Source: Allonocardiopsis opalescens
Lineage (GTDB): Bacteria > Actinomycetota > Actinomycetes > Streptosporangiales > Streptosporangiaceae
Assembly: GCF_003002095.1 (NCBI RefSeq)
Contig: NZ_PVZC01000004.1
Coordinates: 372,001-436,000 of the forward strand
Direction of reading: 5' to 3'
Length of the DNA stretch: 64,000 bases
Shown here: positions 1 to 64,000 of the stretch, in pieces
Position numbering within the stretch: the first letter of the stretch is position 1
How the letters are laid out: each line of letters starts with the position of its first letter
Notes under the pieces: model-generated
What the model was told of the DNA's origin: nothing
The model's input: only the letters and a program-made list of their open reading frames with translations
Database searches by the model: none
Program-made: the position numbers and the translations under genes

Positions 1-197
1 ACCTGGGCGGCGGCCTCGGAGACGGGCGGGGTGGGCTGCTGGAGGTGGGCGAGGCGTTCGGCGACGCGCTGGTCGATGATGTGGTCGAGGCGGTCGGCGA
101 GGGATTCGGCGATCTCGGTCTCGTACTCGCGGCCGAGGCTTTCGCGGGCGGCCAGGGAGGCGGCGACCTCGTCGCGCGGCACGTTGGCTTGCGTCAT
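1..197 (-). CDS. Hypothetical protein, N-terminal part only, paralogue of the next gene
   Basis: The gene starts with ATG at 197 and runs off the left edge, so only about 65 residues are visible. These include an acidic/helical segment (DEVAASLAARESLGREYET, then a stretch ending in IDQRVAERLAHL). The segment aligns by eye with residues 15-60 of the protein encoded just downstream at 239-622, which makes the two tandem paralogues. That relative carries two C-terminal membrane helices, so this copy may have them too, beyond the edge. No function is recognised. Confidence 0.6.
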   Translation of the reverse strand, partial: MTQANVPRDEVAASLAARESLGREYETEIAESLADRLDHIIDQRVAERLAHLQQPTPPVSEAAAQ

Positions 198-238
198 ATC
201 GTGATTATCCGGTACTGGGGCGGTGGTGGGAAGGCGGG

Positions 239-622
239 TCAGCGGTCGGCGCCCCACACGGTGACGAGGTAGAAGCCGATGATGCCGGCGAAGGCGACGA
301 GGACTCCGGCGCCGTCGGCGACGTAGCCGCCGACGATGGTGACGGGGATGGCGGCGACCAGGCACAGGATGCCCATGACGAGGCGCAGCACGGAGCCGTC
401 GACGCGTCTGCGCTGGGTGGGGTGGGCGGTGGTCTTGATCTGGGTGAGCTGGTGGGCGACCTCGGCGCGCACCCGGGCGTCGATGGCGGCCTCCAGGTGT
501 TCGGCGAGGGAGGCGGCGACGGCGTCGTCGTAGTCGGGGCCGAGTTCGCGGCTGGTCTTGAGCGAGGTGGCGATGTCGTCGGTGGGCAGGTGGGCGGTGG
601 TGCGGGCGGGCACGGTCGTCAT
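239..622 (-). CDS. Small protein with soluble helical head and two C-terminal membrane helices
   Basis: This is a 127-residue protein with an ATG start at 622. Residues about 15-60 form a charged helical region (TSRELGPDYDDAV followed by IDARVRAEVAHQL), which is a pattern seen in many uncharacterised actinobacterial membrane proteins. Residues about 75-95 (LRLVMGILCLVAAIPVTIVG) and 100-120 (AGVLVAFAGIIGFYLVTVWG) are membrane helices. It lies downstream of a sigma-factor gene on the same strand but is separated from it by a strong hairpin, so it is probably transcribed independently. The function is unknown. The upstream-edge gene at 1-197 is its paralogue. Confidence 0.7.
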   Translation of the reverse strand: MTTVPARTTAHLPTDDIATSLKTSRELGPDYDDAVAASLAEHLEAAIDARVRAEVAHQLTQIKTTAHPTQRRRVDGSVLRLVMGILCLVAAIPVTIVGGYVADGAGVLVAFAGIIGFYLVTVWGADR

Positions 623-721
623 GGGGTCCAGTATCGGGCGGGTGGGGGGGGGCGCGCAGGGCGCGCGGCGCGATCTCGGGGTTAGTTCGGGGGCGCCCCT
701 GAGGCGCGGTCGGGGTGTGCG

Positions 722-756
722 AAGGCCCCGCCGGGCGGTGGGCTCGGCGGGGCCTT
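722..756 (-). terminator. Intrinsic terminator after the sigma-factor gene
   Basis: This is a perfect 12-bp stem (arms 722-733 AAGGCCCCGCCG and 745-756) with an 11-nt loop, 15 nt downstream of the sigma-factor stop. It ends in AA/TT pairs that put a short U run at the 3' side on the minus strand. Confidence 0.85.
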
Positions 757-771
757 GCGGTCGGGCGGGTG

Positions 772-2019
772 TCAGCTGGCGAAGTCCAGCAGCGGCCGGG
801 CGCGGCTGGGGTGGCGCAGCTTGGACAGGGACTGCTTCTCCAGTTGGCGGATGCGCTCGCGGGTCAGGCCCAGGTGCTTGCCGATCTCGTCGAGGGTGCG
901 GGGCCGGCCGTCGATGAGGCCGAAGCGCAGCGACATGATGGTGGCCTCGCGCGGTTCGAGGTCCTCCAGCGCCTTGCGGAGCTGGTCGGCCATGAGCTGG
1001 CGGTCGACGACCTCGGAGGCTTCGGCGGCGTCGATGTCCTCGATGAGGTCGCCGATGCGGGTCTCGCCGTCCTCGCCGATGGTGGAGTCGAGGCTGATGG
1101 GCTGGCGGGTGATGCGCAGCAGTTCCTCGATCTGGGCCGGGGTGCGGTCCAGTTCCAGGGCGAGTTCCTCGGGTGTGGGTTCGCGGCCCAGGGTCTGGTG
1201 CATGTCGCGTTCGAGGCGGCTGACCTTGCTGAGCAGTTCCAGGACGTGCACGGGCAGCCGGATGGTGCGGGCGGAGTCGGCGAAGCCGCGCTGGATGGCC
1301 TGGCGGATCCACCACATGGCGTAGGTGGAGAACTTGAAGCCCTTGGTGTAGTCGAACTTCTCCACGGCGCGGATGAGGCCGAGGTTGCCCTCCTGGACGA
1401 CGTCGAGGAGGGACAGGCCGCGGTCGCTGTACTTCTTGGCGACGGAGACCACGAGCCGGAGGTTGGCCTCCAGCATGTGGGACTTGGCGCGGCGGCCGTC
1501 CTCGACCAGCCAGTGCAGTTCCTCGTCGGTGACGGGGGCGCCCTCGGCGTCGGGGTTGTCCAGCCGGTATTCGGCGTAGAGGCCGGCTTCGATGCGCTTG
1601 GCGAGTCCGACCTCCTCTTCGGCGGTCAGCAGCTGGCGGCGGCCGATGGCCTTGAGGTAGGTGTGGACGGAGTCGCCCATGGCGGGCGACTGGTCGTCGA
1701 GGTCGGCTTCGTTGTCGTCGGCTTCGGCGCGCAGCTGCTCGGTGACGGCGGCCTCGGCCTCGGCCGGGGTCTGGGTGTCCCCGGGGGTGTCCGGGGTGGA
1801 TGTGTCGCTCTCGTTGGCCAGCTGTACGCCGGCGTCGGTCAGCTCGCGCAGGATCGAGCGGCCCTCCGAGGCGGTGATGCCTGCGGCGGAGAACGCTGTT
1901 CGCAGCTCCACGAGGGACAGGTGCCCCTGGGAGCGCCCCCGCGCGATCAGTTCGTCCAGTGCCTGGGTGGCGGCCGCCTCCAGGGACGCCGCGCGCGGCG
2001 CCAGGGCGATCTTCGACAT
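772..2019 (-). CDS. Primary-like sigma-70 factor of RNA polymerase (HrdB/SigB group)
   Basis: This 415-residue sigma-70 protein directs core RNA polymerase to housekeeping-type promoters. A short helical N-terminus resembles region 1.1. Region 1.2 starts near residue 117 (SVHTYLKAIGR). Region 2 is present in full (NLRLVVSVAKKYSDRG, then FKFSTYAMWWIRQAI), so the -10 recognition and melting residues are intact. Regions 3 and 4 follow, with the -35-binding helix-turn-helix near the C-terminus (LDEIGKHLGLTRERIRQLE). The ATG at 2019 is preceded by GGGAGGGAGG, which decides against the in-frame upstream ATG at 2106. At 415 residues it is shorter than the usual HrdB. It could be the principal sigma factor or a group-2 paralogue; the sequence alone does not decide. 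Confidence 0.93.
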   Translation of the reverse strand: MSKIALAPRAASLEAAATQALDELIARGRSQGHLSLVELRTAFSAAGITASEGRSILRELTDAGVQLANESDTSTPDTPGDTQTPAEAEAAVTEQLRAEADDNEADLDDQSPAMGDSVHTYLKAIGRRQLLTAEEEVGLAKRIEAGLYAEYRLDNPDAEGAPVTDEELHWLVEDGRRAKSHMLEANLRLVVSVAKKYSDRGLSLLDVVQEGNLGLIRAVEKFDYTKGFKFSTYAMWWIRQAIQRGFADSARTIRLPVHVLELLSKVSRLERDMHQTLGREPTPEELALELDRTPAQIEELLRITRQPISLDSTIGEDGETRIGDLIEDIDAAEASEVVDRQLMADQLRKALEDLEPREATIMSLRFGLIDGRPRTLDEIGKHLGLTRERIRQLEKQSLSKLRHPSRARPLLDFAS

Positions 2020-2243
2020 GAGGGGCACCTCCCTCCCTTCAACGGCTTGAAGTGGCGCGCCCCTCGGGTCCGCCGGGCCGGTGGTCCCGCGCGCCAATAT
2101 GTCCAACGCTCGGGGTGGTCAGATGTTCCCCGTAGTCTCCACACCCCGGGCGGAAGTGGCCTAGATCACGCTCCGGATCGTTGTGTTGGGGCGGGTGGAT
2201 CGCATAATGGCCGCTTCCCGGGGCGGGGGTGGGGCATGCGGGG

Positions 2244-3461
2244 TCAGGCGGGGCGGGGGGTGCGGCGCAGGGCGGCCAGGTCGGGTTTGCCCGAGGGCAG
2301 CAGCGGCAGGGCGTCCCGCAGTTCCAGTTCGCGGGGGGCGGCGTAGCGGGGGAGGGTGGCGGCGGTGTGCTCGCGCAGTTCGGTGAGGGTGGGGGGGGGG
2401 CCGCGGGGGACGACGACGGCGGTGACGCGCTGCCCCCACTCGGGGTCGGGGCGGCCCACGACGGCGACCTCGGCGACGCGGGGGTGGGCGGCCAGGGCGG
2501 CGGCGACCTGGCCGGCGGCGACCTTGCGGCCGCCGGTGGTGATGACGTCGTCGCTGCGCCCGGCCACCGCCAGGCGGCCGGCCTGGAGGGCGCCGAGGTC
2601 GGCGGTGCGCAGCCAGGGGCCGTCGCGGTGGGCGGCGGTGAGGTCGGGGCGCAGCCGGTAGCCGGAGAACAGGACGGGGCCGCCCAGCAGCACGGTGCCC
2701 AGGGGTGTGTCGGGGGCGCGGGGGGTGAGTTCGGTGGGCGGGTCGGCGGGGGCGCCGGTGTGGACGGCGACGCGCACACCGTCCAGGGGGGTGCCGTCGT
2801 AGACGCAGCCGCCGCAGGTCTCGGTCATGCCGTAGGTGGTGGTGAGGGTGGCGCCCAGGGCGCGGGCGCGCTGGAGGAGGGCGGGTGGGGCGGCGGCGCC
2901 GCCCACCACGATGGAGGCCAGCCCCGACAGGTCGGCGCCGGCCTCGGTGAGGCGGTGCAGCTGGGTGGGGACGAGGGAGGCGTGGCGGGCGCCGGCGGCC
3001 AGGGCGGCGTCGAGGTCCAGGCGGCGCTGGAAGACGGGGGCGGCGCCGGCGAGCAGGCAGCGCACCAGCACCTGCAGGCCGGCGATGTGGTCGGCGGGCA
3101 GGGCGCACAGCCAGGGTTCGCCGGGGCGGGCGCCGAGGCGGTCCAGGGAGGCGCGGGCGGAGTGCTTGAGGGCGGCCGCGGTCAGCTCCACCCCCTTGGG
3201 GGGGCCGGTGGAGCCGGAGGTGGCGACGACGGCGGCGACCTCGGGGTCCACGCCGACGGCGCCGGGCAGCCGGCGCAGCCCGTCGGGGGTGTGGGCGGCG
3301 GCCGGGCGCATCGCCTCCAGGACGGCGCGCACGCGGGCGGCGGGCAGGTCGGGGGAGACGACGAGGAGGGCGGGGCCGGTGCCGTCCAGGGCGGCGGCCA
3401 GGTGGGTGAGCAGCTGAGGGCCGGCCGCCGCCACGTGGGCGTGCAGCGGGCGGGAGGTCAT
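2244..3461 (-). CDS. menE: o-Succinylbenzoate-CoA ligase, MenE
   Basis: This is a 405-residue ANL-superfamily adenylating enzyme that activates o-succinylbenzoate to its CoA thioester in menaquinone synthesis. The P-loop-like signature TSGSTGPPKG lies near residue 80. The aromatic/adenine motif TTYGMTETCGG, the hinge region (LRTADLGAL then RSDDVITTGGRKV) and the C-terminal catalytic lysine (LPSGKPD) are all present. It is divergent from menB, with 182 bp between the starts. The context and the short length typical of MenE separate it from general acyl-CoA synthetases. Confidence 0.93.
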   Translation of the reverse strand: MTSRPLHAHVAAAGPQLLTHLAAALDGTGPALLVVSPDLPAARVRAVLEAMRPAAAHTPDGLRRLPGAVGVDPEVAAVVATSGSTGPPKGVELTAAALKHSARASLDRLGARPGEPWLCALPADHIAGLQVLVRCLLAGAAPVFQRRLDLDAALAAGARHASLVPTQLHRLTEAGADLSGLASIVVGGAAAPPALLQRARALGATLTTTYGMTETCGGCVYDGTPLDGVRVAVHTGAPADPPTELTPRAPDTPLGTVLLGGPVLFSGYRLRPDLTAAHRDGPWLRTADLGALQAGRLAVAGRSDDVITTGGRKVAAGQVAAALAAHPRVAEVAVVGRPDPEWGQRVTAVVVPRGPPPTLTELREHTAATLPRYAAPRELELRDALPLLPSGKPDLAALRRTPRPA

Positions 3462-3643
3462 GGTCGCCGAGCCTATCCCAGGCGCCGGGGGGCCGGGCGG
3501 GGCGGGCGGGGGCGTGGCGGCGAAGGGGTGTCGGGCCGTTTGTAAGGTGGGGCAGGCAGAAGCGGGCGGCGCCGACCAGGGGCGACCCGGGCGGTGCGGC
3601 CGGTCTGCGACACCGGTACCGGGAACGGAAATGAGGGCTGACC

Positions 3644-4483
3644 GTGAGCGGCGTGATCGCCTGGAAACCGTCGGGGGACTACACCGACATCGTGTACGAG
3701 ACGGCCGAGGGCATCGCCAAGATCACCATCAACCGGCCCGAGGTGCACAACGCGTTTCGGCCGCAGACCCTGTTCGAGTTGCAGCACGCGTTCAACGTGG
3801 CGCGCGACGACTCCGAGGTGGGGGTGGTGATCCTCACCGGGGCGGGTGAGCGGGCGTTCTGCTCGGGCGGCGACCAGAAGATCCGCGGCGACGACGGGTA
3901 CCTGGGCGATGACGCGGTGGCGCGCCAGGGCATCGGGCGGCTGAACGTGCTGGACCTGCAGGTGCAGATCAGGCGGCTGCCCAAGCCGGTGGTGGCGATG
4001 GTCGCCGGGTACGCCATCGGCGGCGGCCACGTGCTGCACGTGTGCTGCGACCTGACGATCGCGGCCGACAACGCCCGCTTCGGGCAGACCGGCCCCAAGG
4101 TGGGGTCCTTCGACGGCGGGTACGGGGCGTGGCTGCTGGCGGAGACGGTGGGGCTGAAGAAGGCGCGGGAGATCTGGTACCTGTGCCGCCAGTACGACGC
4201 CCAGGAGGCGCTGGCGATGGGGCTGGTGAACACGGTGGTGCCGCTGGCGGAGCTGGAGGCCGAGACGGTGGCGTGGGCGCGGGAGATGCTGGAGAAGTCG
4301 CCGCTGGCGCTGCGGATGATCAAGGGGGCGATCAACGCGGTCAGCGACGGGGCGGCCGGTATGCAGCAGTTCGCCGGGGACGCCACGATGCTGTACTACA
4401 TGTCGGAGGAGGCCCAGGAGGGCCGCGACGCGTTCAAAGAGAAGCGGCGCCCGGACTTCGGCCGGTTCCCGCGGCGCCCGTGA
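3644..4483 (+). CDS. menB: 1,4-Dihydroxy-2-naphthoyl-CoA synthase, MenB
   Basis: This is a 279-residue crotonase-fold enzyme that closes the second ring of the naphthoquinone from o-succinylbenzoyl-CoA. It shows the MenB-specific [10 protein letters not shown] motif, the oxyanion-hole glycines ([11 protein letters not shown]) and VGSFDGGYG with the catalytic aspartate. The C-terminal block [15 protein letters not shown] is typical of the family. The start is GTG at 3644. It is the first gene of a menB-menC-menD run whose junctions are both 4-nt GTGA overlaps. Confidence 0.95.
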
Positions 4484-5457
4484 GGCCGCCCGGCCCGCTG
4501 GAGTTCTCGGTGGCGCTGCGCGGCCCGCTGCGGTCGCTGGTGCGCCGCGAGGGGGTGCTGGTGGCGGGCGCGGCGGGGTGGGGGGAGTTCTCGCCGCTGC
4601 CCGGCGCCGACCCTTGGGAGGCGGCGCGGTGCGCGGCGGCGGCCCGGGAGGCCGCCGAGGAGGGCTGGCCGGCGCCGGTGCGCTCCCGGGTGCCGGTCAA
4701 CGCCACCGTTGCGGCCGTGGGGCCCGAGGCGGCGGCGGGTTTGGCGAAGCGGGCGGCCGCGTCGGGCTGCCTGGTGGTGAAGGTGAAGGTCGCCGAGCCC
4801 GGGCAGGGGGAGGCCGACGACCTCGCCCGCCTGGAGGCGGTGCGCGACGCGCTGGGGCCCGCCGGCAGGGTGCGGGTGGACGCCAACGGCGGCTGGGGGG
4901 TGGAGCGGGCGGTGCGGATGATCCGGCTGCTGGACCGCTTCGGCCTGGAGTACGTGGAGCAGCCCTGCGCCACCGCCCGGGAGTTGGCGGCGGTGCGGCG
5001 CGCGGTGGACGTGCCGGTGGCGGCCGATGAGTCGGTGCGCACCGCCGCCGACGCCGCGCGGGTGGCGGCTTTGGCGGCGGCCGACGTCGTGGTGCTCAAG
5101 ACGGCGCCGCTGGGCGGGGTGCGGGCCGGTCTGCGGGCGGCGGAGGCGTGCGGGCTGCCGGTGGTGGTGTCCAGCTGCGTGGAGACCTCGGTCGGCCTGG
5201 CCGCGGGGGTGGCGCTGGCCGCCGCGCTGCCCGAACTGCCCTACGCGTGCGGGCTGGGCACCGCGTCGCTGCTGGCGGAGGATGTGGCGGTGCCGCCGCT
5301 GGCGCCGGTGGGCGGGTATATCGCGGCCGGGCGACCGGTCGCCCCTGATCCCGCGCGGGTCGCGGCGTGCGCGCCCGTTGCGGCGCGGCGGGGGCGGTTG
5401 GTGGCCGCGTGGCGGGCGGCCGGCGAGCAGGCGGCGCACGCCGGGGCGGGCCGGTGA
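4480..5457 (+). CDS. menC: o-Succinylbenzoate synthase, MenC
   Basis: This is a 325-residue enolase-superfamily enzyme that dehydrates SHCHC to o-succinylbenzoate. The metal and acid/base residues can be followed: VVKVKV (KxK lysines), VDANGGW (metal Asp), YVEQPC (metal Glu), AADESV (metal Asp) and LKTAPLGGV (second catalytic Lys). The GTG start at 4480 overlaps the menB stop (GTGA), so translation is coupled. It is somewhat shorter than enterobacterial MenC, as usual for actinobacteria. Confidence 0.93.
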
Positions 5458-7130
5458 ACCCCTCCACGGCGCTGGCGCGGGTGCTGGCCGACGAACTGGC
5501 GCGGCTGGGGCTGCGCGAGGCGGTGATCGCGCCGGGTTCGCGCTCCACTCCGCTGGCGATGGCGCTGGCCGCCCACCCCCGGGTGCGGGTGCACGTGCGC
5601 ATCGACGAGCGCAGCGCCGCGTTCTGCGCCCTGGGGCTGGCGCGGGCGTCGGGCCGCCCGGCCGCGGTGGTGTGCACCTCGGGGACGGCCGCCGCGAACC
5701 TGCACCCGGCGGCGGTGGAGGCCGGCCAGGCCGGGGTGGGGCTGCTGCTGCTCACCGCCGACCGCCCTCCGGAGCTGCGCGACACCGGCGCCAACCAGGC
5801 CGTGGACCAGATCCGGATGTTCGGGTCGGCGGTGCGCTGGTTCAGCGAGGTGGGCGTCCCCGAGGAGCGGCCCGGGATGGTGGGGTACTGGCGGTCGCTG
5901 GCCGGGCGGGCGTGGGGGTGGGCGGCCGGCGCCGACCCCGGGCCCGTGCACCTCAACATCGCGCTGCGCGACCCCCTGGTGCCCGACGGCGACCCCTCCT
6001 GGGTGGAGCCGCTGGACGGGCGTCCGGGCGGCGCGCCCTGGACCGCGCCCGAGCCGGTGCCCGAGGCGGCGGCGGTGGAGCTGCCCGCGGTGGAGCGCGG
6101 GGTGCTGGTGTGCGGGGACACCGGTGAGGACCCGGCGCCGTTCGTGGCCGCCGCGCACGCCGCCGGGTGGCCGGTGCTGGCCGAACCCACCGGCAATGCC
6201 CGCTACGGGCCCGCCGCCGTCGGCTCCTACCGGCACCTGCTGGCGGTGGCGGAGTTCGCGGCCGCGCACCGCCCCGAGGCGGTGGTGACGCTGGGGCGGG
6301 TGGGGCTGTCGCGGCAGGTGCTGGCCTACCTGCGCACCGCCGGCGTGCACGTGGCGTGCGGGGGCGGCCCCCGCTACGCCGACCCGGTGCGCACCGCGGC
6401 GTCGGTGGGGGCGGGGCGGGCGCGGGTGGTGGTGCCCGGGCGGCGCCGCGGGTCGGGGGCGTGGCTGGCGTCCTGGCAGCGCGCCGACGCCGCGGCGCGG
6501 GCCGCCGTGGACGCCGAACTGGACGCCGGCGGGCTGAGCGAACCGCGGCTGGCCCGCGACCTGGTCGCGGCGCTGCCCGAGGGGTCGCTGCTGGTGGCGG
6601 GCTCCTCCATGCCGGTGCGCGACCTCGACGGCTACGCCCGCCCCCGCACCGGGGTGCGGGTGATCGGCAACCGGGGGGCCAGCGGCATCGACGGGCTGGT
6701 GTCGACCGCCGTGGGCGCCGCCCTGGCCCACCAGGCCGCCGGCGGGGGGCGGGCCTTCGCGCTGCTGGGCGACCTCACCTTGCTGCACGACCAGAACGGG
6801 CTGCTGCTGGGGCCGGGCGAGGAGCGCCCCGACCTGGTGGTGGTGGTCGCCAACAACGACGGCGGCGGGATCTTCTCCACGCTGGAGCAGGCCGAACACC
6901 CCCAGGTGTTCGAGCGCCTGTTCGGCACTCCCCACGGGGTGGGTGCGGACCGGGTCGCCGCCATGGCCGGCTGGCCCCATCTGCTCCTCGACCACCCCAA
7001 GCAGCTGCCCGACGCCCTCGCCGAACCCGGCCCCCGCCTGGTGGAGGCCCGCACCGACCGCGTCGGGCAGGCCGCGTTGCGCGCCCGCGTCCAGCAGGCG
7101 GTGGCGGCGGCGGTGCGCGACATGGAGTGA
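5454..7130 (+). CDS. menD: SEPHCHC synthase, MenD
   Basis: This is a 558-residue thiamine-diphosphate enzyme that joins isochorismate and 2-oxoglutarate at the first committed step of menaquinone synthesis. The N-terminal Pyr domain has SRSTPLAMAL and HVRIDERSAAF, the latter carrying the glutamate that activates ThDP. The C-terminal PP domain has the Mg/ThDP motif GDLTLLHDQNGLL and NNDGGGIFS. The GTG start at 5454 overlaps the menC stop by 4 nt. It is convergent with the isochorismate synthase gene that supplies its substrate. Confidence 0.95.
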   Translation: MNPSTALARVLADELARLGLREAVIAPGSRSTPLAMALAAHPRVRVHVRIDERSAAFCALGLARASGRPAAVVCTSGTAAANLHPAAVEAGQAGVGLLLLTADRPPELRDTGANQAVDQIRMFGSAVRWFSEVGVPEERPGMVGYWRSLAGRAWGWAAGADPGPVHLNIALRDPLVPDGDPSWVEPLDGRPGGAPWTAPEPVPEAAAVELPAVERGVLVCGDTGEDPAPFVAAAHAAGWPVLAEPTGNARYGPAAVGSYRHLLAVAEFAAAHRPEAVVTLGRVGLSRQVLAYLRTAGVHVACGGGPRYADPVRTAASVGAGRARVVVPGRRRGSGAWLASWQRADAAARAAVDAELDAGGLSEPRLARDLVAALPEGSLLVAGSSMPVRDLDGYARPRTGVRVIGNRGASGIDGLVSTAVGAALAHQAAGGGRAFALLGDLTLLHDQNGLLLGPGEERPDLVVVVANNDGGGIFSTLEQAEHPQVFERLFGTPHGVGADRVAAMAGWPHLLLDHPKQLPDALAEPGPRLVEARTDRVGQAALRARVQQAVAAAVRDME

Positions 7131-7195
7131 GGGGGGCACCGGCGGCGGCCGCCGCGTTCCTCCGGTGTGCGCTGCGAGGTCGGGCTGGTGGCGGA

Positions 7196-8455
7196 CTAGC
7201 CGGTCAGGGCGTCGGCCATGACGCGGAACTTGTTGTCGGCCTCGGCGAGTTCGGCGGCCGGATCGGAGTCGGCGACGATGCCGCAGCCGGCGAACAGGCG
7301 CGCGGTGGGGCCGTCGATGTGGGCGCAGCGCAGCGCGATGCCCCACTCGCCGTCGCCGCGCTGGTCCACCCAGCCCACCGGGCCCGCGTAGCGGCCGCGC
7401 CCCATGCCCTCCAGTTCGCGGATGGCCTCCAGGGCGGCCGGGGTGGGGGTGCCGCACACCGCGGCGGTGGGGTGCAGGGCGGCGGCCACCGACAGGGCGG
7501 TGCGGTCGGCGGCCAGGGTGCCGTGCACCGGGGTGGCCAGGTGCTGGACGTTGGCCAGGCGCAGCAGCCGGGGACGGTCGGCGATGTCCAGGTCGGCGCA
7601 CAGCGGCGCCAGGGCGGTGCGCACCGACTCCACCGCGTAGCGGTGCTCCTCGGCGTCCTTGGCGGAGGCGGCCAGCCGCTCGGCCAGCGCCCGGTCCTCG
7701 GAGGGGCCGGCGCCGCGCGGGCTGGTGCCCGCCAGCACCAGCGCCTCCACCGAGCGGCCGGACCGGCGCACCAGCAGCTCGGGGGTGGCGCCCACCAGGC
7801 CGTCCACGGCGAAGGTGTAGCAGTCGGGATGGCGGCGGGCCAGGCGGTCCAGCAGGGCGCGCTCGTCGATGGGGGCGTCGGCGCGGGCCAGCAGGTCGCG
7901 CGCCATCACCACCTTGTCCAGGCCGCCGGAGCGGATCCGCGCCACCGCGGCGGCCACCGCGCCGCGCCACTGCTCGGCGGTGCGGGCCCCCGGCGACCAG
8001 CGCAGCGGACCCGGCGGGCGGGGGGCGTCCACCAGCGGGGCGGGCGGGGCGGCGGGGTGGGCGCCGATGGTGGTGAACCAGGCGCGGCCGCCGCGCCGCC
8101 CCAGCACCGCGGCCGGCACCTCCAGGACGGACCCGGCGTCGGCGGGGTCGAAGGTGAAGGAGCCGAAGGCCACCAGTCCGCTGCCGGGCACCTCCAGCGG
8201 GTCGTGCACCTCGGCCCGGTCCGCGAGCGCGGCCAGGCTGCGGGTCGCCGCGTCGAAGCGGTCGGCGCCACCGCCCGGTCGCACCCGTGCGGTGCGCCCC
8301 CAGGCCACCATGCCCTCGCCGCGGCGCAGCCACGCCGCCACCGGTCCGCGCGGCAGCCGCGCCGCCAGCGGCCCGGGGTCGCTCACCTCCACGGTGCGCA
8401 CCACCAGCGGCCCGGGCAGCGGATCAGGGGCGTCCCACGCGACACTCACGGTCAT
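7196..8455 (-). CDS. menF: Isochorismate synthase (MenF type)
   Basis: This is a 419-residue chorismate-utilising enzyme that converts chorismate to isochorismate, the substrate of MenD. Diagnostic blocks are LAGTSPRGAG, HPTAAVCGTPT, GRYAGPVGWVDQ (active-site loop), LFAGCGIVADSDP with metal-binding acids, and the C-terminal AEADNKFRVM. The start chosen is ATG at 8455; longer in-frame extensions are poorly conserved-looking and proline/arginine-rich. The family also includes salicylate and siderophore synthases, but the four neighbouring men genes favour the menaquinone role. Confidence 0.9.
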   Translation of the reverse strand: MTVSVAWDAPDPLPGPLVVRTVEVSDPGPLAARLPRGPVAAWLRRGEGMVAWGRTARVRPGGGADRFDAATRSLAALADRAEVHDPLEVPGSGLVAFGSFTFDPADAGSVLEVPAAVLGRRGGRAWFTTIGAHPAAPPAPLVDAPRPPGPLRWSPGARTAEQWRGAVAAAVARIRSGGLDKVVMARDLLARADAPIDERALLDRLARRHPDCYTFAVDGLVGATPELLVRRSGRSVEALVLAGTSPRGAGPSEDRALAERLAASAKDAEEHRYAVESVRTALAPLCADLDIADRPRLLRLANVQHLATPVHGTLAADRTALSVAAALHPTAAVCGTPTPAALEAIRELEGMGRGRYAGPVGWVDQRGDGEWGIALRCAHIDGPTARLFAGCGIVADSDPAAELAEADNKFRVMADALTG

Positions 8456-8595
8456 CCACTCTAGACGCGCCCGCCTGCCCCACCCGGCGGCGGCGTGCGC
8501 AAACCCCCTCACACCGCACCGCCGCACCCGTCACCCGCCCCTGCGGCGCACGTCACACCCCGGCCGTCTCCTTCGGGGCGGCGCGGCGCCGCCGG

Positions 8596-9663
8596 TCACA
8601 ACAGGGTCAGCTGGGTTGACTCGGGCTCGGGCGGCGGCGCGGGAGCCGCAGCCGGGGTCGGCGCGACGCCGCGGGCCACCGCGGTGGGGGTGGGGGCGGC
8701 GCGGCGGCCGACGCCGTGGCGGCGGGCCAGGATGCGCACCCGTTCGGCGATGCGCCGCTGGTAGGCGCGGGGCGCGTAGGCGCCCGACCCGTACAGCTGC
8801 CGGTAGCGGGGGACCAGGGCGGGGTGGTGCTCGGTGAGCCAGGCCGCGAACCACTCGCGGGCGCCGCCCGGGCGCAGGTGCAGCACGATCGGGGAGACGT
8901 GGGTGGCGCCCGCCTGCGCGGCCTGCCGCACCGCCGCCTCCAGTTGGGCGGGGGAGTCGCTGAGGTAGGGCACGACCGGGCCCATCAGCACCCCGCAGCC
9001 CACCCCGGCGTCGGTGAAGGCCGCGCACACCTCCAGGCGCTTGGCCGGGTGGGGGGCGCCGGGCTCCAGCAGCCGGGCCAGCTCGCGGTCCACCGAGCCC
9101 ACCGACACGTTGACGCTCACCGGGGCGGTGGTGGCGGCGTCGGCGATGAGTTCGAGGTCGCGCAGGATCAGGGAGCCCTTGGTGAGGATGGAGAAGGGCT
9201 GGCGGGCGTCGCGCAGCGCGGAGATGATGCCGGGCATCAGCCGGTAGCGGCCCTCGGCGCGCTGGTAGCAGTCGACGTTGGTGCCCATGGCGATGTGCTC
9301 GCCGGTGTAGCGCTCCCGCCAGGAGGGGGCGGCCAGCTCCTTGGCGGCCAGGGCGGGGGCGTTGACCTTCACCACGATCTGGGAGTCGAAGTCGCGGCCG
9401 GTGTCGAGGTCCAGGTAGCTGTGGCTGCGGCGCGCGAAGCAGTAGGTGCAGGCGTGGGAGCAGCCCCGGTAGGGGTTGATGGTGTACCCGAAGGGCACCC
9501 GGGAGGCGCCGGGCACCCGGTTGATGATGCTGCGGGCGTGCACTTCGTGGAAGGTCATGCCGCGGAACTCGGGGGTGTCAAAGGTGCGGGTGACGGCGGC
9601 CCGTTCGAACAGCGCGCCCGTGCCGTCGTCGGCCGCCCGCAGTTTGTCCCAGCGCATGCGCAC
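8596..9663 (-). CDS. Rv2578c-family radical SAM protein (SplB-like)
   Basis: This is a 355-residue radical SAM protein with the [4Fe-4S] motif CSHACTYC following NPYRGC, the signature of the COG1533/Rv2578c family related to spore photoproduct lyase. The TIM-barrel core runs to about residue 270. The C-terminus is a proline/alanine-rich tail that looks disordered. The ATG at 9663 gives MRMRWDKL, a typical family start. The reaction is not established for this family. It stands alone between convergent and divergent neighbours. Confidence 0.88.
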   Translation of the reverse strand: MRMRWDKLRAADDGTGALFERAAVTRTFDTPEFRGMTFHEVHARSIINRVPGASRVPFGYTINPYRGCSHACTYCFARRSHSYLDLDTGRDFDSQIVVKVNAPALAAKELAAPSWRERYTGEHIAMGTNVDCYQRAEGRYRLMPGIISALRDARQPFSILTKGSLILRDLELIADAATTAPVSVNVSVGSVDRELARLLEPGAPHPAKRLEVCAAFTDAGVGCGVLMGPVVPYLSDSPAQLEAAVRQAAQAGATHVSPIVLHLRPGGAREWFAAWLTEHHPALVPRYRQLYGSGAYAPRAYQRRIAERVRILARRHGVGRRAAPTPTAVARGVAPTPAAAPAPPPEPESTQLTLL

Positions 9664-9890
9664 CCCCGTCTGACCGTCGTGACCTGGATCGACTCAGCCA
9701 TCATAGAACATGTGTTCGAAGATGTCGGTGGGGTGGGGTGAAGGTTCGGCAGGGGCCGGATCCGGCGGTGCTCCCCGGGAGGCGCGCGCTCGGCGGCCGT
9801 CGCGGCCGGCGTGACGGGAGCGGGACCTAGGCTCGTGCCGTGAGGGCCGCCGGCCGCCGGCGGAAACCGCCGCTCGACCGGAGGTGCGAC

Positions 9891-10277
9891 ATGGCCAGCA
9901 GGTTCACCGAGCTCGCGATCGACTGCGCCGATCCCGGCGGTCTCGCCCGCTTCTGGTGCGCGGTCCTGGGTTATGAGGTGCGCGGTGAGGACGACGGAGT
10001 CGTCACCATCGGCGCACCCGAGGTGCCCGAGGGCAGGAGGCGGCCCGGGCCGGTGCCGCCGGAGCTGACCTTCGCGCCCGTGCCCGAGGGCAAGACCGTC
10101 AAGAACAGGCTGCACATCGACCTCAACCCCACCGACCGGGAGCAGGGCGAGGAGGTGCGCCGCCTGCTCGACCTGGGCGCCCGCTACGCCGACGTCGGCC
10201 AGGGCGATGAGAGCTGGGTCGTGCTCGCCGACCCCGAGGGCAACGAGTTCTGCGTCCTGGCGGGCCGCCACCCCTGA
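9891..10277 (+). CDS. VOC-superfamily (glyoxalase-like) protein
   Basis: This 128-residue protein has the two beta-alpha-beta-beta-beta modules of the vicinal oxygen chelate fold. The first begins FTELAIDCADPGGLARFWCAVLGYEV. The second has NRLHIDLNPTDREQGEEV and ends in VLADPEGNEFCVL, where metal-ligand-like His and Glu appear. The ATG at 9891 follows GGAGGTG at 9880-9886. The substrate is unknown; such stand-alone proteins range from lyases to antibiotic-binding proteins. Confidence 0.85.
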   Translation: MASRFTELAIDCADPGGLARFWCAVLGYEVRGEDDGVVTIGAPEVPEGRRRPGPVPPELTFAPVPEGKTVKNRLHIDLNPTDREQGEEVRRLLDLGARYADVGQGDESWVVLADPEGNEFCVLAGRHP

Positions 10278-10306
10278 CGGAGCCGGGCCGGCGGGCGGCG
10301 GGGCCG

Positions 10307-10570
10307 CTAGGGGCGGGTGCGGCGGCGGCGCGCGAGCGCGGCGCCCACCGCGAGGGCGATCGCCAGCGCGCCCAGTTGGGCGGGGACGGTGATGGCGGCG
10401 TGCACGGACTCCAGGCCCGGGGAGGCCAGTTCGGCGGCGGTCGCGGGCGCCGACGGGTCGGGCAGCAGCGGCAGCGCGGCGATGGCGGCCAGCAGGAGGG
10501 TCTGCGCCGGGTGGCGGTGGAGGCGGTAGGCGGCGGTGGTCGGTCGGGAGCGGTCGCGTGCGGTACGCAT
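10307..10570 (-). CDS. Small hypothetical membrane protein
   Basis: This is an 87-residue candidate starting at ATG 10570. It has a basic N-terminus, one hydrophobic segment near residues 22-40 (TLLLAAIAALPLLP) and a second near 60-80 (PAQLGALAIALAVGAALA) followed by RRRRTRP. That layout gives two membrane helices with positive ends. No family is recognised and no clear Shine-Dalgarno was found, so the call rests on the reading frame and hydrophobicity. Confidence 0.5.
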   Translation of the reverse strand: MRTARDRSRPTTAAYRLHRHPAQTLLLAAIAALPLLPDPSAPATAAELASPGLESVHAAITVPAQLGALAIALAVGAALARRRRTRP

Positions 10571-10893
10571 GCCGCTTTGACGCGCGACACCGGAACTCCG
10601 TTCAATCCCGTTCCGCCCGCACGCCCGCGGTACCGGCGTCCGGCGGGGCGGCGCGCGGTCCCGCCCGCGGCCGGCCGCACGCGCCGGCGATGCCGTGTCC
10701 GCCCCCGGGTCCGCCGTGCCGCCCCGGCCACTATTGCGAATAGTTCGCAAGAAGGGCGTACACTGGCGGGCGGTGTCGACATGGTCCCAACCCGTCGGCC
10801 AGGGCGGCCGGGGTGGCGCGAAGGCGCACCCCGGCCGCCGTACGCCCGGTACCGTGGAGCGGCCCGCCCCGTCCCCCACCGCAGGAAGGGCCC
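10571..10893. other. 323-bp divergent intergenic region with one palindrome
   Basis: No credible gene is present. The stretch separates the small membrane protein (minus) from the GHL10 lipoprotein (plus). It holds the palindrome described separately at 10734-10750 and a possible -10 hexamer TACACT at 10759-10764 for the plus-strand gene. Confidence 0.6.
10734..10750. promoter_or_regulatory. Perfect 7-3-7 palindrome, likely operator
   Basis: The sequence TTGCGAA-TAG-TTCGCAA is a perfect inverted repeat. Its left arm overlaps a possible -35 (TTGCGA) placed 19 bp before TACACT at 10759-10764, upstream of the gene at 10894. Read as TTGC-N9-GCAA it resembles the Fur-family Nur/FurA boxes of streptomycetes, but that match is only by eye. 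Confidence 0.55.
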
Positions 10894-12489
10894 ATGCGCG
10901 CCCGGACCCGCCGCGCCGCAGCGCTGGTCGCGCTGGCGGCGCTCCTCGCCGCCTGCCAGCCGGCCCGCTCCGACGTCTCCAGCACCGCGCCGCCCGCCGC
11001 CGCGCCGGTCCCCGCCGACTGCCCGGGCGACCCCGAGCGGCCCAAGCGGCAGCTGCGGGGCGCCTGGATCGCCACCGTGCACCACATCGACTGGCCCTCG
11101 CGGGCCGGGCTGAGCGCCGCCGAGCAGCAGGAGGAGTACCGGGCGCTGCTGGACGAGGCCGTCGCCCTCAACCTCAACGCGGTGTTCGTGCAGGTGCGGC
11201 CGCAGGCCGACGCGTTCTACCCCTCGGCCTATGAGCCGTGGTCGCGCTGGCTGACCGGCGAGCAGGGCGCCGACCCCGGCTATGACCCGATGGAGTTCCT
11301 GGTCGCCGAGACCCACGCCCGGGGCCTGGAGTTCCACGCCTGGTTCAATCCGTACCGGATCGGCGAGTACGAGCTGGAGGAGCTGCACCCCGACCACCCC
11401 GCGCGGCGCCACCCCGGTTGGACCGTGCGCTACGGCGGCGCCCTGCACTACAACCCCGGGCTGCCGCACGTGCGCGACTTCGTGGCCGACGCGATCGTGG
11501 ACACCGCGGTGCGCTACGACGTCGACGGGGTGCACTTCGACGACTTCTTCTACCCCTATCCGGTGGCCGGGGAGGAGTTCGACGACGCCGCGGCCTACGC
11601 CGCGCACGGCGGCGGCGCCGCCGACCGCGACGACTGGCGGCGCGCCAACGTCGACGCGCTGGTCTCCCAGGTCTCGGCGCGGCTGCGCGCCGCCAAGCCC
11701 TGGGTGAAGTTCGGGATCAGCCCGTTCGGGGTGTGGCGCAACGCCGCCACCGACCCCAGCGGCTCCGACACCCGGGCCGGGGTGCAGAACTACGACGACC
11801 TGCACGCCGACGTGCGCACCTGGATCCGGTCGGGGTGGATCGACTACGTCGTGCCGCAGCTGTACTGGCCGCGGGGCTTCACCATCGCCGACTACGACGT
11901 GCTGGTGCCGTGGTGGGCGGCCGAGGTGGACGGCAGCGACACCCAGCTCTACATCGGGCAGGCCGCCTACATGGCGGGGGAGGACGACCCCGCCGCCTGG
12001 CGCGACCCCGGCGAGCTCGCCTCCCACCTGGCCGCCAACCGCGAGTACCCCCAGGTCGCCGGCGACCTGTACTTCAGTATGACCAGCCTCGGCTCCAACG
12101 CGGCCGAGGCGGCCGGGCTGCTGCGCGCGGGCCCCTACGCCGCCCCCGCGCTGCTGCCCGAGCCCACCCGCGCCGCCACCGGGCGGCCGCCGCCCGGCCC
12201 CGTCGGCGGCCTGCGGGCCGCCGCCGGCCCCGACGGGGCGGTGGAGCTGGCCTGGAGCCCCGCCGAGCGGGCCCGCGCCTACGCGGTGTACCGGGTGGAG
12301 GAGGCGGCGGCCGGCGACCCGTGCGCGCTCGCCGACGCCTCCCGGCTGATCGCGGTGGTGCCCGCCACGGGCGAGCCCGCCCACACCGACCCCGCGCCGC
12401 CCGAGGGCACCGCCGGGTACACGGTCACCGCGCTGGACCGGCTGCACGCCGAAAGCGCGCCCGCGCCGCTGGTGCCGCCCGCGTCCTGA
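10894..12489 (+). CDS. Secreted lipoprotein, GHL10 (DUF187/YngK-like) glycoside-hydrolase-fold protein
   Basis: This 531-residue protein starts at ATG 10894 behind AGGAAGGG. A basic N-terminus and hydrophobic core end in the lipobox LLAAC (Cys21), so it should be a lipid-anchored extracytoplasmic protein. Residues about 55-390 form the GHL10 barrel: RGAWIATVHHIDWPS, NAVFVQVRPQADAFY, FHAWFNPYRIG, DGVHFDDFFYPYP, FGISPFGVWRN and YVVPQLYWPRGF. Acidic residues in DGVHFDDFFYPYP are the likely catalytic candidates. A C-terminal fibronectin-III-like module (about 440-525) follows a proline-rich linker. The family is thought to act on cell-wall or exopolysaccharide glycans; the substrate is not known here. 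Confidence 0.88.
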   Translation: MRARTRRAAALVALAALLAACQPARSDVSSTAPPAAAPVPADCPGDPERPKRQLRGAWIATVHHIDWPSRAGLSAAEQQEEYRALLDEAVALNLNAVFVQVRPQADAFYPSAYEPWSRWLTGEQGADPGYDPMEFLVAETHARGLEFHAWFNPYRIGEYELEELHPDHPARRHPGWTVRYGGALHYNPGLPHVRDFVADAIVDTAVRYDVDGVHFDDFFYPYPVAGEEFDDAAAYAAHGGGAADRDDWRRANVDALVSQVSARLRAAKPWVKFGISPFGVWRNAATDPSGSDTRAGVQNYDDLHADVRTWIRSGWIDYVVPQLYWPRGFTIADYDVLVPWWAAEVDGSDTQLYIGQAAYMAGEDDPAAWRDPGELASHLAANREYPQVAGDLYFSMTSLGSNAAEAAGLLRAGPYAAPALLPEPTRAATGRPPPGPVGGLRAAAGPDGAVELAWSPAERARAYAVYRVEEAAAGDPCALADASRLIAVVPATGEPAHTDPAPPEGTAGYTVTALDRLHAESAPAPLVPPAS

Positions 12490-12661
12490 GGCGCCCGGCG
12501 CGGTAGACGATCTTGTCGCGGGGGCACACTCCGAAGCGACGGCCCCCGCCCGTCCCCTCGGCCGCCCGCCCCCGGCGCACCCCGGCCACGGGTCCGCGGC
12601 GGTGCCGGCAGCTTCCGCCCGCCGCGCCCGGCGCGGCCCGCCCCCGGGAGGAGCAACCCCC

Positions 12662-12991
12662 ATGGCGCTGTCCATGGACGAGCAGCGCAGGCTCGCCGAG
12701 ATCGAGCAGCAGCTGGCCCGCCAGGACCCCCAGCTCGCGCGGTTCCTCGCCGAGTTCGACGGCGACCGCCCCGCCGAGGCGCGCCCCGCCGCGCCGCCGC
12801 CCCGCGAGGCGCGGGCGCAGGGGTGGGCGGCGTGGGCGGCCCTGGGGGTGCTGGTCGTCGCGGTGGTGGCCGCGCTGCTGGCCACCGCGCCCCGCACCGC
12901 TGCCCCGCCCCCGGCCGAACCCGCCGCCTCCCCGACCGCCACCGCCGCCCCGCCCGGCACCGCCGCGCCCGCCCCCTCGGCCGCGCCCTGA
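12662..12991 (+). CDS. DUF3040 single-pass membrane protein
   Basis: This 109-residue protein has the N-terminal DUF3040 signature (MALSMDEQRRLAEIEQQLA followed by DPQLARFLAEF). One membrane helix lies near residues 56-78 and the alanine/proline-rich tail probably sits outside. The ATG at 12662 follows GGAGGAG at 12647-12653. DUF3040 proteins are widespread in actinobacteria and uncharacterised; in some genomes they lie near division or wall genes. The convergent neighbour here is a penicillin-binding protein. Confidence 0.85.
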   Translation: MALSMDEQRRLAEIEQQLARQDPQLARFLAEFDGDRPAEARPAAPPPREARAQGWAAWAALGVLVVAVVAALLATAPRTAAPPPAEPAASPTATAAPPGTAAPAPSAAP

Positions 12992-12999
12992 GGCGTGCG

Positions 13000-13028
13000 C
13001 CGGCCCGGGCCCCACGGGCCCGGGCCGG
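13000..13028. terminator. Bidirectional terminator
   Basis: This is a perfect 13-bp stem (arms 13000-13012 and 13016-13028) with a 3-nt loop, placed between the convergent DUF3040 and penicillin-binding-protein genes. Confidence 0.85.
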
Positions 13029-13043
13029 TGTGCACCCGAGGGG

Positions 13044-14756
13044 CTAGAGGTTGCCCAGGAAGTCCGCGGCGACCGGGGCGGCCGCGCTCCCGCCCGACTC
13101 GCCCTCCTCCACGATGACCGCGAAGGCCAGGTCGTCATCGGGGCGGAAGCCGATGAACCAGCCGTGGGTGGGCGGCTCCCCGCCCTCGGGGGCGGTGCCG
13201 TACTCCGCGGTGCCGGTCTTGCCGTAGGTGCCCGAGGGCAGCCCGGCGTCGGCGGCCGAACCCGACTCCACCACCGCGCCCATCAGCTCGCGCAGCTGCT
13301 CGGCGTGCTCGATCGGGCGCGCGGACGCCTCCTGCTCCACCTGCGGCTCGGTGACCAGTACCGGGGGCCGCCACTGGCCGTCGGCGACCGCCGCTGCCAC
13401 CCCCGCCATCAGCAGCGGGCTGGCCGTCACCAGGCCCTGGCCGAAGGAGGCGGTGGACAGCTGCACCTGGTCGGCGGGCACCGGGAAGGAGCCGCTCTCG
13501 TCGGGGATGCCGATGGCCAGCTCGGAGTTGAAGCCGTACAGCTCGGCGGCGTCGGTCAGCGCCTGGGGGTCCAGCAGCTCCTGGGTCTGCATCACCATGG
13601 TGGTGTTGCAGGACTCGGCGAAGGCGCGCAGGAACGAGGTGGAACCCAGCTCGCCGAACTCGAAGTTGCGGAAGGTCTGCCCGCCGACCTCGGTGTTGCG
13701 CGGGCACTGCACGGTGTCGTCCAGGGACAGCCCGGCCGCCAGCAGCCCGGTGGCGGTGACCACCTTGAAGGTGGAGCCGGGCGGATACTGGCCGGAGATC
13801 GCCCGGTTGAAGCCGCCGGGCACGTTGGCGGCGGCCAGGATCTCGCCCGTGGAGGGGCGCAGCGCCACCAGCGCGGTGGGGGTGTCCTGGTCGACGATGG
13901 CCGACGCGGCCGCCTCCTGCACGGCCGGGTCCAGGCTGGTGTGCACGTCGGCGCCCGGCTCGCCCTCGATGGTGCCCACGTCGGCGACGGGCTCGCCCTG
14001 GGCGTCGAGGATCTGCACGGTGGAGGTGGGGGTGCCGGCCAGGTGGGCCTCCCAGGCCTGCTGGATGCCGCCGACCCCCGCCGGGTCGCCTTCGGCGTAG
14101 GCGGGGCCCAGCCGCTCCAGGTCGCCGGCCTCGGCTTCGCCGAGGGTGCCGGTGAGCATCTGCACCGAGCCCGAGGCGCCCGAGCCGTCCAGGCGGGAGC
14201 CGTCGGCGGCCAGGATCGCGCCGCGCTCGCCCCACTGCGCGGCCAGGCCGAAGCGCTGCCCCTCGGCGAGGTCGGGGTGCACGGCGGCCGGGGACCAGTC
14301 GACGGTCCAGCGGCGTTCGGCGACCGTCAGCGGCAGGGAGCCCTCGTAGGTCCACGCGCCGGCGTCGGCCAGTTGCAGGGTGGCGGTGAAGGCGGCGGTG
14401 GCGGCCTGGTCGCCGGTCTCGGCCACCGAGGTGACCTCCACCTGGGTGGCGGTGACCCCCAGGTCCTCGGCGAGCGCCTGGTAGGGGCCGGACAGGTCGG
14501 CGCCCTGGGCGGTGAGCGCGCCCATCGCCGCGTGGTCGCCGGCCTGCCAGGCGGCGGCGAAGTCGGCGGCCGCCTGCTGGGGGGAGCCCTGGGTGCGCAG
14601 CAGCCACCACGCGCCGGCGCCCAGCGCGACCACCAGGGCGGTGGCCACCGCGATGACCGCGATCAGCGTGGACCGGCGGCGGGGCCGGCCCGGCGGGGCG
14701 TGGGCCGGGCCGCCGGATTTGGCGGGCGGCGGGGGCGGGAAGGCGGCGCCGGACAT
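13044..14756 (-). CDS. Class B penicillin-binding protein with NTF2-like N-domain
   Basis: This 570-residue peptidoglycan transpeptidase is anchored by one membrane helix (about residues 30-52). An NTF2/MecA_N-like domain follows (about 56-155), then a dimerisation region, and a transpeptidase domain from about 295. The active-site motifs are complete: Ser328-T-F-Lys331, Ser382-Cys-Asn384 and Lys513-Thr-Gly515. The ATG at 14756 is preceded on the minus strand by a GGAGG. The MecA_N-type N-domain resembles low-affinity PBPs and mycobacterial PbpA-like proteins; beta-lactam affinity cannot be judged from this. The transcription unit is monocistronic. Confidence 0.93.
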   Translation of the reverse strand: MSGAAFPPPPPAKSGGPAHAPPGRPRRRSTLIAVIAVATALVVALGAGAWWLLRTQGSPQQAAADFAAAWQAGDHAAMGALTAQGADLSGPYQALAEDLGVTATQVEVTSVAETGDQAATAAFTATLQLADAGAWTYEGSLPLTVAERRWTVDWSPAAVHPDLAEGQRFGLAAQWGERGAILAADGSRLDGSGASGSVQMLTGTLGEAEAGDLERLGPAYAEGDPAGVGGIQQAWEAHLAGTPTSTVQILDAQGEPVADVGTIEGEPGADVHTSLDPAVQEAAASAIVDQDTPTALVALRPSTGEILAAANVPGGFNRAISGQYPPGSTFKVVTATGLLAAGLSLDDTVQCPRNTEVGGQTFRNFEFGELGSTSFLRAFAESCNTTMVMQTQELLDPQALTDAAELYGFNSELAIGIPDESGSFPVPADQVQLSTASFGQGLVTASPLLMAGVAAAVADGQWRPPVLVTEPQVEQEASARPIEHAEQLRELMGAVVESGSAADAGLPSGTYGKTGTAEYGTAPEGGEPPTHGWFIGFRPDDDLAFAVIVEEGESGGSAAAPVAADFLGNL

Positions 14757-15143
14757 CTGTGCCTCCGAAGGAGGAGAGGACAGGTACGAAGACAGCGGTG
14801 TGGGCGCCGGGCGGGGGCGGCGCAAACGGTCAACGAGCCTACCGGGCCGCCCCGGGAACCCGGCCGGGGGTGGAACGAGTACGGCCCCGCAGACCTGGTG
14901 GTCTGCGGGGCCGCACCCCACGTTTGGCCGGTGTGGCGGTCGCCTCTCGGCGCGGTGCACAACGCGGCTCCTGCCGGCCGTCGGGCCCTCCACCACGGTG
15001 GCGGGCCGATCGGCCGCGGTATTCCGCGAAGGCGGTAGTTGAGGCCCGGGGGACACTTGCTACCACACCGACCACTGGAGACTAACCGATCGGCCCGGCG
15101 CGATGTTCCCGCCCGCCGAGATCCGCCCCGATGGTGGCGCAGG
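14757..15143. other. 387-bp gap upstream of the PBP gene, holding one strong hairpin
   Basis: No gene or tRNA cloverleaf is recognised. The gap lies downstream of the PlsC gene and upstream of the PBP gene, both on the minus strand. The hairpin at 14882-14913 is the only strong structure I found in it. Confidence 0.6.
14882..14913 (-). terminator. Strong hairpin in the PBP upstream region
   Basis: The 13-bp perfect stem (CGGCCCCGCAGAC at 14882-14894, complement at 14901-14913) has a 6-nt loop. On the minus strand it lies 230 nt after the PlsC stop and about 125 nt before the PBP start. It may terminate the PlsC transcript, end a small RNA, or attenuate the PBP leader. Confidence 0.65.
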
Positions 15144-15830
15144 TCACACCGTGCGGGTGGTGGGCGGTTCGGGGGGCGCGGGGGCGTAGCCGGGGGCCCG
15201 CTCCTGGCCGCTGAGCGCCCCGATGGCGTCCATGATCGCGTCGGTGGCGGCGCGGCGCGCCCGCGCCTTGTCGGCCTGCCCGGCCCAGGCCGACAGGTCC
15301 ACCGGCGGGCCGAAGCGCACCCCCACCCGGTGCAGGCTGGGCAGGATCCGGCCGCGGCGCACGATGCGGTCGGTGCCCACCACCGCCATCGGCACCACCG
15401 GCACGCCCGCCGTCAGCGCCAGGTAGGCGATGCCGGTGCGGCCCCGGTACAGGCGGCCGTCGCGGGAGCGGGTGCCCTCGGGGTAGATCCCGAACAGCTC
15501 GCCGTCCTTGAGGACGGCCAGGCTGTCGGCGAGGGCGTCGGAGGCGCCGCGGCCGGCGCCGCGGGAGATCGACAGCTGCCCGATGGCGCGCAGGAACCAC
15601 GCCACCGCCCGCTGGGCGGGGTTGCCGCCGGCGAAGAACTCGGCCTTGGTGACGAAGGTGAGGCGGCGCGGCAGCGCCACCCCGGCGAACAGCGGGTCCA
15701 GCAGCGACAGGTGGTTGCCGGCCAGGATCGCCGCCCCGTGGGCGGGGACGTGCTCGCGCCCGCTCACCCTGGGCTTCCACAGCAGCCACACCAGCGGCCG
15801 CAGTACGGCGCGCGCAGCGGTGTACAGCAC
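15144..15830 (-). CDS. 1-Acyl-sn-glycerol-3-phosphate acyltransferase, PlsC family (first copy)
   Basis: This 228-residue enzyme acylates lysophosphatidate in phospholipid synthesis. Motif I NHLSLLD (HX4D catalytic pair), motif III YPEGTRSRDG and motif IV VPVVPMAVVG are intact. A hydrophobic N-terminal segment (VLRPLVWLLW) would bind it to the membrane. The GTG start at 15830 is chosen for GGGGGAGG just upstream; longer frames lack support. A second PlsC lies at 26518-27183, and the two share EGTRSRDGRLYRGRTG nearly exactly. Confidence 0.92.
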   Translation of the reverse strand: MLYTAARAVLRPLVWLLWKPRVSGREHVPAHGAAILAGNHLSLLDPLFAGVALPRRLTFVTKAEFFAGGNPAQRAVAWFLRAIGQLSISRGAGRGASDALADSLAVLKDGELFGIYPEGTRSRDGRLYRGRTGIAYLALTAGVPVVPMAVVGTDRIVRRGRILPSLHRVGVRFGPPVDLSAWAGQADKARARRAATDAIMDAIGALSGQERAPGYAPAPPEPPTTRTV

Positions 15831-16058
15831 CCGACCTCCCCCGGAAAGCGCCCGAACCTGCCACCGCGACCCTACCGGCCCCGCCCGCCGCCGCACCCCC
15901 CGGCGGCCGCCGGGGGGTGCGGGAGGGGTGGCCGGGTGGCGAACGGTGCGCGGCCGGACGCGCAGTGTTGCCGGAACGGAACGTGTCGGCCCTTCCCCCC
16001 GGGTTACCGGCGGGTTATTTCTTACATGTCCGGTCCGACTCCCGAAAGGCACTGCCCC

Positions 16059-16604
16059 ATGCGTTCCCCCGCTCGACGTGTGCTCAGCGCCGCGATGGCC
16101 GCCGTGGCCGCCTGCGCCGCCCTGCTGATGGGCGCCGGCCCCGTGCACGCCGCCCTTCCTCCGGCGGAGCTGCGCGCGGTCACCGACAACTACCTGTTCT
16201 CGGTGTCCATCGGCTCCTTCCTGTCCGCCCGCAACGCCCAGGCCTACGGCGACCAGCTCGACTGGAGCTCCGACGCGTGCTCGTGGTCGCCCGATGAGCC
16301 GCTGGGCTACGACTTCACCCCCAGCTGCTACCGGCACGACTTCGGGTACCGCAACTACCGGGCGCAGGGCCGCTTCACCGAGAGCGCCCGGCTGGCCATC
16401 GACAACAACTTCCGCGACGACATGTACGACGAGTGCGCCGGCAACTCCACCTGCCGGGGCGTGGCCAACGTCTACTACTGGGCGGTGCGCGAGTTCGGGG
16501 CGTCCTCGGCCAGCACCGCCGAGGCGCTGGAGAGGGCCGGCGCCGAGCAGCAGGCGCGGGCGCTGATCGCGCGCGCCGAGGCGAGCGGGCGGCCCGTGGG
16601 CTGA
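16059..16604 (+). CDS. Secreted prokaryotic phospholipase A2
   Basis: This is a 181-residue protein with a signal peptide (basic start, hydrophobic core, probable cleavage after VHA at residue 31). The mature domain carries SDACSW, then TPSCYRHDFGYRN with the catalytic His93-Asp94 pair next to Cys90. Further cysteines later (DECAGNSTC) would form the second disulfide. This is the pattern of the actinobacterial PLA2 family (Streptomyces violaceoruber type). It should hydrolyse the sn-2 ester of phospholipids outside the cell. It is divergent from the PlsC gene. Confidence 0.9.
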   Translation: MRSPARRVLSAAMAAVAACAALLMGAGPVHAALPPAELRAVTDNYLFSVSIGSFLSARNAQAYGDQLDWSSDACSWSPDEPLGYDFTPSCYRHDFGYRNYRAQGRFTESARLAIDNNFRDDMYDECAGNSTCRGVANVYYWAVREFGASSASTAEALERAGAEQQARALIARAEASGRPVG

Positions 16605-16625
16605 GGCCGCAGGGACGAACCCGCA

Positions 16626-16654
16626 GGGCCCGCACGCCGCGTGCGTGCGGGCCC
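16626..16654. terminator. Bidirectional terminator
   Basis: This is a perfect 12-bp stem (16626-16637 and 16643-16654) with a 5-nt loop, between the convergent phospholipase and GlcD-type genes. Confidence 0.85.
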
Positions 16655-16680
16655 GACCGCGTCGCGGGGGGCGGGTGCGG

Positions 16681-18075
16681 CTAGGTGAAGACCTTGCCGG
16701 GGTTGAAGATCCCGGCCGGGTCCAGCGCCGCCTTGACGGCGCGGTGCATGGCCAGCACCTGTGGGCCCAGTTCGCGTTCCATGCCGCGCCGCTTGAGCAG
16801 CCCCACCCCGTGCTCGCCGGTGACGGTGCCGCCCAGGTCCACCGCGGCGTCCACGATCTGCTCGAAGGCGTCCTGGGCGCGGGTGCGGGCGGCGTCGTCG
16901 CCGCGGGGGGTGATGAACATCGGGTGCAGGTTGCCGTCGCCGGCGTGGGCGACGTTGGCGATGCGGGTGTCGTGGCGGGCGGCGATGTCCTCGATGCGCG
17001 CCAGCATCTCGGGCACGGCCGAGCGCGGCACGCACACGTCCTCGGTGAGCAGCGGCCCCAGCCGCTCCAGCGCCGGGTAGGCCAGCCGCCGCGCCGAGAA
17101 CAGGGCGTCGGCCTCGGCCTGGTCGGTGGAGCGGGCGCTCCAGGCGGCGCCGGCCTCGGTGAAGCAGCGGTGCAGGGCGTCGGCCTCGGCCTCCCCGGCC
17201 GCCCCCGGGGCGTCGCAGCGCGCCAGCAGCAGCACCTCGCCCTCGGCCGAGAGGCCCATGTTCTTCCAGGCGTCCACCGCGCGCAGCGTCTCGCGGTCGA
17301 CCAGCTCCAGCGCCGAGGGCTCCAGGCCGGCGGCGGTGACGGCGGCCACCGCCGCGCCGGCCGCCCGCAGCGAGTCGAAGGCGCCGGCCACCGTGCGCTC
17401 GGCGGCGCGCGGCCCCGGGCGCAGCCGCACCGTGACCTCGGTGATCACCCCCAGGGTGCCCTCGGAGCCCACCATCAGCCCGCACAGGTCGTAGCCGGCC
17501 ACCCCCTTGGCGGTGCGGCGGCCCAGCCGCACCACCTCCCCGGCGCCCACCACCGCCTCCAGGCCCAGCACGTAGTCGCGGGTCACCCCGTACTTCACGC
17601 AGCACAGGCCCCCGGCGTTGGTGGCGACGTTGCCGCCGATGGTGGACCAGGGGGCGCTGGCGGGGTCGGGCGGGTACCACAGGCCGCGCTGCGCGCAGGC
17701 GCGGCGCAGGTCGTCGTTGACGACGCCGGGCTGCACCACGGCCAGCCGCTCGGCGGGGTCGATGAGGGTGACGGCGTCCATCGCGTCCATCGCCAGCACC
17801 ACGCACCCGTCCACGGCGTTGGCGCCTCCTGACAGGCCGGTGCCCGCCCCGCGCGGCACGATGGGGACGCGGTGGCGGGCGCACCAGGCGACGGTGTCGC
17901 GCACCTCGGCGGTGCCGGCGGGGCGCACCACGGCGAGCGCGGCGCCCACCGGCGCCCACTCGGCCTCGTCGTGCAGGTAGCGGGCGGTGAGGTCGGGGTC
18001 GGTCAGCACCCGGCCCTGCGGCAGCAGGCCGCGCAGTTCGGCGAGTGCGGCGGGCAGGTCACGGCCGGACGTCAT
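16681..18075 (-). CDS. FAD-linked oxidase, GlcD/D-lactate dehydrogenase type
   Basis: This 464-residue flavoprotein has an N-terminal PCMH FAD-binding domain (PRGAGTGLSGGANAV, STIGGNVATNAGG, GSEGTLGVITEVTVRL) and a C-terminal FAD-oxidase domain ending in the metal/substrate-site region (NVAHAGDGNLHP, TGEHGVGLLKR) and DPAGIFNPGKVF. It oxidises a 2-hydroxy acid such as glycolate or D-lactate. The ATG at 18075 follows GGGAGG on the minus strand. No GlcE or GlcF partner is adjacent, so a stand-alone enzyme is more likely than a glycolate-oxidase complex. Confidence 0.9.
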   Translation of the reverse strand: MTSGRDLPAALAELRGLLPQGRVLTDPDLTARYLHDEAEWAPVGAALAVVRPAGTAEVRDTVAWCARHRVPIVPRGAGTGLSGGANAVDGCVVLAMDAMDAVTLIDPAERLAVVQPGVVNDDLRRACAQRGLWYPPDPASAPWSTIGGNVATNAGGLCCVKYGVTRDYVLGLEAVVGAGEVVRLGRRTAKGVAGYDLCGLMVGSEGTLGVITEVTVRLRPGPRAAERTVAGAFDSLRAAGAAVAAVTAAGLEPSALELVDRETLRAVDAWKNMGLSAEGEVLLLARCDAPGAAGEAEADALHRCFTEAGAAWSARSTDQAEADALFSARRLAYPALERLGPLLTEDVCVPRSAVPEMLARIEDIAARHDTRIANVAHAGDGNLHPMFITPRGDDAARTRAQDAFEQIVDAAVDLGGTVTGEHGVGLLKRRGMERELGPQVLAMHRAVKAALDPAGIFNPGKVFT

Positions 18076-18157
18076 CGGCGCCTCCCAGGGGGTCGTCGGC
18101 GGGCACGCGGGCCGCCGCACAGCCTCTCACACGCCTTGGCGGCCGATCGGCGGCGCC

Positions 18158-19132
18158 TCACAGCCAGTCGCGCCGCTTGAACTGGGCGTAGACGATGACG
18201 CCGCTGGCCGCCAGCAGCACCACCGCCATGACCACCCCCCACCCCCGGCCGGTGCCGGGGTAGGGCACGTTCATGCCGAAGAAGCCGGTGAGGGCGGTGG
18301 GGACCGCGATGATCGCCGCCCAGCCGGTGACGCGTTTGACGATGATGTTGGTGCGGTCGGCGCGCAGGCTCACGTCGGTGTCGAGGACGGACACCACCAT
18401 CTCGCGCAGCGCGTCGCTGGCCGACACGGCGTAGGCGGCGCGGTCGTGCAGGTCGCGGTAGTAGGGCAGCGGGTCGGCGCCCAGCACCTCGGCGCCGTGG
18501 CGCTGCAGGTCGTCCACGAGTTGCTCCAGCGGCAGCAGGCCGCGGCGCAGCCGCAGCAGCGAGCGGCGGATGGCGTAGCAGCGGCGCTGCACCGCGCCGC
18601 TGGGCGGGGCGGTGGCGGCGAACAGGTCGCCCTCCACGTCCTCGGCGCGCTCGTCCAGGTCGCGCAGCGCGGTGTGGTAGCGCTCCAGCACCCAGTCCAG
18701 CAGCGCGTGCAGCAGGAAGGCCGTGGTGGTGCCGCCTATGGACGCGGGCGCGGGCCCCTGCCAGCGCTCCACGACCTCGGCCAGGTCGACGGCGTCGCCG
18801 TCGCGGACGGTGACGAGCACCCGGCGACCGACCAGGACGGTCAGTGCGGGGGGCGCGTGGTGGGCGTCGCCGGCGGGGGGTGTGCGCACGTCCAGGGCGA
18901 GCAGGCCGCGGTAGTGGGCCAGGCCGGGGCGGCGGTGGGGCAGGCGGGCGTTGGAGCGGGCGAGGTCGTGCAGGTCGATCTGGGCGGACAGGGTGCGCCA
19001 GGCGGCGTCGTCGCCGCGGTCGAGGTCGGCCCAGGCGGTGGCGCGGGGGTCGGCGGCCAGCCGGTCGGCCAGCTGAGCGAGCGGGAAGTCGGCGGGTGCC
19101 GCGTCCGTGCCGTACAGGCGGGTGCGCGCCAT
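18158..19132 (-). CDS. CorA-family magnesium/divalent cation channel
   Basis: This 324-residue protein has a long acidic cytoplasmic domain rich in helices, then two C-terminal membrane helices. The pore signature GMN sits in FFGMNVPYPG, between helix 1 (WAAIIAVPTALTGFF) and helix 2 (VVMAVVLLAASGVIVY). The C-terminus ends in basic residues (KRRDWL), which is typical. It forms a pentameric Mg2+ (or Co2+/Ni2+) channel in the cytoplasmic membrane. Confidence 0.93.
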   Translation of the reverse strand: MARTRLYGTDAAPADFPLAQLADRLAADPRATAWADLDRGDDAAWRTLSAQIDLHDLARSNARLPHRRPGLAHYRGLLALDVRTPPAGDAHHAPPALTVLVGRRVLVTVRDGDAVDLAEVVERWQGPAPASIGGTTTAFLLHALLDWVLERYHTALRDLDERAEDVEGDLFAATAPPSGAVQRRCYAIRRSLLRLRRGLLPLEQLVDDLQRHGAEVLGADPLPYYRDLHDRAAYAVSASDALREMVVSVLDTDVSLRADRTNIIVKRVTGWAAIIAVPTALTGFFGMNVPYPGTGRGWGVVMAVVLLAASGVIVYAQFKRRDWL

Positions 19133-19210
19133 GGCCGCCAGCCTAGGCGCCGGCCGGCGCGCACGGGCGGCGCGACACCCGGGGACGGCCCAGGTCAGGC
19201 GGGTGGGGCG

Positions 19211-19239
19211 GGGGAGGCCGCCCCCGTGGCGGCCTCCCC
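19211..19239 (-). terminator. Terminator after the MMPL gene
   Basis: This is a perfect 12-bp stem (GGGGAGGCCGCC at 19211-19222, complement at 19228-19239) with a 5-nt loop, 15 nt past the MMPL stop. Confidence 0.85.
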
Positions 19240-19253
19240 CGTGGTGGCGGGTG

Positions 19254-21533
19254 TCAGGGCGCGCCCGCGGGCACCCGCTCGCCGGTGGGCGGGGCGGGGG
19301 CGGGGTCGGCCTCGCTGATCCCGAAGCGCTCGTGCAGCCGCCGCAGCGGCGCGGGCGCCCACCAGTTGGCGCGCCCGGCCAGCCGCATGAACGCCGGGAC
19401 CAGCACCGCGCGGATCACGGTGGCGTCCACCAGGATCGCCAGGGCCAGGCCCAGGCCCATCATCTGCAGGTACATCACGTCAGAGGTGGCGTAGGCGGCG
19501 AAGGACACCGCCAGGATGGCGGCGGCCGCCGAGATGAGGGGGCCGCTGCGCTGCAGGCCCAGCGCCACCGAGGCGGTGTTGTCGCCGGTGCGGTCGTACT
19601 CCTCCTTGATGCGGGCGAGCATGAACACCTCGTAGTCCATCGACAGCCCGTAGGCGATGCAGAACATCAGGATCGGGATGGAGGACTCCAGGGTGCCGGT
19701 GGGGGTGAAGCCGATCAGGCCGGCCAGGTTGCCCTCCTGGAAGACCCACACCAGCGCGCCGAACATCGCCGCCAGGCTCAGCAGGTTCAGCACGGTGGCC
19801 TTCAGCGGGATCAGCAGGCTGCCCGACAGCAGGAACAGGATCACGAAGGTGAGGGCCAGGATCACCCCCAGCAGCAGCGGCAGCCGCTCCACGACGGAGT
19901 CGCGGTAGTCGGTGAGGTTGGCCGGGCTGCCGCCGACCAGCACCGGGGCGGGCGCCTCCACGGCGCGCACCCGGTCCACCAGGCCGAAGGGGTCGGCCTC
20001 CAGGCCGGCCAGCTCCGGGACGGCCGACACCCAGGCGGCGTCCTGGCGGGTGAAGCGCTCGGCGTCGGCCGGGGTGGGGGCGCGGTGCAGGGCGCCGTCG
20101 CGGAAGGTGCCGGCCGCCGAGTCCACCTGGGCGATCCCCTCCACCCGCGACAGCTCGCGGGCGTAGTCGGCCAGCTGCCGGGGGCCGGTGGCGGAGGTGT
20201 CGGGCGCCACGATGTGCAGGGCGTCCATCTCCTCGGCGTGGAAGCCGGCCCTGATCTGGTCCTGGACCTGGCGGGCGGCGGCGTGCTCGGGCAGGATCCG
20301 GTCGTCGGGCAGCCCGAAGCGCAGCCCCAGCGCGGGGGCGCCCAGCACCCCCAGCAGCACCACCGCGGCGGTGCCGGCCGCGACCGGGCGGCGCATCACC
20401 GCGGCCGCGGTGCGCGCCCACACGCCCGACGTCCCGTCGGCGGCCTCGGGTGGGCGGGTGTGGCGGCGGGGGGCGAACAGGCCGCCCAGGGCGCCGCGGC
20501 CCAGCATTCCCAGCAGCGCCGGCAGCACCAGCAGCGCGCCGGCCGCCGCGCACACCGCCACCGCGATTCCGGCGTAGGCGAAGGACCGCAGGAAGGCGAA
20601 GGGCAGCGCGAGCAGGACGGCCAGCGACGCGGCGACGGTCGCGGCGCTGAACAGCACCGTGCGCCCGGCGGTGCGCACCGTCGTCTCCACGGCCGCGGCC
20701 ACCTGCGCGCCGCGGCGCAGCTCCTCGCGGTAGCGGGCGATGACGAACAGGCAGTAGTCCACGCCCAGGCCCAGACCCATCAGCAGGGTCAGGTTCAGGG
20801 CGAAGGTGGAGACGTCCACCAGCGCGGTCACCGGGCGCAGCACCGCCAGGGTCGCCGTCATCGTCAGCACCGCCAAGCCCAGCGGCAGCAGGGCCAGGCG
20901 CACGTGGCGCAGCAGCACCAGCAGCAGCACGAACACGGCCGGGAAGACGATCATCTCGGCGCGCACGAAGTCGGCGGTGGACAGCTCGGTGATCTCCCGC
21001 GACGCCTCCTCCCCGCCGCCCACGCCCACGGTGTAGGCGCCGGTGTCGCGGGTGAAGGCGGGGGTCAGCTCGGGCAGCACCTCGCGGCGCACGGTGTTCA
21101 CGTCGCCGGGCAGGTGCGCCACGATCAGCGCGCTGGCGCCGTCGGCGCTGCGCATGGCGGGGCTTTCCTGGCGCGTCCAGTAGGAGTAGGCCTCGCCCAC
21201 CCCCTCGAAGGCGGCCAGCTCGGCGGTGAGGGCGCGCCCGGCCTCGGCCATGGCGGGGTCGTCGACGCTGCCGGAGGCGGCGGTGACGACGAGCACCACG
21301 TTGGGGGCGGCGGTGTCGAAGCGGGCGGCCAGCTCCTGGGCGGAGCGGTCGGATTCGGAGCCGGGCGCCTCGAAGCGGGCCAGGCCCAGCGCGCCGACGG
21401 TGGGGGCGCCCAGGACGGCGGTGGCGACCAGCACCAGCAGGGCCGCCACCACCGCGGTGCGGCGCCTGCGGTACAGCAGCCGGCCCAGGCGGGCCAGCAC
21501 GGCCCGGGAGGGGGCGGCTTGGGAGGGGTTCAC
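19254..21533 (-). CDS. MMPL/RND-family exporter
   Basis: This 759-residue integral membrane protein has two similar halves. Each has one membrane helix, an extracytoplasmic loop and a block of five helices. The first block holds GLGLGVDYCLFVIARYREE and the second AYGLSMDYEVFMLARIKEEY, the paired Asp/Tyr motifs used for proton coupling. Members export lipids, siderophores or drugs by proton antiport. The GTG at 21533 faces a divergent TetR gene across a 162-bp region with repeated operator-like sites, so control by that repressor is very likely. The cargo is unknown. Confidence 0.92.
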   Translation of the reverse strand: MNPSQAAPSRAVLARLGRLLYRRRRTAVVAALLVLVATAVLGAPTVGALGLARFEAPGSESDRSAQELAARFDTAAPNVVLVVTAASGSVDDPAMAEAGRALTAELAAFEGVGEAYSYWTRQESPAMRSADGASALIVAHLPGDVNTVRREVLPELTPAFTRDTGAYTVGVGGGEEASREITELSTADFVRAEMIVFPAVFVLLLVLLRHVRLALLPLGLAVLTMTATLAVLRPVTALVDVSTFALNLTLLMGLGLGVDYCLFVIARYREELRRGAQVAAAVETTVRTAGRTVLFSAATVAASLAVLLALPFAFLRSFAYAGIAVAVCAAAGALLVLPALLGMLGRGALGGLFAPRRHTRPPEAADGTSGVWARTAAAVMRRPVAAGTAAVVLLGVLGAPALGLRFGLPDDRILPEHAAARQVQDQIRAGFHAEEMDALHIVAPDTSATGPRQLADYARELSRVEGIAQVDSAAGTFRDGALHRAPTPADAERFTRQDAAWVSAVPELAGLEADPFGLVDRVRAVEAPAPVLVGGSPANLTDYRDSVVERLPLLLGVILALTFVILFLLSGSLLIPLKATVLNLLSLAAMFGALVWVFQEGNLAGLIGFTPTGTLESSIPILMFCIAYGLSMDYEVFMLARIKEEYDRTGDNTASVALGLQRSGPLISAAAAILAVSFAAYATSDVMYLQMMGLGLALAILVDATVIRAVLVPAFMRLAGRANWWAPAPLRRLHERFGISEADPAPAPPTGERVPAGAP

Positions 21534-21628
21534 GGCGGTCGGGGCTCCTCGCGGCGAAACGGTCCAGGAGGGGGCGGGATGGGGCGGCGTGTGGGCTCCG
21601 GCTCCGGGCCCGCCCGCAAAAGGCGATA

Positions 21629-21672
21629 GATTGCTCGTGTTCGCTCCGAAAATACGAGCGATTGCTCGTGTT
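21629..21672. promoter_or_regulatory. Operator repeats between the MMPL and TetR genes
   Basis: The 13-nt element GATTGCTCGTGTT occurs twice in the same direction (21629-21641 and 21660-21672), 31 bp apart, about three helical turns. The second copy is part of a perfect inverted repeat ACGAGC-GATT-GCTCGT at 21654-21669. This AT-richer block sits in the middle of the divergent promoters and is the likely TetR binding site. Confidence 0.7.
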
Positions 21673-21695
21673 AGTCAAGGTGCCAAGGTGGTGGC

Positions 21696-22331
21696 ATGCC
21701 CGACAACGCATCCGGCCCCGCCCCGGCCGTGCGCCGCCAGCGGCGCGGCCTGCGGCGGATGGAGGAGATCCTCGACGCCGCCGAGGCCGTCATCGCCGAG
21801 GTCGGCTACGAGGAGGCCGGCACCAACGCCATCGCCGCACGCGCCGGCGTCTCGCCCGGCTCCCTCTACCAGTTCTTCCGCAACAAGGGCGAGATCCTGG
21901 ACGCCCTGATGCCCCGCTACATCGAGCAGTCGCGCACCTTCTGGGCCGAGCAGCTGGGCCCTGAGGCCGCCCGGCTGCCCATGGCCGAGGTCGTCGACCG
22001 CACGCTGCGCGCCGCGATCGCCCTCAAGGACGCCCGCCCCGCCTTCTGGGTGCTCTCCCACGGCTCGGCCACCTCGCCCCGCCTGGCCGCCGCCTCCGCC
22101 GAACTGCGCGCCGAGACCGCCGCCCGCCTGGCCGCGGTACTGGCCGCCCGCGCCCCCCACGTGCCCGCCGCCGACCTCGACGTCGCCGCCCACATCGCCC
22201 TGGCCGCCGCCCGCGCCGTGCTGCCGATGACCCTGGGCGCCGACGCGGGCCGCCGCGACGCCGTCATCGCCGGACTGCGCGCCATGCTCACCGGCTACCT
22301 GGAGTCCGCCACCGCGGGGCGCGACGAGTGA
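21696..22331 (+). CDS. TetR-family repressor, probable regulator of the MMPL exporter
   Basis: This is a 211-residue protein. The N-terminal three-helix DNA-binding domain includes ILDAAEAVIAEVGYEEAG and the helix-turn-helix NAIAARAGVSPGSLYQFFRNKGEIL. The C-terminal domain (about residues 75-205) is a helical ligand pocket of no recognisable subfamily. It starts at ATG 21696. It is divergent from the MMPL gene, and the shared intergenic region carries repeated sites. This arrangement normally means autorepression plus derepression of the pump by its substrate. Confidence 0.92.
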   Translation: MPDNASGPAPAVRRQRRGLRRMEEILDAAEAVIAEVGYEEAGTNAIAARAGVSPGSLYQFFRNKGEILDALMPRYIEQSRTFWAEQLGPEAARLPMAEVVDRTLRAAIALKDARPAFWVLSHGSATSPRLAAASAELRAETAARLAAVLAARAPHVPAADLDVAAHIALAAARAVLPMTLGADAGRRDAVIAGLRAMLTGYLESATAGRDE

Positions 22332-22509
22332 ACCGCGCGGGCCGTGCTAGAGTCGGTCCAGTTGCAGTCGCTGATTTCGCTTGTACCCCAGGGCGCGCCC
22401 GCGGAGTTCTTTGACCAGCGGGCTTTCTTCTTCTCCGGAGGCAGATCCCGCAGCAACGGCCGGTCGGCACAGTGCGGGCCGGGATCTGGATCACATGGAG
22501 ATACCGAAT
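22332..22509 (+). promoter_or_regulatory. Long leader of the cold-shock gene
   Basis: The 178 bp before the cold-shock start code for nothing I recognise. They hold a TAGAGT hexamer (22348-22353) that could serve as a -10 and a pyrimidine-rich stretch (22424-22437). Long structured 5' leaders are usual for cspA-type genes. Confidence 0.45.
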
Positions 22510-22713
22510 ATGGCGCAGGGCACCGTGAAGTGGTTCAACGGCGAGAAGGGCTTCGGCTTCATCAGCCAGGACGACGGCGGACCGGACGTTTTCGTCCACT
22601 TCAGCAACATCGTCGGCACCGGCTTCAAGAACCTCGAAGAGAACCAGCGGGTGGAGTACACCGTCACGCAGGGCCCCAAGGGCCCGCAGGCGGAGAGCGT
22701 CACCGGCATCTGA
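22510..22713 (+). CDS. Cold-shock protein, CspA family
   Basis: This 67-residue single OB-fold protein begins [18 protein letters not shown]. It has both RNA-binding motifs (GFGFI as RNP1 and DVFVHF as RNP2) and acts as an RNA chaperone and antiterminator. ATG 22510 is preferred over the in-frame ATG at 22495 because it gives the family N-terminus. A long leader precedes it and a strong terminator follows. Confidence 0.95.
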
Positions 22714-22730
22714 GCCGCTGCTAAGCGCTC

Positions 22731-22770
22731 GCGCGGGGCCCGCCCGGAGAGATCCGGGCGGGCTCCGCGC
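22731..22770 (+). terminator. Strong intrinsic terminator after the cold-shock gene
   Basis: An 18-bp stem (one G-U pair) with a GAGA tetraloop is followed by CCCTTTC. It lies 17 nt after the cold-shock stop. Confidence 0.93.
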
Positions 22771-22837
22771 CCCTTTCTGCGCCCCGGCAACGGCTCGTAC
22801 CATGGGAAGATCCACCACCCCGGCCGAGGAGGACACG

Positions 22838-24322
22838 GTGACCGCACAGCAGGCGGACCCCGCAGGCGACGACGGCGCCCCCCGCTTCCGCGGGCGCAAG
22901 AACGGCGCCTACCGCGAGGTCTCCGACGAACTCGCCGCCTGGATGCGCACCGGCTGGGCCGACACCGAGCGCCGCGACCTCGCCCCCCTCGAACAGGCCC
23001 CCTACGCCGCCAAGCGCCGCGCCGCGCTGTCGGCGCGCTACCCCGGCGAACGCCTCGTCGTCCCCGCCGGGCCGCTGAAGACCCGCTCCAACGACACCGA
23101 GTACCGCTTCCGCGCCGCCAGCGACTACGTCCACCTCACCGGCGACCAGACCCCCGACGCCTGCCTGGTCCTCGAACCCCGCCCCGGCGGCGGCCACGAC
23201 GCCACCGCCTACCTGCTGCCCCGCTCCGACCGCGGCAACGGCGAGTTCTGGCTCGACGGCCAGGGCGAACTGTGGGTCGGGCGCCGCAACAGCCTCACCG
23301 AGGCCGAACGCCTGCTCGGCCTGCCCTGCCGCGACGTGCGCACCCTGCCCGAGGTGCTGCGCGCCGCCGCCCCCGCCCCCGTGCGCGTCGCCCCCGGCCA
23401 CGACCCCGCCCTGGAGGCCGTCCTGGCCGAGGTGCGCCCCGGCACCACCGAGCAGGCCGCCGCCGCCGACACCGAACTCCAGGAATTCCTGCACGACCAG
23501 CGGCTGGTCAAGGACGACTGGGAGATCGGCCAGCTCCAGGCCGCCGTCGACACCACCGTCCGCGGCTTCGCCGACGTCGTGCGCGCCCTGCCCCAGGCCG
23601 TCGCCACCTCCGAGCGCTACATCGAGGGCACCTTCAACCTCCGCGCCCGCGTGGAGGGCAACGACGTCGGCTACAGCACCATCGCCGCCGCCGGCCCCCA
23701 CGCCACCACCCTGCACTGGGTGCACAACGACGGCCCCGTGCGCCCCGGCGAACTGCTGCTGCTGGACGCCGGCGTGGAGACCCACACCCTCTACACCGCC
23801 GACGTCACCCGCACCCTGCCCGTGTCGGGCACCTTCACCCCCGTCCAGCGTCAGGTCTACGACCTCGTGTACGCCGCCCAGCAGGCCGGCATCGACGCCG
23901 TCGCCCCCGGCCGCCCCGTGGCCGACTACCACCGCGCCGCCCAGCGCGTCCTCGCCGAGGGCCTCATCGCCTGGGGCCTGCTGGAAGGCCCGCTGGAACG
24001 CGTCCTCGAACTCGGCCTCCAGCGCCGCTACACCCTGCACGGCACCGGCCACATGCTCGGCCTGGACGTCCACGACTGCGCCGAGGCGCGCACCGACGCC
24101 TACCACGACGGCACCCTCGAACCCGGCATGGCCCTCACCGTCGAACCCGGCCTGTACTTCCAGCCCGACGACCTCACCGTCCCCGAACACCTGCGCGGCA
24201 TCGGCGTGCGCATCGAAGACGACGTCCTGGTCACCCCCGACGGAAACCGGAACCTGTCCGCCGCCCTGCCCCGCACCGCCGACGAGGTCGAGGCGTGGAT
24301 GGCGCAGATCGCGGGAGGGTGA
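22838..24322 (+). CDS. pepP: Xaa-Pro aminopeptidase, PepP family (M24)
   Basis: This 494-residue metallopeptidase releases N-terminal residues that precede proline. An N-terminal AMP_N domain (about 45-190) is followed by the pita-bread catalytic domain. The di-metal ligands are visible: LLLDAGVETHTLYTADVTRT (two Asp), HGTGHMLGLDVHD (His), LTVEPGLYF (Glu) and VRIEDDVLVT (Glu). The GTG at 22838 has GAGGAGG 5 nt upstream and is preferred over the ATG at 22802, which lacks one. Its TGA stop is read in the same frame as a decayed antitoxin sequence directly downstream. Confidence 0.92.
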   Translation: MTAQQADPAGDDGAPRFRGRKNGAYREVSDELAAWMRTGWADTERRDLAPLEQAPYAAKRRAALSARYPGERLVVPAGPLKTRSNDTEYRFRAASDYVHLTGDQTPDACLVLEPRPGGGHDATAYLLPRSDRGNGEFWLDGQGELWVGRRNSLTEAERLLGLPCRDVRTLPEVLRAAAPAPVRVAPGHDPALEAVLAEVRPGTTEQAAAADTELQEFLHDQRLVKDDWEIGQLQAAVDTTVRGFADVVRALPQAVATSERYIEGTFNLRARVEGNDVGYSTIAAAGPHATTLHWVHNDGPVRPGELLLLDAGVETHTLYTADVTRTLPVSGTFTPVQRQVYDLVYAAQQAGIDAVAPGRPVADYHRAAQRVLAEGLIAWGLLEGPLERVLELGLQRRYTLHGTGHMLGLDVHDCAEARTDAYHDGTLEPGMALTVEPGLYFQPDDLTVPEHLRGIGVRIEDDVLVTPDGNRNLSAALPRTADEVEAWMAQIAGG

Positions 24323-24616
24323 TCTGTCTCCGTTGACGCACTCCGGGACCAGGCGACCCGATGGGACGAAGCTGTCCGCAGAGCCGAAGACGGACGGACG
24401 GTGGCGGTCATCGCGCACGGCGAGCACGTGGCCGACGTCGTGCCCTCGGGCCACCTTGAGCAGCTGCGGGAGACCATCGAAGTCCTCACGGACACTGAAG
24501 GCATGCGCGAACTCGCCGAGGCCGAGAAGGCGGTGCAGCGCGGAGACGTCGTACGCGTCGTCGACGCCGTGCGTGCACTACTGAACGAGCGCACGTATGA
24601 CCTCGTCGTGGCCTAA
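24323..24616 (+). pseudogene. Relic of a Phd/YefM-type antitoxin, no start codon and no toxin
   Basis: Directly after the pepP stop, and in the same frame, comes an open stretch of about 97 codons. It reads like a whole Phd/YefM antitoxin: VSVDALRDQATRWDEAV, then GRTVAVIAHGEHVADVVP (the conserved N-terminal DNA-binding half), then a C-terminal toxin-neck region RETIEVLTDTEGM and AEKAVQRGDVVRVVDAVRALL. No ATG, GTG or TTG precedes the DNA-binding half; the first in-frame start is GTG 24401, in its middle. No toxin gene follows, because the next gene is codB on the other strand. The codon use is less GC-biased than in pepP. It could be a relic joined to pepP by a deletion, or be translated by readthrough of the pepP stop. 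Confidence 0.65.
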
Positions 24617-24641
24617 CCGGCACGGCACACCCTGACCGGCC

Positions 24642-25943
24642 TCAGCCCGTCGCCGCCCGCCCCCGCCGCACCGCCTCCACGGCCACGGTTCCCGCCACCG
24701 CGACGGCGATGCCCACCAGCGGGGCGATGAAGAAGCCGGTGGAGTTCGACCACCACGCCGCCGCGCAGGCCAGCGCGTACACGGCCAGGTTCTCCCAGCG
24801 CACCGCGGGCAGGTCCGAGGACTCGGGCAGCCCGGAGCGCCAGCGGCCCAGGAAGTCGCCGATCAGCACCCCGCCCAGCGGCGGGATCAGCACGCCCAGC
24901 CAGGTCAGGTAGTCCAACAGGTGGTCGTAGATGCCGGTCACCGCCAGCAGGGTGCCCGCCGCCACCCCGGCGACCACGAAGGGCTTCTTGGTGCGCGCGT
25001 CGAAGATCTCCGCCCCGGCCACCCCGAAGTTGTAGGCGGTGCTGTCGTTGGTGGTCCAGATGTTGGCGACCAGGAACACCAGGCCCCACACCACCAGCCC
25101 CAGCTGGTACAGCACCAGTACGAAGTCGCCCTCGCCGAAGGCCAGGGCGCCGATCGCGCCGCAGAACAGCATCAGGAACTGGCCCGCCAGGAAGGCCAAC
25201 AGGCAGGCCCAGAACCCGGCCGCCGGGGTGCGGGCGAAGCGCGTCCAGTTGGGCGCCTGGGTGCCGCCCGAGGCGAAGGTGCCCACGATGATCGTGATGG
25301 CCGCCGTCACCGGCATCGAGGCGCTCGGCTCGATCGCGGCCAGCCCCGCCGGGCCGCCCGCCGCGGGTACCGCCCGCACCGTCACCCACCCGGCCAGCAC
25401 CAGCAGCAGCGGCACCGACACCACCGACAGCCAGTACATGCCCTGGTAGCCGATGTAGGCGGTGGCGCCCATCACCACGCCGCCCACCACCATCAGCACC
25501 GCCACGACCGTCGGGTCCTGCCAGCCGAAAGCCTGCGCGGTCAGCAGCGCCAACGTGGCCACCGACACCCCGTACCAGCCCACCTGGGTGCCGCCCAGCA
25601 GCACCGACGCCAGCTTGGCGCCGCCGCGGCCGAAGGCGTAGCGGCTCATCATCACCGTCGTCAGGCTGTGGCGGGCGCCGATCCAGCCGATCACCCCCAC
25701 GTACAGCCCCAGCAGCGCGCTGCCCGCCGCCAGTACGCCCATCAGCGGCCAGAACGCGAAGCCGGTGCCGACCTGGGCGCCGGCGATCATGGTGGGGGTG
25801 AACAGGGTGAAGCCGACCAGGACCACGGCCAGGGAGAACAGCGACTTGCGGGCGTGGCGGGGGACCGGCTCGACCGGGTAGTCGGGATCGACGGGAGTCC
25901 CCGCCGCGCCTCTGTCGGTGTCCGTGCCGGGGTCGCCGGTCAT
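24642..25943 (-). CDS. codB: Cytosine permease, NCS1 family (CodB-like)
   Basis: This is a 433-residue transporter with about twelve membrane helices. NCS1 features include VGFTLFTPTMIAGAQVG in helix 1, FGRGGAKLASVLLGG in the following loop and IWTTNDSTAYNFG in the helix 8 region. The ATG at 25943 overlaps the stop of the upstream deaminase gene (ATGA), so the two are translationally coupled. That coupling points to cytosine or a related base as substrate; NCS1 members also carry purines, allantoin and thiamine precursors. Confidence 0.88.
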   Translation of the reverse strand: MTGDPGTDTDRGAAGTPVDPDYPVEPVPRHARKSLFSLAVVLVGFTLFTPTMIAGAQVGTGFAFWPLMGVLAAGSALLGLYVGVIGWIGARHSLTTVMMSRYAFGRGGAKLASVLLGGTQVGWYGVSVATLALLTAQAFGWQDPTVVAVLMVVGGVVMGATAYIGYQGMYWLSVVSVPLLLVLAGWVTVRAVPAAGGPAGLAAIEPSASMPVTAAITIIVGTFASGGTQAPNWTRFARTPAAGFWACLLAFLAGQFLMLFCGAIGALAFGEGDFVLVLYQLGLVVWGLVFLVANIWTTNDSTAYNFGVAGAEIFDARTKKPFVVAGVAAGTLLAVTGIYDHLLDYLTWLGVLIPPLGGVLIGDFLGRWRSGLPESSDLPAVRWENLAVYALACAAAWWSNSTGFFIAPLVGIAVAVAGTVAVEAVRRGRAATG

Positions 25944-26422
25944 CGCGTTCCCTCTCCGTCCTCGGCGCCGTCCACGCCGATGTCCTCGAACCACAGCTCG
26001 GGGCGCTGCTCGATGAACTCGCTCATCAGCCGCACGCAGCGCTCGTCGTCGAGCACCACGACCTCCACGCCGTGCTCGGCGAGCCAGTCGTGGCCGCCGT
26101 GGAAGGTGCGCGCCTCGCCGATGACCAACCGCGAGATGCCGAACTGGCGGACCAGGCCCGAGCAGTACCAGCACGGCGACAGGGTGGTCACCATCGTGGT
26201 GCCCCGGTAGGTGCGCTGGCGGCCGGCGTCGCGGAAGGCGGCGGTCTCCCCGTGCACCGAGGGGTCGCCGTCCTGCACCCTGCGGTTGCGGCCGCGCCCC
26301 AGCACCGCGCCGTCGGCGCCGACCAGGGCCGCCCCGATCGGGACGCCACCCTCGGCGCGGCCGCGTTCGGCCTCGGCGACGGCGACGTCCAGCCAGGCGC
26401 GGAAGTCGGGGGCGGCGGGCAT
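25940..26422 (-). CDS. Cytosine deaminase, small zinc enzyme of the Fcy1/CDA fold
   Basis: This 160-residue cytidine-deaminase-fold protein has zinc ligands and catalytic Glu in DPSVHGETAAFRD (His and Glu) and SPCWYCSG (two Cys). The HGE form and the C-terminal acidic tail (ELWFEDIGVDG) match the yeast-type cytosine deaminase group rather than tRNA adenosine deaminase. It converts cytosine to uracil and ammonia for pyrimidine salvage. The ATG at 26422 follows TTGGAG. It forms an operon with the CodB-like permease. Confidence 0.88.
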   Translation of the reverse strand: MPAAPDFRAWLDVAVAEAERGRAEGGVPIGAALVGADGAVLGRGRNRRVQDGDPSVHGETAAFRDAGRQRTYRGTTMVTTLSPCWYCSGLVRQFGISRLVIGEARTFHGGHDWLAEHGVEVVVLDDERCVRLMSEFIEQRPELWFEDIGVDGAEDGEGTR

Positions 26423-26449
26423 GGTCGCTCCAAACAGGTGGTGGGTGGG

Positions 26450-26467
26450 CCGGTGCGGCGGCACCGG
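26450..26467 (-). promoter_or_regulatory. Hairpin/palindrome in the codA leader
   Basis: CCGGTGC-GGCG-GCACCGG lies 27 nt before the deaminase start and next to an AT-richer patch (26468-26476). It could be a regulator site or a leader hairpin for the codA-codB pair. No regulator gene is adjacent. Confidence 0.4.
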
Positions 26468-26517
26468 AAAACTAGTGGATCTTGTGGCGGCGCAGGTGAC
26501 GCGGGTGTTAACTCGGT

Positions 26518-27183
26518 TCAGGCCGCATCTGCGCGCTCGCTGTAGCCCTCGGCCGGGGGCTGGCCCGACAGCTCCCCGATCGCGGCCATCACCCGGTCGG
26601 TGACCTCGCGTCGGGCGCGCCCCGCCGGCATGGAGTCGTAGCCGGTGAAGGTCAGCGGGGCGCCGAAGCGGATCCGGATCGGCGCGATGCGCGGCAGCCG
26701 GGCGCCCACGGGCTGGATCTTCTCGGTGCCCGACAGCGCGACGGGCACCACCGGCGCGCCCGAGGACAGCGCCAGGAAGGCCACCCCCGTGCGGCCCCGG
26801 TACAGGCGGCCGTCGCGCGAGCGGGTGCCCTCGGGGTAGATCCCGAACGCCTGCCCGGCCTCCAGCACCTTCAGCCCCTCGCGCAGCGCCGCCATCGCGT
26901 CGCGCCCGGTGCCGCGCTGCACCGGCACCGCGCCCAGCGAGGCGAACACCCACCGCGACAGCGCGCCCTTGACACCCGCGCCGTCGAAGTACTCGGCCTT
27001 GGCCAGGAAGCGCACCCGCCGGGGGACCGCGAGCGGGATCACCACGCTGTCGACGAAGGACAGGTGGTTGCTGGCCAGGATCACCGGACCGGCGGCCGGG
27101 ATGTGGTGCAGGCCCTCGATGGCCGGCCGGTACACCGCCCGGCCCAGCACCGACCCCACCCGGCGGCTCAGCTCGTAGAACAC
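26518..27183 (-). CDS. 1-Acyl-sn-glycerol-3-phosphate acyltransferase, PlsC family (second copy)
   Basis: This is a 221-residue acyltransferase with the HX4D motif NHLSFVD, the glycerol-phosphate motif YPEGTRSRDGRLYRG and VPVVPVALSG. The GTG start at 27183 gives MFYELSRRVG, a usual N-terminus for actinobacterial PlsC. It resembles the copy at 15144-15830. It lies upstream of codA on the same strand with a 95-bp gap that looks like a promoter region, so it is probably a separate unit. Confidence 0.92.
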   Translation of the reverse strand: MFYELSRRVGSVLGRAVYRPAIEGLHHIPAAGPVILASNHLSFVDSVVIPLAVPRRVRFLAKAEYFDGAGVKGALSRWVFASLGAVPVQRGTGRDAMAALREGLKVLEAGQAFGIYPEGTRSRDGRLYRGRTGVAFLALSSGAPVVPVALSGTEKIQPVGARLPRIAPIRIRFGAPLTFTGYDSMPAGRARREVTDRVMAAIGELSGQPPAEGYSERADAA

Positions 27184-27809
27184 ACGCGCTCCGATCCTTT
27201 CCGGCGGCCGGCCGCGCGCCGACCCCGTCGATCACCGCACGGAAGCATACGCCGCCACCTGCGGCGCCGCGCCGCCCGACCCCGGAGCCCAAGCGCGCGG
27301 GCCGGCGCGCGGGCGTGGGCCGGTGTGCGGGAGGTGAGAGCGCGGGCGGGCCTCGTCACGCCGAGGCGGGCCGAGGACGGGAAGTCCTGGACGGTCTGGG
27401 TGACCACGGCAAGCACAGGAACTGGCCGAGACTACGCCTCTCGCTCAGCTGCGAGGACGGTCGGCCGGGCTCGGGCGAAGGAGCGTGGGGCCCCTGCCCG
27501 GACGTCCCGGTGACGTCCCGGCCACGACCGCGCGGAGGAAGCCCCGCGCGGACGTGGCCACGCACGCGCTGCCAGGGGGTGGTGCGGCCGTGGGACGGCG
27601 GGCGGGTCCGGCACCGCAGATCGCGGGAAGGGATGCGCGCCGGGCGCGGCCGCCACGGCACGCCGTCGCGGCGGGACGGCTCGGAGGTGCGGGCCGGAGC
27701 CGGTGACGCGGGGCGGTCCTTCGCCGGTCGCGATGGGCACGGGGCGTTCTTCGAGGCGGAAGGCGGTCACCGGCAGGGGTGGGCGATGGAAGCAGGGCGC
27801 ACCAGCCCG
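27184..27809. other. About 630 bp without a recognisable gene
   Basis: Reading frames here are arginine/proline-rich with no family signature. The right end shades into the AT-richer operator region of the next operon. Confidence 0.55.
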
Positions 27810-27876
27810 GTTTCCGTATCGGAAACTCGTGAGTTGACAACTTGGAAACTCGGTGCTTGACTTTCCGACATGGAAA
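27810..27876 (+). promoter_or_regulatory. Promoter with two identical operator sites
   Basis: The element TTTCC-N5-GGAAA occurs at 27811-27825 and again at 27862-27876, 51 bp apart. The first is extended to a perfect GTTTCCG-TAT-CGGAAAC. A lone half-site GGAAACT sits at 27844-27850. A consensus -35 TTGACA at 27834-27839 is 17 bp before TTGACT at 27857-27862. That would place the transcript start at the ATG of 27870, giving a leaderless mRNA. The second site covers that start. Confidence 0.7.
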
Positions 27877-28313
27877 CTGAAGCAGGGGCCGCGTCCCGCC
27901 CCACCCCCGAAGAGGCAGCCCGCGTCCTGGACCAGATCGGCCGCGACCGCGACGCCGTCCGCCGGCTGCCCGCGCCCGCCTGGTACTTCCCGGCCGTGGC
28001 CGCGATGGTCGCCGCCGCCCACCTCTCCCAGCTGCTGCCGTCCCCCGTCGGCGCGCTGGTCGCCCTCGCCGTCGTCGCGGCCGCCGTGCTGGCGGTGCGC
28101 CGCCACGCCGACGCCCTGGGCGTCGTCGGCTGGTCGGTCCCGCCCCGGATCTGGCTGCCGATGGGAGCCCTCATCGCCACCGCCCCCGCCGCCGCCGTCC
28201 TGGACCAGGTGTACGGCCAGCGCTGGGCCTGGATCGCGGCCGCCGCCCTGGGCGCGGGCGCCGTGCTGGCCTGGGGCGCCCTGCACCGGCGCGCCGTGGA
28301 GCGCGGGGCGTGA
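27870..28313 (+). CDS. Four-helix membrane protein of a regulator operon
   Basis: This is a 147-residue protein with a short acidic cytoplasmic N-terminus (PTPEEAARVLDQIGRDRDAV) and four membrane helices (about 40-58, 61-80, 96-115 and 120-140). The family is not recognised. Its stop overlaps the GTG of a winged-helix regulator (GTGA). Similar membrane-protein/wHTH pairs are common in actinobacteria, where the membrane partner may sense or be controlled by the regulator. The start is probably leaderless. Confidence 0.78.
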   Translation: METEAGAASRPTPEEAARVLDQIGRDRDAVRRLPAPAWYFPAVAAMVAAAHLSQLLPSPVGALVALAVVAAAVLAVRRHADALGVVGWSVPPRIWLPMGALIATAPAAAVLDQVYGQRWAWIAAAALGAGAVLAWGALHRRAVERGA

Positions 28314-28618
28314 CCGACGGCGACGGCTTCGACGCCACGATCCACGCCCCCAACCGGCTGCGGGTGTGCGCCCTGCTCGACGCGGTCAGCGAGGCGGAGT
28401 TCGGCACCGTCCAGCAGCAGCTGGAGGTGAGCGCGTCGGTGCTCAGCAAGCACGTCGGCGTGCTCGCCGACGCCGGCTACGTCGCCCAGCGGCACGCCGT
28501 GCGCGACACCCGCCGCCGCGTCTGGCTGAGCCTAACCGCCGAGGGGCGGCGCGCCTACCGCGCCCACGTCGCCGCCCTGCGGGCCATCGTCGGCGAGGCC
28601 GAGGGCGCGGGCGCGTGA
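28310..28618 (+). CDS. Small winged-helix transcriptional regulator (HTH_34/MarR-like)
   Basis: This 102-residue protein is almost entirely a winged helix: NRLRVCALLDAVSEAEFGTVQQQLEV, the recognition region SASVLSKHVGVLADAGYV and the wing DTRRRVWLSLTAEGRRAY. The GTG at 28310 overlaps the upstream stop. It is the obvious candidate to bind the paired TTTCC-N5-GGAAA sites at 27810-27876 and so autoregulate the operon. Confidence 0.88.
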   Translation: MTDGDGFDATIHAPNRLRVCALLDAVSEAEFGTVQQQLEVSASVLSKHVGVLADAGYVAQRHAVRDTRRRVWLSLTAEGRRAYRAHVAALRAIVGEAEGAGA

Positions 28619-28683
28619 GCACCGGGCGGCCGGGCGGCGCCCCTGGCCGGCGGGCGGTAGGGGCGCACGGTTCGCCCGGCCGG

Positions 28684-29215
28684 TCAGGCGGGCGGCTCCA
28701 GGGCGTCGGCCAGCCGGCGCATCCGGTCGGCGAACTCCGCTGGGGCCGACGGCAGGCTCTGCCACACGTCGGCGTAGGCGGCGGCCCGCCGCAGCGCGAT
28801 GTCGGAGACCCCGCCCAGCATGATCGGCACCGGCGTGGAGGGCACCGGCGCGAACACGCCCTCGCCGAAGCCGTCGTGCTCGCCCTCGAAGGGGCCGCCG
28901 CCGTGCCCGAATAGCCGCAGCGCCCCCTCGGCCCGCGCCCCCCGCCCGGCGAAGGGCACCGCAGGGATCGCGCAGCGGCAGCACCAGCACCGACGTGCCC
29001 AGCCGGACCGACCGCGTGAGCGCCGCGGCACGGGCCGGCGTGACCAGCGGCTCGTACACCCCGCCGTAGCGCAGGCCCTAGGGCTCGGGCGGCAGCACGT
29101 GGTCGGGCGGCCACACCGCCCGGTAGCCCAGCCGCTCCGCCGGCACCTCCGGCTGCGCGATCAGCCCCGGCGCCTGTTCCGCCGACTCATCGGGCAGCAC
29201 GACCTGCAACTCTAC
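28684..29215 (-). pseudogene. Decayed luciferase-like (LLM) flavin monooxygenase
   Basis: Pieces of one LLM protein can be read in order on the minus strand: ELQVVLPDESAEQAPG, GYRAVWPPDHVLPPEP, an in-frame TAG (29080-29078), YGGVYEPLVTPARAAAL, RLGTSVLVLPLRDP. There is then a frame change near 28965, and after it FEGEHDGFGEGVFAP, VPIMLGGVSDIALRRAAAYAD and a normal C-terminus. The section between RDP and the second part is shorter than in intact relatives, so sequence was also deleted. The expected initiator codon is GTA. Several independent lesions make a sequencing error unlikely. Confidence 0.8.
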
Positions 29216-29291
29216 CGCGCACCTCCGCGTCCACTCGTCACGAGCCGCAGCGGCAGAGCCCCGCACGAGGCCAGAGCCGAGCGGCACGCGC

Positions 29292-29325
29292 ACCGGCACC
29301 CGGCCGCGGGAGGCCGGGTGCCGGT
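29292..29325 (-). terminator. Terminator after the flavodoxin-like gene
   Basis: A perfect 14-bp stem (29292-29305 and 29312-29325) with a 6-nt loop begins 13 nt past the stop of the gene at 29339. Confidence 0.88.
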
Positions 29326-29338
29326 AGGCGCGCTTCGG

Positions 29339-29944
29339 CTAGGACGGGGGCGGCGGCAGCGCGGAACCGCCCAGCGCGACCGCGGCGCCGTGCAGGTTGT
29401 GGGCCATCGTGCGGGCGGACTTGTGCGACCACTCGTGCCCGTGCTCGGTCTCGGAGTAGGACGGGCCCGGGCCGGGGCCCGCGTTCCAGTAGGCCCACGC
29501 CTGGCCGGGCACGGTGTAGCCGATGTCGACCAGGCCGCCCGCGACCTCGCTGATCACGTGGTGGGCGCCGTCCTCGTTGCCCGTCACCACCACGCCCGCC
29601 ACCCGGTTGTAGGCGACGGGGCGGCCGTCGTCGGCCGTCTCGGCCAGCATCGCGTCCATGCGCTCCAGCACCCGCTGCGCCACCGATGAGGGGTGGCCCA
29701 GCCAGGTCGGGGTCGCGATCACCAGGATCTCCGACTCCAGCAGCCGCTGGTGGATGGGCGGCCACTCGTCGCCCTGCCCCATATCGGTCTCCACCCCGGG
29801 CGCGATGGCCCGGTCCACCACCCGGATCATCTCCACGTCCACCCCGAGCTTGATCAGCTCGTCGACGGCCACCTGGGCCAGCCGCTCGGTATTGGACGAC
29901 TCCGGCGAGGGCTTCAGCGTGCAGTTCAGCACGAGGGCGCGCAT
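29339..29944 (-). CDS. Flavodoxin-like NAD(P)H-dependent FMN reductase
   Basis: This 201-residue protein has the flavodoxin fold. It begins MRALVLNCTLKPSPESSNTERLA (the FMN-phosphate loop), then ATPTWLGHPSSVAQRVLERMD (flavin-ring loop) and VVVTGNEDGAHHVISEV. The family reduces FMN, quinones or nitro/azo compounds with NAD(P)H. The start is ATG 29944. The decayed LLM monooxygenase just downstream would have needed reduced flavin, so the two may once have worked together. Confidence 0.87.
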   Translation of the reverse strand: MRALVLNCTLKPSPESSNTERLAQVAVDELIKLGVDVEMIRVVDRAIAPGVETDMGQGDEWPPIHQRLLESEILVIATPTWLGHPSSVAQRVLERMDAMLAETADDGRPVAYNRVAGVVVTGNEDGAHHVISEVAGGLVDIGYTVPGQAWAYWNAGPGPGPSYSETEHGHEWSHKSARTMAHNLHGAAVALGGSALPPPPS

Positions 29945-30214
29945 AGGTACACCTCTTCACGGTCGGGCCCGCGGCGCCGCCGGGACGAGCGGCGCCGAAC
30001 GGCGGCGCCGCTACCCCGCCCCGCCGACCGACATGCCGCCGGGCCGGCCGGACCGGCGCCCGGCCCGGCGCTCCGGCCGCGGCCGGAGCGCCGGGAACCG
30101 CGATCGACGGGGACCTGATCGGGCGCCCCCGCGGTGCCGCCGCGCCGAAGCCGGGCACGGCCGGGGCTGACCGGGCCGGTGCCGCGCCGCCTCACCGGTA
30201 GGCGGCGGTGGCCC

Positions 30215-31480
30215 TCACACCAGTGTCTCCAGCACCTTGACCGCGGCCCTGGCACCGTCCTCGGCGCGGACCTTCGCCCCCATCTCCTCGGCCCTGACGC
30301 GCATGCCGGGATCGGTGGCGGCCTGGCCGATGGCCTCGGCCAGGCCCTCAGGGGACAGGTCGCGTCCCCGTTGCGGTGGCGCCGCCACCCCGACCGCGTG
30401 GGCCCGGGCGGCCCAGAAGGGCTGATCGGCCAGGAACGGGCAGATGACCTGGGGGCGGCCCGAGGCGAGCGCGGCGCCGGTGGTGCCGCTGCCGCCGTGG
30501 TGCACGACGGCGGCCATGCGGGGGAACAGCCAGTCGTGCGGGGCCTGGTCGATGAGGTGGATGTCCTCACCGGTCGTCCGGTCGAGGCTGATGCCGCCCC
30601 AGCCTCCGGCCAGGACCGCCCGCACCCCCGCCCGGCGGACCGCCTCGGTGACGATCCGCCCCGCCTTCTGGGGATCGAACCCCACCATGCTGCCGAAGCC
30701 GATGTAGACCGGGGGGTCGCCGGCGGCCAGGAACTCCTCCAGTTCCGCGGGCGGGCTCCAGTCCGGCGCGGCGGGTAGGAACCAGAAGCCGGTGGTGTGC
30801 ACCGTGGGCGGGTAGCCGGGGTCGGCGGCGGGCAGCATGTGGCGGCTGAAGCCCTGCAGCACGGTGGTGGGGCCGCCGTCGGGGCGGCGCAGGATGTCGC
30901 GGCTGCCGGGCCTGCCGGGCAGACCCAGGTCGCTGCGCAGACGGTCGCCGTACCGGGCGAGGATGCGTGCGAAGGCCTGGGCCGGGGCATAGGAGGCGCG
31001 GTTCAGCGCGCGAGGCGGCGTGAACGGCAACGACGGGTTGGGGAAGGCTCCGGTGGGGACCCAGCCCGGTTGCAGCGCGCCGGGAACCGCGGGTACCCCC
31101 ATCTTCTCGGCGACATGGTGGACGGGGACCCCGGGCATGTGCACCACCACGTCCGCGCCGTCGGCGGCCACCTCGGCCATCTCCGCCAGGCACCGGATCA
31201 TGGCCGGCCGGCTCGCCAGCATGAGTTCCACGGCCATGCGCTTACCGGACAGGCCGCGGAAGTTGGTCTCCATCGCGTGGCGGACCCGGGGCTGCTCCAC
31301 GAAGGCGTTCATCTCGTCGACGATGGGGGCGAAGGGTACGCCGTGGGGCTCGGCGAGTGCCGCCGCCGAGGCCGGTGCCCCCAGCAGCGCCTCGTGGCCT
31401 GCCTCCAGGAGCGCTTTCGCCAGGGCGACGTAGGGCTGGACGTCGCCGCGCGTGCCGTGGGTGAGGATGACGACTCTCAT
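30215..31480 (-). CDS. GT1-family glycosyltransferase (UGT-like)
   Basis: This 421-residue GT-B enzyme has the N-terminal acceptor domain HGTRGDVQPYVALAKALLEAGHEALL and the C-terminal nucleotide-sugar domain with VYIGFGSMVGFD, APHDWLFPRMAAVVHHGGSGTTGAAL and CPFLADQPFWA. The HHGGSGTT block is the family donor-binding motif. It resembles glycosyltransferases that decorate macrolides, glycopeptides or sterols. The ATG at 31480 overlaps the stop of the upstream TetR gene (ATGA), so enzyme and regulator are co-translated. A role in inactivating a toxic aglycone is plausible but unproven. Confidence 0.9.
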   Translation of the reverse strand: MRVVILTHGTRGDVQPYVALAKALLEAGHEALLGAPASAAALAEPHGVPFAPIVDEMNAFVEQPRVRHAMETNFRGLSGKRMAVELMLASRPAMIRCLAEMAEVAADGADVVVHMPGVPVHHVAEKMGVPAVPGALQPGWVPTGAFPNPSLPFTPPRALNRASYAPAQAFARILARYGDRLRSDLGLPGRPGSRDILRRPDGGPTTVLQGFSRHMLPAADPGYPPTVHTTGFWFLPAAPDWSPPAELEEFLAAGDPPVYIGFGSMVGFDPQKAGRIVTEAVRRAGVRAVLAGGWGGISLDRTTGEDIHLIDQAPHDWLFPRMAAVVHHGGSGTTGAALASGRPQVICPFLADQPFWAARAHAVGVAAPPQRGRDLSPEGLAEAIGQAATDPGMRVRAEEMGAKVRAEDGARAAVKVLETLV

Positions 31481-32103
31481 GCGGAGTCCTCTTCAGCTTG
31501 GGCGGTCGTCCAGGCGGCCAGAGCGTGCCCGTCGGCGAACACGCCGTGGGTGAGCATGTGCAGGCCCGCGCGCATGATGCGCAGGGTGGAGTCCGGCTCG
31601 TAGGGGTCGTTGAGTCCCAGGACGCGGGCGAGGTGGGTGTCGAACACCAGCGGTGCCAGTTGCCAGGCGACGTAGAGGGCCGCCCGGGCGCGAGGGTCGT
31701 CGGTCGGTCGCACCGTGCCGTCGTGCCGGCCCTCCTCCAGCCAGGTCTGGGTGACCTCGACGAAGCCGTCGAAGATCGCGGCGGCGTCGGCGGACCCGTC
31801 GAGGAAGGCGCGGGCCAGGTAGCGCCGGACGGGCACGGAGTCCCTCAGCAGCGCGGCCAGTTCGGCCGGGTACTGGAGGGGATCGTCGTCCTCCTCGCCG
31901 CGGATCAGGCCGGTCACGTAGGCGTCGCAGGCCCTGCGCAGACCCTCCTTGGACTCGAAGTGGTGCACGACCAGGGCGGGAGAGACGCCGGCCGCATCGG
32001 CGATCGCCCGGATGCTGACCTGGCCGGCCCCGTGGATGCCGAAGAGCTCCAGGGCCGCATTCCTGATCCGTGCCCGCGTGGTGAGATCACTGCTTGAACG
32101 CAT
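31477..32103 (-). CDS. TetR-family regulator coupled to a glycosyltransferase
   Basis: This is a 208-residue protein. The DNA-binding domain is TRARIRNAALELFGIHG, then VSIRAIADAAGVSPALVVHHFESKEGLRRACD. The C-terminal domain is a helical ligand pocket. Two ATGs are possible: 32112 and 32103. I chose 32103 because a near-perfect 16-bp palindrome occupies 32104-32119 and would otherwise be partly coding. The stop overlaps the glycosyltransferase start, so regulator and enzyme form one operon. Confidence 0.9.
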   Translation of the reverse strand: MRSSSDLTTRARIRNAALELFGIHGAGQVSIRAIADAAGVSPALVVHHFESKEGLRRACDAYVTGLIRGEEDDDPLQYPAELAALLRDSVPVRRYLARAFLDGSADAAAIFDGFVEVTQTWLEEGRHDGTVRPTDDPRARAALYVAWQLAPLVFDTHLARVLGLNDPYEPDSTLRIMRAGLHMLTHGVFADGHALAAWTTAQAEEDSA

Positions 32104-32119
32104 GTTCAGCATGCTAAAC
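32104..32119. promoter_or_regulatory. TetR operator at its own start codon
   Basis: GTTCAGCATGCTAAAC is a 16-bp palindrome with a single mismatched pair and an AGCATGCT core. It directly abuts the chosen start of the TetR gene. An 11-nt half (GTTCAGCATGC) recurs at 32441-32451 in front of the MFS gene. Confidence 0.65.
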
Positions 32120-32477
32120 GATTGTTCAGCCTGCTTCGGCCGCCGCGCGGGACTTCGGCGCGGCCGGTGGAGTTCCGGGGCTCCGAAAAGGGATCGCGCC
32201 GGGGGAGCGGCACGCGTAGCGTTGCGGTCCGACATGGACGGTCGGTGCGAGAGGGCGATGCCCCCGCACGGCGGACGAAGGGCGGTACCCGCATGCACGG
32301 CTCCGTCACCCTCACAGCCCGCTTCCGCGGCTCCGCCCGGCGGCGGTCCGGCTAGGCGCGGGCCGGTCGGTGACCGGCCCCCGCGCACGCGGTCCTCCCG
32401 GCGGAGGCGCCCGGGCTGTCCTGCCCGCGCCCCAGGGCGCGTTCAGCATGCCCTTCTCACCGCCAAGGAGCACGTGC
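32120..32477. other. About 360-bp divergent region between the TetR and MFS genes
   Basis: No gene is supported. It contains the half-operator GTTCAGCATGC at 32441-32451, 27 nt before the MFS start, and the Shine-Dalgarno AAGGAG at 32465-32470. Confidence 0.5.
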
Positions 32478-33743
32478 GTGTCCGCTGACCGCCGCGCGCG
32501 CCGTTCGCGCGCCGCCGCCCCGCCCGCCCCGCTCGGCCCCCGCTTCGCCCGCCTGTGGTGGGCGTCGGCCGTCACCAACCTCGGTGACGGCGCCCTGCTG
32601 GCCGCGGGGCCCCTGCTCGTCGCCTCACTCGACCCCCGGCCCGCCGCCGTGGCCGGCGGCGCCCTCGCCCAGCAGCTGCCGTGGCTGCTGTTCGCCCTCG
32701 CCTCCGGCGCCCTGGTGGACCGGCTGCCGCGCCGCGCCCTGCTCGTGGCCGCCAACCTGGCGCGCGCCGGCGTGCTGGCGCTGCTGGCGGCCGCCGTGCT
32801 GAGCGGCACCGCCGGACTGTGGACCGTTTACCTGGCGCTGTTCCTGCTGGGGACGGGGGAGACCCTGGCCGACACCGCCTACGGCACCCTGGTGGCGGCG
32901 GTGGTGCCGCCCGACCGGCTCGGCCGCGCCAACGCGCGGCTGGCCCTGACCCACTCGCTCAACAACCAGCTGCTCGGCCCGCCGCTGGGCGCGCTGCTGT
33001 TCGCCGCGGGCCTGGCACTGCCGTTCGGCTTCCACGCGCTCGCCTTCGCGCTGTCGGCGCTGCTGGTGGCCCGCGTCGGCGCGGTGCCGACGCCGCGCCC
33101 CGAGCACGCGACCGCGCGCTCGCTGACCGCCGAGGTCGCCGAGGGGCTCGCCTGGCTGTGGCGCGACACCGGGCTGCGCACCCTGGCCGGGTGCATCCTG
33201 GTGATGAACCTCGCCGGTGTGGGCACCTTCGCGCTGTGGGTGCTCTACGCCCGCGAGCGCCTGGGGCTGTCCGACGCCGGCTTCGGGCTGTTCATCGCGG
33301 CCGGGGCCGTGGGCGGGGTGGCCGGGTCGTGGGTGTACGAGCGGCTGGAGCCCCGGGTGGGGCGGGTGGCGCTGCTGCGCGGCGGGCTGGTGGTGGAGGC
33401 GCTGACCTACGCCGCCCTCGCGCTGATCACCCATCCATTGGCGGCCGGGGCGGTGATGGCGCTGTTCGGCGTGCACGCGGTGGTGTGGGGCACCGCCGCC
33501 GTCACGGTGCGCCAGCAGGTCACCCCCGCCCACCTGCTCGGACGCGTCACGGGCGCCTACCGGCTGGCCGATCTGGGCGGAGCGGCGCTGGGCGCGCTGC
33601 TGGGCGGGGCGGTGGCGACGGCCTTCGGGCTGCTGGCGCCGTTCTGGCTGGCCTTCGCCGCCGTGGGGCTGCTGGCGGCCGTCGCCTGGCGCGGCCTCGG
33701 CCGCGTCGCCGCGGCGCCGGGCGAAGCGCCGCGGCCGTCGTGA
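32478..33743 (+). CDS. MFS exporter (EntS/MFS_3-like)
   Basis: This is a 421-residue transporter with about twelve membrane helices. The helix 1 signature FARLWWASAVTNLGDGALLAAGPLL, the loop 2-3 motif GALVDRLPRRALLVAAN and the conserved PPDRLGRANARLAL segment place it in the enterobactin-exporter-like branch of the MFS. The GTG at 32478 has AAGGAG 7 nt upstream. It is divergent from the TetR/glycosyltransferase operon and has half of that TetR operator in front of its start. Co-regulation with the glycosyltransferase is therefore plausible; the substrate is unknown. Confidence 0.87.
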   Translation: MSADRRARRSRAAAPPAPLGPRFARLWWASAVTNLGDGALLAAGPLLVASLDPRPAAVAGGALAQQLPWLLFALASGALVDRLPRRALLVAANLARAGVLALLAAAVLSGTAGLWTVYLALFLLGTGETLADTAYGTLVAAVVPPDRLGRANARLALTHSLNNQLLGPPLGALLFAAGLALPFGFHALAFALSALLVARVGAVPTPRPEHATARSLTAEVAEGLAWLWRDTGLRTLAGCILVMNLAGVGTFALWVLYARERLGLSDAGFGLFIAAGAVGGVAGSWVYERLEPRVGRVALLRGGLVVEALTYAALALITHPLAAGAVMALFGVHAVVWGTAAVTVRQQVTPAHLLGRVTGAYRLADLGGAALGALLGGAVATAFGLLAPFWLAFAAVGLLAAVAWRGLGRVAAAPGEAPRPS

Positions 33744-33793
33744 CGGGGTCCGGCGCGGGCCCGGGCGACCCCGGGGCCGTGCCGGGCACCCGG

Positions 33794-34168
33794 TCAGGCC
33801 GCCCAGGGCGGGCTGAGCCAGGACCCGTCGGGCAGTACCGCGCCCAGCCCGGCTCCGGTGGTCACCCATACCGCGGCCGGGCCCTCGCCGGGATTGTCCA
33901 CGCCCACCACCGACCCGGCGGGCGCCACGGCGGCGTCACCAGGGGCCAACTCGGCGCCAACGCCGTCGATCGTGATGCGCAGCGCGCCGCTGAGCAGGTA
34001 GAACACCTCCTCTCTGCTGATGCGGTGCGCGAGCCCGGCCGTCGCGCCGGGCACCTCCAGACGCCAGGCGCGCAGCTCGCCGCCGGCACTGGCCCGGTTG
34101 GCGTAGGAGACGAAGCGGGAGCCGTGCGCCTCGTGCACGGTGGCGTCGGCGGCGCGGATGACCGGCAT
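33794..34168 (-). CDS. Small single-domain cupin protein
   Basis: This 124-residue protein has one double-stranded beta-helix. Motif 1 is HRISREEVFYLLSGALRITIDG and motif 2 is APGDAAVAPAGSVVGVDNPG. The metal ligands of motif 1 are partly present (His and Glu). The ATG at 34168 follows AGGAGG at 34172-34177. It is divergent from a MarR gene with twin operators in between, which suggests it is the regulated target. The ligand or reaction is unknown. Confidence 0.82.
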   Translation of the reverse strand: MPVIRAADATVHEAHGSRFVSYANRASAGGELRAWRLEVPGATAGLAHRISREEVFYLLSGALRITIDGVGAELAPGDAAVAPAGSVVGVDNPGEGPAAVWVTTGAGLGAVLPDGSWLSPPWAA

Positions 34169-34185
34169 GGAACCTCCTGGATATG

Positions 34186-34232
34186 GTCAAGTAGCTTGAC
34201 TATATCGTCAAGCGGCTTGACGGATATGTCAA
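34186..34232. promoter_or_regulatory. Twin MarR operators in the cupin/MarR divergon
   Basis: Two perfect inverted repeats with identical arms, GTCAAG-TAG-CTTGAC (34186-34200) and GTCAAG-CGG-CTTGAC (34207-34221), have centres 21 bp apart, exactly two helical turns. A further half-site GTCAA lies at 34228-34232. The arms also contain TTGAC -35-like sequences on both strands, so repressor binding would block both promoters. Confidence 0.8.
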
Positions 34233-34241
34233 ACTGGCCGG

Positions 34242-34688
34242 GTGCACAGCGACGACGCGCTCAGCCTGGCCGCCGTGTTCCTCGCCGCCGGACGGGGCCT
34301 GGTGGACGCCATCCATGCCGACGTGACCGCGCACGGCTACCGCGACCTGCGCCCGGTCCACGGCTTCGCCTTCTCCCGGCTCGCCCCCGACGGCGCCACC
34401 GTCAGCGAACTCGCCGCCCACCTCGACGTCACCAAGCAGGCGGCCAGCCAGATGGTCGACGAACTGGTCCGCAAGGGCTACGTCCAGCGCCGTGCGCACC
34501 CCGCCGACGCGCGCGCCCGCCTGGTCGTCCTCACCGAGCGCGGCCGCGCCTGCACCCGCGCCGCCGAACGCGCCGCCCAGGCGGCGCTGCGCCCGTGGGC
34601 CGCCGAACTGGGGGAGCGGCGGCTGCGCGAACTCGCCGCCGACCTCGCCCGGGTGGCCCCGGGCGGCCCGCTGCGTCCCATCTGGTAG
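34242..34688 (+). CDS. MarR-family transcriptional regulator
   Basis: This is a 148-residue protein. The winged helix reads PDGATVSELAAHLDVTKQAASQMVDELVRKGYV with the wing RRAHPADARARLVVLTERG, flanked by dimerisation helices. The GTG at 34242 has no Shine-Dalgarno, so the mRNA may be leaderless. It lies 20 nt from perfect twin inverted repeats shared with the divergent cupin gene, a classic autorepression layout. Confidence 0.92.
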   Translation: MHSDDALSLAAVFLAAGRGLVDAIHADVTAHGYRDLRPVHGFAFSRLAPDGATVSELAAHLDVTKQAASQMVDELVRKGYVQRRAHPADARARLVVLTERGRACTRAAERAAQAALRPWAAELGERRLRELAADLARVAPGGPLRPIW

Positions 34689-34693
34689 CGCCG

Positions 34694-35479
34694 CTAGGCG
34701 GGGACGGCCCGCACCAGGACCAGGGAGCCCTCCAAGTGCGGTCGGCGGCGCAGGGCGCCGTGCCGCTCGTCCCAGGCACCCGATTCCAGGTCGCGCCGCA
34801 GCGCGTCGGCGTAGCGGTCGGCGAGTTCGGGCGGCACGAAGCTCCACGCCGAGCAGGCCCGGCGCGCCGCGGGGTCCAGCAGCCGCTCCGGGCGGGCGTA
34901 GTAGGCCTCGTTGAAGCCGTCGGAGCAGTCGGCCGGGATCGGGACCCGGCGGACGGCGGCCCGGCCGCCCAGGGCGGCGGTGATGTCGGCGACCGGCGGG
35001 TGGCGGCGCGCCTCGGTGTCGCACACCAGCGGCGCGTACTCGTACAGCCAGAAGTCGCGCACCAGGTCCGGATCGCAGGTCAGCACCACCACGGGGCCGC
35101 GCGCCACCCGGCGCATCTCGCGCAGGCCGGCCGCCGGGTCGGCCCACTGGTGCACACTGAAGGTCGTCATCGCCGCGTCGAAGGCATCGTCGCCGAACGG
35201 CAGCCGCTCGGCCACCGCGTCGACGGCGGGCGGCAACCGGGCGGGCCGCTGCGCCCGCATCGCCGCCGACGGCTCCACCGCGGCGACCCGCGCCGACACC
35301 GGCTCGTAGGAACCCGCGCCCGCGCCGACGTTCACCACGCTCTCCGCGCCGCCCAGCGCCTCGGCCACCGCGGCCGCGATCCGCGGATCGGGCCTGCGGT
35401 GCTCGCGGTAGCCCGGGCCGATCGCCCCGTAGTCGGCGTCCCCGGCGCTCCCGTCGGCCCGCCGCGCCCCCGTGTCCAT
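34694..35479 (-). CDS. Class I SAM-dependent methyltransferase (Methyltransf_11 type)
   Basis: This 261-residue protein has the SAM-binding motif SVVNVGAGAGSYEP, the acidic loop VAAVEPSAAM and the FDAAMTTFSVHQWADP motif of small-molecule methyltransferases. The start is ATG 35479. It is convergent with the MarR gene with only a few nucleotides between the stops. The substrate cannot be inferred. Confidence 0.85.
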   Translation of the reverse strand: MDTGARRADGSAGDADYGAIGPGYREHRRPDPRIAAAVAEALGGAESVVNVGAGAGSYEPVSARVAAVEPSAAMRAQRPARLPPAVDAVAERLPFGDDAFDAAMTTFSVHQWADPAAGLREMRRVARGPVVVLTCDPDLVRDFWLYEYAPLVCDTEARRHPPVADITAALGGRAAVRRVPIPADCSDGFNEAYYARPERLLDPAARRACSAWSFVPPELADRYADALRRDLESGAWDERHGALRRRPHLEGSLVLVRAVPA

Positions 35480-36076
35480 GGTCCGACGCTAGCGCCGCAG
35501 CGCGCCGCCCGGAGAGCCCGCCGCCGCGGCCGTCACTCTGCCGCCGGAGTACCGTCCGGTTCGCCACGGGGACGGCCGATGGGGACCGGCGGTGTTCACC
35601 GCGGCCGTCGCCCGGCTCCGCTGCGCCGACGCCCCCGCCGCCACGACGGCACCGATGCGACGGACCCCTGTTCACCGGGCGAGAGCTTGGTCTCCGGGGC
35701 CGTCACGCTGGGCGGCGGGGCCGCGCCGGTGGTTCCGGTCCTCCCCGCTGCCGGACCCCGCGGTGCCGGCAGCAGGCGTGCGGTACGGCTGCGGCGACGT
35801 TCTCAGCGGCGCGGCCGGGGCGCCGTCGGCGGCCGTCGCGGCTCTGCGCGGTCGGCCCCTGTTCTTTTTCGTGAACCCACCGCGCGGCCCGGCGGTGGAC
35901 CGGCACCCGGGCCCGCCCGACATCGGAGAAGCTGCGTCGCCTTCACGGTTCGAGTAAGGAGACCGTTGCGAGCAAGGTGTGTTCATCCAGGCCGGATCGC
36001 GACGAACGTTGCAATGGGCGGGAGAGGCGACGCGACGAAGGACCGCCGTCCATCGCACTGGTCGAAGGGGTGACCG
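35480..36076. other. 597 bp without a recognisable gene
   Basis: I see no conserved protein, RNA gene or strong hairpin. The last 100 bp (about 35940-36040) are less GC-rich. An open frame at 35592-35957 has no family signature and arginine/proline-rich composition, so I do not call it. Confidence 0.5.
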
Positions 36077-37327
36077 CTATGCCGGCGGCGGCGTGTCGCG
36101 CTCGGCCGTGCGGGGGCCGGCGCGCAGGCGGTCGACCTCGGCGAGGAGCTGGTCGAGCTGGCGTTCGGCGCGCTCGGCGCGGGCGAGGGTCTGGGCGCGG
36201 GCCTCGTCCAGGGCGGCGAGGCGGGCGGCGGCGGTGTCGCGCTCGGCCGCCACGGCGGCGGCGAGGGCGTCGCGGGCGGAGTCGTGCTGCCTGGCCAAAT
36301 CGGCGCGGAGCGCGACCAGCTCCTCGGCGGACGCGCGGCGCGCCTCGGCGAGTTCGGCACGCGTGTCGCGCAGCCCGGTACGCGCCTCGGCCAGTTCGCG
36401 CTCGGCGCGCTCGGCGGCGACCTCGGCGCGTTCGGCCCGCACGATCGCCTGCTCGCGTTCGGCGCGCTCGGCGGCGATCCGGGCCGCGAAGGCGTCGCGG
36501 GCCTCCTCCAGTTCGGCCGCCGCCCCCGCGCGCACCCGCCGCAGCTCTTCGGCGGCCTCGCGGCGGGCGGTCCGCTCGCCGTCCTGGGCGGCGGCCACCC
36601 GGCGGTCGGCGTCCTCGCGGGCGGCCGCGACGAGGCGGTCGGCCTCGCGCACCGCCTCGTCGCGTTCGGCGAGGGCGGCCACGCGCTCCTTGAGGGCCTG
36701 GTCGCGCTCGGCCTCGGCCGCCGCCAGCGCCTCGCGTGCGGCCTCGCGTTCGGCGAAGGCGTCGGCGGCGAGCCGTTCGGCCTCCTCGGCGGTGCTCCCG
36801 GCGTCGGCGGCCGCCGCCGCGGCGTCGTCGCGCTCGCGCTCGGCCTCGCGCCGCAGCCGGTCGGACTCCACCGCCGCCGCGCGCGCCTCGGCCACGCGCC
36901 GGTCGGCGTCGGCCTGGGCGGCGCGCACCTGGGTCTCGGCCGCGGCCGGGTCGGCCAGCGCCGACAGCTCGCGCACCGCGCCGCCGAGGGTCGCCTCCAG
37001 CCGCCGCGCCTGCTCGCGGAACTCCCCGAGCAGCCGGTCGGCGCTGAGCCTGGCCGCCGTGACCGGCGCGTAGGGCGCGCCGTCGGCACCGGCCGCCTCC
37101 GGGGAGGCTGAGCCCTGCGCGTCGGCGCCCGCCTGGCTCAGCCGCTGCCGCTCCCGCCAGGCCCGCCAGCGGGTGTGCTCGGGCAGATCGCAGTACTCCG
37201 GCGGCCGCCCCGGCCCGGCCGCCCGGGCCGTCGGCCGCGAGCAGCCGGGAAAATTGCAGGTGGAGGAGGTGGCGGACCCGCCACCGACCGACGGCGCCGC
37301 CGTGCCGGTCCTCGTTTCCTCAGACAC
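36077..37327 (-). CDS. Long coiled-coil protein with an N-terminal Cys/His motif
   Basis: This is a 416-residue protein with a GTG start at 37327. The first 70 residues hold CNFPGC and, about 24 residues on, CDLPEHTRWRAW. That is a CX4C...CX4H pattern that could bind zinc. From about residue 90 to the C-terminus the chain is an almost unbroken alanine/glutamate/arginine heptad coil (for example AEREQAIVRAERAEVAAERA). KfrA-like and other DNA-organising proteins of actinobacterial plasmids and integrative elements have this shape. The function is not recognised, and no plasmid genes lie nearby. Confidence 0.75.
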   Translation of the reverse strand: MSEETRTGTAAPSVGGGSATSSTCNFPGCSRPTARAAGPGRPPEYCDLPEHTRWRAWRERQRLSQAGADAQGSASPEAAGADGAPYAPVTAARLSADRLLGEFREQARRLEATLGGAVRELSALADPAAAETQVRAAQADADRRVAEARAAAVESDRLRREAERERDDAAAAAADAGSTAEEAERLAADAFAEREAAREALAAAEAERDQALKERVAALAERDEAVREADRLVAAAREDADRRVAAAQDGERTARREAAEELRRVRAGAAAELEEARDAFAARIAAERAEREQAIVRAERAEVAAERAERELAEARTGLRDTRAELAEARRASAEELVALRADLARQHDSARDALAAAVAAERDTAAARLAALDEARAQTLARAERAERQLDQLLAEVDRLRAGPRTAERDTPPPA

Positions 37328-37908
37328 CCGTCCGAGCGTAGTGGACGCCGCCCCGCCCGGGCCCGCCGCCGGGGAGACCGCCCGACCCGGCCCGTGCGGC
37401 CCGCGCCCGCGGGCCGAAGACCCCGCCGAGCCGGGCCACCCCGGCACATACCACCGCGGCCCGCGATCGGCGAACCGGCCGTCCACAGGCGCCGCCGCGA
37501 ACCCGTCGTCATCCACAACCGGTCGGTAGCAGGCGCCGCGGCGCACCGCGGCGCGCGAGACTGGATGTGGGGTCGCCCCCCTGGGCGGGCGGGGGAGGGA
37601 CGCGCGGGGGAGTTGCGCGCGAAGTAGGGGCGGCGGACGGGGTGATCTGAGCCGATGGCCCGGCCCGGGCCGCGGCGCGAGGCGCGGCCGATCCCGGCGG
37701 GGGCCCGATGGCGCACGGTGGAGGTCGCGGGCGCCCGGATCGGCCGGGGTGCGCGGCGCGGTGCGCCGGCCCGCCGCCGGGGTCGCGTGAGACTGTGGCC
37801 GAAACCGCGCCGGCCGGGGTAGTGGGGCCGTTGACGCGTGCGATCAGATGACGTAAGAATCGCGTTAAGGTGGGCATACTTCAGAAGAACTTTCACCAGG
37901 AGGATCGG
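37328..37908. other. 581-bp divergent region upstream of the lysine aminotransferase gene
   Basis: No gene is supported. Near its right end a TTGACG (37831-37836) is followed 18 bp later by AAGAAT (37855-37860), with TAAGGT and CATACT just beyond. These are plausible promoter elements for the aminotransferase gene. The Shine-Dalgarno AGGAGG is at 37898-37903. Confidence 0.45.
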
Positions 37909-39306
37909 ATGGCGGAAACTATTGCGTTCGACGCGGTCGCGTCCTCCGGGGCGAACCCGCCTGGTCGCTCCAGCGCCGCGACCGCCGTCGACCCCGGCCA
38001 GGTCCTGGACGTCCTCGGCCGGCACATGCTGGTCGACGGCTTCCGGCTCGTACTGGACCTCGCCAAGAGCCAGGGATCCTGGCTGGTCGACGCGCACGAC
38101 GGCCGCCGCTACCTCGACCTGTACTCGTTCTTCGCGTCCGCGCCGCTCGGCCTGAACCCCAAGGGGCTCGCCGACGACCCCGCGTTCATGGCCGAACTCG
38201 CCGGGGTCGCCGCGAACAAGCCGGCCAACTCCGACGTGTACACCACCCAGCTCGCCGAGTTCACCGAGACCTTCGCGCGGGTCCTGGGCGACCCGCGCCT
38301 GCCGCACCTGTTCTTCGTCGAGGGCGGCGCCCTCGCGGTGGAGAACGCGCTGAAGACCGCCTTCGACTGGAAGAGCCGCCACAACGAGGCCCGCGGGCGC
38401 GACCCCCGCCTGGGCGGCCGCGTCCTGCACCTCACCCGCGCCTTCCACGGCCGCAGCGGCTACACCATGTCGCTCACCAACACCGACCCCGGCAAGACCG
38501 CCCGGTACCCGGCCTTCGACTGGCCGCGCATCGAGGTGCCCGCCATCCGCTTCCCCGAGGCCGAGCACACCGAGGAACTGCTCGCCGCCGAGGAACGCGC
38601 CCTGGCCCAGGCCCGCGCCGCCTTTGCCGTGCACCCCAACGACATCGCCTGCTTCATCGCCGAACCCATCCAGGGCGAGGGCGGCGACAACCACATGCGG
38701 CCGGAGTTCCTGCAGGCCGTGCAGCGGCTGTGCCACGAGCACGACGCCCTGTTCATCGTGGACGAGGTGCAGACCGGCGTCGGCGCCACCGGCACCGCCT
38801 GGGCCTACCAGCAGCTGGGCCTCAGCCCCGACATCGTCGCCTTCGCCAAGAAGGCCCAGGTCGGCGGCATCATGGCGGGCGGCCGCGTGGACGAGGTGCC
38901 CGACAACGTCTTCGCCGTACCGGGGCGCATCAACTCCACCTGGGGCGGCGGCCTGGCCGACATGGTCCGCTCCCGCCGCATCCTGGAGATCATCGAGCGC
39001 GAGCACGTGTTCGAGCACTCGGCCCAGACCGGCGCCTGGTTCCTCGACGAGCTGCGCGAACTGGCCGCCGGCCGGCCCGCGCAGCTGTCCAACGCCCGCG
39101 GCCGCGGCCTGATGCTCGCCGTCGACCTGCCCGACCCGCAGGTCCGCGACGCGGCGCTGACCCGGCTCATCCGCGACGAGCAGGTGGTCGCGCTGCCCTC
39201 GGGCGAGCGCGCCATCCGCTTCCGGCCCGCCCTGACCATCACCCGCGACGACCTCGCCCACGGCCGCGACGCCCTGGCCCGGGCGCTGGACGCGCTGGAC
39301 CGCTGA
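37909..39306 (+). CDS. lat: L-Lysine 6-aminotransferase
   Basis: This 465-residue class-III PLP aminotransferase moves the epsilon-amino group of lysine to 2-oxoglutarate, giving 2-aminoadipate 6-semialdehyde (which cyclises to piperideine-6-carboxylate). Lat-type blocks include SFFASAPLGLNPKGL, KPANSDVYTTQLAEF, FFVEGGALAVENALKTAFDWK and AEPIQGEGGDNHM. The PLP lysine is in FAKKAQVGGIM, and INSTWGGGLADMVR follows. ATG 37909 follows AGGAGG. A matching semialdehyde dehydrogenase gene follows, though two strong hairpins lie between. Confidence 0.93.
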   Translation: MAETIAFDAVASSGANPPGRSSAATAVDPGQVLDVLGRHMLVDGFRLVLDLAKSQGSWLVDAHDGRRYLDLYSFFASAPLGLNPKGLADDPAFMAELAGVAANKPANSDVYTTQLAEFTETFARVLGDPRLPHLFFVEGGALAVENALKTAFDWKSRHNEARGRDPRLGGRVLHLTRAFHGRSGYTMSLTNTDPGKTARYPAFDWPRIEVPAIRFPEAEHTEELLAAEERALAQARAAFAVHPNDIACFIAEPIQGEGGDNHMRPEFLQAVQRLCHEHDALFIVDEVQTGVGATGTAWAYQQLGLSPDIVAFAKKAQVGGIMAGGRVDEVPDNVFAVPGRINSTWGGGLADMVRSRRILEIIEREHVFEHSAQTGAWFLDELRELAAGRPAQLSNARGRGLMLAVDLPDPQVRDAALTRLIRDEQVVALPSGERAIRFRPALTITRDDLAHGRDALARALDALDR

Positions 39307-39310
39307 AGGA

Positions 39311-39380
39311 GGCGGGGCCGCCGCCCGAACCGGCCCCGCCCCGGCACCCGCGGCCGCACCGATCCCCGGCCGCGGGTGCC
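39311..39380 (+). terminator. Two tandem hairpins between lat and the dehydrogenase gene
   Basis: The first is a 10-bp stem (39311-39320 and 39331-39340). The second is a perfect 14-bp stem (39343-39356 and 39367-39380). Both follow the lat stop within 75 nt. They would end or attenuate the lat transcript before the downstream dehydrogenase gene. Confidence 0.8.
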
Positions 39381-39500
39381 GACGCGCCACGGCACCCCCG
39401 CCACCCGGCCTTCGGCCCGCGCCGCCGGCCCCGTGGTAGGAACGGCGCAGGCGCCGCCCGCGCCGCGCGCCCCCACCCGACCCCACCGAGAGGAAGCCCC

Positions 39501-41063
39501 GTGACCGACGCCGCCGCCGGAACCCTCGCCTCCCGCGTCGCCGGAAAGGACACCGGCTCCGCGTCCGTCTACTCCTCCGTCTACCCGGGCGAGCTGTCCG
39601 CCCCGCCGCTGCGGGTCCGGCTGGCCACCGCCGAGGAGTTCCGCGACGCCGCTGCCTCCGCCGCCCGCGCCCAGCGCGAGTGGGCCCGCCTGCCCGCCCC
39701 CGTGCGCGGCCAGGTCGTCGCCAACATCGGCCGGCTGGTGGCCCGCAACAAGGAGGCGCTGTCGCGCACCGTCACCCGCGACATCGGCAAGCCCATCGCC
39801 GAGGCGCGCGGCGAGGTGCAGGAGATCATCGACACCTGCGACTTCTTCCTCGGCGAGGGCCGCCGCCTGTACGGGCAGACCGTGCCCTCGGAGATGCCTG
39901 ACAAGCAGCTGTTCACCTTCCGCAACCCCGTCGGCGTCGTCGCCGTCGTCACCGCCGGCAACTTCCCCGTCGCGGTGCCCTCCTGGTACATCGTTCCGGC
40001 GCTGCTGTGCGGCAACGGCGTGGTGTGGAAGCCCGCCGAGTACGCCGCCGCCAGCGCGCACTCCTTCTACGAGCTGCTGGTGCGGGCCGGCCTGCCCGAG
40101 GGGCTGCTCAACCTGGTCTACGCCGACGGCGAGCAGACCTTCGCCGGACTGGACCTGGCCCTGGGCGAGGGACTGGTCGGCAAGGTCGGCTTCACCGGCT
40201 CCACCGAGGTGGGCCGGCGCATCGGCGAGCTGTGCGGCCGCCACCTGCAGTCGCCCTGCCTGGAACTGGGCGGCAAGAACCCCATGGTGGTGGCGCCCAG
40301 CGCCGACCTGGACCTGGCCGTGGAGGGCGCGCTGTTCTCCGGCTTCGGCTCCGCCGGGCAGCGCTGCACCTCGCTGGGCACCGTCATCGTGCACGAGTCC
40401 GTCCACGACGCCTTCGTCGAGCGCTTCGCCGCCGCCGTGTCGGCCGCCCCCGTCGGCGACCCGACCCGCGAGGTGGTCTACGGGCCGCTGCTGGCGCCCA
40501 AGTTCGCCGAGCGCTACGAGACCTACCTGGACTGGATCGGCGCCCACCACACCGTGCACGGCTCCTCGGCCGTCGGCCGCATCACCGCCGCCGACCCGCG
40601 TGCGGGCTTCGTCGGCGACCCCGAGGACGGCCTGTACTACCACCCCGTCGTCGTCGACGGCGTGCGCCCCGACGACGACCTGTTCCGGCAGGAGACCTTC
40701 GGGCCCATCGTCGGCGTCACCACCTACCGCACCCTGGAGGAGGCCATCGAGCTGGGCAACCTCCCCGGCTACGGGCTGTCGGCCGCCATCTACACCCGCG
40801 ACCCCCAGGAGGTGTTCGGCTTCCGCACCGGCAACGGCGCCGGGATGCTCAGCGTGAACAACTCCACCTCCGGCGCCGAGGCGCACCTGCCCTTCGGCGG
40901 CAACGGCCTGTCCGGCAACGGCAGCCGCCAGTCGGGCATGTGGGTGCTCGACCAGTTCACCCGCTGGCAGTCGATGAACTGGGACCACTCCGGGCGGCTG
41001 CAGAAGGCGCAGATGGACGTCGACCACCCCGTCGCCGAGCTCGACTTCGACCTGCCCGCCTGA
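39501..41063 (+). CDS. Aldehyde dehydrogenase, 2-aminoadipate semialdehyde/piperideine-6-carboxylate type
   Basis: This is a 520-residue NAD(P)-dependent aldehyde dehydrogenase. It has GNFPVAVPSWYIVPALLCGN, the cofactor-loop VGFTGSTEVGRRI, the catalytic glutamate in LELGGKNP, the catalytic cysteine in SAGQRCTSLG and FRQETFGPIVGV. SGAEAHLPFGGNGLSGNGSRQSG is the shared C-terminal catalytic block. GTG 39501 follows GAGAGGAAG. Next to lysine 6-aminotransferase, the expected reaction is oxidation of aminoadipate semialdehyde to alpha-aminoadipate, as Pcd does in cephamycin producers. The substrate assignment rests on context. Confidence 0.85.
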   Translation: MTDAAAGTLASRVAGKDTGSASVYSSVYPGELSAPPLRVRLATAEEFRDAAASAARAQREWARLPAPVRGQVVANIGRLVARNKEALSRTVTRDIGKPIAEARGEVQEIIDTCDFFLGEGRRLYGQTVPSEMPDKQLFTFRNPVGVVAVVTAGNFPVAVPSWYIVPALLCGNGVVWKPAEYAAASAHSFYELLVRAGLPEGLLNLVYADGEQTFAGLDLALGEGLVGKVGFTGSTEVGRRIGELCGRHLQSPCLELGGKNPMVVAPSADLDLAVEGALFSGFGSAGQRCTSLGTVIVHESVHDAFVERFAAAVSAAPVGDPTREVVYGPLLAPKFAERYETYLDWIGAHHTVHGSSAVGRITAADPRAGFVGDPEDGLYYHPVVVDGVRPDDDLFRQETFGPIVGVTTYRTLEEAIELGNLPGYGLSAAIYTRDPQEVFGFRTGNGAGMLSVNNSTSGAEAHLPFGGNGLSGNGSRQSGMWVLDQFTRWQSMNWDHSGRLQKAQMDVDHPVAELDFDLPA

Positions 41064-41116
41064 CATCGGGGCGCGCCGTGTGTCAGCGGCGCGCCAGCGG
41101 GCACAGAACCAGGTGC

Positions 41117-41145
41117 GGCGGTGCGCAGGGAGGGGGCGCACCGCC
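41117..41145. terminator. Terminator between convergent genes
   Basis: A 10-bp stem (GGCGGTGCGC at 41117-41126, complement at 41136-41145) with a 9-nt loop lies between the dehydrogenase and the L7/L12-like gene. A GGCGCGCC inverted repeat at 41070-41077/41088-41095 may add a second hairpin. Confidence 0.7.
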
Positions 41146-41200
41146 GCTCCTCTTGCGCGCGGCCGCCACGCGCCCGCGAATCAGCCTCCTCCGGGGCCGG

Positions 41201-41854
41201 TCACGGCCCGTCCGCGGCGCGCAGCGCGTCGACCGCCCGCTTGGCCTCGGCCAGGCCCGCCCCGGTGCGCTCGCGCACCAGTTTGACCGCCTCGATCGTG
41301 CGCCCCTGGCGGGCCAGCGCCCGCGCGGCCTCGCGCACATCCTCGGGCAGCCCGCCCGCGCCGGCGGGAGTCGGCAGCGGCCGGCCGGCCGCGAGCGCGT
41401 CGACGAGCTCCACGGCCTCGGACAGGCCAAGGCCGGTGCGCTCGCGGACCACCTTGACCGCCTCGATCGTCCGGCCGCGGCCCAGCAGCTCCAGCGCCTG
41501 GTCGCGCACCGCGTCGGGCAGGCCCCGGCCCGGCGGCCGGGGCGGGGCGGTGCCGCCGGCCGGCGGCACCGGCAGGGCGCCGTCCGCCCGCAGCGCGTCC
41601 ACGATCTGCTTGGCGTCGGCCAGGCCCACCCGCAGCGCGAGCCGGACCACCTTGATCGCCTCGATGTCGCGGCCCTGGCCGATCAGCTCCAGGGCCCGCT
41701 GCTGCACCTGCTCAGGCACCGCCGGGGGCTGCGCGCGGGTCGGCGCGCCGATGCCGCGCGGCCCGCGCCGCCTGCGGCGCGCCTCGGCCGCGGCGGCCGA
41801 CGCCAGCAGTCCGGCGGTGATGAGCACGACGATCGTGATCTGGATCGGGTCCAT
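41201..41854 (-). CDS. Membrane-anchored protein with three L7/L12 C-terminal-domain-like repeats
   Basis: This is a 217-residue protein. Residues 6-25 (ITIVVLITAGLLASAAAAEA) are a membrane helix followed by a basic stop (RRRRRG). Three similar units of about 45 residues follow. Each has the ribosomal L7/L12 C-terminal pattern of ALELxxxGRxIEAIKVVR and then GLADAKQIVDAL, GLSEAVELVDAL or GLAEAKRAVDAL. Proline-rich linkers separate them. In L7/L12 this domain binds translation GTPases. Membrane-tethered versions are found in actinobacteria but have no established role. Confidence 0.85.
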   Translation of the reverse strand: MDPIQITIVVLITAGLLASAAAAEARRRRRGPRGIGAPTRAQPPAVPEQVQQRALELIGQGRDIEAIKVVRLALRVGLADAKQIVDALRADGALPVPPAGGTAPPRPPGRGLPDAVRDQALELLGRGRTIEAVKVVRERTGLGLSEAVELVDALAAGRPLPTPAGAGGLPEDVREAARALARQGRTIEAVKLVRERTGAGLAEAKRAVDALRAADGP

Positions 41855-41956
41855 CCCGGCATCCTAGGAGGAAGCGCACCCGCACCGGCCGGGCGCGCGG
41901 CGGCCGCCTCCGGCCGGGCACGGCCCCGCCCGGCCCAGCCGCTAAGCTGGCGCGAT

Positions 41957-43390
41957 GTGACGACGTCCAAGCCGCGCATCCCCAACGTCCTGGCCGGCCG
42001 CTACGCCTCGGCGCCCCTGGCCGCCCTGTGGTCGCCCGAGAACAAGGTCGTGCTGGAGCGGCGGCTGTGGCTGGCCGTGCTGCGCGCCCAGGCCGACCTC
42101 GGGGTGGCGGTGCCCGCCGAGGCGGTCGCCGACTACGAGCGGGTGCTGGAGCGCGTCGACCTCGCGTCCATCGCCGAGCGCGAGCGCCGCACCCGCCACG
42201 ACGTCAAGGCGCGCATCGAGGAGTTCAACGCCCTGGCCGGGCACGAGCACGTCCACAAGGGCATGACCTCGCGCGACCTCACCGAGAACGTCGAGCAGCT
42301 GCAGGTGCGGCTGAGCCTGGAGCACGTGCGCGACCGCACGGTCGCGGTGCTGGCCCGCCTGGCCCTGCTGGCCGCCGAGCACGCCGACCTGGTGATGGCC
42401 GGGCGCTCCCACAACGTCGCCGCGCAGGCCACCACGCTGGGCAAGCGCTTCGCCACCGCCGCCGAGGAGCTGCTTGCGGCCTACGAGCGGCTGGAGGGGC
42501 TGCTGGACCGCTACCCGCTGCGCGGCGTCAAGGGCCCGGTCGGCACCGCCCAGGACATGCTCGACCTGCTGGGCACCCCCGAGCGGCTGGCCGAGCTGGA
42601 GCGGCGGGTGGCCGCGCACCTGGGCTTCGCCCGCACCCTCACCAGCGTCGGCCAGGTCTACCCGCGCTCGCTGGACTACGAGGTGCTGACCACCCTGGTG
42701 CAGCTGGCCGCCGCGCCGGGCAGCCTGGCGCTGACCATCCGGCTGATGGCCGGGCACGAACTGGTCACCGAGGGCTTCCAGCCCGGCCAGGTCGGCTCCA
42801 GCGCCATGCCGCACAAGATGAACACCCGCTCCTGCGAGCGGGTCAACGGGCTCGGCGTGGTGCTGCGCGGGTACGCGTCCATGGCGTCGGAGCTGGTGGG
42901 CGACCAGTGGAACGAGGGCGACGTGTCGTGCTCGGTGGTGCGCCGGGTCGCGCTGCCCGACGCCTTCTTCGCCTTCGACGGGCTGGTGGAGACCTTCTTG
43001 ACCGTGCTGGCGGAGTTCGGCGCCTACCCGGCCGTCATCGCCGCCGAACTCGACCGCTACCTGCCCTTCCTGGCCACCACCAAGGTGCTGATGGCGTCGG
43101 TGCGCGCCGGGGTGGGGCGCGAGCGCGCCCACGAGGCGATCAAGGAGCACGCCGTGGCGGTGGCGCTGGGCATGCGCGAGAAGGGCGAGCGCGGCAACGA
43201 CCTGATGCAGCGGCTGGCCGCCGACGAGCGGGTCCCGCTGGACCTGCCCGCGCTGCGGGCGCTGCTGGCCGACCCGATCACCTTCACCGGTGCGGCCGGC
43301 CCGCAGGTGGCCGCGGTAGTGGAGCGGGTGGGGGAGATCACCGCCCGCCACCGCGAGGCGGCCGGCTACCTTCCCGGCGCGATCCTGTGA
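41957..43390 (+). CDS. purB: Adenylosuccinate lyase, PurB
   Basis: This 477-residue fumarase-superfamily enzyme splits SAICAR and adenylosuccinate in purine synthesis. It has HEHVHKGMTSRDLTENVEQLQ, AGRSHNVAAQATTLGKRF and the signature loop GSSAMPHKMNTRSCERVNG. The GTG at 41957 is the only in-frame start giving a family-like N-terminus. There is no Shine-Dalgarno, but TAAGCT at 41943-41948 sits 8 nt upstream, so the mRNA may be leaderless. It is longer at the N-terminus than B. subtilis PurB, as in other actinobacteria. Confidence 0.93.
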   Translation: MTTSKPRIPNVLAGRYASAPLAALWSPENKVVLERRLWLAVLRAQADLGVAVPAEAVADYERVLERVDLASIAERERRTRHDVKARIEEFNALAGHEHVHKGMTSRDLTENVEQLQVRLSLEHVRDRTVAVLARLALLAAEHADLVMAGRSHNVAAQATTLGKRFATAAEELLAAYERLEGLLDRYPLRGVKGPVGTAQDMLDLLGTPERLAELERRVAAHLGFARTLTSVGQVYPRSLDYEVLTTLVQLAAAPGSLALTIRLMAGHELVTEGFQPGQVGSSAMPHKMNTRSCERVNGLGVVLRGYASMASELVGDQWNEGDVSCSVVRRVALPDAFFAFDGLVETFLTVLAEFGAYPAVIAAELDRYLPFLATTKVLMASVRAGVGRERAHEAIKEHAVAVALGMREKGERGNDLMQRLAADERVPLDLPALRALLADPITFTGAAGPQVAAVVERVGEITARHREAAGYLPGAIL

Positions 43391-43423
43391 TCCCTGGCCG
43401 CCGAGCGCGCCCCGCCGCGCGGG

Positions 43424-45526
43424 TCACGGGCAGCGCTCCACCGTCACCGGCACCCCGTTGAACACCGCCGTGCCCGACGCCGGGTCCAGTACGGCCGGGT
43501 CGGTGACGTCGTTGGCGCTGGCCCCGGGAACGGCGGCGGCGACTCCCAGCCGGACGCCGGGGCGGCCGTGGCCGAAGCCGTGCGGGAGGCTGACGGCGCC
43601 CGGCATGATCTCGGCGCTGGCCCGCACCGGGACCAGCACCTCGCCCGCCGCCGAGCGCAGCCGCACCCGCTCGCCGTCGGCGATACCGCGCACCGCCAGG
43701 TCGTCGGGGTGCATCAGCAGGTGGTCGCGGCGCCCGCCCTTGGTCAGCGTGGGGTGGTTGTGCATCCAGGAGTTGTTGGACCGCAGGTGGCGGCGGCCGA
43801 TCAGCAGCAGCTCCGGGCCGGACGGGCGGTCCAGCAGCGCCGCCGCGGCATCGGTGGCGGCGGCGACCAGCGCGTCGGGGGCGGCGTGCACCCGGTGGTC
43901 GGAGGTGGCCAGCCGCCCGGGCAGGCTCGGGGTGAGCGGCCCCAGGTCCACGCCGCTGCGGCGGGCGGCGACCCGCCGCAGCGACAGCCGGTAGGGGCCG
44001 CTGCGCAGTCCCAGGTCCACGATCAGCCGGGGTGAGGCGGCCAGGGTGAGCCGGTCGGACCAGGAGCCGGCTCCGCGCACCCGGCGCCGGTAGGCGCGGG
44101 CCAGGTCGCGGAAGACCTCCCAGTCGTGGCGGGCGCCGTCGGGGCGGGGCAGCGGCGCGGGGGTGAAGCGGGCCGTGTTGCGCACCGCGAGCAGGTGCAG
44201 GGCCAGGTCGTAGTGGTCGCGCTCCAAAGGCGGGGTGGGCGGCAGGATCACGTGGGCGTGGCGGGTGGTCTCGTTGACGTAGAAGTCGACGGCGGCCATG
44301 AAGTCCAGCCCGGCCAGGGCCGTGTCCAGCCGGTCGCCGCCGGGCGCCGACAGCACCGGGTTGCCCGCGACGGTGAGCAGGGCGCGCACCCGGTCGGGGC
44401 CGGGCGCGGCGATCTCCTCGGCCAGCGCGGCGGCCGGAAGTTCGCCGCCGAACTCCGGCAGGCCGCGCACCCGGCTGCGCCAGCGCCCGCTGCGGCCCGG
44501 GTTGAGCCGGCCGATCGGGTCGACGGCGGGGCGGGCCAGCAGGGTGCCGCCGGGGCGGTCCAGATTGCCGGTGACGATGTTGAGCAGCTGGATCGCCCAG
44601 TGGCAGGCGGTGCCGTGGCGCTGGGTGGACACCCCGGTGCGGCCGTAGGCGGCGGCCGCGGGGGAGGCGGCGAAGTCGCGGGCAAGGCGGCGTACGGTGT
44701 CGGCGGCCACCCCGGTCGCGGCTGCGGCGCGCTCGGGGGTGAACGGGTCGACGGCCGCGCGCACCCGGTCCAGGCCGGTGACGTAGTCGGCCGGGGCGGC
44801 CAGGTCCTCGTCGAGGATGGTCCGCACCATCGCCAGCAGCAGCGCGGCGTCGGTGCCGGGGCGGACGAAGTGGTGCTCATCGGCGAGCCGGGCCGTCTCG
44901 GTGCGGCGCGGGTCGAGCACCACCAGCCGCCCGCCGCGCCCGCGCAGTTCGCGCAGCCGCCGGGTGATGCCCGGCGCCGACATGAGGCTGCCGTTGGACA
45001 CGGCCGGGTTGGCGCCGATGACCAGCAGGTGGCGGACGCGGTCCACGTCGGGCACCGGCAGCAGCCACTGGTCGCCGTACAGGCCGCGTGAGACGACCTG
45101 GTGGGGCAGCTGGTCCAGGGAGCTGGCCGAGAAGCGGTTGCGGCTGCCCAGCATCCGCACCAGCGGCGGGCCGTGGGTCATGGTGCCGAGGCTGTGCACG
45201 CCCGGGTTGCCCAGGTAGGTGGCGACGGCGTCGGCGCCGTGGCGCAGCCGGGCGCCGGCCAGCCCCTCGGCGGTCAGCTCCAGCGCCTCCCGCCACGAGA
45301 CGCGCTGCCAGCCGTCGGCGGTGCGCCGCACCGGGTGGCGCAGCCGGTCGGGGTCGTCCTGCACATCGCGCAGCGCGACCGCCTTGGGGCAGATGTGGCC
45401 GCGCGACAGGGGGTCGTCGGGGTCGCCGCGGATCTCGGCGACGCGGTCGCCGTCGACACTGATCCGCAGCCCGCACATGGCCTCGCACAGCGTGCACGCG
45501 GCCTGCCGCTCACCGAGGGGCTCCAT
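43424..45526 (-). CDS. Molybdopterin-dependent oxidoreductase of the DMSO-reductase/formate-dehydrogenase family
   Basis: This is a 700-residue protein with an N-terminal [4Fe-4S] site (CTLCEAMC, then a fourth Cys in GHICPK), which is the Mo/W-bis-MGD type arrangement. It then has the molybdopterin domain (VIGANPAVSNGSL, VVLDPRRTETARLADEHHFVRPGTDAALLLAM) and a C-terminal dinucleotide-binding domain (NNSWMHNHPTL, VSLPHGFGHGRPG). The start is ATG 45526. No electron-transfer subunit or Tat signal is seen, so it is probably cytoplasmic. The substrate is unknown; formate and nitrate relatives are both possible. Confidence 0.88.
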   Translation of the reverse strand: MEPLGERQAACTLCEAMCGLRISVDGDRVAEIRGDPDDPLSRGHICPKAVALRDVQDDPDRLRHPVRRTADGWQRVSWREALELTAEGLAGARLRHGADAVATYLGNPGVHSLGTMTHGPPLVRMLGSRNRFSASSLDQLPHQVVSRGLYGDQWLLPVPDVDRVRHLLVIGANPAVSNGSLMSAPGITRRLRELRGRGGRLVVLDPRRTETARLADEHHFVRPGTDAALLLAMVRTILDEDLAAPADYVTGLDRVRAAVDPFTPERAAAATGVAADTVRRLARDFAASPAAAAYGRTGVSTQRHGTACHWAIQLLNIVTGNLDRPGGTLLARPAVDPIGRLNPGRSGRWRSRVRGLPEFGGELPAAALAEEIAAPGPDRVRALLTVAGNPVLSAPGGDRLDTALAGLDFMAAVDFYVNETTRHAHVILPPTPPLERDHYDLALHLLAVRNTARFTPAPLPRPDGARHDWEVFRDLARAYRRRVRGAGSWSDRLTLAASPRLIVDLGLRSGPYRLSLRRVAARRSGVDLGPLTPSLPGRLATSDHRVHAAPDALVAAATDAAAALLDRPSGPELLLIGRRHLRSNNSWMHNHPTLTKGGRRDHLLMHPDDLAVRGIADGERVRLRSAAGEVLVPVRASAEIMPGAVSLPHGFGHGRPGVRLGVAAAVPGASANDVTDPAVLDPASGTAVFNGVPVTVERCP

Positions 45527-45573
45527 GTCGTATGTGTACCAGCGCGGGGCCCCCGGACGCGCGTGGGGGTCAG

Positions 45574-46335
45574 TCAGCCCGCAACCGCGGCGGCGGCCAG
45601 CAGTCGGGCGCGTACCCCGGGGGCGGGCGCGGCACCGGGGTGCCAGGGGCAGGCGAGGTCCACCGCGGCCACCCGCCCCGTGGCGGCGACCCGGGCCACG
45701 GCGGCCAGCACCTGCTCGGTCGACGGGCCGCCAGGAGCGGGGTAGCGCAGGCCGGGCAGCTCGGCGGCGTCGATCACGTCGACGTCCAGGTGCAGCAGCA
45801 GCGGCCCATCGGGCAGGTCGGCGGCGGTCAGCTCCGCCACCGCGCGGCGGCCGACCCGCGAGGCGGCCAGGTAGGCGGCCTCGGGCGGGTCGAGGTCGCG
45901 GGCGCCGACCAGCAGCGCCCGCTCCTCGGGCAGCGCGGCCAGGCCGAGCCGGTCGGCGATCGCCCCGGGCCGGTAGCCCAGCAGTACCCGCAGCGGCATG
46001 CCGCCCAGGTAGCCCGAGGCGGTGGTCTCCTGGGTCTGCACGTCGCCGTGGGCGTCGAACCAGACGACGGAGGCGTCCACCCCGGCGCGGCGCAGCCCGG
46101 CGGCGGTGCCCAGCGAGGCGGTGCAGTCGCCCGAGACGACCACCGGCGCCGCTCCGGCGCGCACCTCGCGCTCGACCGCTTCGGCCACCACCGCGTACAG
46201 CGCCGCCATCCGGGTCCACCGGTCGCCCTCGGGCAGCTCGGCCGTGACGGCGAGCGTGCCGGGCTCTCCGGCGCCGGGCAGCTCCAGGCCGGGCAGGTGT
46301 TCGTCGAGGTGGTAGGGCACCTGGATCACGGTCAT
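45574..46335 (-). CDS. Arginase/agmatinase-fold protein with an altered metal site
   Basis: This is a 253-residue ureohydrolase-fold protein. Two of the three manganese motifs are intact: DAHGD (Asp94, His96, Asp98) and DVDVID (Asp184, Asp186, Asp189). The first motif, normally GGDHS, reads SGDCT, so Cys71 replaces the metal-ligand histidine. The proline after the third motif is also missing. Arginase activity should therefore not be assumed. The start is ATG 46335. No arginine-pathway gene is adjacent. Confidence 0.82.
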   Translation of the reverse strand: MTVIQVPYHLDEHLPGLELPGAGEPGTLAVTAELPEGDRWTRMAALYAVVAEAVEREVRAGAAPVVVSGDCTASLGTAAGLRRAGVDASVVWFDAHGDVQTQETTASGYLGGMPLRVLLGYRPGAIADRLGLAALPEERALLVGARDLDPPEAAYLAASRVGRRAVAELTAADLPDGPLLLHLDVDVIDAAELPGLRYPAPGGPSTEQVLAAVARVAATGRVAAVDLACPWHPGAAPAPGVRARLLAAAAVAG

Positions 46336-46451
46336 GGTCGAACGCTAGCCCAGGGCCGTGACGGTGCGGAGCGGCGCGGGTCCGTCATGGGGACGGCGGG
46401 CGCCGTGCTCGGCCGGGTGTCGGACACGGAGCCGCCTTCCGGCGGCCCCGG

Positions 46452-47297
46452 TCAGCCGCCGTCCGCGCCCTCGGCCCGGTAGAGGTTCATCTGGTACAGC
46501 CGGTTCGCGGCGCCGCCGACGGCGGCGCCCAGGTAGGGCAGCGCGCGCCACCACGGCGCCGCGCCGGCCACGGCGTCGTCGGGGGGCTGCGCCAGGTTGC
46601 GGGAGGCCAGCAGCCGCAGGCCCAGGCCCCAGTGCTCCAGTTCCGCGGGGTCGTCGCAGGTCCACGAGACGCGGGCCCGGGTGTGGCGCAGGGAGTCGTG
46701 GGCGTCCTGGGTGGCGGTGAACAGGGTGCCCGCGGTGTCGAGGGCGATCCAGGCGCCCGGGAAGCGCGCGCCGATCAGCCCGAGCGCGCGCCGCACCTGC
46801 GACTGGCGCAGGTACAGCAGCACCGCCTCGGCGGTGAACAGGTAGGGGCCCGGGAAGCGCGCCACCGTGTCCAGCCAGCCGCCCTCCACCGCCGAGCCGG
46901 TCACCATCACCCGGCGGTCGCTCTCGGCGAACAGCGAGCGGCGCAGCTCCATCGCGTCGGGCAGGTCCATCTCCACCCAGTGCGCCCGGCCGTTGTCGCA
47001 GCGCTCGAAGCGGGTGTTGAGCCCGGCGCCGATCTCCACCACGGTGCCGCCGGGGTGGCGGTGCAGGAAGCCGCGCACCCAGCCGTCGAAGACCAGCGAG
47101 CGCAGCACCGAGCCGATGATGCTGGGGCCGGTGCCGAACTTGTCGAAGTCGTAGTCGAGGGCGCCGGCGACCCGCACCGCCTCGGGGTCGCGCAGCAGCG
47201 GGCGGTCCTTGCGCGTCTCGCGCGCCCGCGCGTGCAGCGGGATCAGCATGGTCTCCTGGACCGCTCCCAGCCTTGGTGCGCGTGTCCTGGCCGTCAT
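46452..47297 (-). CDS. Leucine-carboxyl-methyltransferase-family SAM methyltransferase
   Basis: This 281-residue protein belongs to the PPM/LCM type. It starts at ATG 47297 and has IPLHARARETRKDRPLLRDPEAV, VVEIGAGLNTRFER (SAM motif), WVEMDLPDAMELRR, and FTAEAVLLYL followed by a C-terminal domain. Actinobacterial members often methylate polyketides or carboxyl groups (TcmP-like); this one has no linked biosynthetic genes. The function is known only at family level. Confidence 0.87.
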   Translation of the reverse strand: MTARTRAPRLGAVQETMLIPLHARARETRKDRPLLRDPEAVRVAGALDYDFDKFGTGPSIIGSVLRSLVFDGWVRGFLHRHPGGTVVEIGAGLNTRFERCDNGRAHWVEMDLPDAMELRRSLFAESDRRVMVTGSAVEGGWLDTVARFPGPYLFTAEAVLLYLRQSQVRRALGLIGARFPGAWIALDTAGTLFTATQDAHDSLRHTRARVSWTCDDPAELEHWGLGLRLLASRNLAQPPDDAVAGAAPWWRALPYLGAAVGGAANRLYQMNLYRAEGADGG

Positions 47298-47370
47298 CGG
47301 GCCCCCTCTCGTCGACGCCGTGCCGCCACCAGCCTGCCCGGTGCCGTGCCCGGGGCGCACGCCGGGGCGG

Positions 47371-47934
47371 CTATACCTCGCCGAAGGGGTGGCGGGCGGC
47401 GAACTCGGGCGCGGTGATGCCGAACAGCAGCACGTCGTGGCGGCGCCCGGCGAAGAACTCGTGCTCGCGCAGCCGCCCCTCCTGGACGAAGCCCATGCTC
47501 AGGTGCAGCGCGATCGAGGGCTCGTTGAAGGCGAAGACCGACGCCTCGCACTTGTGGTAGCGGCGCTCGCCGAACATGAAGGCCAGCAGCAGCCGCACCG
47601 CCTCCGAGGCGTAGCCCTTGCGGCGGTGCTGGGCGGCGACGGACACCCCGTAGTAGAAGCTGCCCTTGCGCGGGTCGACGGCGTGGGTGGACACCGAGCC
47701 GACCAGTTCGCGGCTCTTCAGCGCCTCGATGCCGACCATGAACGCGTCACCGGTGGGCACCTGGCCCGCCTTGTCGCCGGCCCAGCGCTGGTAGGCGGCG
47801 GCGGAGCGGGGCGGCCACACCTGGTCGGCGCGGCGGGTGTCGGTGGTCGACTGGTCGAAGGCCATGAAGGCCGACCAGTCGCCGGGTTCGATCGCGCGCA
47901 GCCGGACCCGCCGGCCGGTCCACAGTGACGTCAC
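47371..47934 (-). CDS. GNAT-family N-acetyltransferase (RimJ/RimL-like)
   Basis: This 187-residue protein begins RRVRLRAIEPGDWSAFMAFD. It has the acetyl-CoA-binding motif GVSVAAQHRRKGYASEAVRLLLAFMF and the C-terminal SMGFVQEGRLREHEFFAGRRHDVLL. That order is typical of RimJ/RimL-like enzymes, which acetylate protein N-termini, amino acids or antibiotics. GTG 47934 is the start. The acceptor is unknown. Confidence 0.88.
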   Translation of the reverse strand: MTSLWTGRRVRLRAIEPGDWSAFMAFDQSTTDTRRADQVWPPRSAAAYQRWAGDKAGQVPTGDAFMVGIEALKSRELVGSVSTHAVDPRKGSFYYGVSVAAQHRRKGYASEAVRLLLAFMFGERRYHKCEASVFAFNEPSIALHLSMGFVQEGRLREHEFFAGRRHDVLLFGITAPEFAARHPFGEV

Positions 47935-47995
47935 CCGGACAGACTAGGCCCGTGCGCGCCGGCGGCGGACCGGCCGGTGCGGCGGCGGGGTCCCG

Positions 47996-48598
47996 TCAGC
48001 GCGACGGTCCGCGCAGCGGCGGCAGGGTGGCGCCCGCGGTGCGCAGCCGCCGCAGCGCCGCCTCGGCGACCTCGGCCGCGCGGCCGCCGGCGTCCACGGC
48101 GATGCCGGGCTCGCCGGGCTCCAGCGGCTCCAGGTCGGCGTACTGGGAGGGCAGCAGGTCGGCGGGCATGAAGTGCGCCGGGCGGCGCTCGATCCGGTCG
48201 GCGACCACCTCCGGATCGGTGGCGAGGTAGACGAACCAGATCTCCGACAGGGGGGTGTCGTCAGGCAGGTCGCCCTCGCGCAGCAGGTCGCGGTAGCGGC
48301 GTTTGAGGGCCGAGCAGGTGACCACCCCGCCGGTGCCGTAGCGGCGGCGTCCGGCGATCCAGCGGGCGATGGCGCGCAGCCACGGCTGGCGTGCCGCCTC
48401 GTCCAGGGCGACGCCGGAGCGCATCCGGTTGATGTTGGCCGGGGGGTGGAAGTCGTCGGCCTCGGCGAACTCCAGGCCGAGCCGGTCGGCCAGCAGCCGG
48501 CCGACGGTGCTCTTGCCCGATCCGGCGACACCCATGATCACCAGGACCGGAGCGCGGAGGGCGGGTGGGCTGTGGGGGGTCCTTCGCGCGGGTTCCAT
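47996..48598 (-). CDS. Gluconokinase
   Basis: This 200-residue P-loop kinase phosphorylates D-gluconate to 6-phosphogluconate. The Walker A motif is GVAGSGKST. The substrate-binding stretch FAEADDFHPPANINRMRSGVALDE, CSALKRRYRDLLR and the C-terminal HFMPADLLPSQYADLEPLE are all characteristic of GntK. The ATG at 48598 adds about 20 residues before the strand leading to the P-loop. No gluconate permease or GntR gene is adjacent. A small inverted repeat (TTGCC-N5-GGCAA, 48617-48631) lies 18 nt upstream. Confidence 0.9.
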   Translation of the reverse strand: MEPARRTPHSPPALRAPVLVIMGVAGSGKSTVGRLLADRLGLEFAEADDFHPPANINRMRSGVALDEAARQPWLRAIARWIAGRRRYGTGGVVTCSALKRRYRDLLREGDLPDDTPLSEIWFVYLATDPEVVADRIERRPAHFMPADLLPSQYADLEPLEPGEPGIAVDAGGRAAEVAEAALRRLRTAGATLPPLRGPSR

Positions 48599-48845
48599 GC
48601 CTATGTCCTGTCCACATTGCCGTCTGGGCAACACTTCCGGCGACGATCCCCGGACGGGTACTTCTCGGCGCCGTGTCCGCCTAGCCGTGAATATCTCGAT
48701 CCGGTGTCTGTGTAGAGCCGTGCACCAATAGTCGGTAGTGTCCGCGATCGACAGCGGAGGACGGGCCGGCGGACCGCCGCGCGGCCGGTCCGTCCCGACG
48801 AAGCGGCAGGCCGGGTCCGGCGCGCCGACGACGGAGGTGTCCACC

Positions 48846-49493
48846 ATGAGCATCACCGGATCCGGCGCGACGCCCGGCCCGGACGCGTTCGCGACCGGCG
48901 GCTCAGCCGCCGCGGTGCCGCCCCCGGGCACCTGGTACATCGAGCCGATCCACTCCAGCATCGGCTTCGTCGCCCGCTTCCAGCACTTCGGCCGCATCCA
49001 GGGCCGCTTCGGCCTGGTGTCGGGGGTGGTGTGGATCGGGGAGCGGCCCCAGGAGAGCTCCGCCAGTGTGAGCGTCGAGGTAGGCAGTATCGACACGGGC
49101 ATCGCCAAGCGCAACGCGCACCTGACCTCGCCCGACTTCTTCGACGCGGCCGAGCACCCGCAGATCGTCTGGCACGGCAGCAGTGTGGAGCCCGCGGCCG
49201 GCGGCCGCGACTGGATCTTCCACGGCGAGCTGACGATCAAGACGACCACCCGGCCGGTGTCGCTGGTCGGCCGGTTCCTCGGCGAGGAGCCCTACCCCTT
49301 CGGCGACGCCCGCCAGATCAGCTTCACCGCGCGCGCCACCATCGACCGCTTCGACTTCGGCGTCGAGGGCATGCCGCCGATCCCCGGCGCCGGCCTGTTC
49401 GTCGGCCGCGAGGTCGACATCGTGCTGGACGTGGCGCTGATCGACACCGACATCCGCTTCTTCACGCACCGGTTCCTGGCCGAGCCGCGCTGA
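48846..49493 (+). CDS. YceI-like lipocalin-fold protein
   Basis: This 215-residue protein has a roughly 25-residue leader without an obvious signal peptide. The YceI beta-barrel follows: GTWYIEPIHSSIGFVARFQHFGRIQGRF, VSVEVGSIDTGIAKRNAHL, SPDFFDAAEHPQIVW, FHGELTIKTTTRPVSL and FDFGVEGMPPIPG. YceI proteins bind isoprenoid-like lipids. The ATG at 48846 follows GGAGGT at 48833-48838. TAGTGT at 48736-48741 could be its -10. Confidence 0.9.
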   Translation: MSITGSGATPGPDAFATGGSAAAVPPPGTWYIEPIHSSIGFVARFQHFGRIQGRFGLVSGVVWIGERPQESSASVSVEVGSIDTGIAKRNAHLTSPDFFDAAEHPQIVWHGSSVEPAAGGRDWIFHGELTIKTTTRPVSLVGRFLGEEPYPFGDARQISFTARATIDRFDFGVEGMPPIPGAGLFVGREVDIVLDVALIDTDIRFFTHRFLAEPR

Positions 49494-49542
49494 GCCGGCG
49501 CCCTTGTCCCGGTCCGGTGGGCGCGGCACTACGATCGCGCGG

Positions 49543-50286
49543 ATGAGCAAGGAGTGGACGAACGAGGCGGCCATCCGGCAGTGGGAGTCGGTTCCCCGCG
49601 CGGCGCTGGAGGCGTCGGCCGTCGACGGCGACTTCGCCAAGCGGCACCTGGTCAATCCGGTGCTGCTGCGGATGCTGGGCGAGGTGGCCGGCCGTCGGGT
49701 GCTGGACGCCGGGAGCGGCGACGGCTACCTGAGCAGGATGCTCGCGGCGCGCGGCGCGCGGGTGGTGGGCGTCGAGCCGGCCGCGAGCATGCTGGGCTTC
49801 GCCCGGGAGAAGGAGGCGGATTTGCGCCAGGGCGTGCGCTACGTCCGCGCCGATCTGGCCCGGCTGCCGGATCTGGGCGGCCCGTTCGACGCCGTGGTGT
49901 GCAGCATGGTGCTGATGGCGGTCCCCGACTGGCGGAGCGCGATGCGCGGCTGCGTGGCGAGCCTGCGTCCGGGCGGCCTGTTCGTGTTCGCCATCGTGCA
50001 CCCGGCCTTCGAAGGGCTGTGGCGGTCGTGGCGGGCGCACGGGGAGTACCGCACCCGCCGCTACCTGGCCGAGTACGAGGTGGAGCAGACCTACGCCTCG
50101 GACTTCCACCGCCCCGTCTCGGCCTATCTCAACGAGCTGGCCGCGCTCGGCTGCCGGCTGCGCGAGCTGGCCGAACCTGGGCTGGACCCCGGGCTCGCCG
50201 CCCGCGCCGAGGCCGAGTCGCCGGGTATCAGCGGCTATGTGGACCTGCCGAACTTCCTGATCGCCGCGGCGGAGGCGCCGGCTTAG
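49543..50286 (+). CDS. Class I SAM-dependent methyltransferase
   Basis: This is a 247-residue methyltransferase with VLDAGSGDGYLSRMLAARGARVVGVEPAASML (motif I and acidic loop), FDAVVCSMVLMAVPDW and LRPGGLFVFAIVHPAF. This is the UbiE/Methyltransf_11 layout. ATG 49543 lacks a Shine-Dalgarno, and TACGAT at 49530-49535 is 7 nt upstream, so a leaderless transcript is likely. The substrate is unknown. Confidence 0.87.
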   Translation: MSKEWTNEAAIRQWESVPRAALEASAVDGDFAKRHLVNPVLLRMLGEVAGRRVLDAGSGDGYLSRMLAARGARVVGVEPAASMLGFAREKEADLRQGVRYVRADLARLPDLGGPFDAVVCSMVLMAVPDWRSAMRGCVASLRPGGLFVFAIVHPAFEGLWRSWRAHGEYRTRRYLAEYEVEQTYASDFHRPVSAYLNELAALGCRLRELAEPGLDPGLAARAEAESPGISGYVDLPNFLIAAAEAPA

Positions 50287-50313
50287 GCCCCGCCCCGACG
50301 CCCAAAGATCTGT

Positions 50314-50343
50314 TTGACGGTCGATGGCGGTCCGGGGCATACT
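50314..50343 (+). promoter_or_regulatory. Promoter of a leaderless ArsR-type gene
   Basis: TTGACG (50314-50319), an 18-bp spacer and CATACT (50338-50343) lie 7 nt before ATG 50351. Transcription would start at or next to the initiator codon. Confidence 0.65.
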
Positions 50344-50350
50344 GTCCAAC

Positions 50351-50917
50351 ATGTCTTTGGGAGATGAGTCCACCGCCGCCGAGGTGACCGCGCGGCTGCG
50401 GGCGGTGGCGCACCCCGTGCGGCTGCGGATGCTGTCGCTGCTCACCGGGGCGGCGATGACCGCGGCCGACCTCGCCAGGGAGCTCGACATCAGCCACGCC
50501 AACGCCAGCTACCACCTGCGGCAGCTGCACGCGGCCGGGATCGTCACCGCGGCGGGGGAGGAGTCGATCCGCGGCGGGCGCGCCAAGCGCTACCGCTACG
50601 ACATGGACGAGGCCGACCGCCGCGACCCCGACGGTCCCACCGGCTCGCGCCCGGCCGGCGCCGAGGACGAGTACCCGGCGCTGTACGCCGCCCTGGCCGC
50701 CGAGATGCAGCGCCGGGCCGCCCTGGCCGAACCCGCGGCCCGGCACCGCCTCACCGACGCCGAACTGTGGGTGGACCAGGCGACCTGGGACGATGTACGC
50801 AAGCGCGTGGACGACGCCGCCCGCGACCTGCACCTGGCCGCCAAGCCCCCGCACACCCCCGGCACCCGCCGCGTCAGCGCCACCATCGCCCTGTTCCCCA
50901 TGCGCGACACCACCTGA
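50351..50917 (+). CDS. ArsR-type winged-helix transcriptional regulator
   Basis: This 188-residue protein has an N-terminal HTH: RLRAVAHPVRLRMLSLLTGAAMTAADLARELDISHANASYHLRQLHAAGIV. The wing is EESIRGGRAKRYRYD. The C-terminal half is a long helical region of unknown role. It has no metal-binding CXC motif, so it belongs to the HTH_5/HTH_20 group without an obvious metal sensor. The MFS transporter gene 350 bp downstream on the same strand is a plausible target; such regulator-then-MFS pairs are common. Confidence 0.88.
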   Translation: MSLGDESTAAEVTARLRAVAHPVRLRMLSLLTGAAMTAADLARELDISHANASYHLRQLHAAGIVTAAGEESIRGGRAKRYRYDMDEADRRDPDGPTGSRPAGAEDEYPALYAALAAEMQRRAALAEPAARHRLTDAELWVDQATWDDVRKRVDDAARDLHLAAKPPHTPGTRRVSATIALFPMRDTT

Positions 50918-51270
50918 GCGGCAGGCGGCACCCGCCGCGGCGCCGCCCGCACCGCCCCCGCCCCACGACATCCCCCGCCCGCCCAGGGGGGCGGGCCCAA
51001 CACCATTCTCCCGCCCGGCATGCGCCCGGCGCGAGCCGCCACCGGCGGCCTGTGGACGAACGGCTCCCCACACCGGCGGCCTGTGGACAAGCCCTGAGAA
51101 GACATCCCCCGCCCGCCCAAGGGGGGCACCCCTACAACCATTCTCCCGCTCTCGCGTGTGCCGCGGGAGGGCGGGGCGCGGTCCTGTGGACGGGGGCCGC
51201 GGCCCATCCACAGATCGGCGGCCGATGCGGACCGGCGGTCGACGATGACGTGAAGTCGAGGTAATGGACG
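50918..51270. repeat. Repeat-rich intergenic region with DnaA-box-like sites
   Basis: The 353 bp contain two families of direct repeats. Repeat A, about 47 nt beginning GACATCCCCCGCCCGCCCA and ending ATTCTCCCGC, is at 50967-51013 and 51101-51149. Repeat B, CACCGGCGGCCTGTGGAC plus two or three bases, is at 51040-51060 and 51071-51090. Repeat B and two further sites carry DnaA-box-like cores: TGTGGACGA (51051-51059), TGTGGACAA (51082-51090, the exact complement of TTGTCCACA), TGTGGACGG (51185-51193) and CCATCCACA (51204-51212). No gene is supported here. Confidence 0.7.
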
Positions 51271-52536
51271 ATGGACGGACTGGGCGCGCCGCTGCGCCAC
51301 CGGGCGTTCGTGCTGCTGTGCGCGGGGCGCTGGGTCAGCATGTTCGGCAACGCCATGGCGCCGATCGCGCTGGCCTTCGCGGTGCTCGACGTGACCGACT
51401 CCACCACCGCCCTGGGGGTGGTCGTCGGCGCGGCTTCACTGGCCAAGGTGGTGTTCGTGCTGGTCGGCGGGGTGGTCGCCGACCGGCTGCCGCGCAACCT
51501 CGTGCTGGTGGGCTCCAATGTGCTCAGCGCCGCCAGCCAGGGCGCCATCGCGGCCCTGGTCCTCACCGGCACGGCCACCATCCCGCTGCTGACGACCCTC
51601 GCCCTGGCCAACGGGATGATGAGCGCCTTCGCGCTGCCGGCGTCCGCGGCCATGGTGCCCCAGACCGTCCCGACCCGGCTGCTCCGCCCCGCCAACGCGC
51701 TGATGCGCCTGGGCCTCAGCACCAGCATGGTCATGGGCGCCTCACTCGGCGGCCTGCTGGTCGCCGCCGTCGGACCCGGCTGGGGCCTGGCCGCCGACGC
51801 GCTGTGCTTCGCGGCCTCCGGGCTCTGCTTCGCGCTGCTGCGGGTGCCCGCCGTGTCCGCGGCCCGGCCCGGCCGCACCGACGTGCTCGCCGACCTGCGC
51901 GACGGCTGGCGCGAGTTCACCTCCCGCACCTGGGTGTGGGTGGTCGTCCTCGGCTTCATGTTCGTCAACGCCGCCTACGCCTCCGTGGTCCACGTCCTCG
52001 GCCCCGCCGTCGCCGACGACAGCATCGGCCGCCAGGGCTGGGGCTTCGTCCTGGCCGCGCAGACCGCCGGCATGATCGTCGGTGCGCTGATCGCCACCCG
52101 CGTCCGGGTGAACCGCCTGCTGATGCTCGGTGTGGCCTGCATGGCCGGCGAGGCGCTGCTGCCTACCGCCCTCGCCCTGCACCCCGGGCTGCCGCTGCTG
52201 ATGGCCGCCGCCTTCACCTGCGGCCTGTGCGTCGAGCAGTTCGGCATCGCCTGGGAGGTGGTGCTGCAGAGCAGAGTGCCCCAGCACGCCCTCGCCCGCG
52301 TGTACAGCTATGACATGCTGGGTTCCTTCGTCGCCATCCCGCTCGCCCAGCTCAGCATCGGCCCGATCGCCGCGGCCGCCGGCACCGCGCCCACACTGCT
52401 CGGCGTCGCCGCGGTCGTGCTCACGGCCACCGCCGGAATGCTGGCCAGCCGCAGCGTCCGCACCCTGGGCACCCCCGCCGCCGCGCCGGCCGACGCGGCC
52501 GCCGGCACCGACGGCCGCGTCGGCACCCCCGACTGA
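51271..52536 (+). CDS. MFS transporter (MFS_3/EntS-like)
   Basis: This is a 421-residue protein with about twelve membrane helices. FVLLCAGRWVSMFGNAMAPIALAFAVLD opens helix 1, VVADRLPRNLVLVGSN is the loop 2-3 motif, and VPTRLLRPANALMRLGLS is the conserved loop 4-5 block. ATG 51271 follows GAGGT at 51258-51262. It resembles exporters of siderophores or drugs. The preceding ArsR-type gene on the same strand may regulate it. Confidence 0.88.
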   Translation: MDGLGAPLRHRAFVLLCAGRWVSMFGNAMAPIALAFAVLDVTDSTTALGVVVGAASLAKVVFVLVGGVVADRLPRNLVLVGSNVLSAASQGAIAALVLTGTATIPLLTTLALANGMMSAFALPASAAMVPQTVPTRLLRPANALMRLGLSTSMVMGASLGGLLVAAVGPGWGLAADALCFAASGLCFALLRVPAVSAARPGRTDVLADLRDGWREFTSRTWVWVVVLGFMFVNAAYASVVHVLGPAVADDSIGRQGWGFVLAAQTAGMIVGALIATRVRVNRLLMLGVACMAGEALLPTALALHPGLPLLMAAAFTCGLCVEQFGIAWEVVLQSRVPQHALARVYSYDMLGSFVAIPLAQLSIGPIAAAAGTAPTLLGVAAVVLTATAGMLASRSVRTLGTPAAAPADAAAGTDGRVGTPD

Positions 52537-52557
52537 GCGCCGAGATGCGGCGCACGG

Positions 52558-53019
52558 TCAGCCCACGGCCCTCTTGACGAGTTCGGTGAGCGCCTTCTCG
52601 GCCTCCTCGCCCAGTTCCGACACCGCGTAGGACGTCGGCCACAGGCCGCTGTCGTCGTCGAGCCCCGCCTCCGGGGTGAACCCGAAGGTCGAGTAGCGCT
52701 CCTTGTCGAGATGCCCGCTACGGAAGAAGCACACGATCTTTCCCTTCCTGGCATAGGCCGGCTGCCCGTACCACAGCTTCGGCGACAGCTCCGGGGCGTT
52801 GGCGGTGACGATGGCATGGACGCGCTCGGCCGCCGCGCGGTCCGACGCCTCCATCTCCGCGATCTTCGCCAGCACGTCGAGCTCATCGGCGGCCGCCTTG
52901 CCGCCGCGACCGCGCTCCGCCTCCTTCTTCAGCTCCGCCGCGCGCCCCCTCATGGCGGCCCGCTCCTCCTCGGAGAAGCCCGCGCCGCTCCCGCTCCTCG
53001 TGCCGGTATCCGCACTCAT
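52558..53019 (-). CDS. DUF1801 (YdhG/frataxin-like) protein
   Basis: This is a 153-residue protein. The first 70 residues are a charged helical stretch (EEERAAMRGRAAELKKEAERG). The DUF1801 domain follows, with RVHAIVTANAPELSPKLWYGQPAYARKGKIVCFF, FGFTPEAGLDDDSGLWPTSYAV and a helical C-terminus. The fold resembles B. subtilis YdhG, proposed as an iron chaperone; a role in this organism is not established. The start is ATG 53019. It is convergent with the MFS gene. Confidence 0.85.
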   Translation of the reverse strand: MSADTGTRSGSGAGFSEEERAAMRGRAAELKKEAERGRGGKAAADELDVLAKIAEMEASDRAAAERVHAIVTANAPELSPKLWYGQPAYARKGKIVCFFRSGHLDKERYSTFGFTPEAGLDDDSGLWPTSYAVSELGEEAEKALTELVKRAVG

Positions 53020-53396
53020 CGCCGTCCCTCTCCTGGTCGTGGTCCGTGGAGTACCTGCGACGCTAGCCGCGCGCACGGACCCGGCGCTTCTTGATTCCGC
53101 ACCGGTTCCCGCCCCTTTCCCCCAGGTACGGCGCGGCTCACGGACCCGGGCGGCCGTCGAACGGGCCGGAGAAGAGCGGCCGCGGCAGGGGCCCACCGGA
53201 CCGCGCCGCCCGCGACGGGCGCGCCCCTTCGGCGGGCGGCGGTCGGCACCCGTCCGGCGCCCCCGCCCGGTACACGAGCTCGCGAGGGAGGGCCGGACGG
53301 GTTGCCGCCTGGGCCCTGCGACGATCCTCACCGAGCCGTCGACCCCAGTCAATCCTTGGAATTACTCCTGTCAACCAAAGGTGTAGCTTGGGTCTT
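53020..53396. other. 377-bp divergent region between DUF1801 and LysR genes
   Basis: No gene is supported. The right end is AT-richer and holds the imperfect inverted repeat CCTTGG (53354-53359) / CCAAAGG (53375-53381) and a possible -10 TAGCTT (53384-53389), 7 nt before the LysR start. This would be the expected place for LysR autoregulation. Confidence 0.5.
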
Positions 53397-54299
53397 ATGA
53401 CCCTGGACGACCTGCGCGTGTTCGTCGCCGTGTGCCGGGCCGGCAGCCTCAGCGCCGTGGCCCGCGAGCTCGGCCGCACCCAGTCGGCGGTCAGCCAGCA
53501 CGTCAAGCGGCTGGAGCGGGAGACCGGCGTGAGCCTGCTGGAGCGGCGGCCGCGCGGGGTCGCGCCCACCGAGGCCGGACGCGTCCTGCGCGACGCCGCC
53601 GACGACGGCCTCGCCGGCCTCGACCTCGCACTGCGCCGCCTTGAAGACCTGGCCGACGGGGAGGCGGGCGCCGTCCGCATCATCACCGGCGCGACGACCG
53701 TGCGGCACTTCATGGCCGAGGCGATCGCCGCCTTCCGCCGGAGCCACCCCAGGGTCAGCCTGGAGTTCCGGACCGAGACCTCCAGCCGCAACTGCCTCGA
53801 CGCCCTGGTGGCCGGCGAGCCCGACCTCGCCTGGGTCTCCATCGGGGAACCGGTGCGCGGCGTCGAGCAGCGCCCCGTCGTCGAACTGCCCTGGCTGCTC
53901 GCGGTGCGGCCCGACGACCCGCTGGCCTCGCGGCCGCGCATCGAGGCGCCCGAACTCGCGGCGATCCGCCTGGTGCGGCTGCCTCCGAACTCCACCTCCG
54001 GCGGGCAGCTGACCGCGGCGCTCGGCGGGCTGGGCGTGCGGGCCGGCTCCGACACCAGCGTCGCCGACTGGGACACCGCCCTGCTGCTGGCCGAACTCGG
54101 CCTGGGGCACGCCCTCGTCCCCGCCGTGCCGGACCTCTGGACCTCCGGCGACGGCCGGCCGCTGCGGTTCGTCCCCGTCCCCGGGCTGCCGCCGCTGTCC
54201 GTCGGCTGGGCGGCGCGCCGCTGGGACGCGCTCACCCCGCTCGCCCGCACCTTCGCCGACGCCGTCGCCCGCACCTGCACGGAGCGGCCCGACCGGTAG
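53397..54299 (+). CDS. LysR-family transcriptional regulator
   Basis: This 300-residue protein has an N-terminal winged helix MTLDDLRVFVAVCRAGSLSAVARELGRTQSAVSQHVKRLERETGVSLLER. A linker helix and a periplasmic-binding-protein-like effector domain (about 90-300) follow. The ATG at 53397 has a -10-like TAGCTT 7 nt upstream and no Shine-Dalgarno, so the mRNA may be leaderless. A fragment of a DUF664 gene follows directly in the same frame. No intact target gene is obvious next to it. Confidence 0.92.
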   Translation: MTLDDLRVFVAVCRAGSLSAVARELGRTQSAVSQHVKRLERETGVSLLERRPRGVAPTEAGRVLRDAADDGLAGLDLALRRLEDLADGEAGAVRIITGATTVRHFMAEAIAAFRRSHPRVSLEFRTETSSRNCLDALVAGEPDLAWVSIGEPVRGVEQRPVVELPWLLAVRPDDPLASRPRIEAPELAAIRLVRLPPNSTSGGQLTAALGGLGVRAGSDTSVADWDTALLLAELGLGHALVPAVPDLWTSGDGRPLRFVPVPGLPPLSVGWAARRWDALTPLARTFADAVARTCTERPDR

Positions 54300-54527
54300 C
54301 GGCCGACCCGGTCCCGGCCCTGGTGTGCCGAGTACGACGCGGCCTGCGCCCGCTCGCGCGCCCTCGCGGCGGCGCATCCGATCGACGCCGAGGTGCCGCA
54401 TCCGCGGACCGGGCGGGCCAAGCAGCGCTGGATCTATGCGCACATGATGAACGAGACCGCCCGGCACGCCGGCCACGCCGACATCCTGCGCGAGCAGCTC
54501 GACGGCACGGCGGGCGTCTTCGCATGA
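54300..54527 (+). pseudogene. 3' fragment of a DinB/DUF664-family gene
   Basis: Immediately after the LysR stop and in the same frame, about 70 codons read as the C-terminal half of a DUF664 (mini-DinB) protein: AEYDAACARSRALAAAHPID, then RTGRAKQRWIYAHMMNETARHAGHADILREQLDGTAG. The metal-site histidines of the last helices are present. No start codon or N-terminal half exists upstream, so this is a truncated remnant. It was too short and start-less to stand out as a gene. Confidence 0.75.
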
Positions 54528-54531
54528 AGAG

Positions 54532-54552
54532 AGGGCGGCCTGCCGCCGCCCT
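54532..54552 (+). terminator. Small hairpin after the DUF664 fragment
   Basis: An 8-bp perfect stem (AGGGCGGC at 54532-54539, complement at 54545-54552) with a 5-nt loop follows the fragment's stop and may end the LysR transcript. Confidence 0.5.
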
Positions 54553-54756
54553 GGCCGCCACGCCCCCGCCACCGGCGGGGCGGCGGGCTCGGATAGGCTG
54601 GCGGCCCACGGCAGCGCACGTCCGAGGAGGTGAGACCCATTACCGCCAGCACGACCGGTTCCGCCGGACCTGGACGGGTGCTCTCACCTCACCGCCGCTC
54701 GCCTTCGCGCCGGGGATGACCGGGGGAGCGCCCGTCGGCACCCGAAGGGCTCCCTG

Positions 54757-55596
54757 ATGCCGCATCCCGCCCCCCGTCCGTCCCTGTCCGCCTCCGACGA
54801 GGCGGCCGTGATCGCCCGGCTGCGCGCCGCCGGCTGCGTCTTCGCCGAAGACGAGGCGCGGCTGCTCATCACGGCGGCCGCCGGCCCCGCCGAACTCACC
54901 CGCATGGTGGAGCGGCGGGCCGGCGGGCTGCCGCTGGAACATGTGCTGGGCTGGGCCGAGTTCTGCGGCCTGCGCGTCGCCGTCGACCCCGGCGTGTTCG
55001 TTCCCAGGCGCCGCACCGAACTCCTGGCCCGCCACGCCGTCGACCTCGCCCGCCGCGCCGCCGCCCGCGGCGCACCGCCGGTCGCGGTCGACCTGTGCTG
55101 CGGCTCGGGCGCGGTGGCCGCGGTACTGGCCGACGCGCTGGACCGCGTCGAACTGCACGCCGCCGACATCGAGCCGGCCGCCGTGCGCTGCGCCCGCCGC
55201 AACCTCGGCCAGCGCGGCCGCGTCCACCAGGGCGACCTGTTCGGGCCGCTGCCCGCCGAGCTGCGCGGCCGGGTGGACGTGCTGGTGGCCAACGCCCCCT
55301 ACGTGCCCACCGGCGCCCTCGCCCTGCTGCCCGCCGAAGCCCGCGTGCACGAGCCCCGGGCGGCACTGGACGGCGGCGCCGACGGCCTGGACGTCCTGCG
55401 CCGGGTGGCCGCCCGGGCGCCGGACTGGCTGGCCCCCGGCGGCGTGCTGCTGATGGAGGCCGACGACCGCCAGGCGCCGGTCCTGGCCGACAGCGCCGCC
55501 CGGGCCGGACTGGCGCCGGCCGTGGCCCGCTCCGAGGAGCCGCCCGCCACCATCGTCACCGCCACCCGGCCCGCCGGGGGCGCGGGACGCGGCTGA
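54757..55596 (+). CDS. PrmC/HemK-like protein N5-glutamine methyltransferase paralogue
   Basis: This 279-residue protein has the PrmC two-domain layout. It starts with a helical N-terminal domain (residues 15-70, with ERRAGGLPLEHVLGWAEFCGLRVAV and VFVPRRRTELL). A SAM-binding domain with VDLCCGSGAVAAVLAD follows. The substrate motif is NAPY in place of the usual NPPY, followed by VPTGALALLPAEARVHEPRAALDGGADGLD. It matches the putative PrmC-like subfamily of actinobacteria rather than the PrmC that modifies release factors. The start is ATG 54757. It lies upstream of the cyclodipeptide synthase, but a 235-bp AT-richer gap separates them. Confidence 0.85.
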   Translation: MPHPAPRPSLSASDEAAVIARLRAAGCVFAEDEARLLITAAAGPAELTRMVERRAGGLPLEHVLGWAEFCGLRVAVDPGVFVPRRRTELLARHAVDLARRAAARGAPPVAVDLCCGSGAVAAVLADALDRVELHAADIEPAAVRCARRNLGQRGRVHQGDLFGPLPAELRGRVDVLVANAPYVPTGALALLPAEARVHEPRAALDGGADGLDVLRRVAARAPDWLAPGGVLLMEADDRQAPVLADSAARAGLAPAVARSEEPPATIVTATRPAGGAGRG

Positions 55597-55831
55597 CGGG
55601 CGCGATCTCCTCGCTTATTTCAAATGCCGAACGGACCTGGTTATTTTCCGAATAGAACGCATGTCGACGTTCGGCCGATTTGTAGTTCATCCCTAAAGGA
55701 TGATCTACTGAATCGCTGTCACCCTAATACGCGGAACTGCCCTAGACTCCGGAAACGACGCCGCCGCCTCGGCGGGTGAACAGTCGCGTGCCTGGCGACC
55801 CGCAGGCAGACCGAGGAAGTTCTCAGCGTAT
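55597..55831 (+). promoter_or_regulatory. AT-richer leader of the cyclodipeptide operon
   Basis: The 235 bp are visibly less GC-rich than the flanks, especially 55610-55740. They contain the inverted repeat TCATCC-CTAAA-GGATGA at 55687-55703 and a possible -10 TAGACT at 55743-55748. A Shine-Dalgarno-like GAGGAAG lies at 55812-55818, 13 nt before ATG 55832. The inverted repeat is a candidate operator; no regulator gene lies directly beside it. Confidence 0.6.
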
Positions 55832-56521
55832 ATGGGTGCACAATACTGTCATGCGCAACCCCTCACGGGCAAGTGTGCGGAGATTTATCGGAGGGGAAGG
55901 CATGCGCTTATCGGGATCAGTCCGTTCAACAGTAAGTTCTCCACCGAATACCTGATCCTGGTCGCACGGTGGGCGAATGAGACCTTCCGATCATTCGACT
56001 TCCTGCTCGCCGGCGACGAGGCGGCGCTCCTGCTGGAGGCGACGGGGACCCCGGCCGGGCGGGCCCGCTACAAGTCCCGCAAGGCGGTGCGCCGGAATCT
56101 GCGCTCGGTGCAGGACGCGCTGGCCCACCTGGGTCGTCCCGCCCGGGCCCGGATACTCAACATCGCCGACTTCACCGGTCACGAGGTGTACGCGATGGCG
56201 CGGAAGGAGGGCGCCGCGGCCTTCGCCGCCGACCCGGAGTTCCGGGCGGCGTGCCTGGAGATGGTGGACAAGGCCGTACGGGGCCGGATGCGGACGGTCG
56301 ACGTCGCCGGCTCCGCCGCGGTACCGGAGCAGCTGGAAAGGGCGGTCGAATACGTACTCGCCGAACTGCCGTTCCTCACGAGGGGTCCAGAGGTGGTCGG
56401 AGTCGAGGAGTTCGTCGTGGTCTACCACCAGTCGTGGCCGCTGTACGAGCGGATACTCGCGGGTGAATTCCCGCTTACCGTGCATCCGGCGCAGGGGTAC
56501 GTCAACCTGGACCAGCCGTAA
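55832..56521 (+). CDS. Cyclodipeptide synthase, YvmC-like (predicted cyclo-dileucine synthase)
   Basis: This 229-residue enzyme uses two aminoacyl-tRNAs to make a diketopiperazine. The Rossmann core has the catalytic Ser30 in LIGISPFNSKFS, followed by Asn33. Tyr174 and Glu178 lie in AVEYVLAELPF, and Tyr198-His199 in VVVYHQSWPLYERI. Asn/Tyr/His mark the NYH subfamily. The basic helix RARYKSRKAVRRNLRSVQ (residues 76-93) is the tRNA-binding patch. From memory, LIGISPFNS, LLAGDEAALLLEALGTP-like and AVEYVxAELPF match Bacillus YvmC, which makes cyclo(Leu-Leu), better than AlbC. The P450 45 nt downstream matches YvmC's partner CypX, which supports that assignment. Substrate choice is inference. Confidence 0.93.
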   Translation: MGAQYCHAQPLTGKCAEIYRRGRHALIGISPFNSKFSTEYLILVARWANETFRSFDFLLAGDEAALLLEATGTPAGRARYKSRKAVRRNLRSVQDALAHLGRPARARILNIADFTGHEVYAMARKEGAAAFAADPEFRAACLEMVDKAVRGRMRTVDVAGSAAVPEQLERAVEYVLAELPFLTRGPEVVGVEEFVVVYHQSWPLYERILAGEFPLTVHPAQGYVNLDQP

Positions 56522-56566
56522 TCCGATTCCCGTTACCGGCACCCGACACTTGTGAGAAGGGCTGAA

Positions 56567-57802
56567 ATGACGCTGACCGCATCCGAGTTCAGTGTTCTCG
56601 ACGAGAGCTTCCACGACGATCCCTATCGATTCTTCGCGGAGATGCGGGAATCGCGCCCGGTGCACTACGAGCCCGCAATCGACAGCTATTTCGTCACCCG
56701 GCACCGCGACGTCAAGGCGATCCTCACCGACGATGAGACCTTCACCACGGCCCCATTGCAGGTACGGGCGGAGCCCGTCATGCGCGGGCCGGTGCTGGCG
56801 CAGATGACCGGCGCCGAGCACTCCGCGAAGCGCAAGATCGTGGTGCGCGGATTCGCAGGGCGGGTGCTGGCCAAACAGGCCGAGATGATCCGCGCGAACG
56901 CCCGCGAGCTCATCGAGCCCTTCCTGCCGACCGGGCGGGTCGACATCGTCAACGACTTCGGCAAGCAGTTCGCCGTCTACGTGACGCTCGACGTCCTGGG
57001 CCTGGACAAGCGCGACTGGAGGCAGGTCGCGCAGTGGCACAGCGCCGTCGCCGAGTACGTGACCACCATCATCCTGCCCGAGGACCGCCGCCGGCACGGC
57101 CTGCACTGCGCCGAGGAACTGGAGCGCTACCTGCTGCCCATCATCGAGGAGCGGCGCGCCGACCCCGGCGACGACCTCATCTCACGGCTGTGCACCGCCG
57201 AGTACGAGGGCATCGCGATGAGCACCCGCGATGTCACGGCGCTGATCATGAACGTGCTGGCGGCGGCGACCGAGCCGACCGACAAGACCCTCGCCCAGCT
57301 GTTCCGGCACCTCATCGACCACCCCGACCAGCTGGCGCAGGTTCTCGAGGACCCCGCGCTGGTCCCGGCCGCCATCGCCGAGACCATGCGCCACACCCCG
57401 CCCGTCCACCTCATCCCCAGGCAGCCCTGGCGCCCCGTGGAGGTCGCCGACACCCCGATCCCGGCCGGGAAGACCGTGTTCTGCATGATCGGCTCGGCCA
57501 ACCGCGACCCCGACGCCTTCGCCGACCCCGACACCTTCGACATCCACCGCCCCGACCTCGGCACGGCCCGCTCGTTCACCGCCGCCGCCCACCACATGGC
57601 CTTCGGCACCGGCCTGCACCAGTGCGTCGGCGCGGCCTTCGCCAAGGTCGAGATCGAGACGGCCGCCGAAGTGCTGCTCGGCGCGATGCGCGACCCGCGC
57701 TACGGCGAGGACTTCCAGTACCGGGAGGAGGGGCTGTACACCAGGGGCCCGGTGGCGCTGCCGATCAGGTTCACCCCGGTGCCCGCCCCCGCTCCGGCGT
57801 GA
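56567..57802 (+). CDS. Cytochrome P450, CypX/CYP134-like cyclodipeptide oxidase
   Basis: This 411-residue P450 has the heme loop FGTGLHQCVG (axial Cys353), the ExxR motif ETMR (272-275) and an I-helix NVLAAATEPTDKTLAQL, in which Pro237 takes the place of the usual conserved threonine after the acid. From memory, the blocks ATEPxDKTLA, HLIPRQ, TVFCMIGSANRDPDAF, FGTGLHQCVGAAFAKVEIE and EGLYTRGPVALP match B. subtilis CypX. CypX oxidises cyclo(Leu-Leu) to pulcherriminic acid. ATG 56567 follows GAGAAGGG; GTG 56552 is an alternative. The stop overlaps the exporter start (GTGA). No ferredoxin gene is in the operon. Confidence 0.93.
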   Translation: MTLTASEFSVLDESFHDDPYRFFAEMRESRPVHYEPAIDSYFVTRHRDVKAILTDDETFTTAPLQVRAEPVMRGPVLAQMTGAEHSAKRKIVVRGFAGRVLAKQAEMIRANARELIEPFLPTGRVDIVNDFGKQFAVYVTLDVLGLDKRDWRQVAQWHSAVAEYVTTIILPEDRRRHGLHCAEELERYLLPIIEERRADPGDDLISRLCTAEYEGIAMSTRDVTALIMNVLAAATEPTDKTLAQLFRHLIDHPDQLAQVLEDPALVPAAIAETMRHTPPVHLIPRQPWRPVEVADTPIPAGKTVFCMIGSANRDPDAFADPDTFDIHRPDLGTARSFTAAAHHMAFGTGLHQCVGAAFAKVEIETAAEVLLGAMRDPRYGEDFQYREEGLYTRGPVALPIRFTPVPAPAPA

Positions 57803-59190
57803 GCGGGCCGAGCGCGGCGACCGGGGCGCCCCGCACCGAAGACCTCGACGGCGCCACCCGCCGCCTGATCGCGGTACTGGTGTGCGGCGCCGTCGTCCCG
57901 CTGCTGGACACCGTCGTCGCGGCGATCATGGTGGAGGAGCTGTCCGGTGCGCTGGCCGTGCCGGTGTCGCAGGCGCAGTGGGTGCTCACCGGCTACGCGC
58001 TCGCCTGCGTGGTGAGCCTGCCGGTGACGGGCTGGGCGACGCGGCGGCTGGGGGCCAGGAGGCTGTGGCTGGCCGCCCTCGCGCTGTGCCTGTGCGGCGC
58101 CGTCGGCGGCGCGGCCGCCTGGGACCTGCCGTCCCTGGTGGCCTGGCGGGTCGTCCAGGGGGTCGGCGGCGGCCTCTCGCTGCCCGTGACGCAGACGCTC
58201 CTGCTCGCGGGCACGGCGCGGTCGCAGGCCCCGCGGCTCATGGCCGCCATCGCCGTGCCCGCGGTGGTGGTGCCCATCGCGGGCCCCGCCGTCACCGGGC
58301 TGGTGCTCGACGCGCTGGGCTGGCGCTGGAGCTTGCTGCTGAGCGCCCCCTTCTGCGTGGCCGCGCTCCTCCTGGGGCTGCGCCTGCTGCCGCGCGACCA
58401 GCGTGCCGACGATCCGCCTCGCCTGGACGCGCCGGGCTTCCTGCTGCTGTCGGGCGGCCTGGTGCTGACGGTCTTCGGCCTGGCCCAGGCCGCGGACGGC
58501 GCGCGGCCGCCGGCGGCCGCGGCCGTGCCGGTGGCCGCCGGCGCGCTGCTGGTCGCCGCCTTCGCGGTGCGCGCGGTCGCGGCCGGACCGGCCCTCGTCG
58601 ACGTGCGGCTGTTCGCGTCCGCCCGGTTCAGCGGCGCCTGGGGCACGCTGCTGGTGACCAGTGCGGTGTTCTACGCCGGGCTGATCGTGCTGCCGCTGTA
58701 CCTCCAGGGGGACCGCTCCTACACACTGCCGCAGGTCGGTTGGGCGCTGGCGGTGCAGGGGACCGGGGCGCTCGCCGCGCGCTGGGCGGCCGGCCGGCTG
58801 ACGGCGCGCTTCGGCACGCGCGCCATCGCGATCGCGGGCCTGCTGCTGGGCGCGGCCGGCACGGTGCCCTTCGCGCTGGACGCCCTCACCGGCCACTCCT
58901 GGGTGGTGGTGCTCGCGCTGCTGGTGCGCGGCGCCGGCTTCGGGGCCGTCACCATCCTGGCGATGGCCGCCTGCTACCACGGGGTCGCCGACGATCAGCT
59001 CCCGCACGCCAGCACCCTGAGCCGTGTCGCCACCCAGCTCGGCGCCGCCCTCGGCCCGGTGCTGGCCGCCGCCCTGGCCGCCGGCGCGCCGCCGCACTAC
59101 GCGCCCGCGCTGTGGGCCTGCACCGCCGTCACCGCGGCCGCGGTGCTCCCCGCCCTGCTGCTGCCGCGCACCGCGCCGCAGGCGGGTTAG
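57799..59190 (+). CDS. DHA2-type MFS exporter of the cyclodipeptide operon
   Basis: This is a 463-residue transporter with about fourteen membrane helices (QacA/EmrB type). Motif D1 is AVVPLLDTVVAAIMVEEL, motif A GWATRRLGARRLW and motif C AVPAVVVPIAGPAVTGLVLD (helix 5, antiporter motif). The GTG at 57799 lies inside the P450 stop (GTGA), so it is translationally coupled. It probably exports the oxidised cyclodipeptide, as an MFS gene (yvmA) sits with yvmC-cypX in Bacillus. It is convergent with the MEDS protein gene, 9 nt between stops. Confidence 0.92.
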   Translation: MSGPSAATGAPRTEDLDGATRRLIAVLVCGAVVPLLDTVVAAIMVEELSGALAVPVSQAQWVLTGYALACVVSLPVTGWATRRLGARRLWLAALALCLCGAVGGAAAWDLPSLVAWRVVQGVGGGLSLPVTQTLLLAGTARSQAPRLMAAIAVPAVVVPIAGPAVTGLVLDALGWRWSLLLSAPFCVAALLLGLRLLPRDQRADDPPRLDAPGFLLLSGGLVLTVFGLAQAADGARPPAAAAVPVAAGALLVAAFAVRAVAAGPALVDVRLFASARFSGAWGTLLVTSAVFYAGLIVLPLYLQGDRSYTLPQVGWALAVQGTGALAARWAAGRLTARFGTRAIAIAGLLLGAAGTVPFALDALTGHSWVVVLALLVRGAGFGAVTILAMAACYHGVADDQLPHASTLSRVATQLGAALGPVLAAALAAGAPPHYAPALWACTAVTAAAVLPALLLPRTAPQAG

Positions 59191-59199
59191 GCGGCGGGC

Positions 59200-60150
59200 T
59201 CAGTCCGCGGCGATGTGGATCTGGATGGTGGTGCCCCGGGCGTCGGCGTGCAGGCGCACCAGGTCGCACAGGTGGTGCACCAGCAGCAGGCCGCGACCGC
59301 GGGGCCGGGTGGGCGGCGGTGGGATGCGGCCCGCGAGCGGATCGGCGAAGCGGCCGCCGTCGCGCACCTCGCACACCAGGCCGCCGCCGTCCCGCCACAG
59401 CCGCAGGGTGCCGCCGCCTCCGGCGTGCTCCACACTGTTGGCGGCCAGCTCGCTGACGGCCAGGACGAGGTCGTCGATCCGGTCGCCGGATATTCCCCAC
59501 CGCTCGGCCCGCGAGGTTACCAGCCGGCGCAGCTCCGGCAGGTCGTCGCGGGCGAAGTCCAGCACCGTCGGCGCGCTGGAGGGCTCCGGCAGCGGCAGGT
59601 TGAAGGCGGCGAGCACCTCCTCGGGGCCCTGGTAGGCGGCGGTGCGGGTCTCCGGGAGCGCGTTCACGACGTCGGGGTGGGTGCGGTGCGCGTCGGCCAG
59701 CACCCGCCTAGGCAGCCGGCCGGCGTCGTAGGGGCACAGCACCGTGGCGGGACGGTCGGCGAAGGCCCGGTTGACCAGCGCCTCGTACTGCACGCACGCG
59801 GGGTACTCGCGCTCGGGGCGCCCGGCCCACACGGGTTCGCCGACGATCCTGGGGCGGCCGCACGCGGCGGCGCCGGTGATGAAGTCGTGCAGCAGCCAGG
59901 GGATGATCCGGCCGGGGTTGCGCCCGGCCAGCGCCATGTCGACCAGGGTCACGCGCTTGGCGTCGCCGCCCAGCGCGGCCTGGACCATGTCGAGCCTAGG
60001 GCCGGGCACCGCGACCAGCACCGGATCGCCGGCGGCCAGCCCGGCCCGCACGAAGGGCAGCACGGCGTCGGTGTACTGGCGGGCGCCGGAGTAGAAGACG
60101 GCCCGGTGCGTGAACGGGCCGGTGGTGGCGGGCCGCGCGAGGGCGGGCAT
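59200..60150 (-). CDS. MEDS-domain sensor with anti-sigma-type histidine kinase domain
   Basis: This is a 316-residue protein. Residues about 10-175 form a MEDS domain (HRAVFYSGARQYTDAVLPFVRAGLAAGDPVLVAVPG, then CPYDAGRLPRRVLADAHRTHPDV). Residues about 205-315 form an RsbW-type HATPase_c domain (RIDDLVLAVSELAANSVEHAGGGG, RGRGLLLVHHLCDLVRLH). Such proteins are thought to sense methanogen/methylotroph-type or redox signals and to control partner-switching of sigma factors. ATG 60150 follows GGAAGG; ATG 60174 is possible. Confidence 0.88.
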   Translation of the reverse strand: MPALARPATTGPFTHRAVFYSGARQYTDAVLPFVRAGLAAGDPVLVAVPGPRLDMVQAALGGDAKRVTLVDMALAGRNPGRIIPWLLHDFITGAAACGRPRIVGEPVWAGRPEREYPACVQYEALVNRAFADRPATVLCPYDAGRLPRRVLADAHRTHPDVVNALPETRTAAYQGPEEVLAAFNLPLPEPSSAPTVLDFARDDLPELRRLVTSRAERWGISGDRIDDLVLAVSELAANSVEHAGGGGTLRLWRDGGGLVCEVRDGGRFADPLAGRIPPPPTRPRGRGLLLVHHLCDLVRLHADARGTTIQIHIAAD

Positions 60151-60391
60151 CGGACCACGACCTTCCACGGTCATGCCGGAGAGCGCTGCGACGGGGAGGG
60201 CCGGAGCACCTGGACGGGTGGGGAACGGCGCCGCGGACCCACCTGCCGGCGAGAGGGTCACCAGCGGCCGTGCCCAGTATCGCGGCGGCGCCGCCGCCCG
60301 TGGAGGAAAATTCCGCCAGACCGGCCGCAAGCGGCCACCGGCGTCTGCGGCGGCGATCCGTGCGTCTCGGGGGGCGGGCGCGGCGCCCTGG

Positions 60392-61312
60392 TCACAGGTG
60401 CGAGCGCGCCTCGGCGATCAGGTCCAGCTGGCGCATGAAGTCGCGGCCGTCGATGGCCAGGCCGATCTCGTCGACGCCGGCCTCGGCGTAGGCGGCGAGG
60501 CGGTCGGCCGCCTCCCGGGGGCCGCCGGTCACGGTGACCTGGGCGGTCTGCTCCGGCGTCATCTGGAAGAAGCCGGCCAGCCGTCCGAACACGGCGTCGC
60601 GGTCGGCCGTGTCGGCGGGGTCCTCGCCCAGCACGGCGTGCAGGCCGATGTGGATGCGCGGGGCGGGACGGCCGTACTCGGCCGCGAGCGCGCGCAGCCG
60701 CTCCGCCGCCTCGGCGAGCTCGGCCGTGGTCAGCGCCGAGGGGAGCCACCCGTCGCCGTAGGCGGCGGTGCGGCGCAGGGCGGGCTCGGTGGCGCCGCCG
60801 CCGATGAGGATCGGCGGCACCGCGGCGCCGGGGGCCAGGGTGACCGACGGTCGCCCGGGGGCGTCCGGCAGGACGGTCGGCTCGCCCGCGATCAGTCCGG
60901 GCAGCACCCGGAGCGCGGCGTCGGCCAGCCGTCCGCGGCCGGTCGCCGGGGCGCCCACCGCCTGCCAGAACGGCGAGCCGGGGAAGCCGCCGATGCCCAC
61001 CCCGAGCCGGACCCGGCCGCCCGACAGGTGCTGCAGCGTCTGGATCTGCGCGGCGAGCATGGCCACCGGACGCGTCGGCAGCGACAGCACGCCGAACTCC
61101 AGGGCGACCCGCTCGGTGGCGGCGGCGACGGCCGACAGCACCACAATGCTGTCGAGCGCGGCCGTCCCGTCCCCGATCAGCACGTCGGGCGCGCCGACCG
61201 AGTCCATCCCGAGGGCCTCGGCGCGCCGGGCGGCGGCGACCACACCCGCCGCGCCCAGGTGCCGAGCCTCATCCATCGTGGGCAGGCCGATGCCGATCCT
61301 GACGGCGTCCAC
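60392..61312 (-). CDS. Luciferase-like (LLM) flavin/F420-dependent oxidoreductase
   Basis: This 306-residue TIM-barrel protein begins VRIGIGLPTMDEARHLG. It has ALEFGVLSLPTRPVAMLAAQIQTLQHLSGGRVRLGVGIGG, then PPILIGGGATEPALRRTAAYGDGWLPSAL. These are the LLM core motifs. The start is GTG 61312. Whether it uses FMN or coenzyme F420 cannot be read from sequence alone; actinobacterial members of this length often use F420. It is the intact counterpart of the decayed LLM gene at 28684-29215. Confidence 0.88.
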   Translation of the reverse strand: MDAVRIGIGLPTMDEARHLGAAGVVAAARRAEALGMDSVGAPDVLIGDGTAALDSIVVLSAVAAATERVALEFGVLSLPTRPVAMLAAQIQTLQHLSGGRVRLGVGIGGFPGSPFWQAVGAPATGRGRLADAALRVLPGLIAGEPTVLPDAPGRPSVTLAPGAAVPPILIGGGATEPALRRTAAYGDGWLPSALTTAELAEAAERLRALAAEYGRPAPRIHIGLHAVLGEDPADTADRDAVFGRLAGFFQMTPEQTAQVTVTGGPREAADRLAAYAEAGVDEIGLAIDGRDFMRQLDLIAEARSHL

Positions 61313-61408
61313 GCCGGTCTCCCTCCCGCTGCGCTGCCGGCGCCGTGCGGCACCGGTCACCGACCAGGATCGAACCGCGAGTGGACTTGAGGTCAAGCCG
61401 GACCGGGA

Positions 61409-61439
61409 CGCCCCGGGCGCCGGCGAGGCGCCCGGGGCG
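61409..61439 (-). terminator. Terminator after the AhpD-like gene
   Basis: A perfect 13-bp stem (61409-61421 and 61427-61439) with a 5-nt loop begins about 50 nt past the AhpD-like stop and separates it from the LLM gene. Confidence 0.88.
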
Positions 61440-61489
61440 GGTGGTGTCGCGGCCCCCGGGCGCGACAGCGGTCCCGGCCGGCTGCCCCG

Positions 61490-61963
61490 TCAGCCGAACT
61501 GGCCGGGCCGGTAGTCGCCGGCGGGCTGCTGGATCATCACATTGGCGCGGTTGAAGGCGTTGATGAGGGCGATCGCGCACACGAGCGCGGCCAGCTGCTC
61601 CTCGTCGTAGTGCTTGGCCGCGTTCGCCCACGCCTCGTCGCTGACCCCGCCGGCCGCGTCGGCGATGCGGGTGCCCTGCTCGGTCAGCTCCAGCGCGGCC
61701 CGCTCGGCCTCGGTGAAGACGGTCGCCTCGCGCCAGGCCGCGACCAGGTTGAGGCGTTCCGGGTTCTCTCCGGCGGCCACGGCGTCTTTGAAGTGCATGT
61801 CGGTGCAGAAGCCGCAGCCGTTGATCTGGCTGGCGCGGAGGTGGACCAGTTCCTGGGTCGCGACCGGCAGCCCCGACTCCTTGAGGACCTTGCCCGCCCC
61901 GATGATGTGCTTGAAGACCTTGCCCATGGTGGGGCTGGCGAAGGCGTTCAGACGGGTGCTCAT
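61490..61963 (-). CDS. AhpD-like carboxymuconolactone-decarboxylase-family protein
   Basis: This is a 157-residue all-helical protein with the redox motif CGFCTDMH (CxxC...H) within ELVHLRASQINGCGFCTDMHFKDA, the alkylhydroperoxidase AhpD-type active site. LVCAIALINAFNRANVM follows at the C-terminus. It probably acts as a thiol-dependent peroxidase or disulfide reductase. The start is ATG 61963. Confidence 0.9.
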   Translation of the reverse strand: MSTRLNAFASPTMGKVFKHIIGAGKVLKESGLPVATQELVHLRASQINGCGFCTDMHFKDAVAAGENPERLNLVAAWREATVFTEAERAALELTEQGTRIADAAGGVSDEAWANAAKHYDEEQLAALVCAIALINAFNRANVMIQQPAGDYRPGQFG

Positions 61964-62078
61964 GGCGATCTCCTCTGCCCTTGTGGGTTGCTTGCACAGG
62001 TAGGACCGCGCAGCCCGGCAGGGTGTGACAGGCGGGCCTGTGGCCTGGGTCTCAGCCGCGCGTGGCGGCGGCCACAGA

Positions 62079-63065
62079 TCAGCCCAGCCGGCTGAGCGCC
62101 GACATGGCCTCGCGCTCGACGCGCGAGAGCTCGGTGAGGACGGCGCCCGCCCGGGCGAGGCTCTGCGCGTCGCCCGACTCGCCGGCCGCCGCGATCAGTG
62201 CCGCCGCCTCCGTCCACAAGGCGGCCGCCTCCCCGTACAGCCGGTGGCCGGTGCGCAGGTGGGGGCTGTCGAGCAGCTGGGTGCACTCGGCGAGGAAGTC
62301 GCGGTAGATGCGGCGGAACAGGGCGCCGCCGGTACCGGCCTGCTCCATCAGCAGGGCGGCCTGCGGCAGGTCGCGCCCCGGGTGGTCGGTGCGCTGCAGC
62401 CAGGTGGGCACCAGCCTGCCCGCCTTCTCGATGCCCCGGTGGCCGAGGTTGGCGATCGGCGGGGCGAGGAAGGCGGCGGCGCAGGCGGTGATGGCGGGCA
62501 CGATCCGCTCACGTGGCGCGGGCGGCTTCGCCGGGGCGGTGAGGGTGAAGGAGCGGTGCCGGGCGGTCATCGGCCCGCGCGCCGCCCGGGCCGCAGCCAG
62601 CCCGGCCAGGCTGGTGGACACCGCGCCGCCCTGCCCGGCGGTGTCCACCAGGAAGGCGCGTTCGTCGTCGTAGCCGTACATCGCGACGACATGTCCGCCG
62701 AAGTGCACCTTGGACCCGAAGTAGTCCAGGTGGTAGCTGTCGAGCTGCAGCCCGACCGGGTGTCCGGAGTCGATGGGGGCCGCGATGTCCTGCCAGGCCC
62801 GGCGGGGCGAGCTGGTCTCCTTGACCACGAGCTCCAGCCCGAGGGCGGCGGCGAGGTTCCGGGTCAGCTCGAAGGGCTTGACCCGGCCTCCGAGGAAGGG
62901 GAAGTCCAGGTTCTTGCCGTCCCAGTAGATGAAGGACAGGCCGGAGCCCAGGCCGAAGATCATCGGCTCGGACAGGTCGATGCCCTGGTGCCGCAGCAGC
63001 ACCCCCAGAGCCGTCGTCTCGCAGTGCTGCGTGTCGCGGACCTCGATGCCCGTCACCGTCGCCAT
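62079..63065 (-). CDS. BtrH-like cysteine-protease-fold protein (BtrH_N plus DUF4872)
   Basis: This 328-residue protein matches the BtrH N-terminal domain. QHCETTALGVLLRHQG carries the putative nucleophile Cys15. HFGGHVVAMYGYDDERAFLVDTAGQGG carries the His/Asp side of a papain-like site. The C-terminal half is helical (DUF4872-type). BtrH transfers an acyl side chain in butirosin synthesis; homologues occur in other pathways with carrier-bound acyl groups. No carrier protein is nearby, so its substrate is unknown. The start is ATG 63065. Confidence 0.82.
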   Translation of the reverse strand: MATVTGIEVRDTQHCETTALGVLLRHQGIDLSEPMIFGLGSGLSFIYWDGKNLDFPFLGGRVKPFELTRNLAAALGLELVVKETSSPRRAWQDIAAPIDSGHPVGLQLDSYHLDYFGSKVHFGGHVVAMYGYDDERAFLVDTAGQGGAVSTSLAGLAAARAARGPMTARHRSFTLTAPAKPPAPRERIVPAITACAAAFLAPPIANLGHRGIEKAGRLVPTWLQRTDHPGRDLPQAALLMEQAGTGGALFRRIYRDFLAECTQLLDSPHLRTGHRLYGEAAALWTEAAALIAAAGESGDAQSLARAGAVLTELSRVEREAMSALSRLG

Positions 63066-63201
63066 GCCGCGCCCTTCTGACCGGGGATGACCAGCGGGGT
63101 CATCGGTTCGTCGTCTCGCACGCCACTATGGTGGACCCTCCCACGGTCGGAGAGTCCAAAGCCGGGTGGTCAGGCTCGTGGCGCGGCCGCGGCGCGGAGC
63201 G

Positions 63202-63828
63202 CTAGCCGTCGACCATGGTCGGATCGGCGGGCCCGAGGTGGTGGTGGGCGATGACGCGCAGGTCGGTGGCGGTGAATACGCGCTGGTCGTACTGGCAGAG
63301 CACGGTCGCGTCGTCGGCCGCGGCGATCTGGGCGAGGCGGGCCTCGTGGCCCGCGACGGCCTCTGGCGGGAACCCGGCGTCGGCGGCCCAGGCCATGTCG
63401 GCGGTGAGCCGCAGCCCGGCACGGCCCGCGGCGCGCGCTTCGGCGCCCCAGGCGGACACGGCGGCGGTCAGCAGGTCGGGCTCGGGACGACCGGCCGCCA
63501 GCAGGACCTGGTCGGCGGCCGCGATCAGCAGTCGGCCGTCGGCCACGGAGGCTTCGGTGTCGATCCCGCGAGCGGCCAGCCCGGCCTCGACGGCCAGCGG
63601 CAGCAGCGAATGCGTGATGTAGACGACCATGCGGTTCCGGCGCAGTCCTCCGGAGACGAACGCGGCCATCGCCGCGAGCCGTCGGGTGTCGTCGTCGAAG
63701 AAGTGGCAGACGTGGTCGCCCGGACGCAGCGGCACGGGGTGGTCGAGCGGGGCGCCGACGCCGCTCGCCGCCAGGGGAGTGCCGCCGGGCAGGCCGAAAC
63801 CGACCTCGGAAATCGGATCTCGCATCAT
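63202..63828 (-). CDS. Stand-alone MEDS-domain protein
   Basis: This 208-residue protein consists of a single MEDS domain: HVCHFFDDDTRRLAAMAAFVSGGLRRNRMVVYITH, GRPEPDLLTAAVSAWGAEAR and TVLCQYDQRVFTATDLRVIAHHHLG. It lacks the kinase domain present in the protein encoded at 59200-60150. ATG 63828 is the start, with a second in-frame ATG one codon later. It may bind the same signal as the kinase-linked MEDS protein or act as its partner. Confidence 0.85.
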   Translation of the reverse strand: MMRDPISEVGFGLPGGTPLAASGVGAPLDHPVPLRPGDHVCHFFDDDTRRLAAMAAFVSGGLRRNRMVVYITHSLLPLAVEAGLAARGIDTEASVADGRLLIAAADQVLLAAGRPEPDLLTAAVSAWGAEARAAGRAGLRLTADMAWAADAGFPPEAVAGHEARLAQIAAADDATVLCQYDQRVFTATDLRVIAHHHLGPADPTMVDG

Positions 63829-64000
63829 CGTCCTTCGGCGGCGGCCGAACGGCCGGACCCACCGGGTTGAACGGGGACCGGGGCGCCACTCTGCTGGACA
63901 CCCGCCGGTCGTGGCGCGCGAGAGACGGATTGCTCGGGGAATCGGCTCGCGAGTGCGCCCATGTATGCATGGAACGCTACCAGGTGCGCCACGATCAAGG

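Follow-up and report, generated by a model that had tools for sequence, protein, structure and literature searches.

This locus raises the question of how two small overlapping genes, preceded by duplicated palindromes, are controlled, and what part the membrane protein encoded by the first of them might play in that control. Within the window, by which the whole analysed stretch of 64,000 nucleotides is meant, the pair consists of an ORF for a 147-residue membrane protein (27870..28313, + strand) and the gene of a 102-residue winged-helix regulator of the HTH_34 family (28310..28618, +), which begins with GTG. As the first-pass annotation had it, the stop of the membrane gene overlaps the regulator gene, the two ORFs sharing the four bases GTGA. 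The reading preferred here is that of a self-contained autorepressed cassette in which the membrane protein serves as sensor, anti-repressor and output, and taken as a whole we give it an even chance of being right.

Three operator sites, all given on the + strand, lie upstream of the membrane gene or over its start. O1 (TTTCCGTATCGGAAA, 27811..27825) is found at -59 to -45 from the ATG and O3 (TTTCCGACATGGAAA, 27862..27876) at -8 to +7, over the start codon. Both match TTTCC-N5-GGAAA exactly, and the two palindromes with identical half-sites that had been reported 51 bp apart are therefore present. Between them a lone half-site had been described at 27844-27848. This GGAAA belongs instead, as its right half, to a third operator, O2 (TTGACAACTTGGAAA, 27834..27848, at -36 to -22), which reads TTGAC-N5-GGAAA, has the -35 box as its left half and is kept in relatives. 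The G+C content is 45% across the 66 bp from O1 to O3 versus 76% in the window. When one mismatch to TTTCC-N5-GGAAA was allowed, O1 and O3 stood alone in the 64,000 nucleotides; 100 shuffled windows had a mean of 0.09 such sites, and none had two.

A genome search with this motif had been expected to reveal a regulon, an expectation that was not borne out, as the Allonocardiopsis opalescens genome (6,970,775 bp) has no exact sites beyond the O1 and O3 of the operon, with about 0.47 expected from base composition. A 21-bp extended form of the site, allowed up to three mismatches in the same genome, gave four forward matches versus six in the reversed control; O3 is one of the four, and O1 falls short of the extended form. 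As no further target sites turned up in its own genome, control by the cassette seems to be directed mainly at its membrane protein, which for the same reason would be both sensor and output.

The promoter is interwoven with these operators. The -35 element TTGACA (27834..27839, +) lies within O2 and is followed, after a 17-bp spacer, by a weak -10 position, TTGACT (27857..27862, +), the last base of which is the first base of O3. Thus the TTGACA box of the promoter originally proposed holds, whereas the window's own -10 hexamer is poor, and no sigma-70 promoter was scored at this locus by a consensus scan. For this reason the -10 position, and with it the claim of a leaderless transcript, rests on the relatives. 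These were examined as 65 arrays chosen by their O2-O3 pattern, after seven of 72 windows had been removed as reverse-strand reads of sites already counted. G occupies -34 in 47 arrays (TT at -36/-35 and C at -32 being set by the search pattern), while T at -13 is found in 50, A at -12 in 48 and a complete TANNNT, the last T of which is again set by the pattern, in 35. The base at -1 is a pyrimidine (C or T) in all 65 arrays, A stands at +1 in 62, and no Shine-Dalgarno-like match precedes 26 of 27 membrane-gene starts. This conservation supports the earlier placing of the transcript start at the ATG: judging from the relatives, transcription would begin at its A (27870, +) and yield a leaderless mRNA.

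With this geometry, a dimer of the HTH_34 regulator would bind each of O1, O2 and O3. O2 contains the -35 element, and O3 takes in the -10 edge, the predicted transcript start and the first codons; with three dimer sites spanning -59 to +7, the bound regulator should exclude RNA polymerase. Autorepression by such promoter occlusion is predicted, and we regard it as highly probable.

The conservation of the array was assessed in relatives collected by membrane-protein sequence alone, which were found at 31 places in 28 of 200 family genomes. The alignment (A1) holds 27 of them and leaves out L028, L030 and one place in genome G046, which are short matches, two with internal stops, as well as L029, in which the script found no start and which has no array. 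O3 lies over the ATG at nine or more of its ten positions in 25 of the 27 membrane-selected genes, and O2 is present at eight or more of ten in 25 as well (23 at 28 bp and two at 29 bp upstream of O3). O1, at eight or more of ten positions, occurs in 16 (15 at 51 bp and one at 52 bp upstream of O3) and is absent in 11, which suggests that it is dispensable in some lineages. Farther upstream of the same genes an equal score was reached at 3 of 9,180 positions. This comparative analysis of the membrane partner, foreseen in the first-pass annotation, shows the array to be kept in its relatives.

These counts bear on the possibility that the regulator is an activator which recruits RNA polymerase from O1 and perhaps O2. 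O1 does lie directly upstream of the -35 box, a position used by activators. However, conservation is highest for O2 and O3, the sites over the -35, the -10 edge and the start, and it is O1 that is most often absent (16 versus 25 and 25 of 27), so that activation is given only a small chance.

A second collection was made by means of the regulator and overlaps the first (L038 is the same locus as L008, for example). Among the best 80 of its 172 loci, O1 was present at seven or more of ten positions, 50-52 bp upstream, in 65, and O2 was recognised in 71, the right half GGAAA also being found in 71. The left halves of the recognised O2 sites are TTGCC in 28, TTGAC in 23 and TTTCC in 19. O2 is a perfect palindrome in some Streptomyces, and all three sites are perfect, with 23- and 28-bp spacing, in the Streptomyces loci L050, L078, L101 and L114. 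It would appear that the same five bases serve as -35 box and as operator half-site and that lineages differ in the role that is favoured. Two of the 27 membrane genes, at L021 and L025, are without the array and have an inverted repeat, CAAGTGAAACACTTG (L021:1460-1478 and L025:1474-1488), immediately 5' of ATGGAAA. In the regulators of these two loci LSEANLSK replaces SASVLSK, a hint that their operator specificity may have changed. A different operator was also considered for L024 and rejected, because the usual 28-bp array is found there with TTGCC left halves.

The position of O3 appears to have consequences for the protein. Codon 2 is GAA in all 27 membrane genes (related sequences, in which the ATG of O3 was taken where there were several in-frame ATGs), whereas elsewhere in the same genes GAA makes up 30 of the 142 Glu codons. 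The conserved Met-Glu start is hence best read as a constraint that operator O3 places on the coding sequence at the DNA level. The present locus is a clear case of a gene whose first codons appear to be set by the site of its regulator.

An ATG within the second palindrome (27870) as the start of a gene for a four-helix protein had already been noticed, and the helices agree with the AlphaFold2 model (mean pLDDT 82.4). In addition to the four membrane helices, which are joined by short loops, the protein has a charged N-terminal helix at residues 13-31, and it has no recognisable sensor domain. It reached the cut-off of no Pfam or NCBIfam family and had no match in PADLOC or PHROGs. A Foldseek search with the model returned nothing at E 0.001 or better, the best value being 3.8. 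Chemoreceptor ligand domains, compared by applying VIA-align 2 to the Foldseek list (Z at most 7.4, 4.5 A, 113 residues), were dismissed as a resemblance at the level of helical bundles. Weak family matches to ThrE, AMO, RseC_MucC, tdt and others, each in one or two of the 27 relatives and with a best E of 1e-4, were set aside as chance hydrophobic similarity.

The regulator is a member of HTH_34 (PF13601), with 66.2 bits against a Pfam gathering cut-off of 27; its scores for MarR_2 (PF12802, 19.4 bits, cut-off 27) and ArsR/SmtB (NF033788, 32.1 bits, cut-off 55) are below the respective thresholds. Its AlphaFold2 model (pLDDT 90.6) has a winged-helix fold, for which Foldseek found 18 PDB chains with E values of 0.001 or below. 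The best of them is 1ub9, the protein PH1061 of Pyrococcus horikoshii (E 4.1e-5 and a TM-score of 0.81 over 87 columns), to which the regulator also has a profile match (E 4.1e-7); the identity is 24%, and the single regulator sequence found no match in the PDB at 0.001. No match was obtained in PHROGs, and PADLOC matches to Csa3/CARF (best 25.2 bits) were weak and taken as the shared winged-helix signal. The motif S-x-L-S-K is found in 40 of 42 array-bearing regulators (counted at the first LSK that the script met), the residue that follows is H or Q in 41 of the 42, and in the light of the model this segment is the putative recognition helix. Among plasmid records, 41 have a regulator-like match, 26 of them from Streptomyces, and just one is at 60% identity or more.

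A single cysteine, in the motif RLRIC, attracts attention, since its oxidation might release the regulator from DNA as a thiol switch. It is invariant in the 25 regulators of alignment A2, which takes in 25 of the 27 loci and lacks L031, where the regulator is broken, and L023, where the script missed the motif and the regulator is intact on inspection. It is also found in all of the best 80 of 172 regulator-selected loci, one of the two search seeds having contained it. Nevertheless, nine of the 42 regulators that stand behind an operator array have no cysteine at all. A thiol switch cannot then be the shared mechanism; it was rejected as a general one and is left with barely any chance.

The cassette occurs in many actinobacteria, spanning at least eight family groups, and its DNA pattern alone is enough to locate it. 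TTGAC-N5-GGAAA-N13-TTTCC-N3-ATGGAAA occurs in 26 of 297 order genomes, with one match each. A looser pattern occurs in 23 of 394 class genomes, among which one genome has two sites and one site is read on both strands, and its matches fall in eight family groups, that of A. opalescens included. The reversed pattern, used as a control, had no matches in either the 297 order or the 394 class genomes. Downstream of the 42 distinct sites, the regulator profile matched in all 42 and the membrane profile in 41 (L183 was missed and L181 is weak, at 0.002). The script looked, close to where the first ORF ends, for a regulator ORF with the residues LSK, and its choice of starts leans to the 4-bp overlap. 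As 19 of the 42 sites belong to genomes used for the profile alignments, the 23 outside them were also counted, and there the regulator was found at 23 and the membrane protein at 22. A phylum-wide search with the A1 protein profile found five of 396 genomes, compared with 23 of 394 class genomes for DNA, and the protein profile is thus the less sensitive probe.

The two genes are also closely coupled. The membrane gene adjoins the regulator gene in 71 of the best 80 of 172 regulator-selected loci, and 67 of the 71 pairs have the 4-bp overlap, a count biased upwards by choosing the start nearest to such an overlap. Distances between regulators and between membrane proteins correlate over the 71 pairs (r = 0.83, species descent not being controlled), with a mean of 0.61 for the membrane protein versus 0.24 for the regulator. 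Pairing and parallel divergence favour a physical partnership, and the passing of a signal from the membrane protein to the regulator would fit the tight pairing. Flanking frames of at least 150 residues within about 2 kb are not shared, the largest cluster covering six of the 80 loci.

By the rules of the script, nine of the 80 loci are without a membrane ORF started at O3 (L052, L056, L070, L073, L074, L080, L083, L100 and L115), and all but L080 were inspected. L052, L074 and L115 retain the operators, with the membrane start shifted or lost; L100 is cut by a contig end, and the remaining inspected loci have what looks like a truncated or altered membrane gene. Extra copies of the operon are found in two genomes. 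In G085 (L172, G085:C1:4032000-4042500) two copies lie about 6.4 kb apart and the second has a truncated regulator, and in G122 (contig C1, L031/L174) the regulator frame of the second copy is broken. Both extra copies keep the operators and the membrane gene, and an intact regulator is encoded elsewhere in each genome, which suggests control in trans and a membrane protein that is of value by itself.

These copies can be cited in support of a regulator that binds a small molecule in the manner of MarR and so releases the DNA, with the membrane protein acting as effector only (a pump, an immunity protein or a protection of the membrane) and never contacting the regulator. The regulator fold is indeed near to ligand-binding MarR-type proteins, and the membrane genes kept beside broken regulators suggest an effector that is useful in itself. 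However, with just 102 residues the regulator has little room beyond the winged helix, and the pair stays together though the membrane protein diverges far more (0.61 versus 0.24). We consider this reading rather unlikely. The same copies weigh against an addiction module of the toxin-antitoxin kind, composed of a membrane toxin and a DNA-binding antitoxin. Two small overlapping genes with a signature of autoregulation, patchy occurrence (23 of 394 class genomes) and unshared flanks are what such a module could present, but two copies have kept the membrane gene beside a broken regulator, even if an intact one is found elsewhere in those genomes, and the membrane protein is without a match in PADLOC or PHROGs. 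Its chance is a slim one.

Palindromes flanked by G or C were counted in 26 array-bearing genomes, which have zero to six each (at least one in 24 of the 26), with zero to one in the control; those of G085 and G122 include the sites of the extra operon copies. One palindrome of G085, located after a tRNA, looks like a terminator by eye. A different palindrome, CTTTCCTNNGAGGAAAG-like and paired at a distance of 26 bp, was seen at G025:C3:78222-78264 and G258:C1:3043505-3043547, and these pairs are probably the sites of another regulator.

For the cassette reading, the way in which the membrane protein might lift repression can be modelled on known systems. The SdpRI pair of Bacillus subtilis is described as an autorepressor, SdpR, and a membrane immunity and receptor protein, SdpI, which upon arrival of the ligand sequesters SdpR at the membrane (PMC1626106). 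The pair in the window is likewise a two-gene unit of a polytopic membrane protein and a small winged-helix regulator, which is an autorepressor in SdpRI. Nevertheless, its regulator, with 15.7 bits, stays far below the SdpR threshold (NF033789, 100 bits), and neither its membrane protein nor the 27 aligned relatives match the SdpI family. It further differs from SdpRI in its three-operator leaderless promoter and in that no toxin genes were seen among the shared flanks of loci of its type. HAAS-PadR dyads, in which a membrane protein is genomically coupled to a stand-alone winged-helix regulator, are proposed as an alternative to two-component systems (PMC11237479). The pair in the window shows the same kind of coupling, whereas its regulator has 13.6 bits for PadR (PF03551, cut-off 27) and no DUF1700/HAAS match was found at E 0.01 for the membrane protein of the window or the 27 relatives. 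CrtR of Corynebacterium glutamicum, a negative autoregulator of the MarR type that is reported to have a leaderless transcript and acts on carotenoid genes (PMC5401885), resembles the regulator of the window as a small actinobacterial winged-helix protein, leaderless and autorepressed in CrtR and predicted to be so here. The three-operator array and the paired membrane protein set the present system apart, neither being described for CrtR in the section of that report at hand. The cassette would work like SdpRI and HAAS-PadR but, by the tests made, is a member of neither, its regulator belonging to HTH_34. Among the papers listed by a search that left most subscription journals outside, none dealt with this gene pair.

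On the analogy with SdpI/SdpR and HAAS-PadR, the membrane protein of the cassette is proposed as sensor, anti-repressor and output. The regulator would be translated by coupling through the 4-bp overlap, and the four-helix protein, made at a low basal level, would meet a stimulus linked to the membrane. Once stimulated it would bind the regulator, for which its conserved N-terminal helix may be used, and prevent it from returning to the DNA, with increased synthesis of the membrane protein as the result. Several points count against this reading: the absence of O1 in 11 of 27 genes, the poor -10 of the window and the incomplete TANNNT in many arrays, the nine regulator loci without an O3-started membrane ORF, the two membrane genes (L021 and L025) with another inverted repeat, and a membrane protein with short loops and no recognisable sensor domain. 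The analysis establishes the sites with their conservation and their association with both genes, the family of the regulator and the constraint on the codons at O3; that the regulator binds the DNA and represses rather than activates, that the transcript is leaderless, and what kind of stimulus acts are inferences, and for anti-repression by the membrane protein the chances are about equally divided. It is put forward as a tentative and somewhat doubtful proposal that the cassette represents an undescribed signalling class, in which a four-helix protein would itself lift an HTH_34 repressor from a leaderless promoter with three operators, and in which the -35, the -10 edge, the start and the first codons all belong to operator sequence.

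HTH_34 regulators paired with membrane proteins may form a broader theme, within which the unit in the window would be a leaderless branch. Two further HTH_34 genes of the same genome are over the cut-off, L033 (G000:C10:197646-197873) and L034 (G000:C2:512126-512359), and by eye each lies directly 3' of a long hydrophobic ORF resembling a membrane protein. L034 has, also by eye, a related palindrome, CTTTCCATATCGAAAG, near its -10, yet its leader has a normal ribosome-binding site. Such pairs, seemingly three in this genome, may thus be a broader alternative to two-component systems. The present one gives an uncharacterised and widespread membrane-protein family that is defined by a conserved operator signature and tied to one regulator, and this signature makes the input testable.

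Two observations concern the neighbourhood of the pair in the window. A luciferase-like F420 oxidoreductase is represented at 28684-29114 (- strand) by pieces in more than one frame; coverage of TIGR03619 is limited to positions 111-202 out of 247, and the gene therefore looks like a remnant. At 24642-26460 (-) a cytosine/purine permease (PF02133) is encoded, next to a frame which, by its motif, we take to be deaminase-like.
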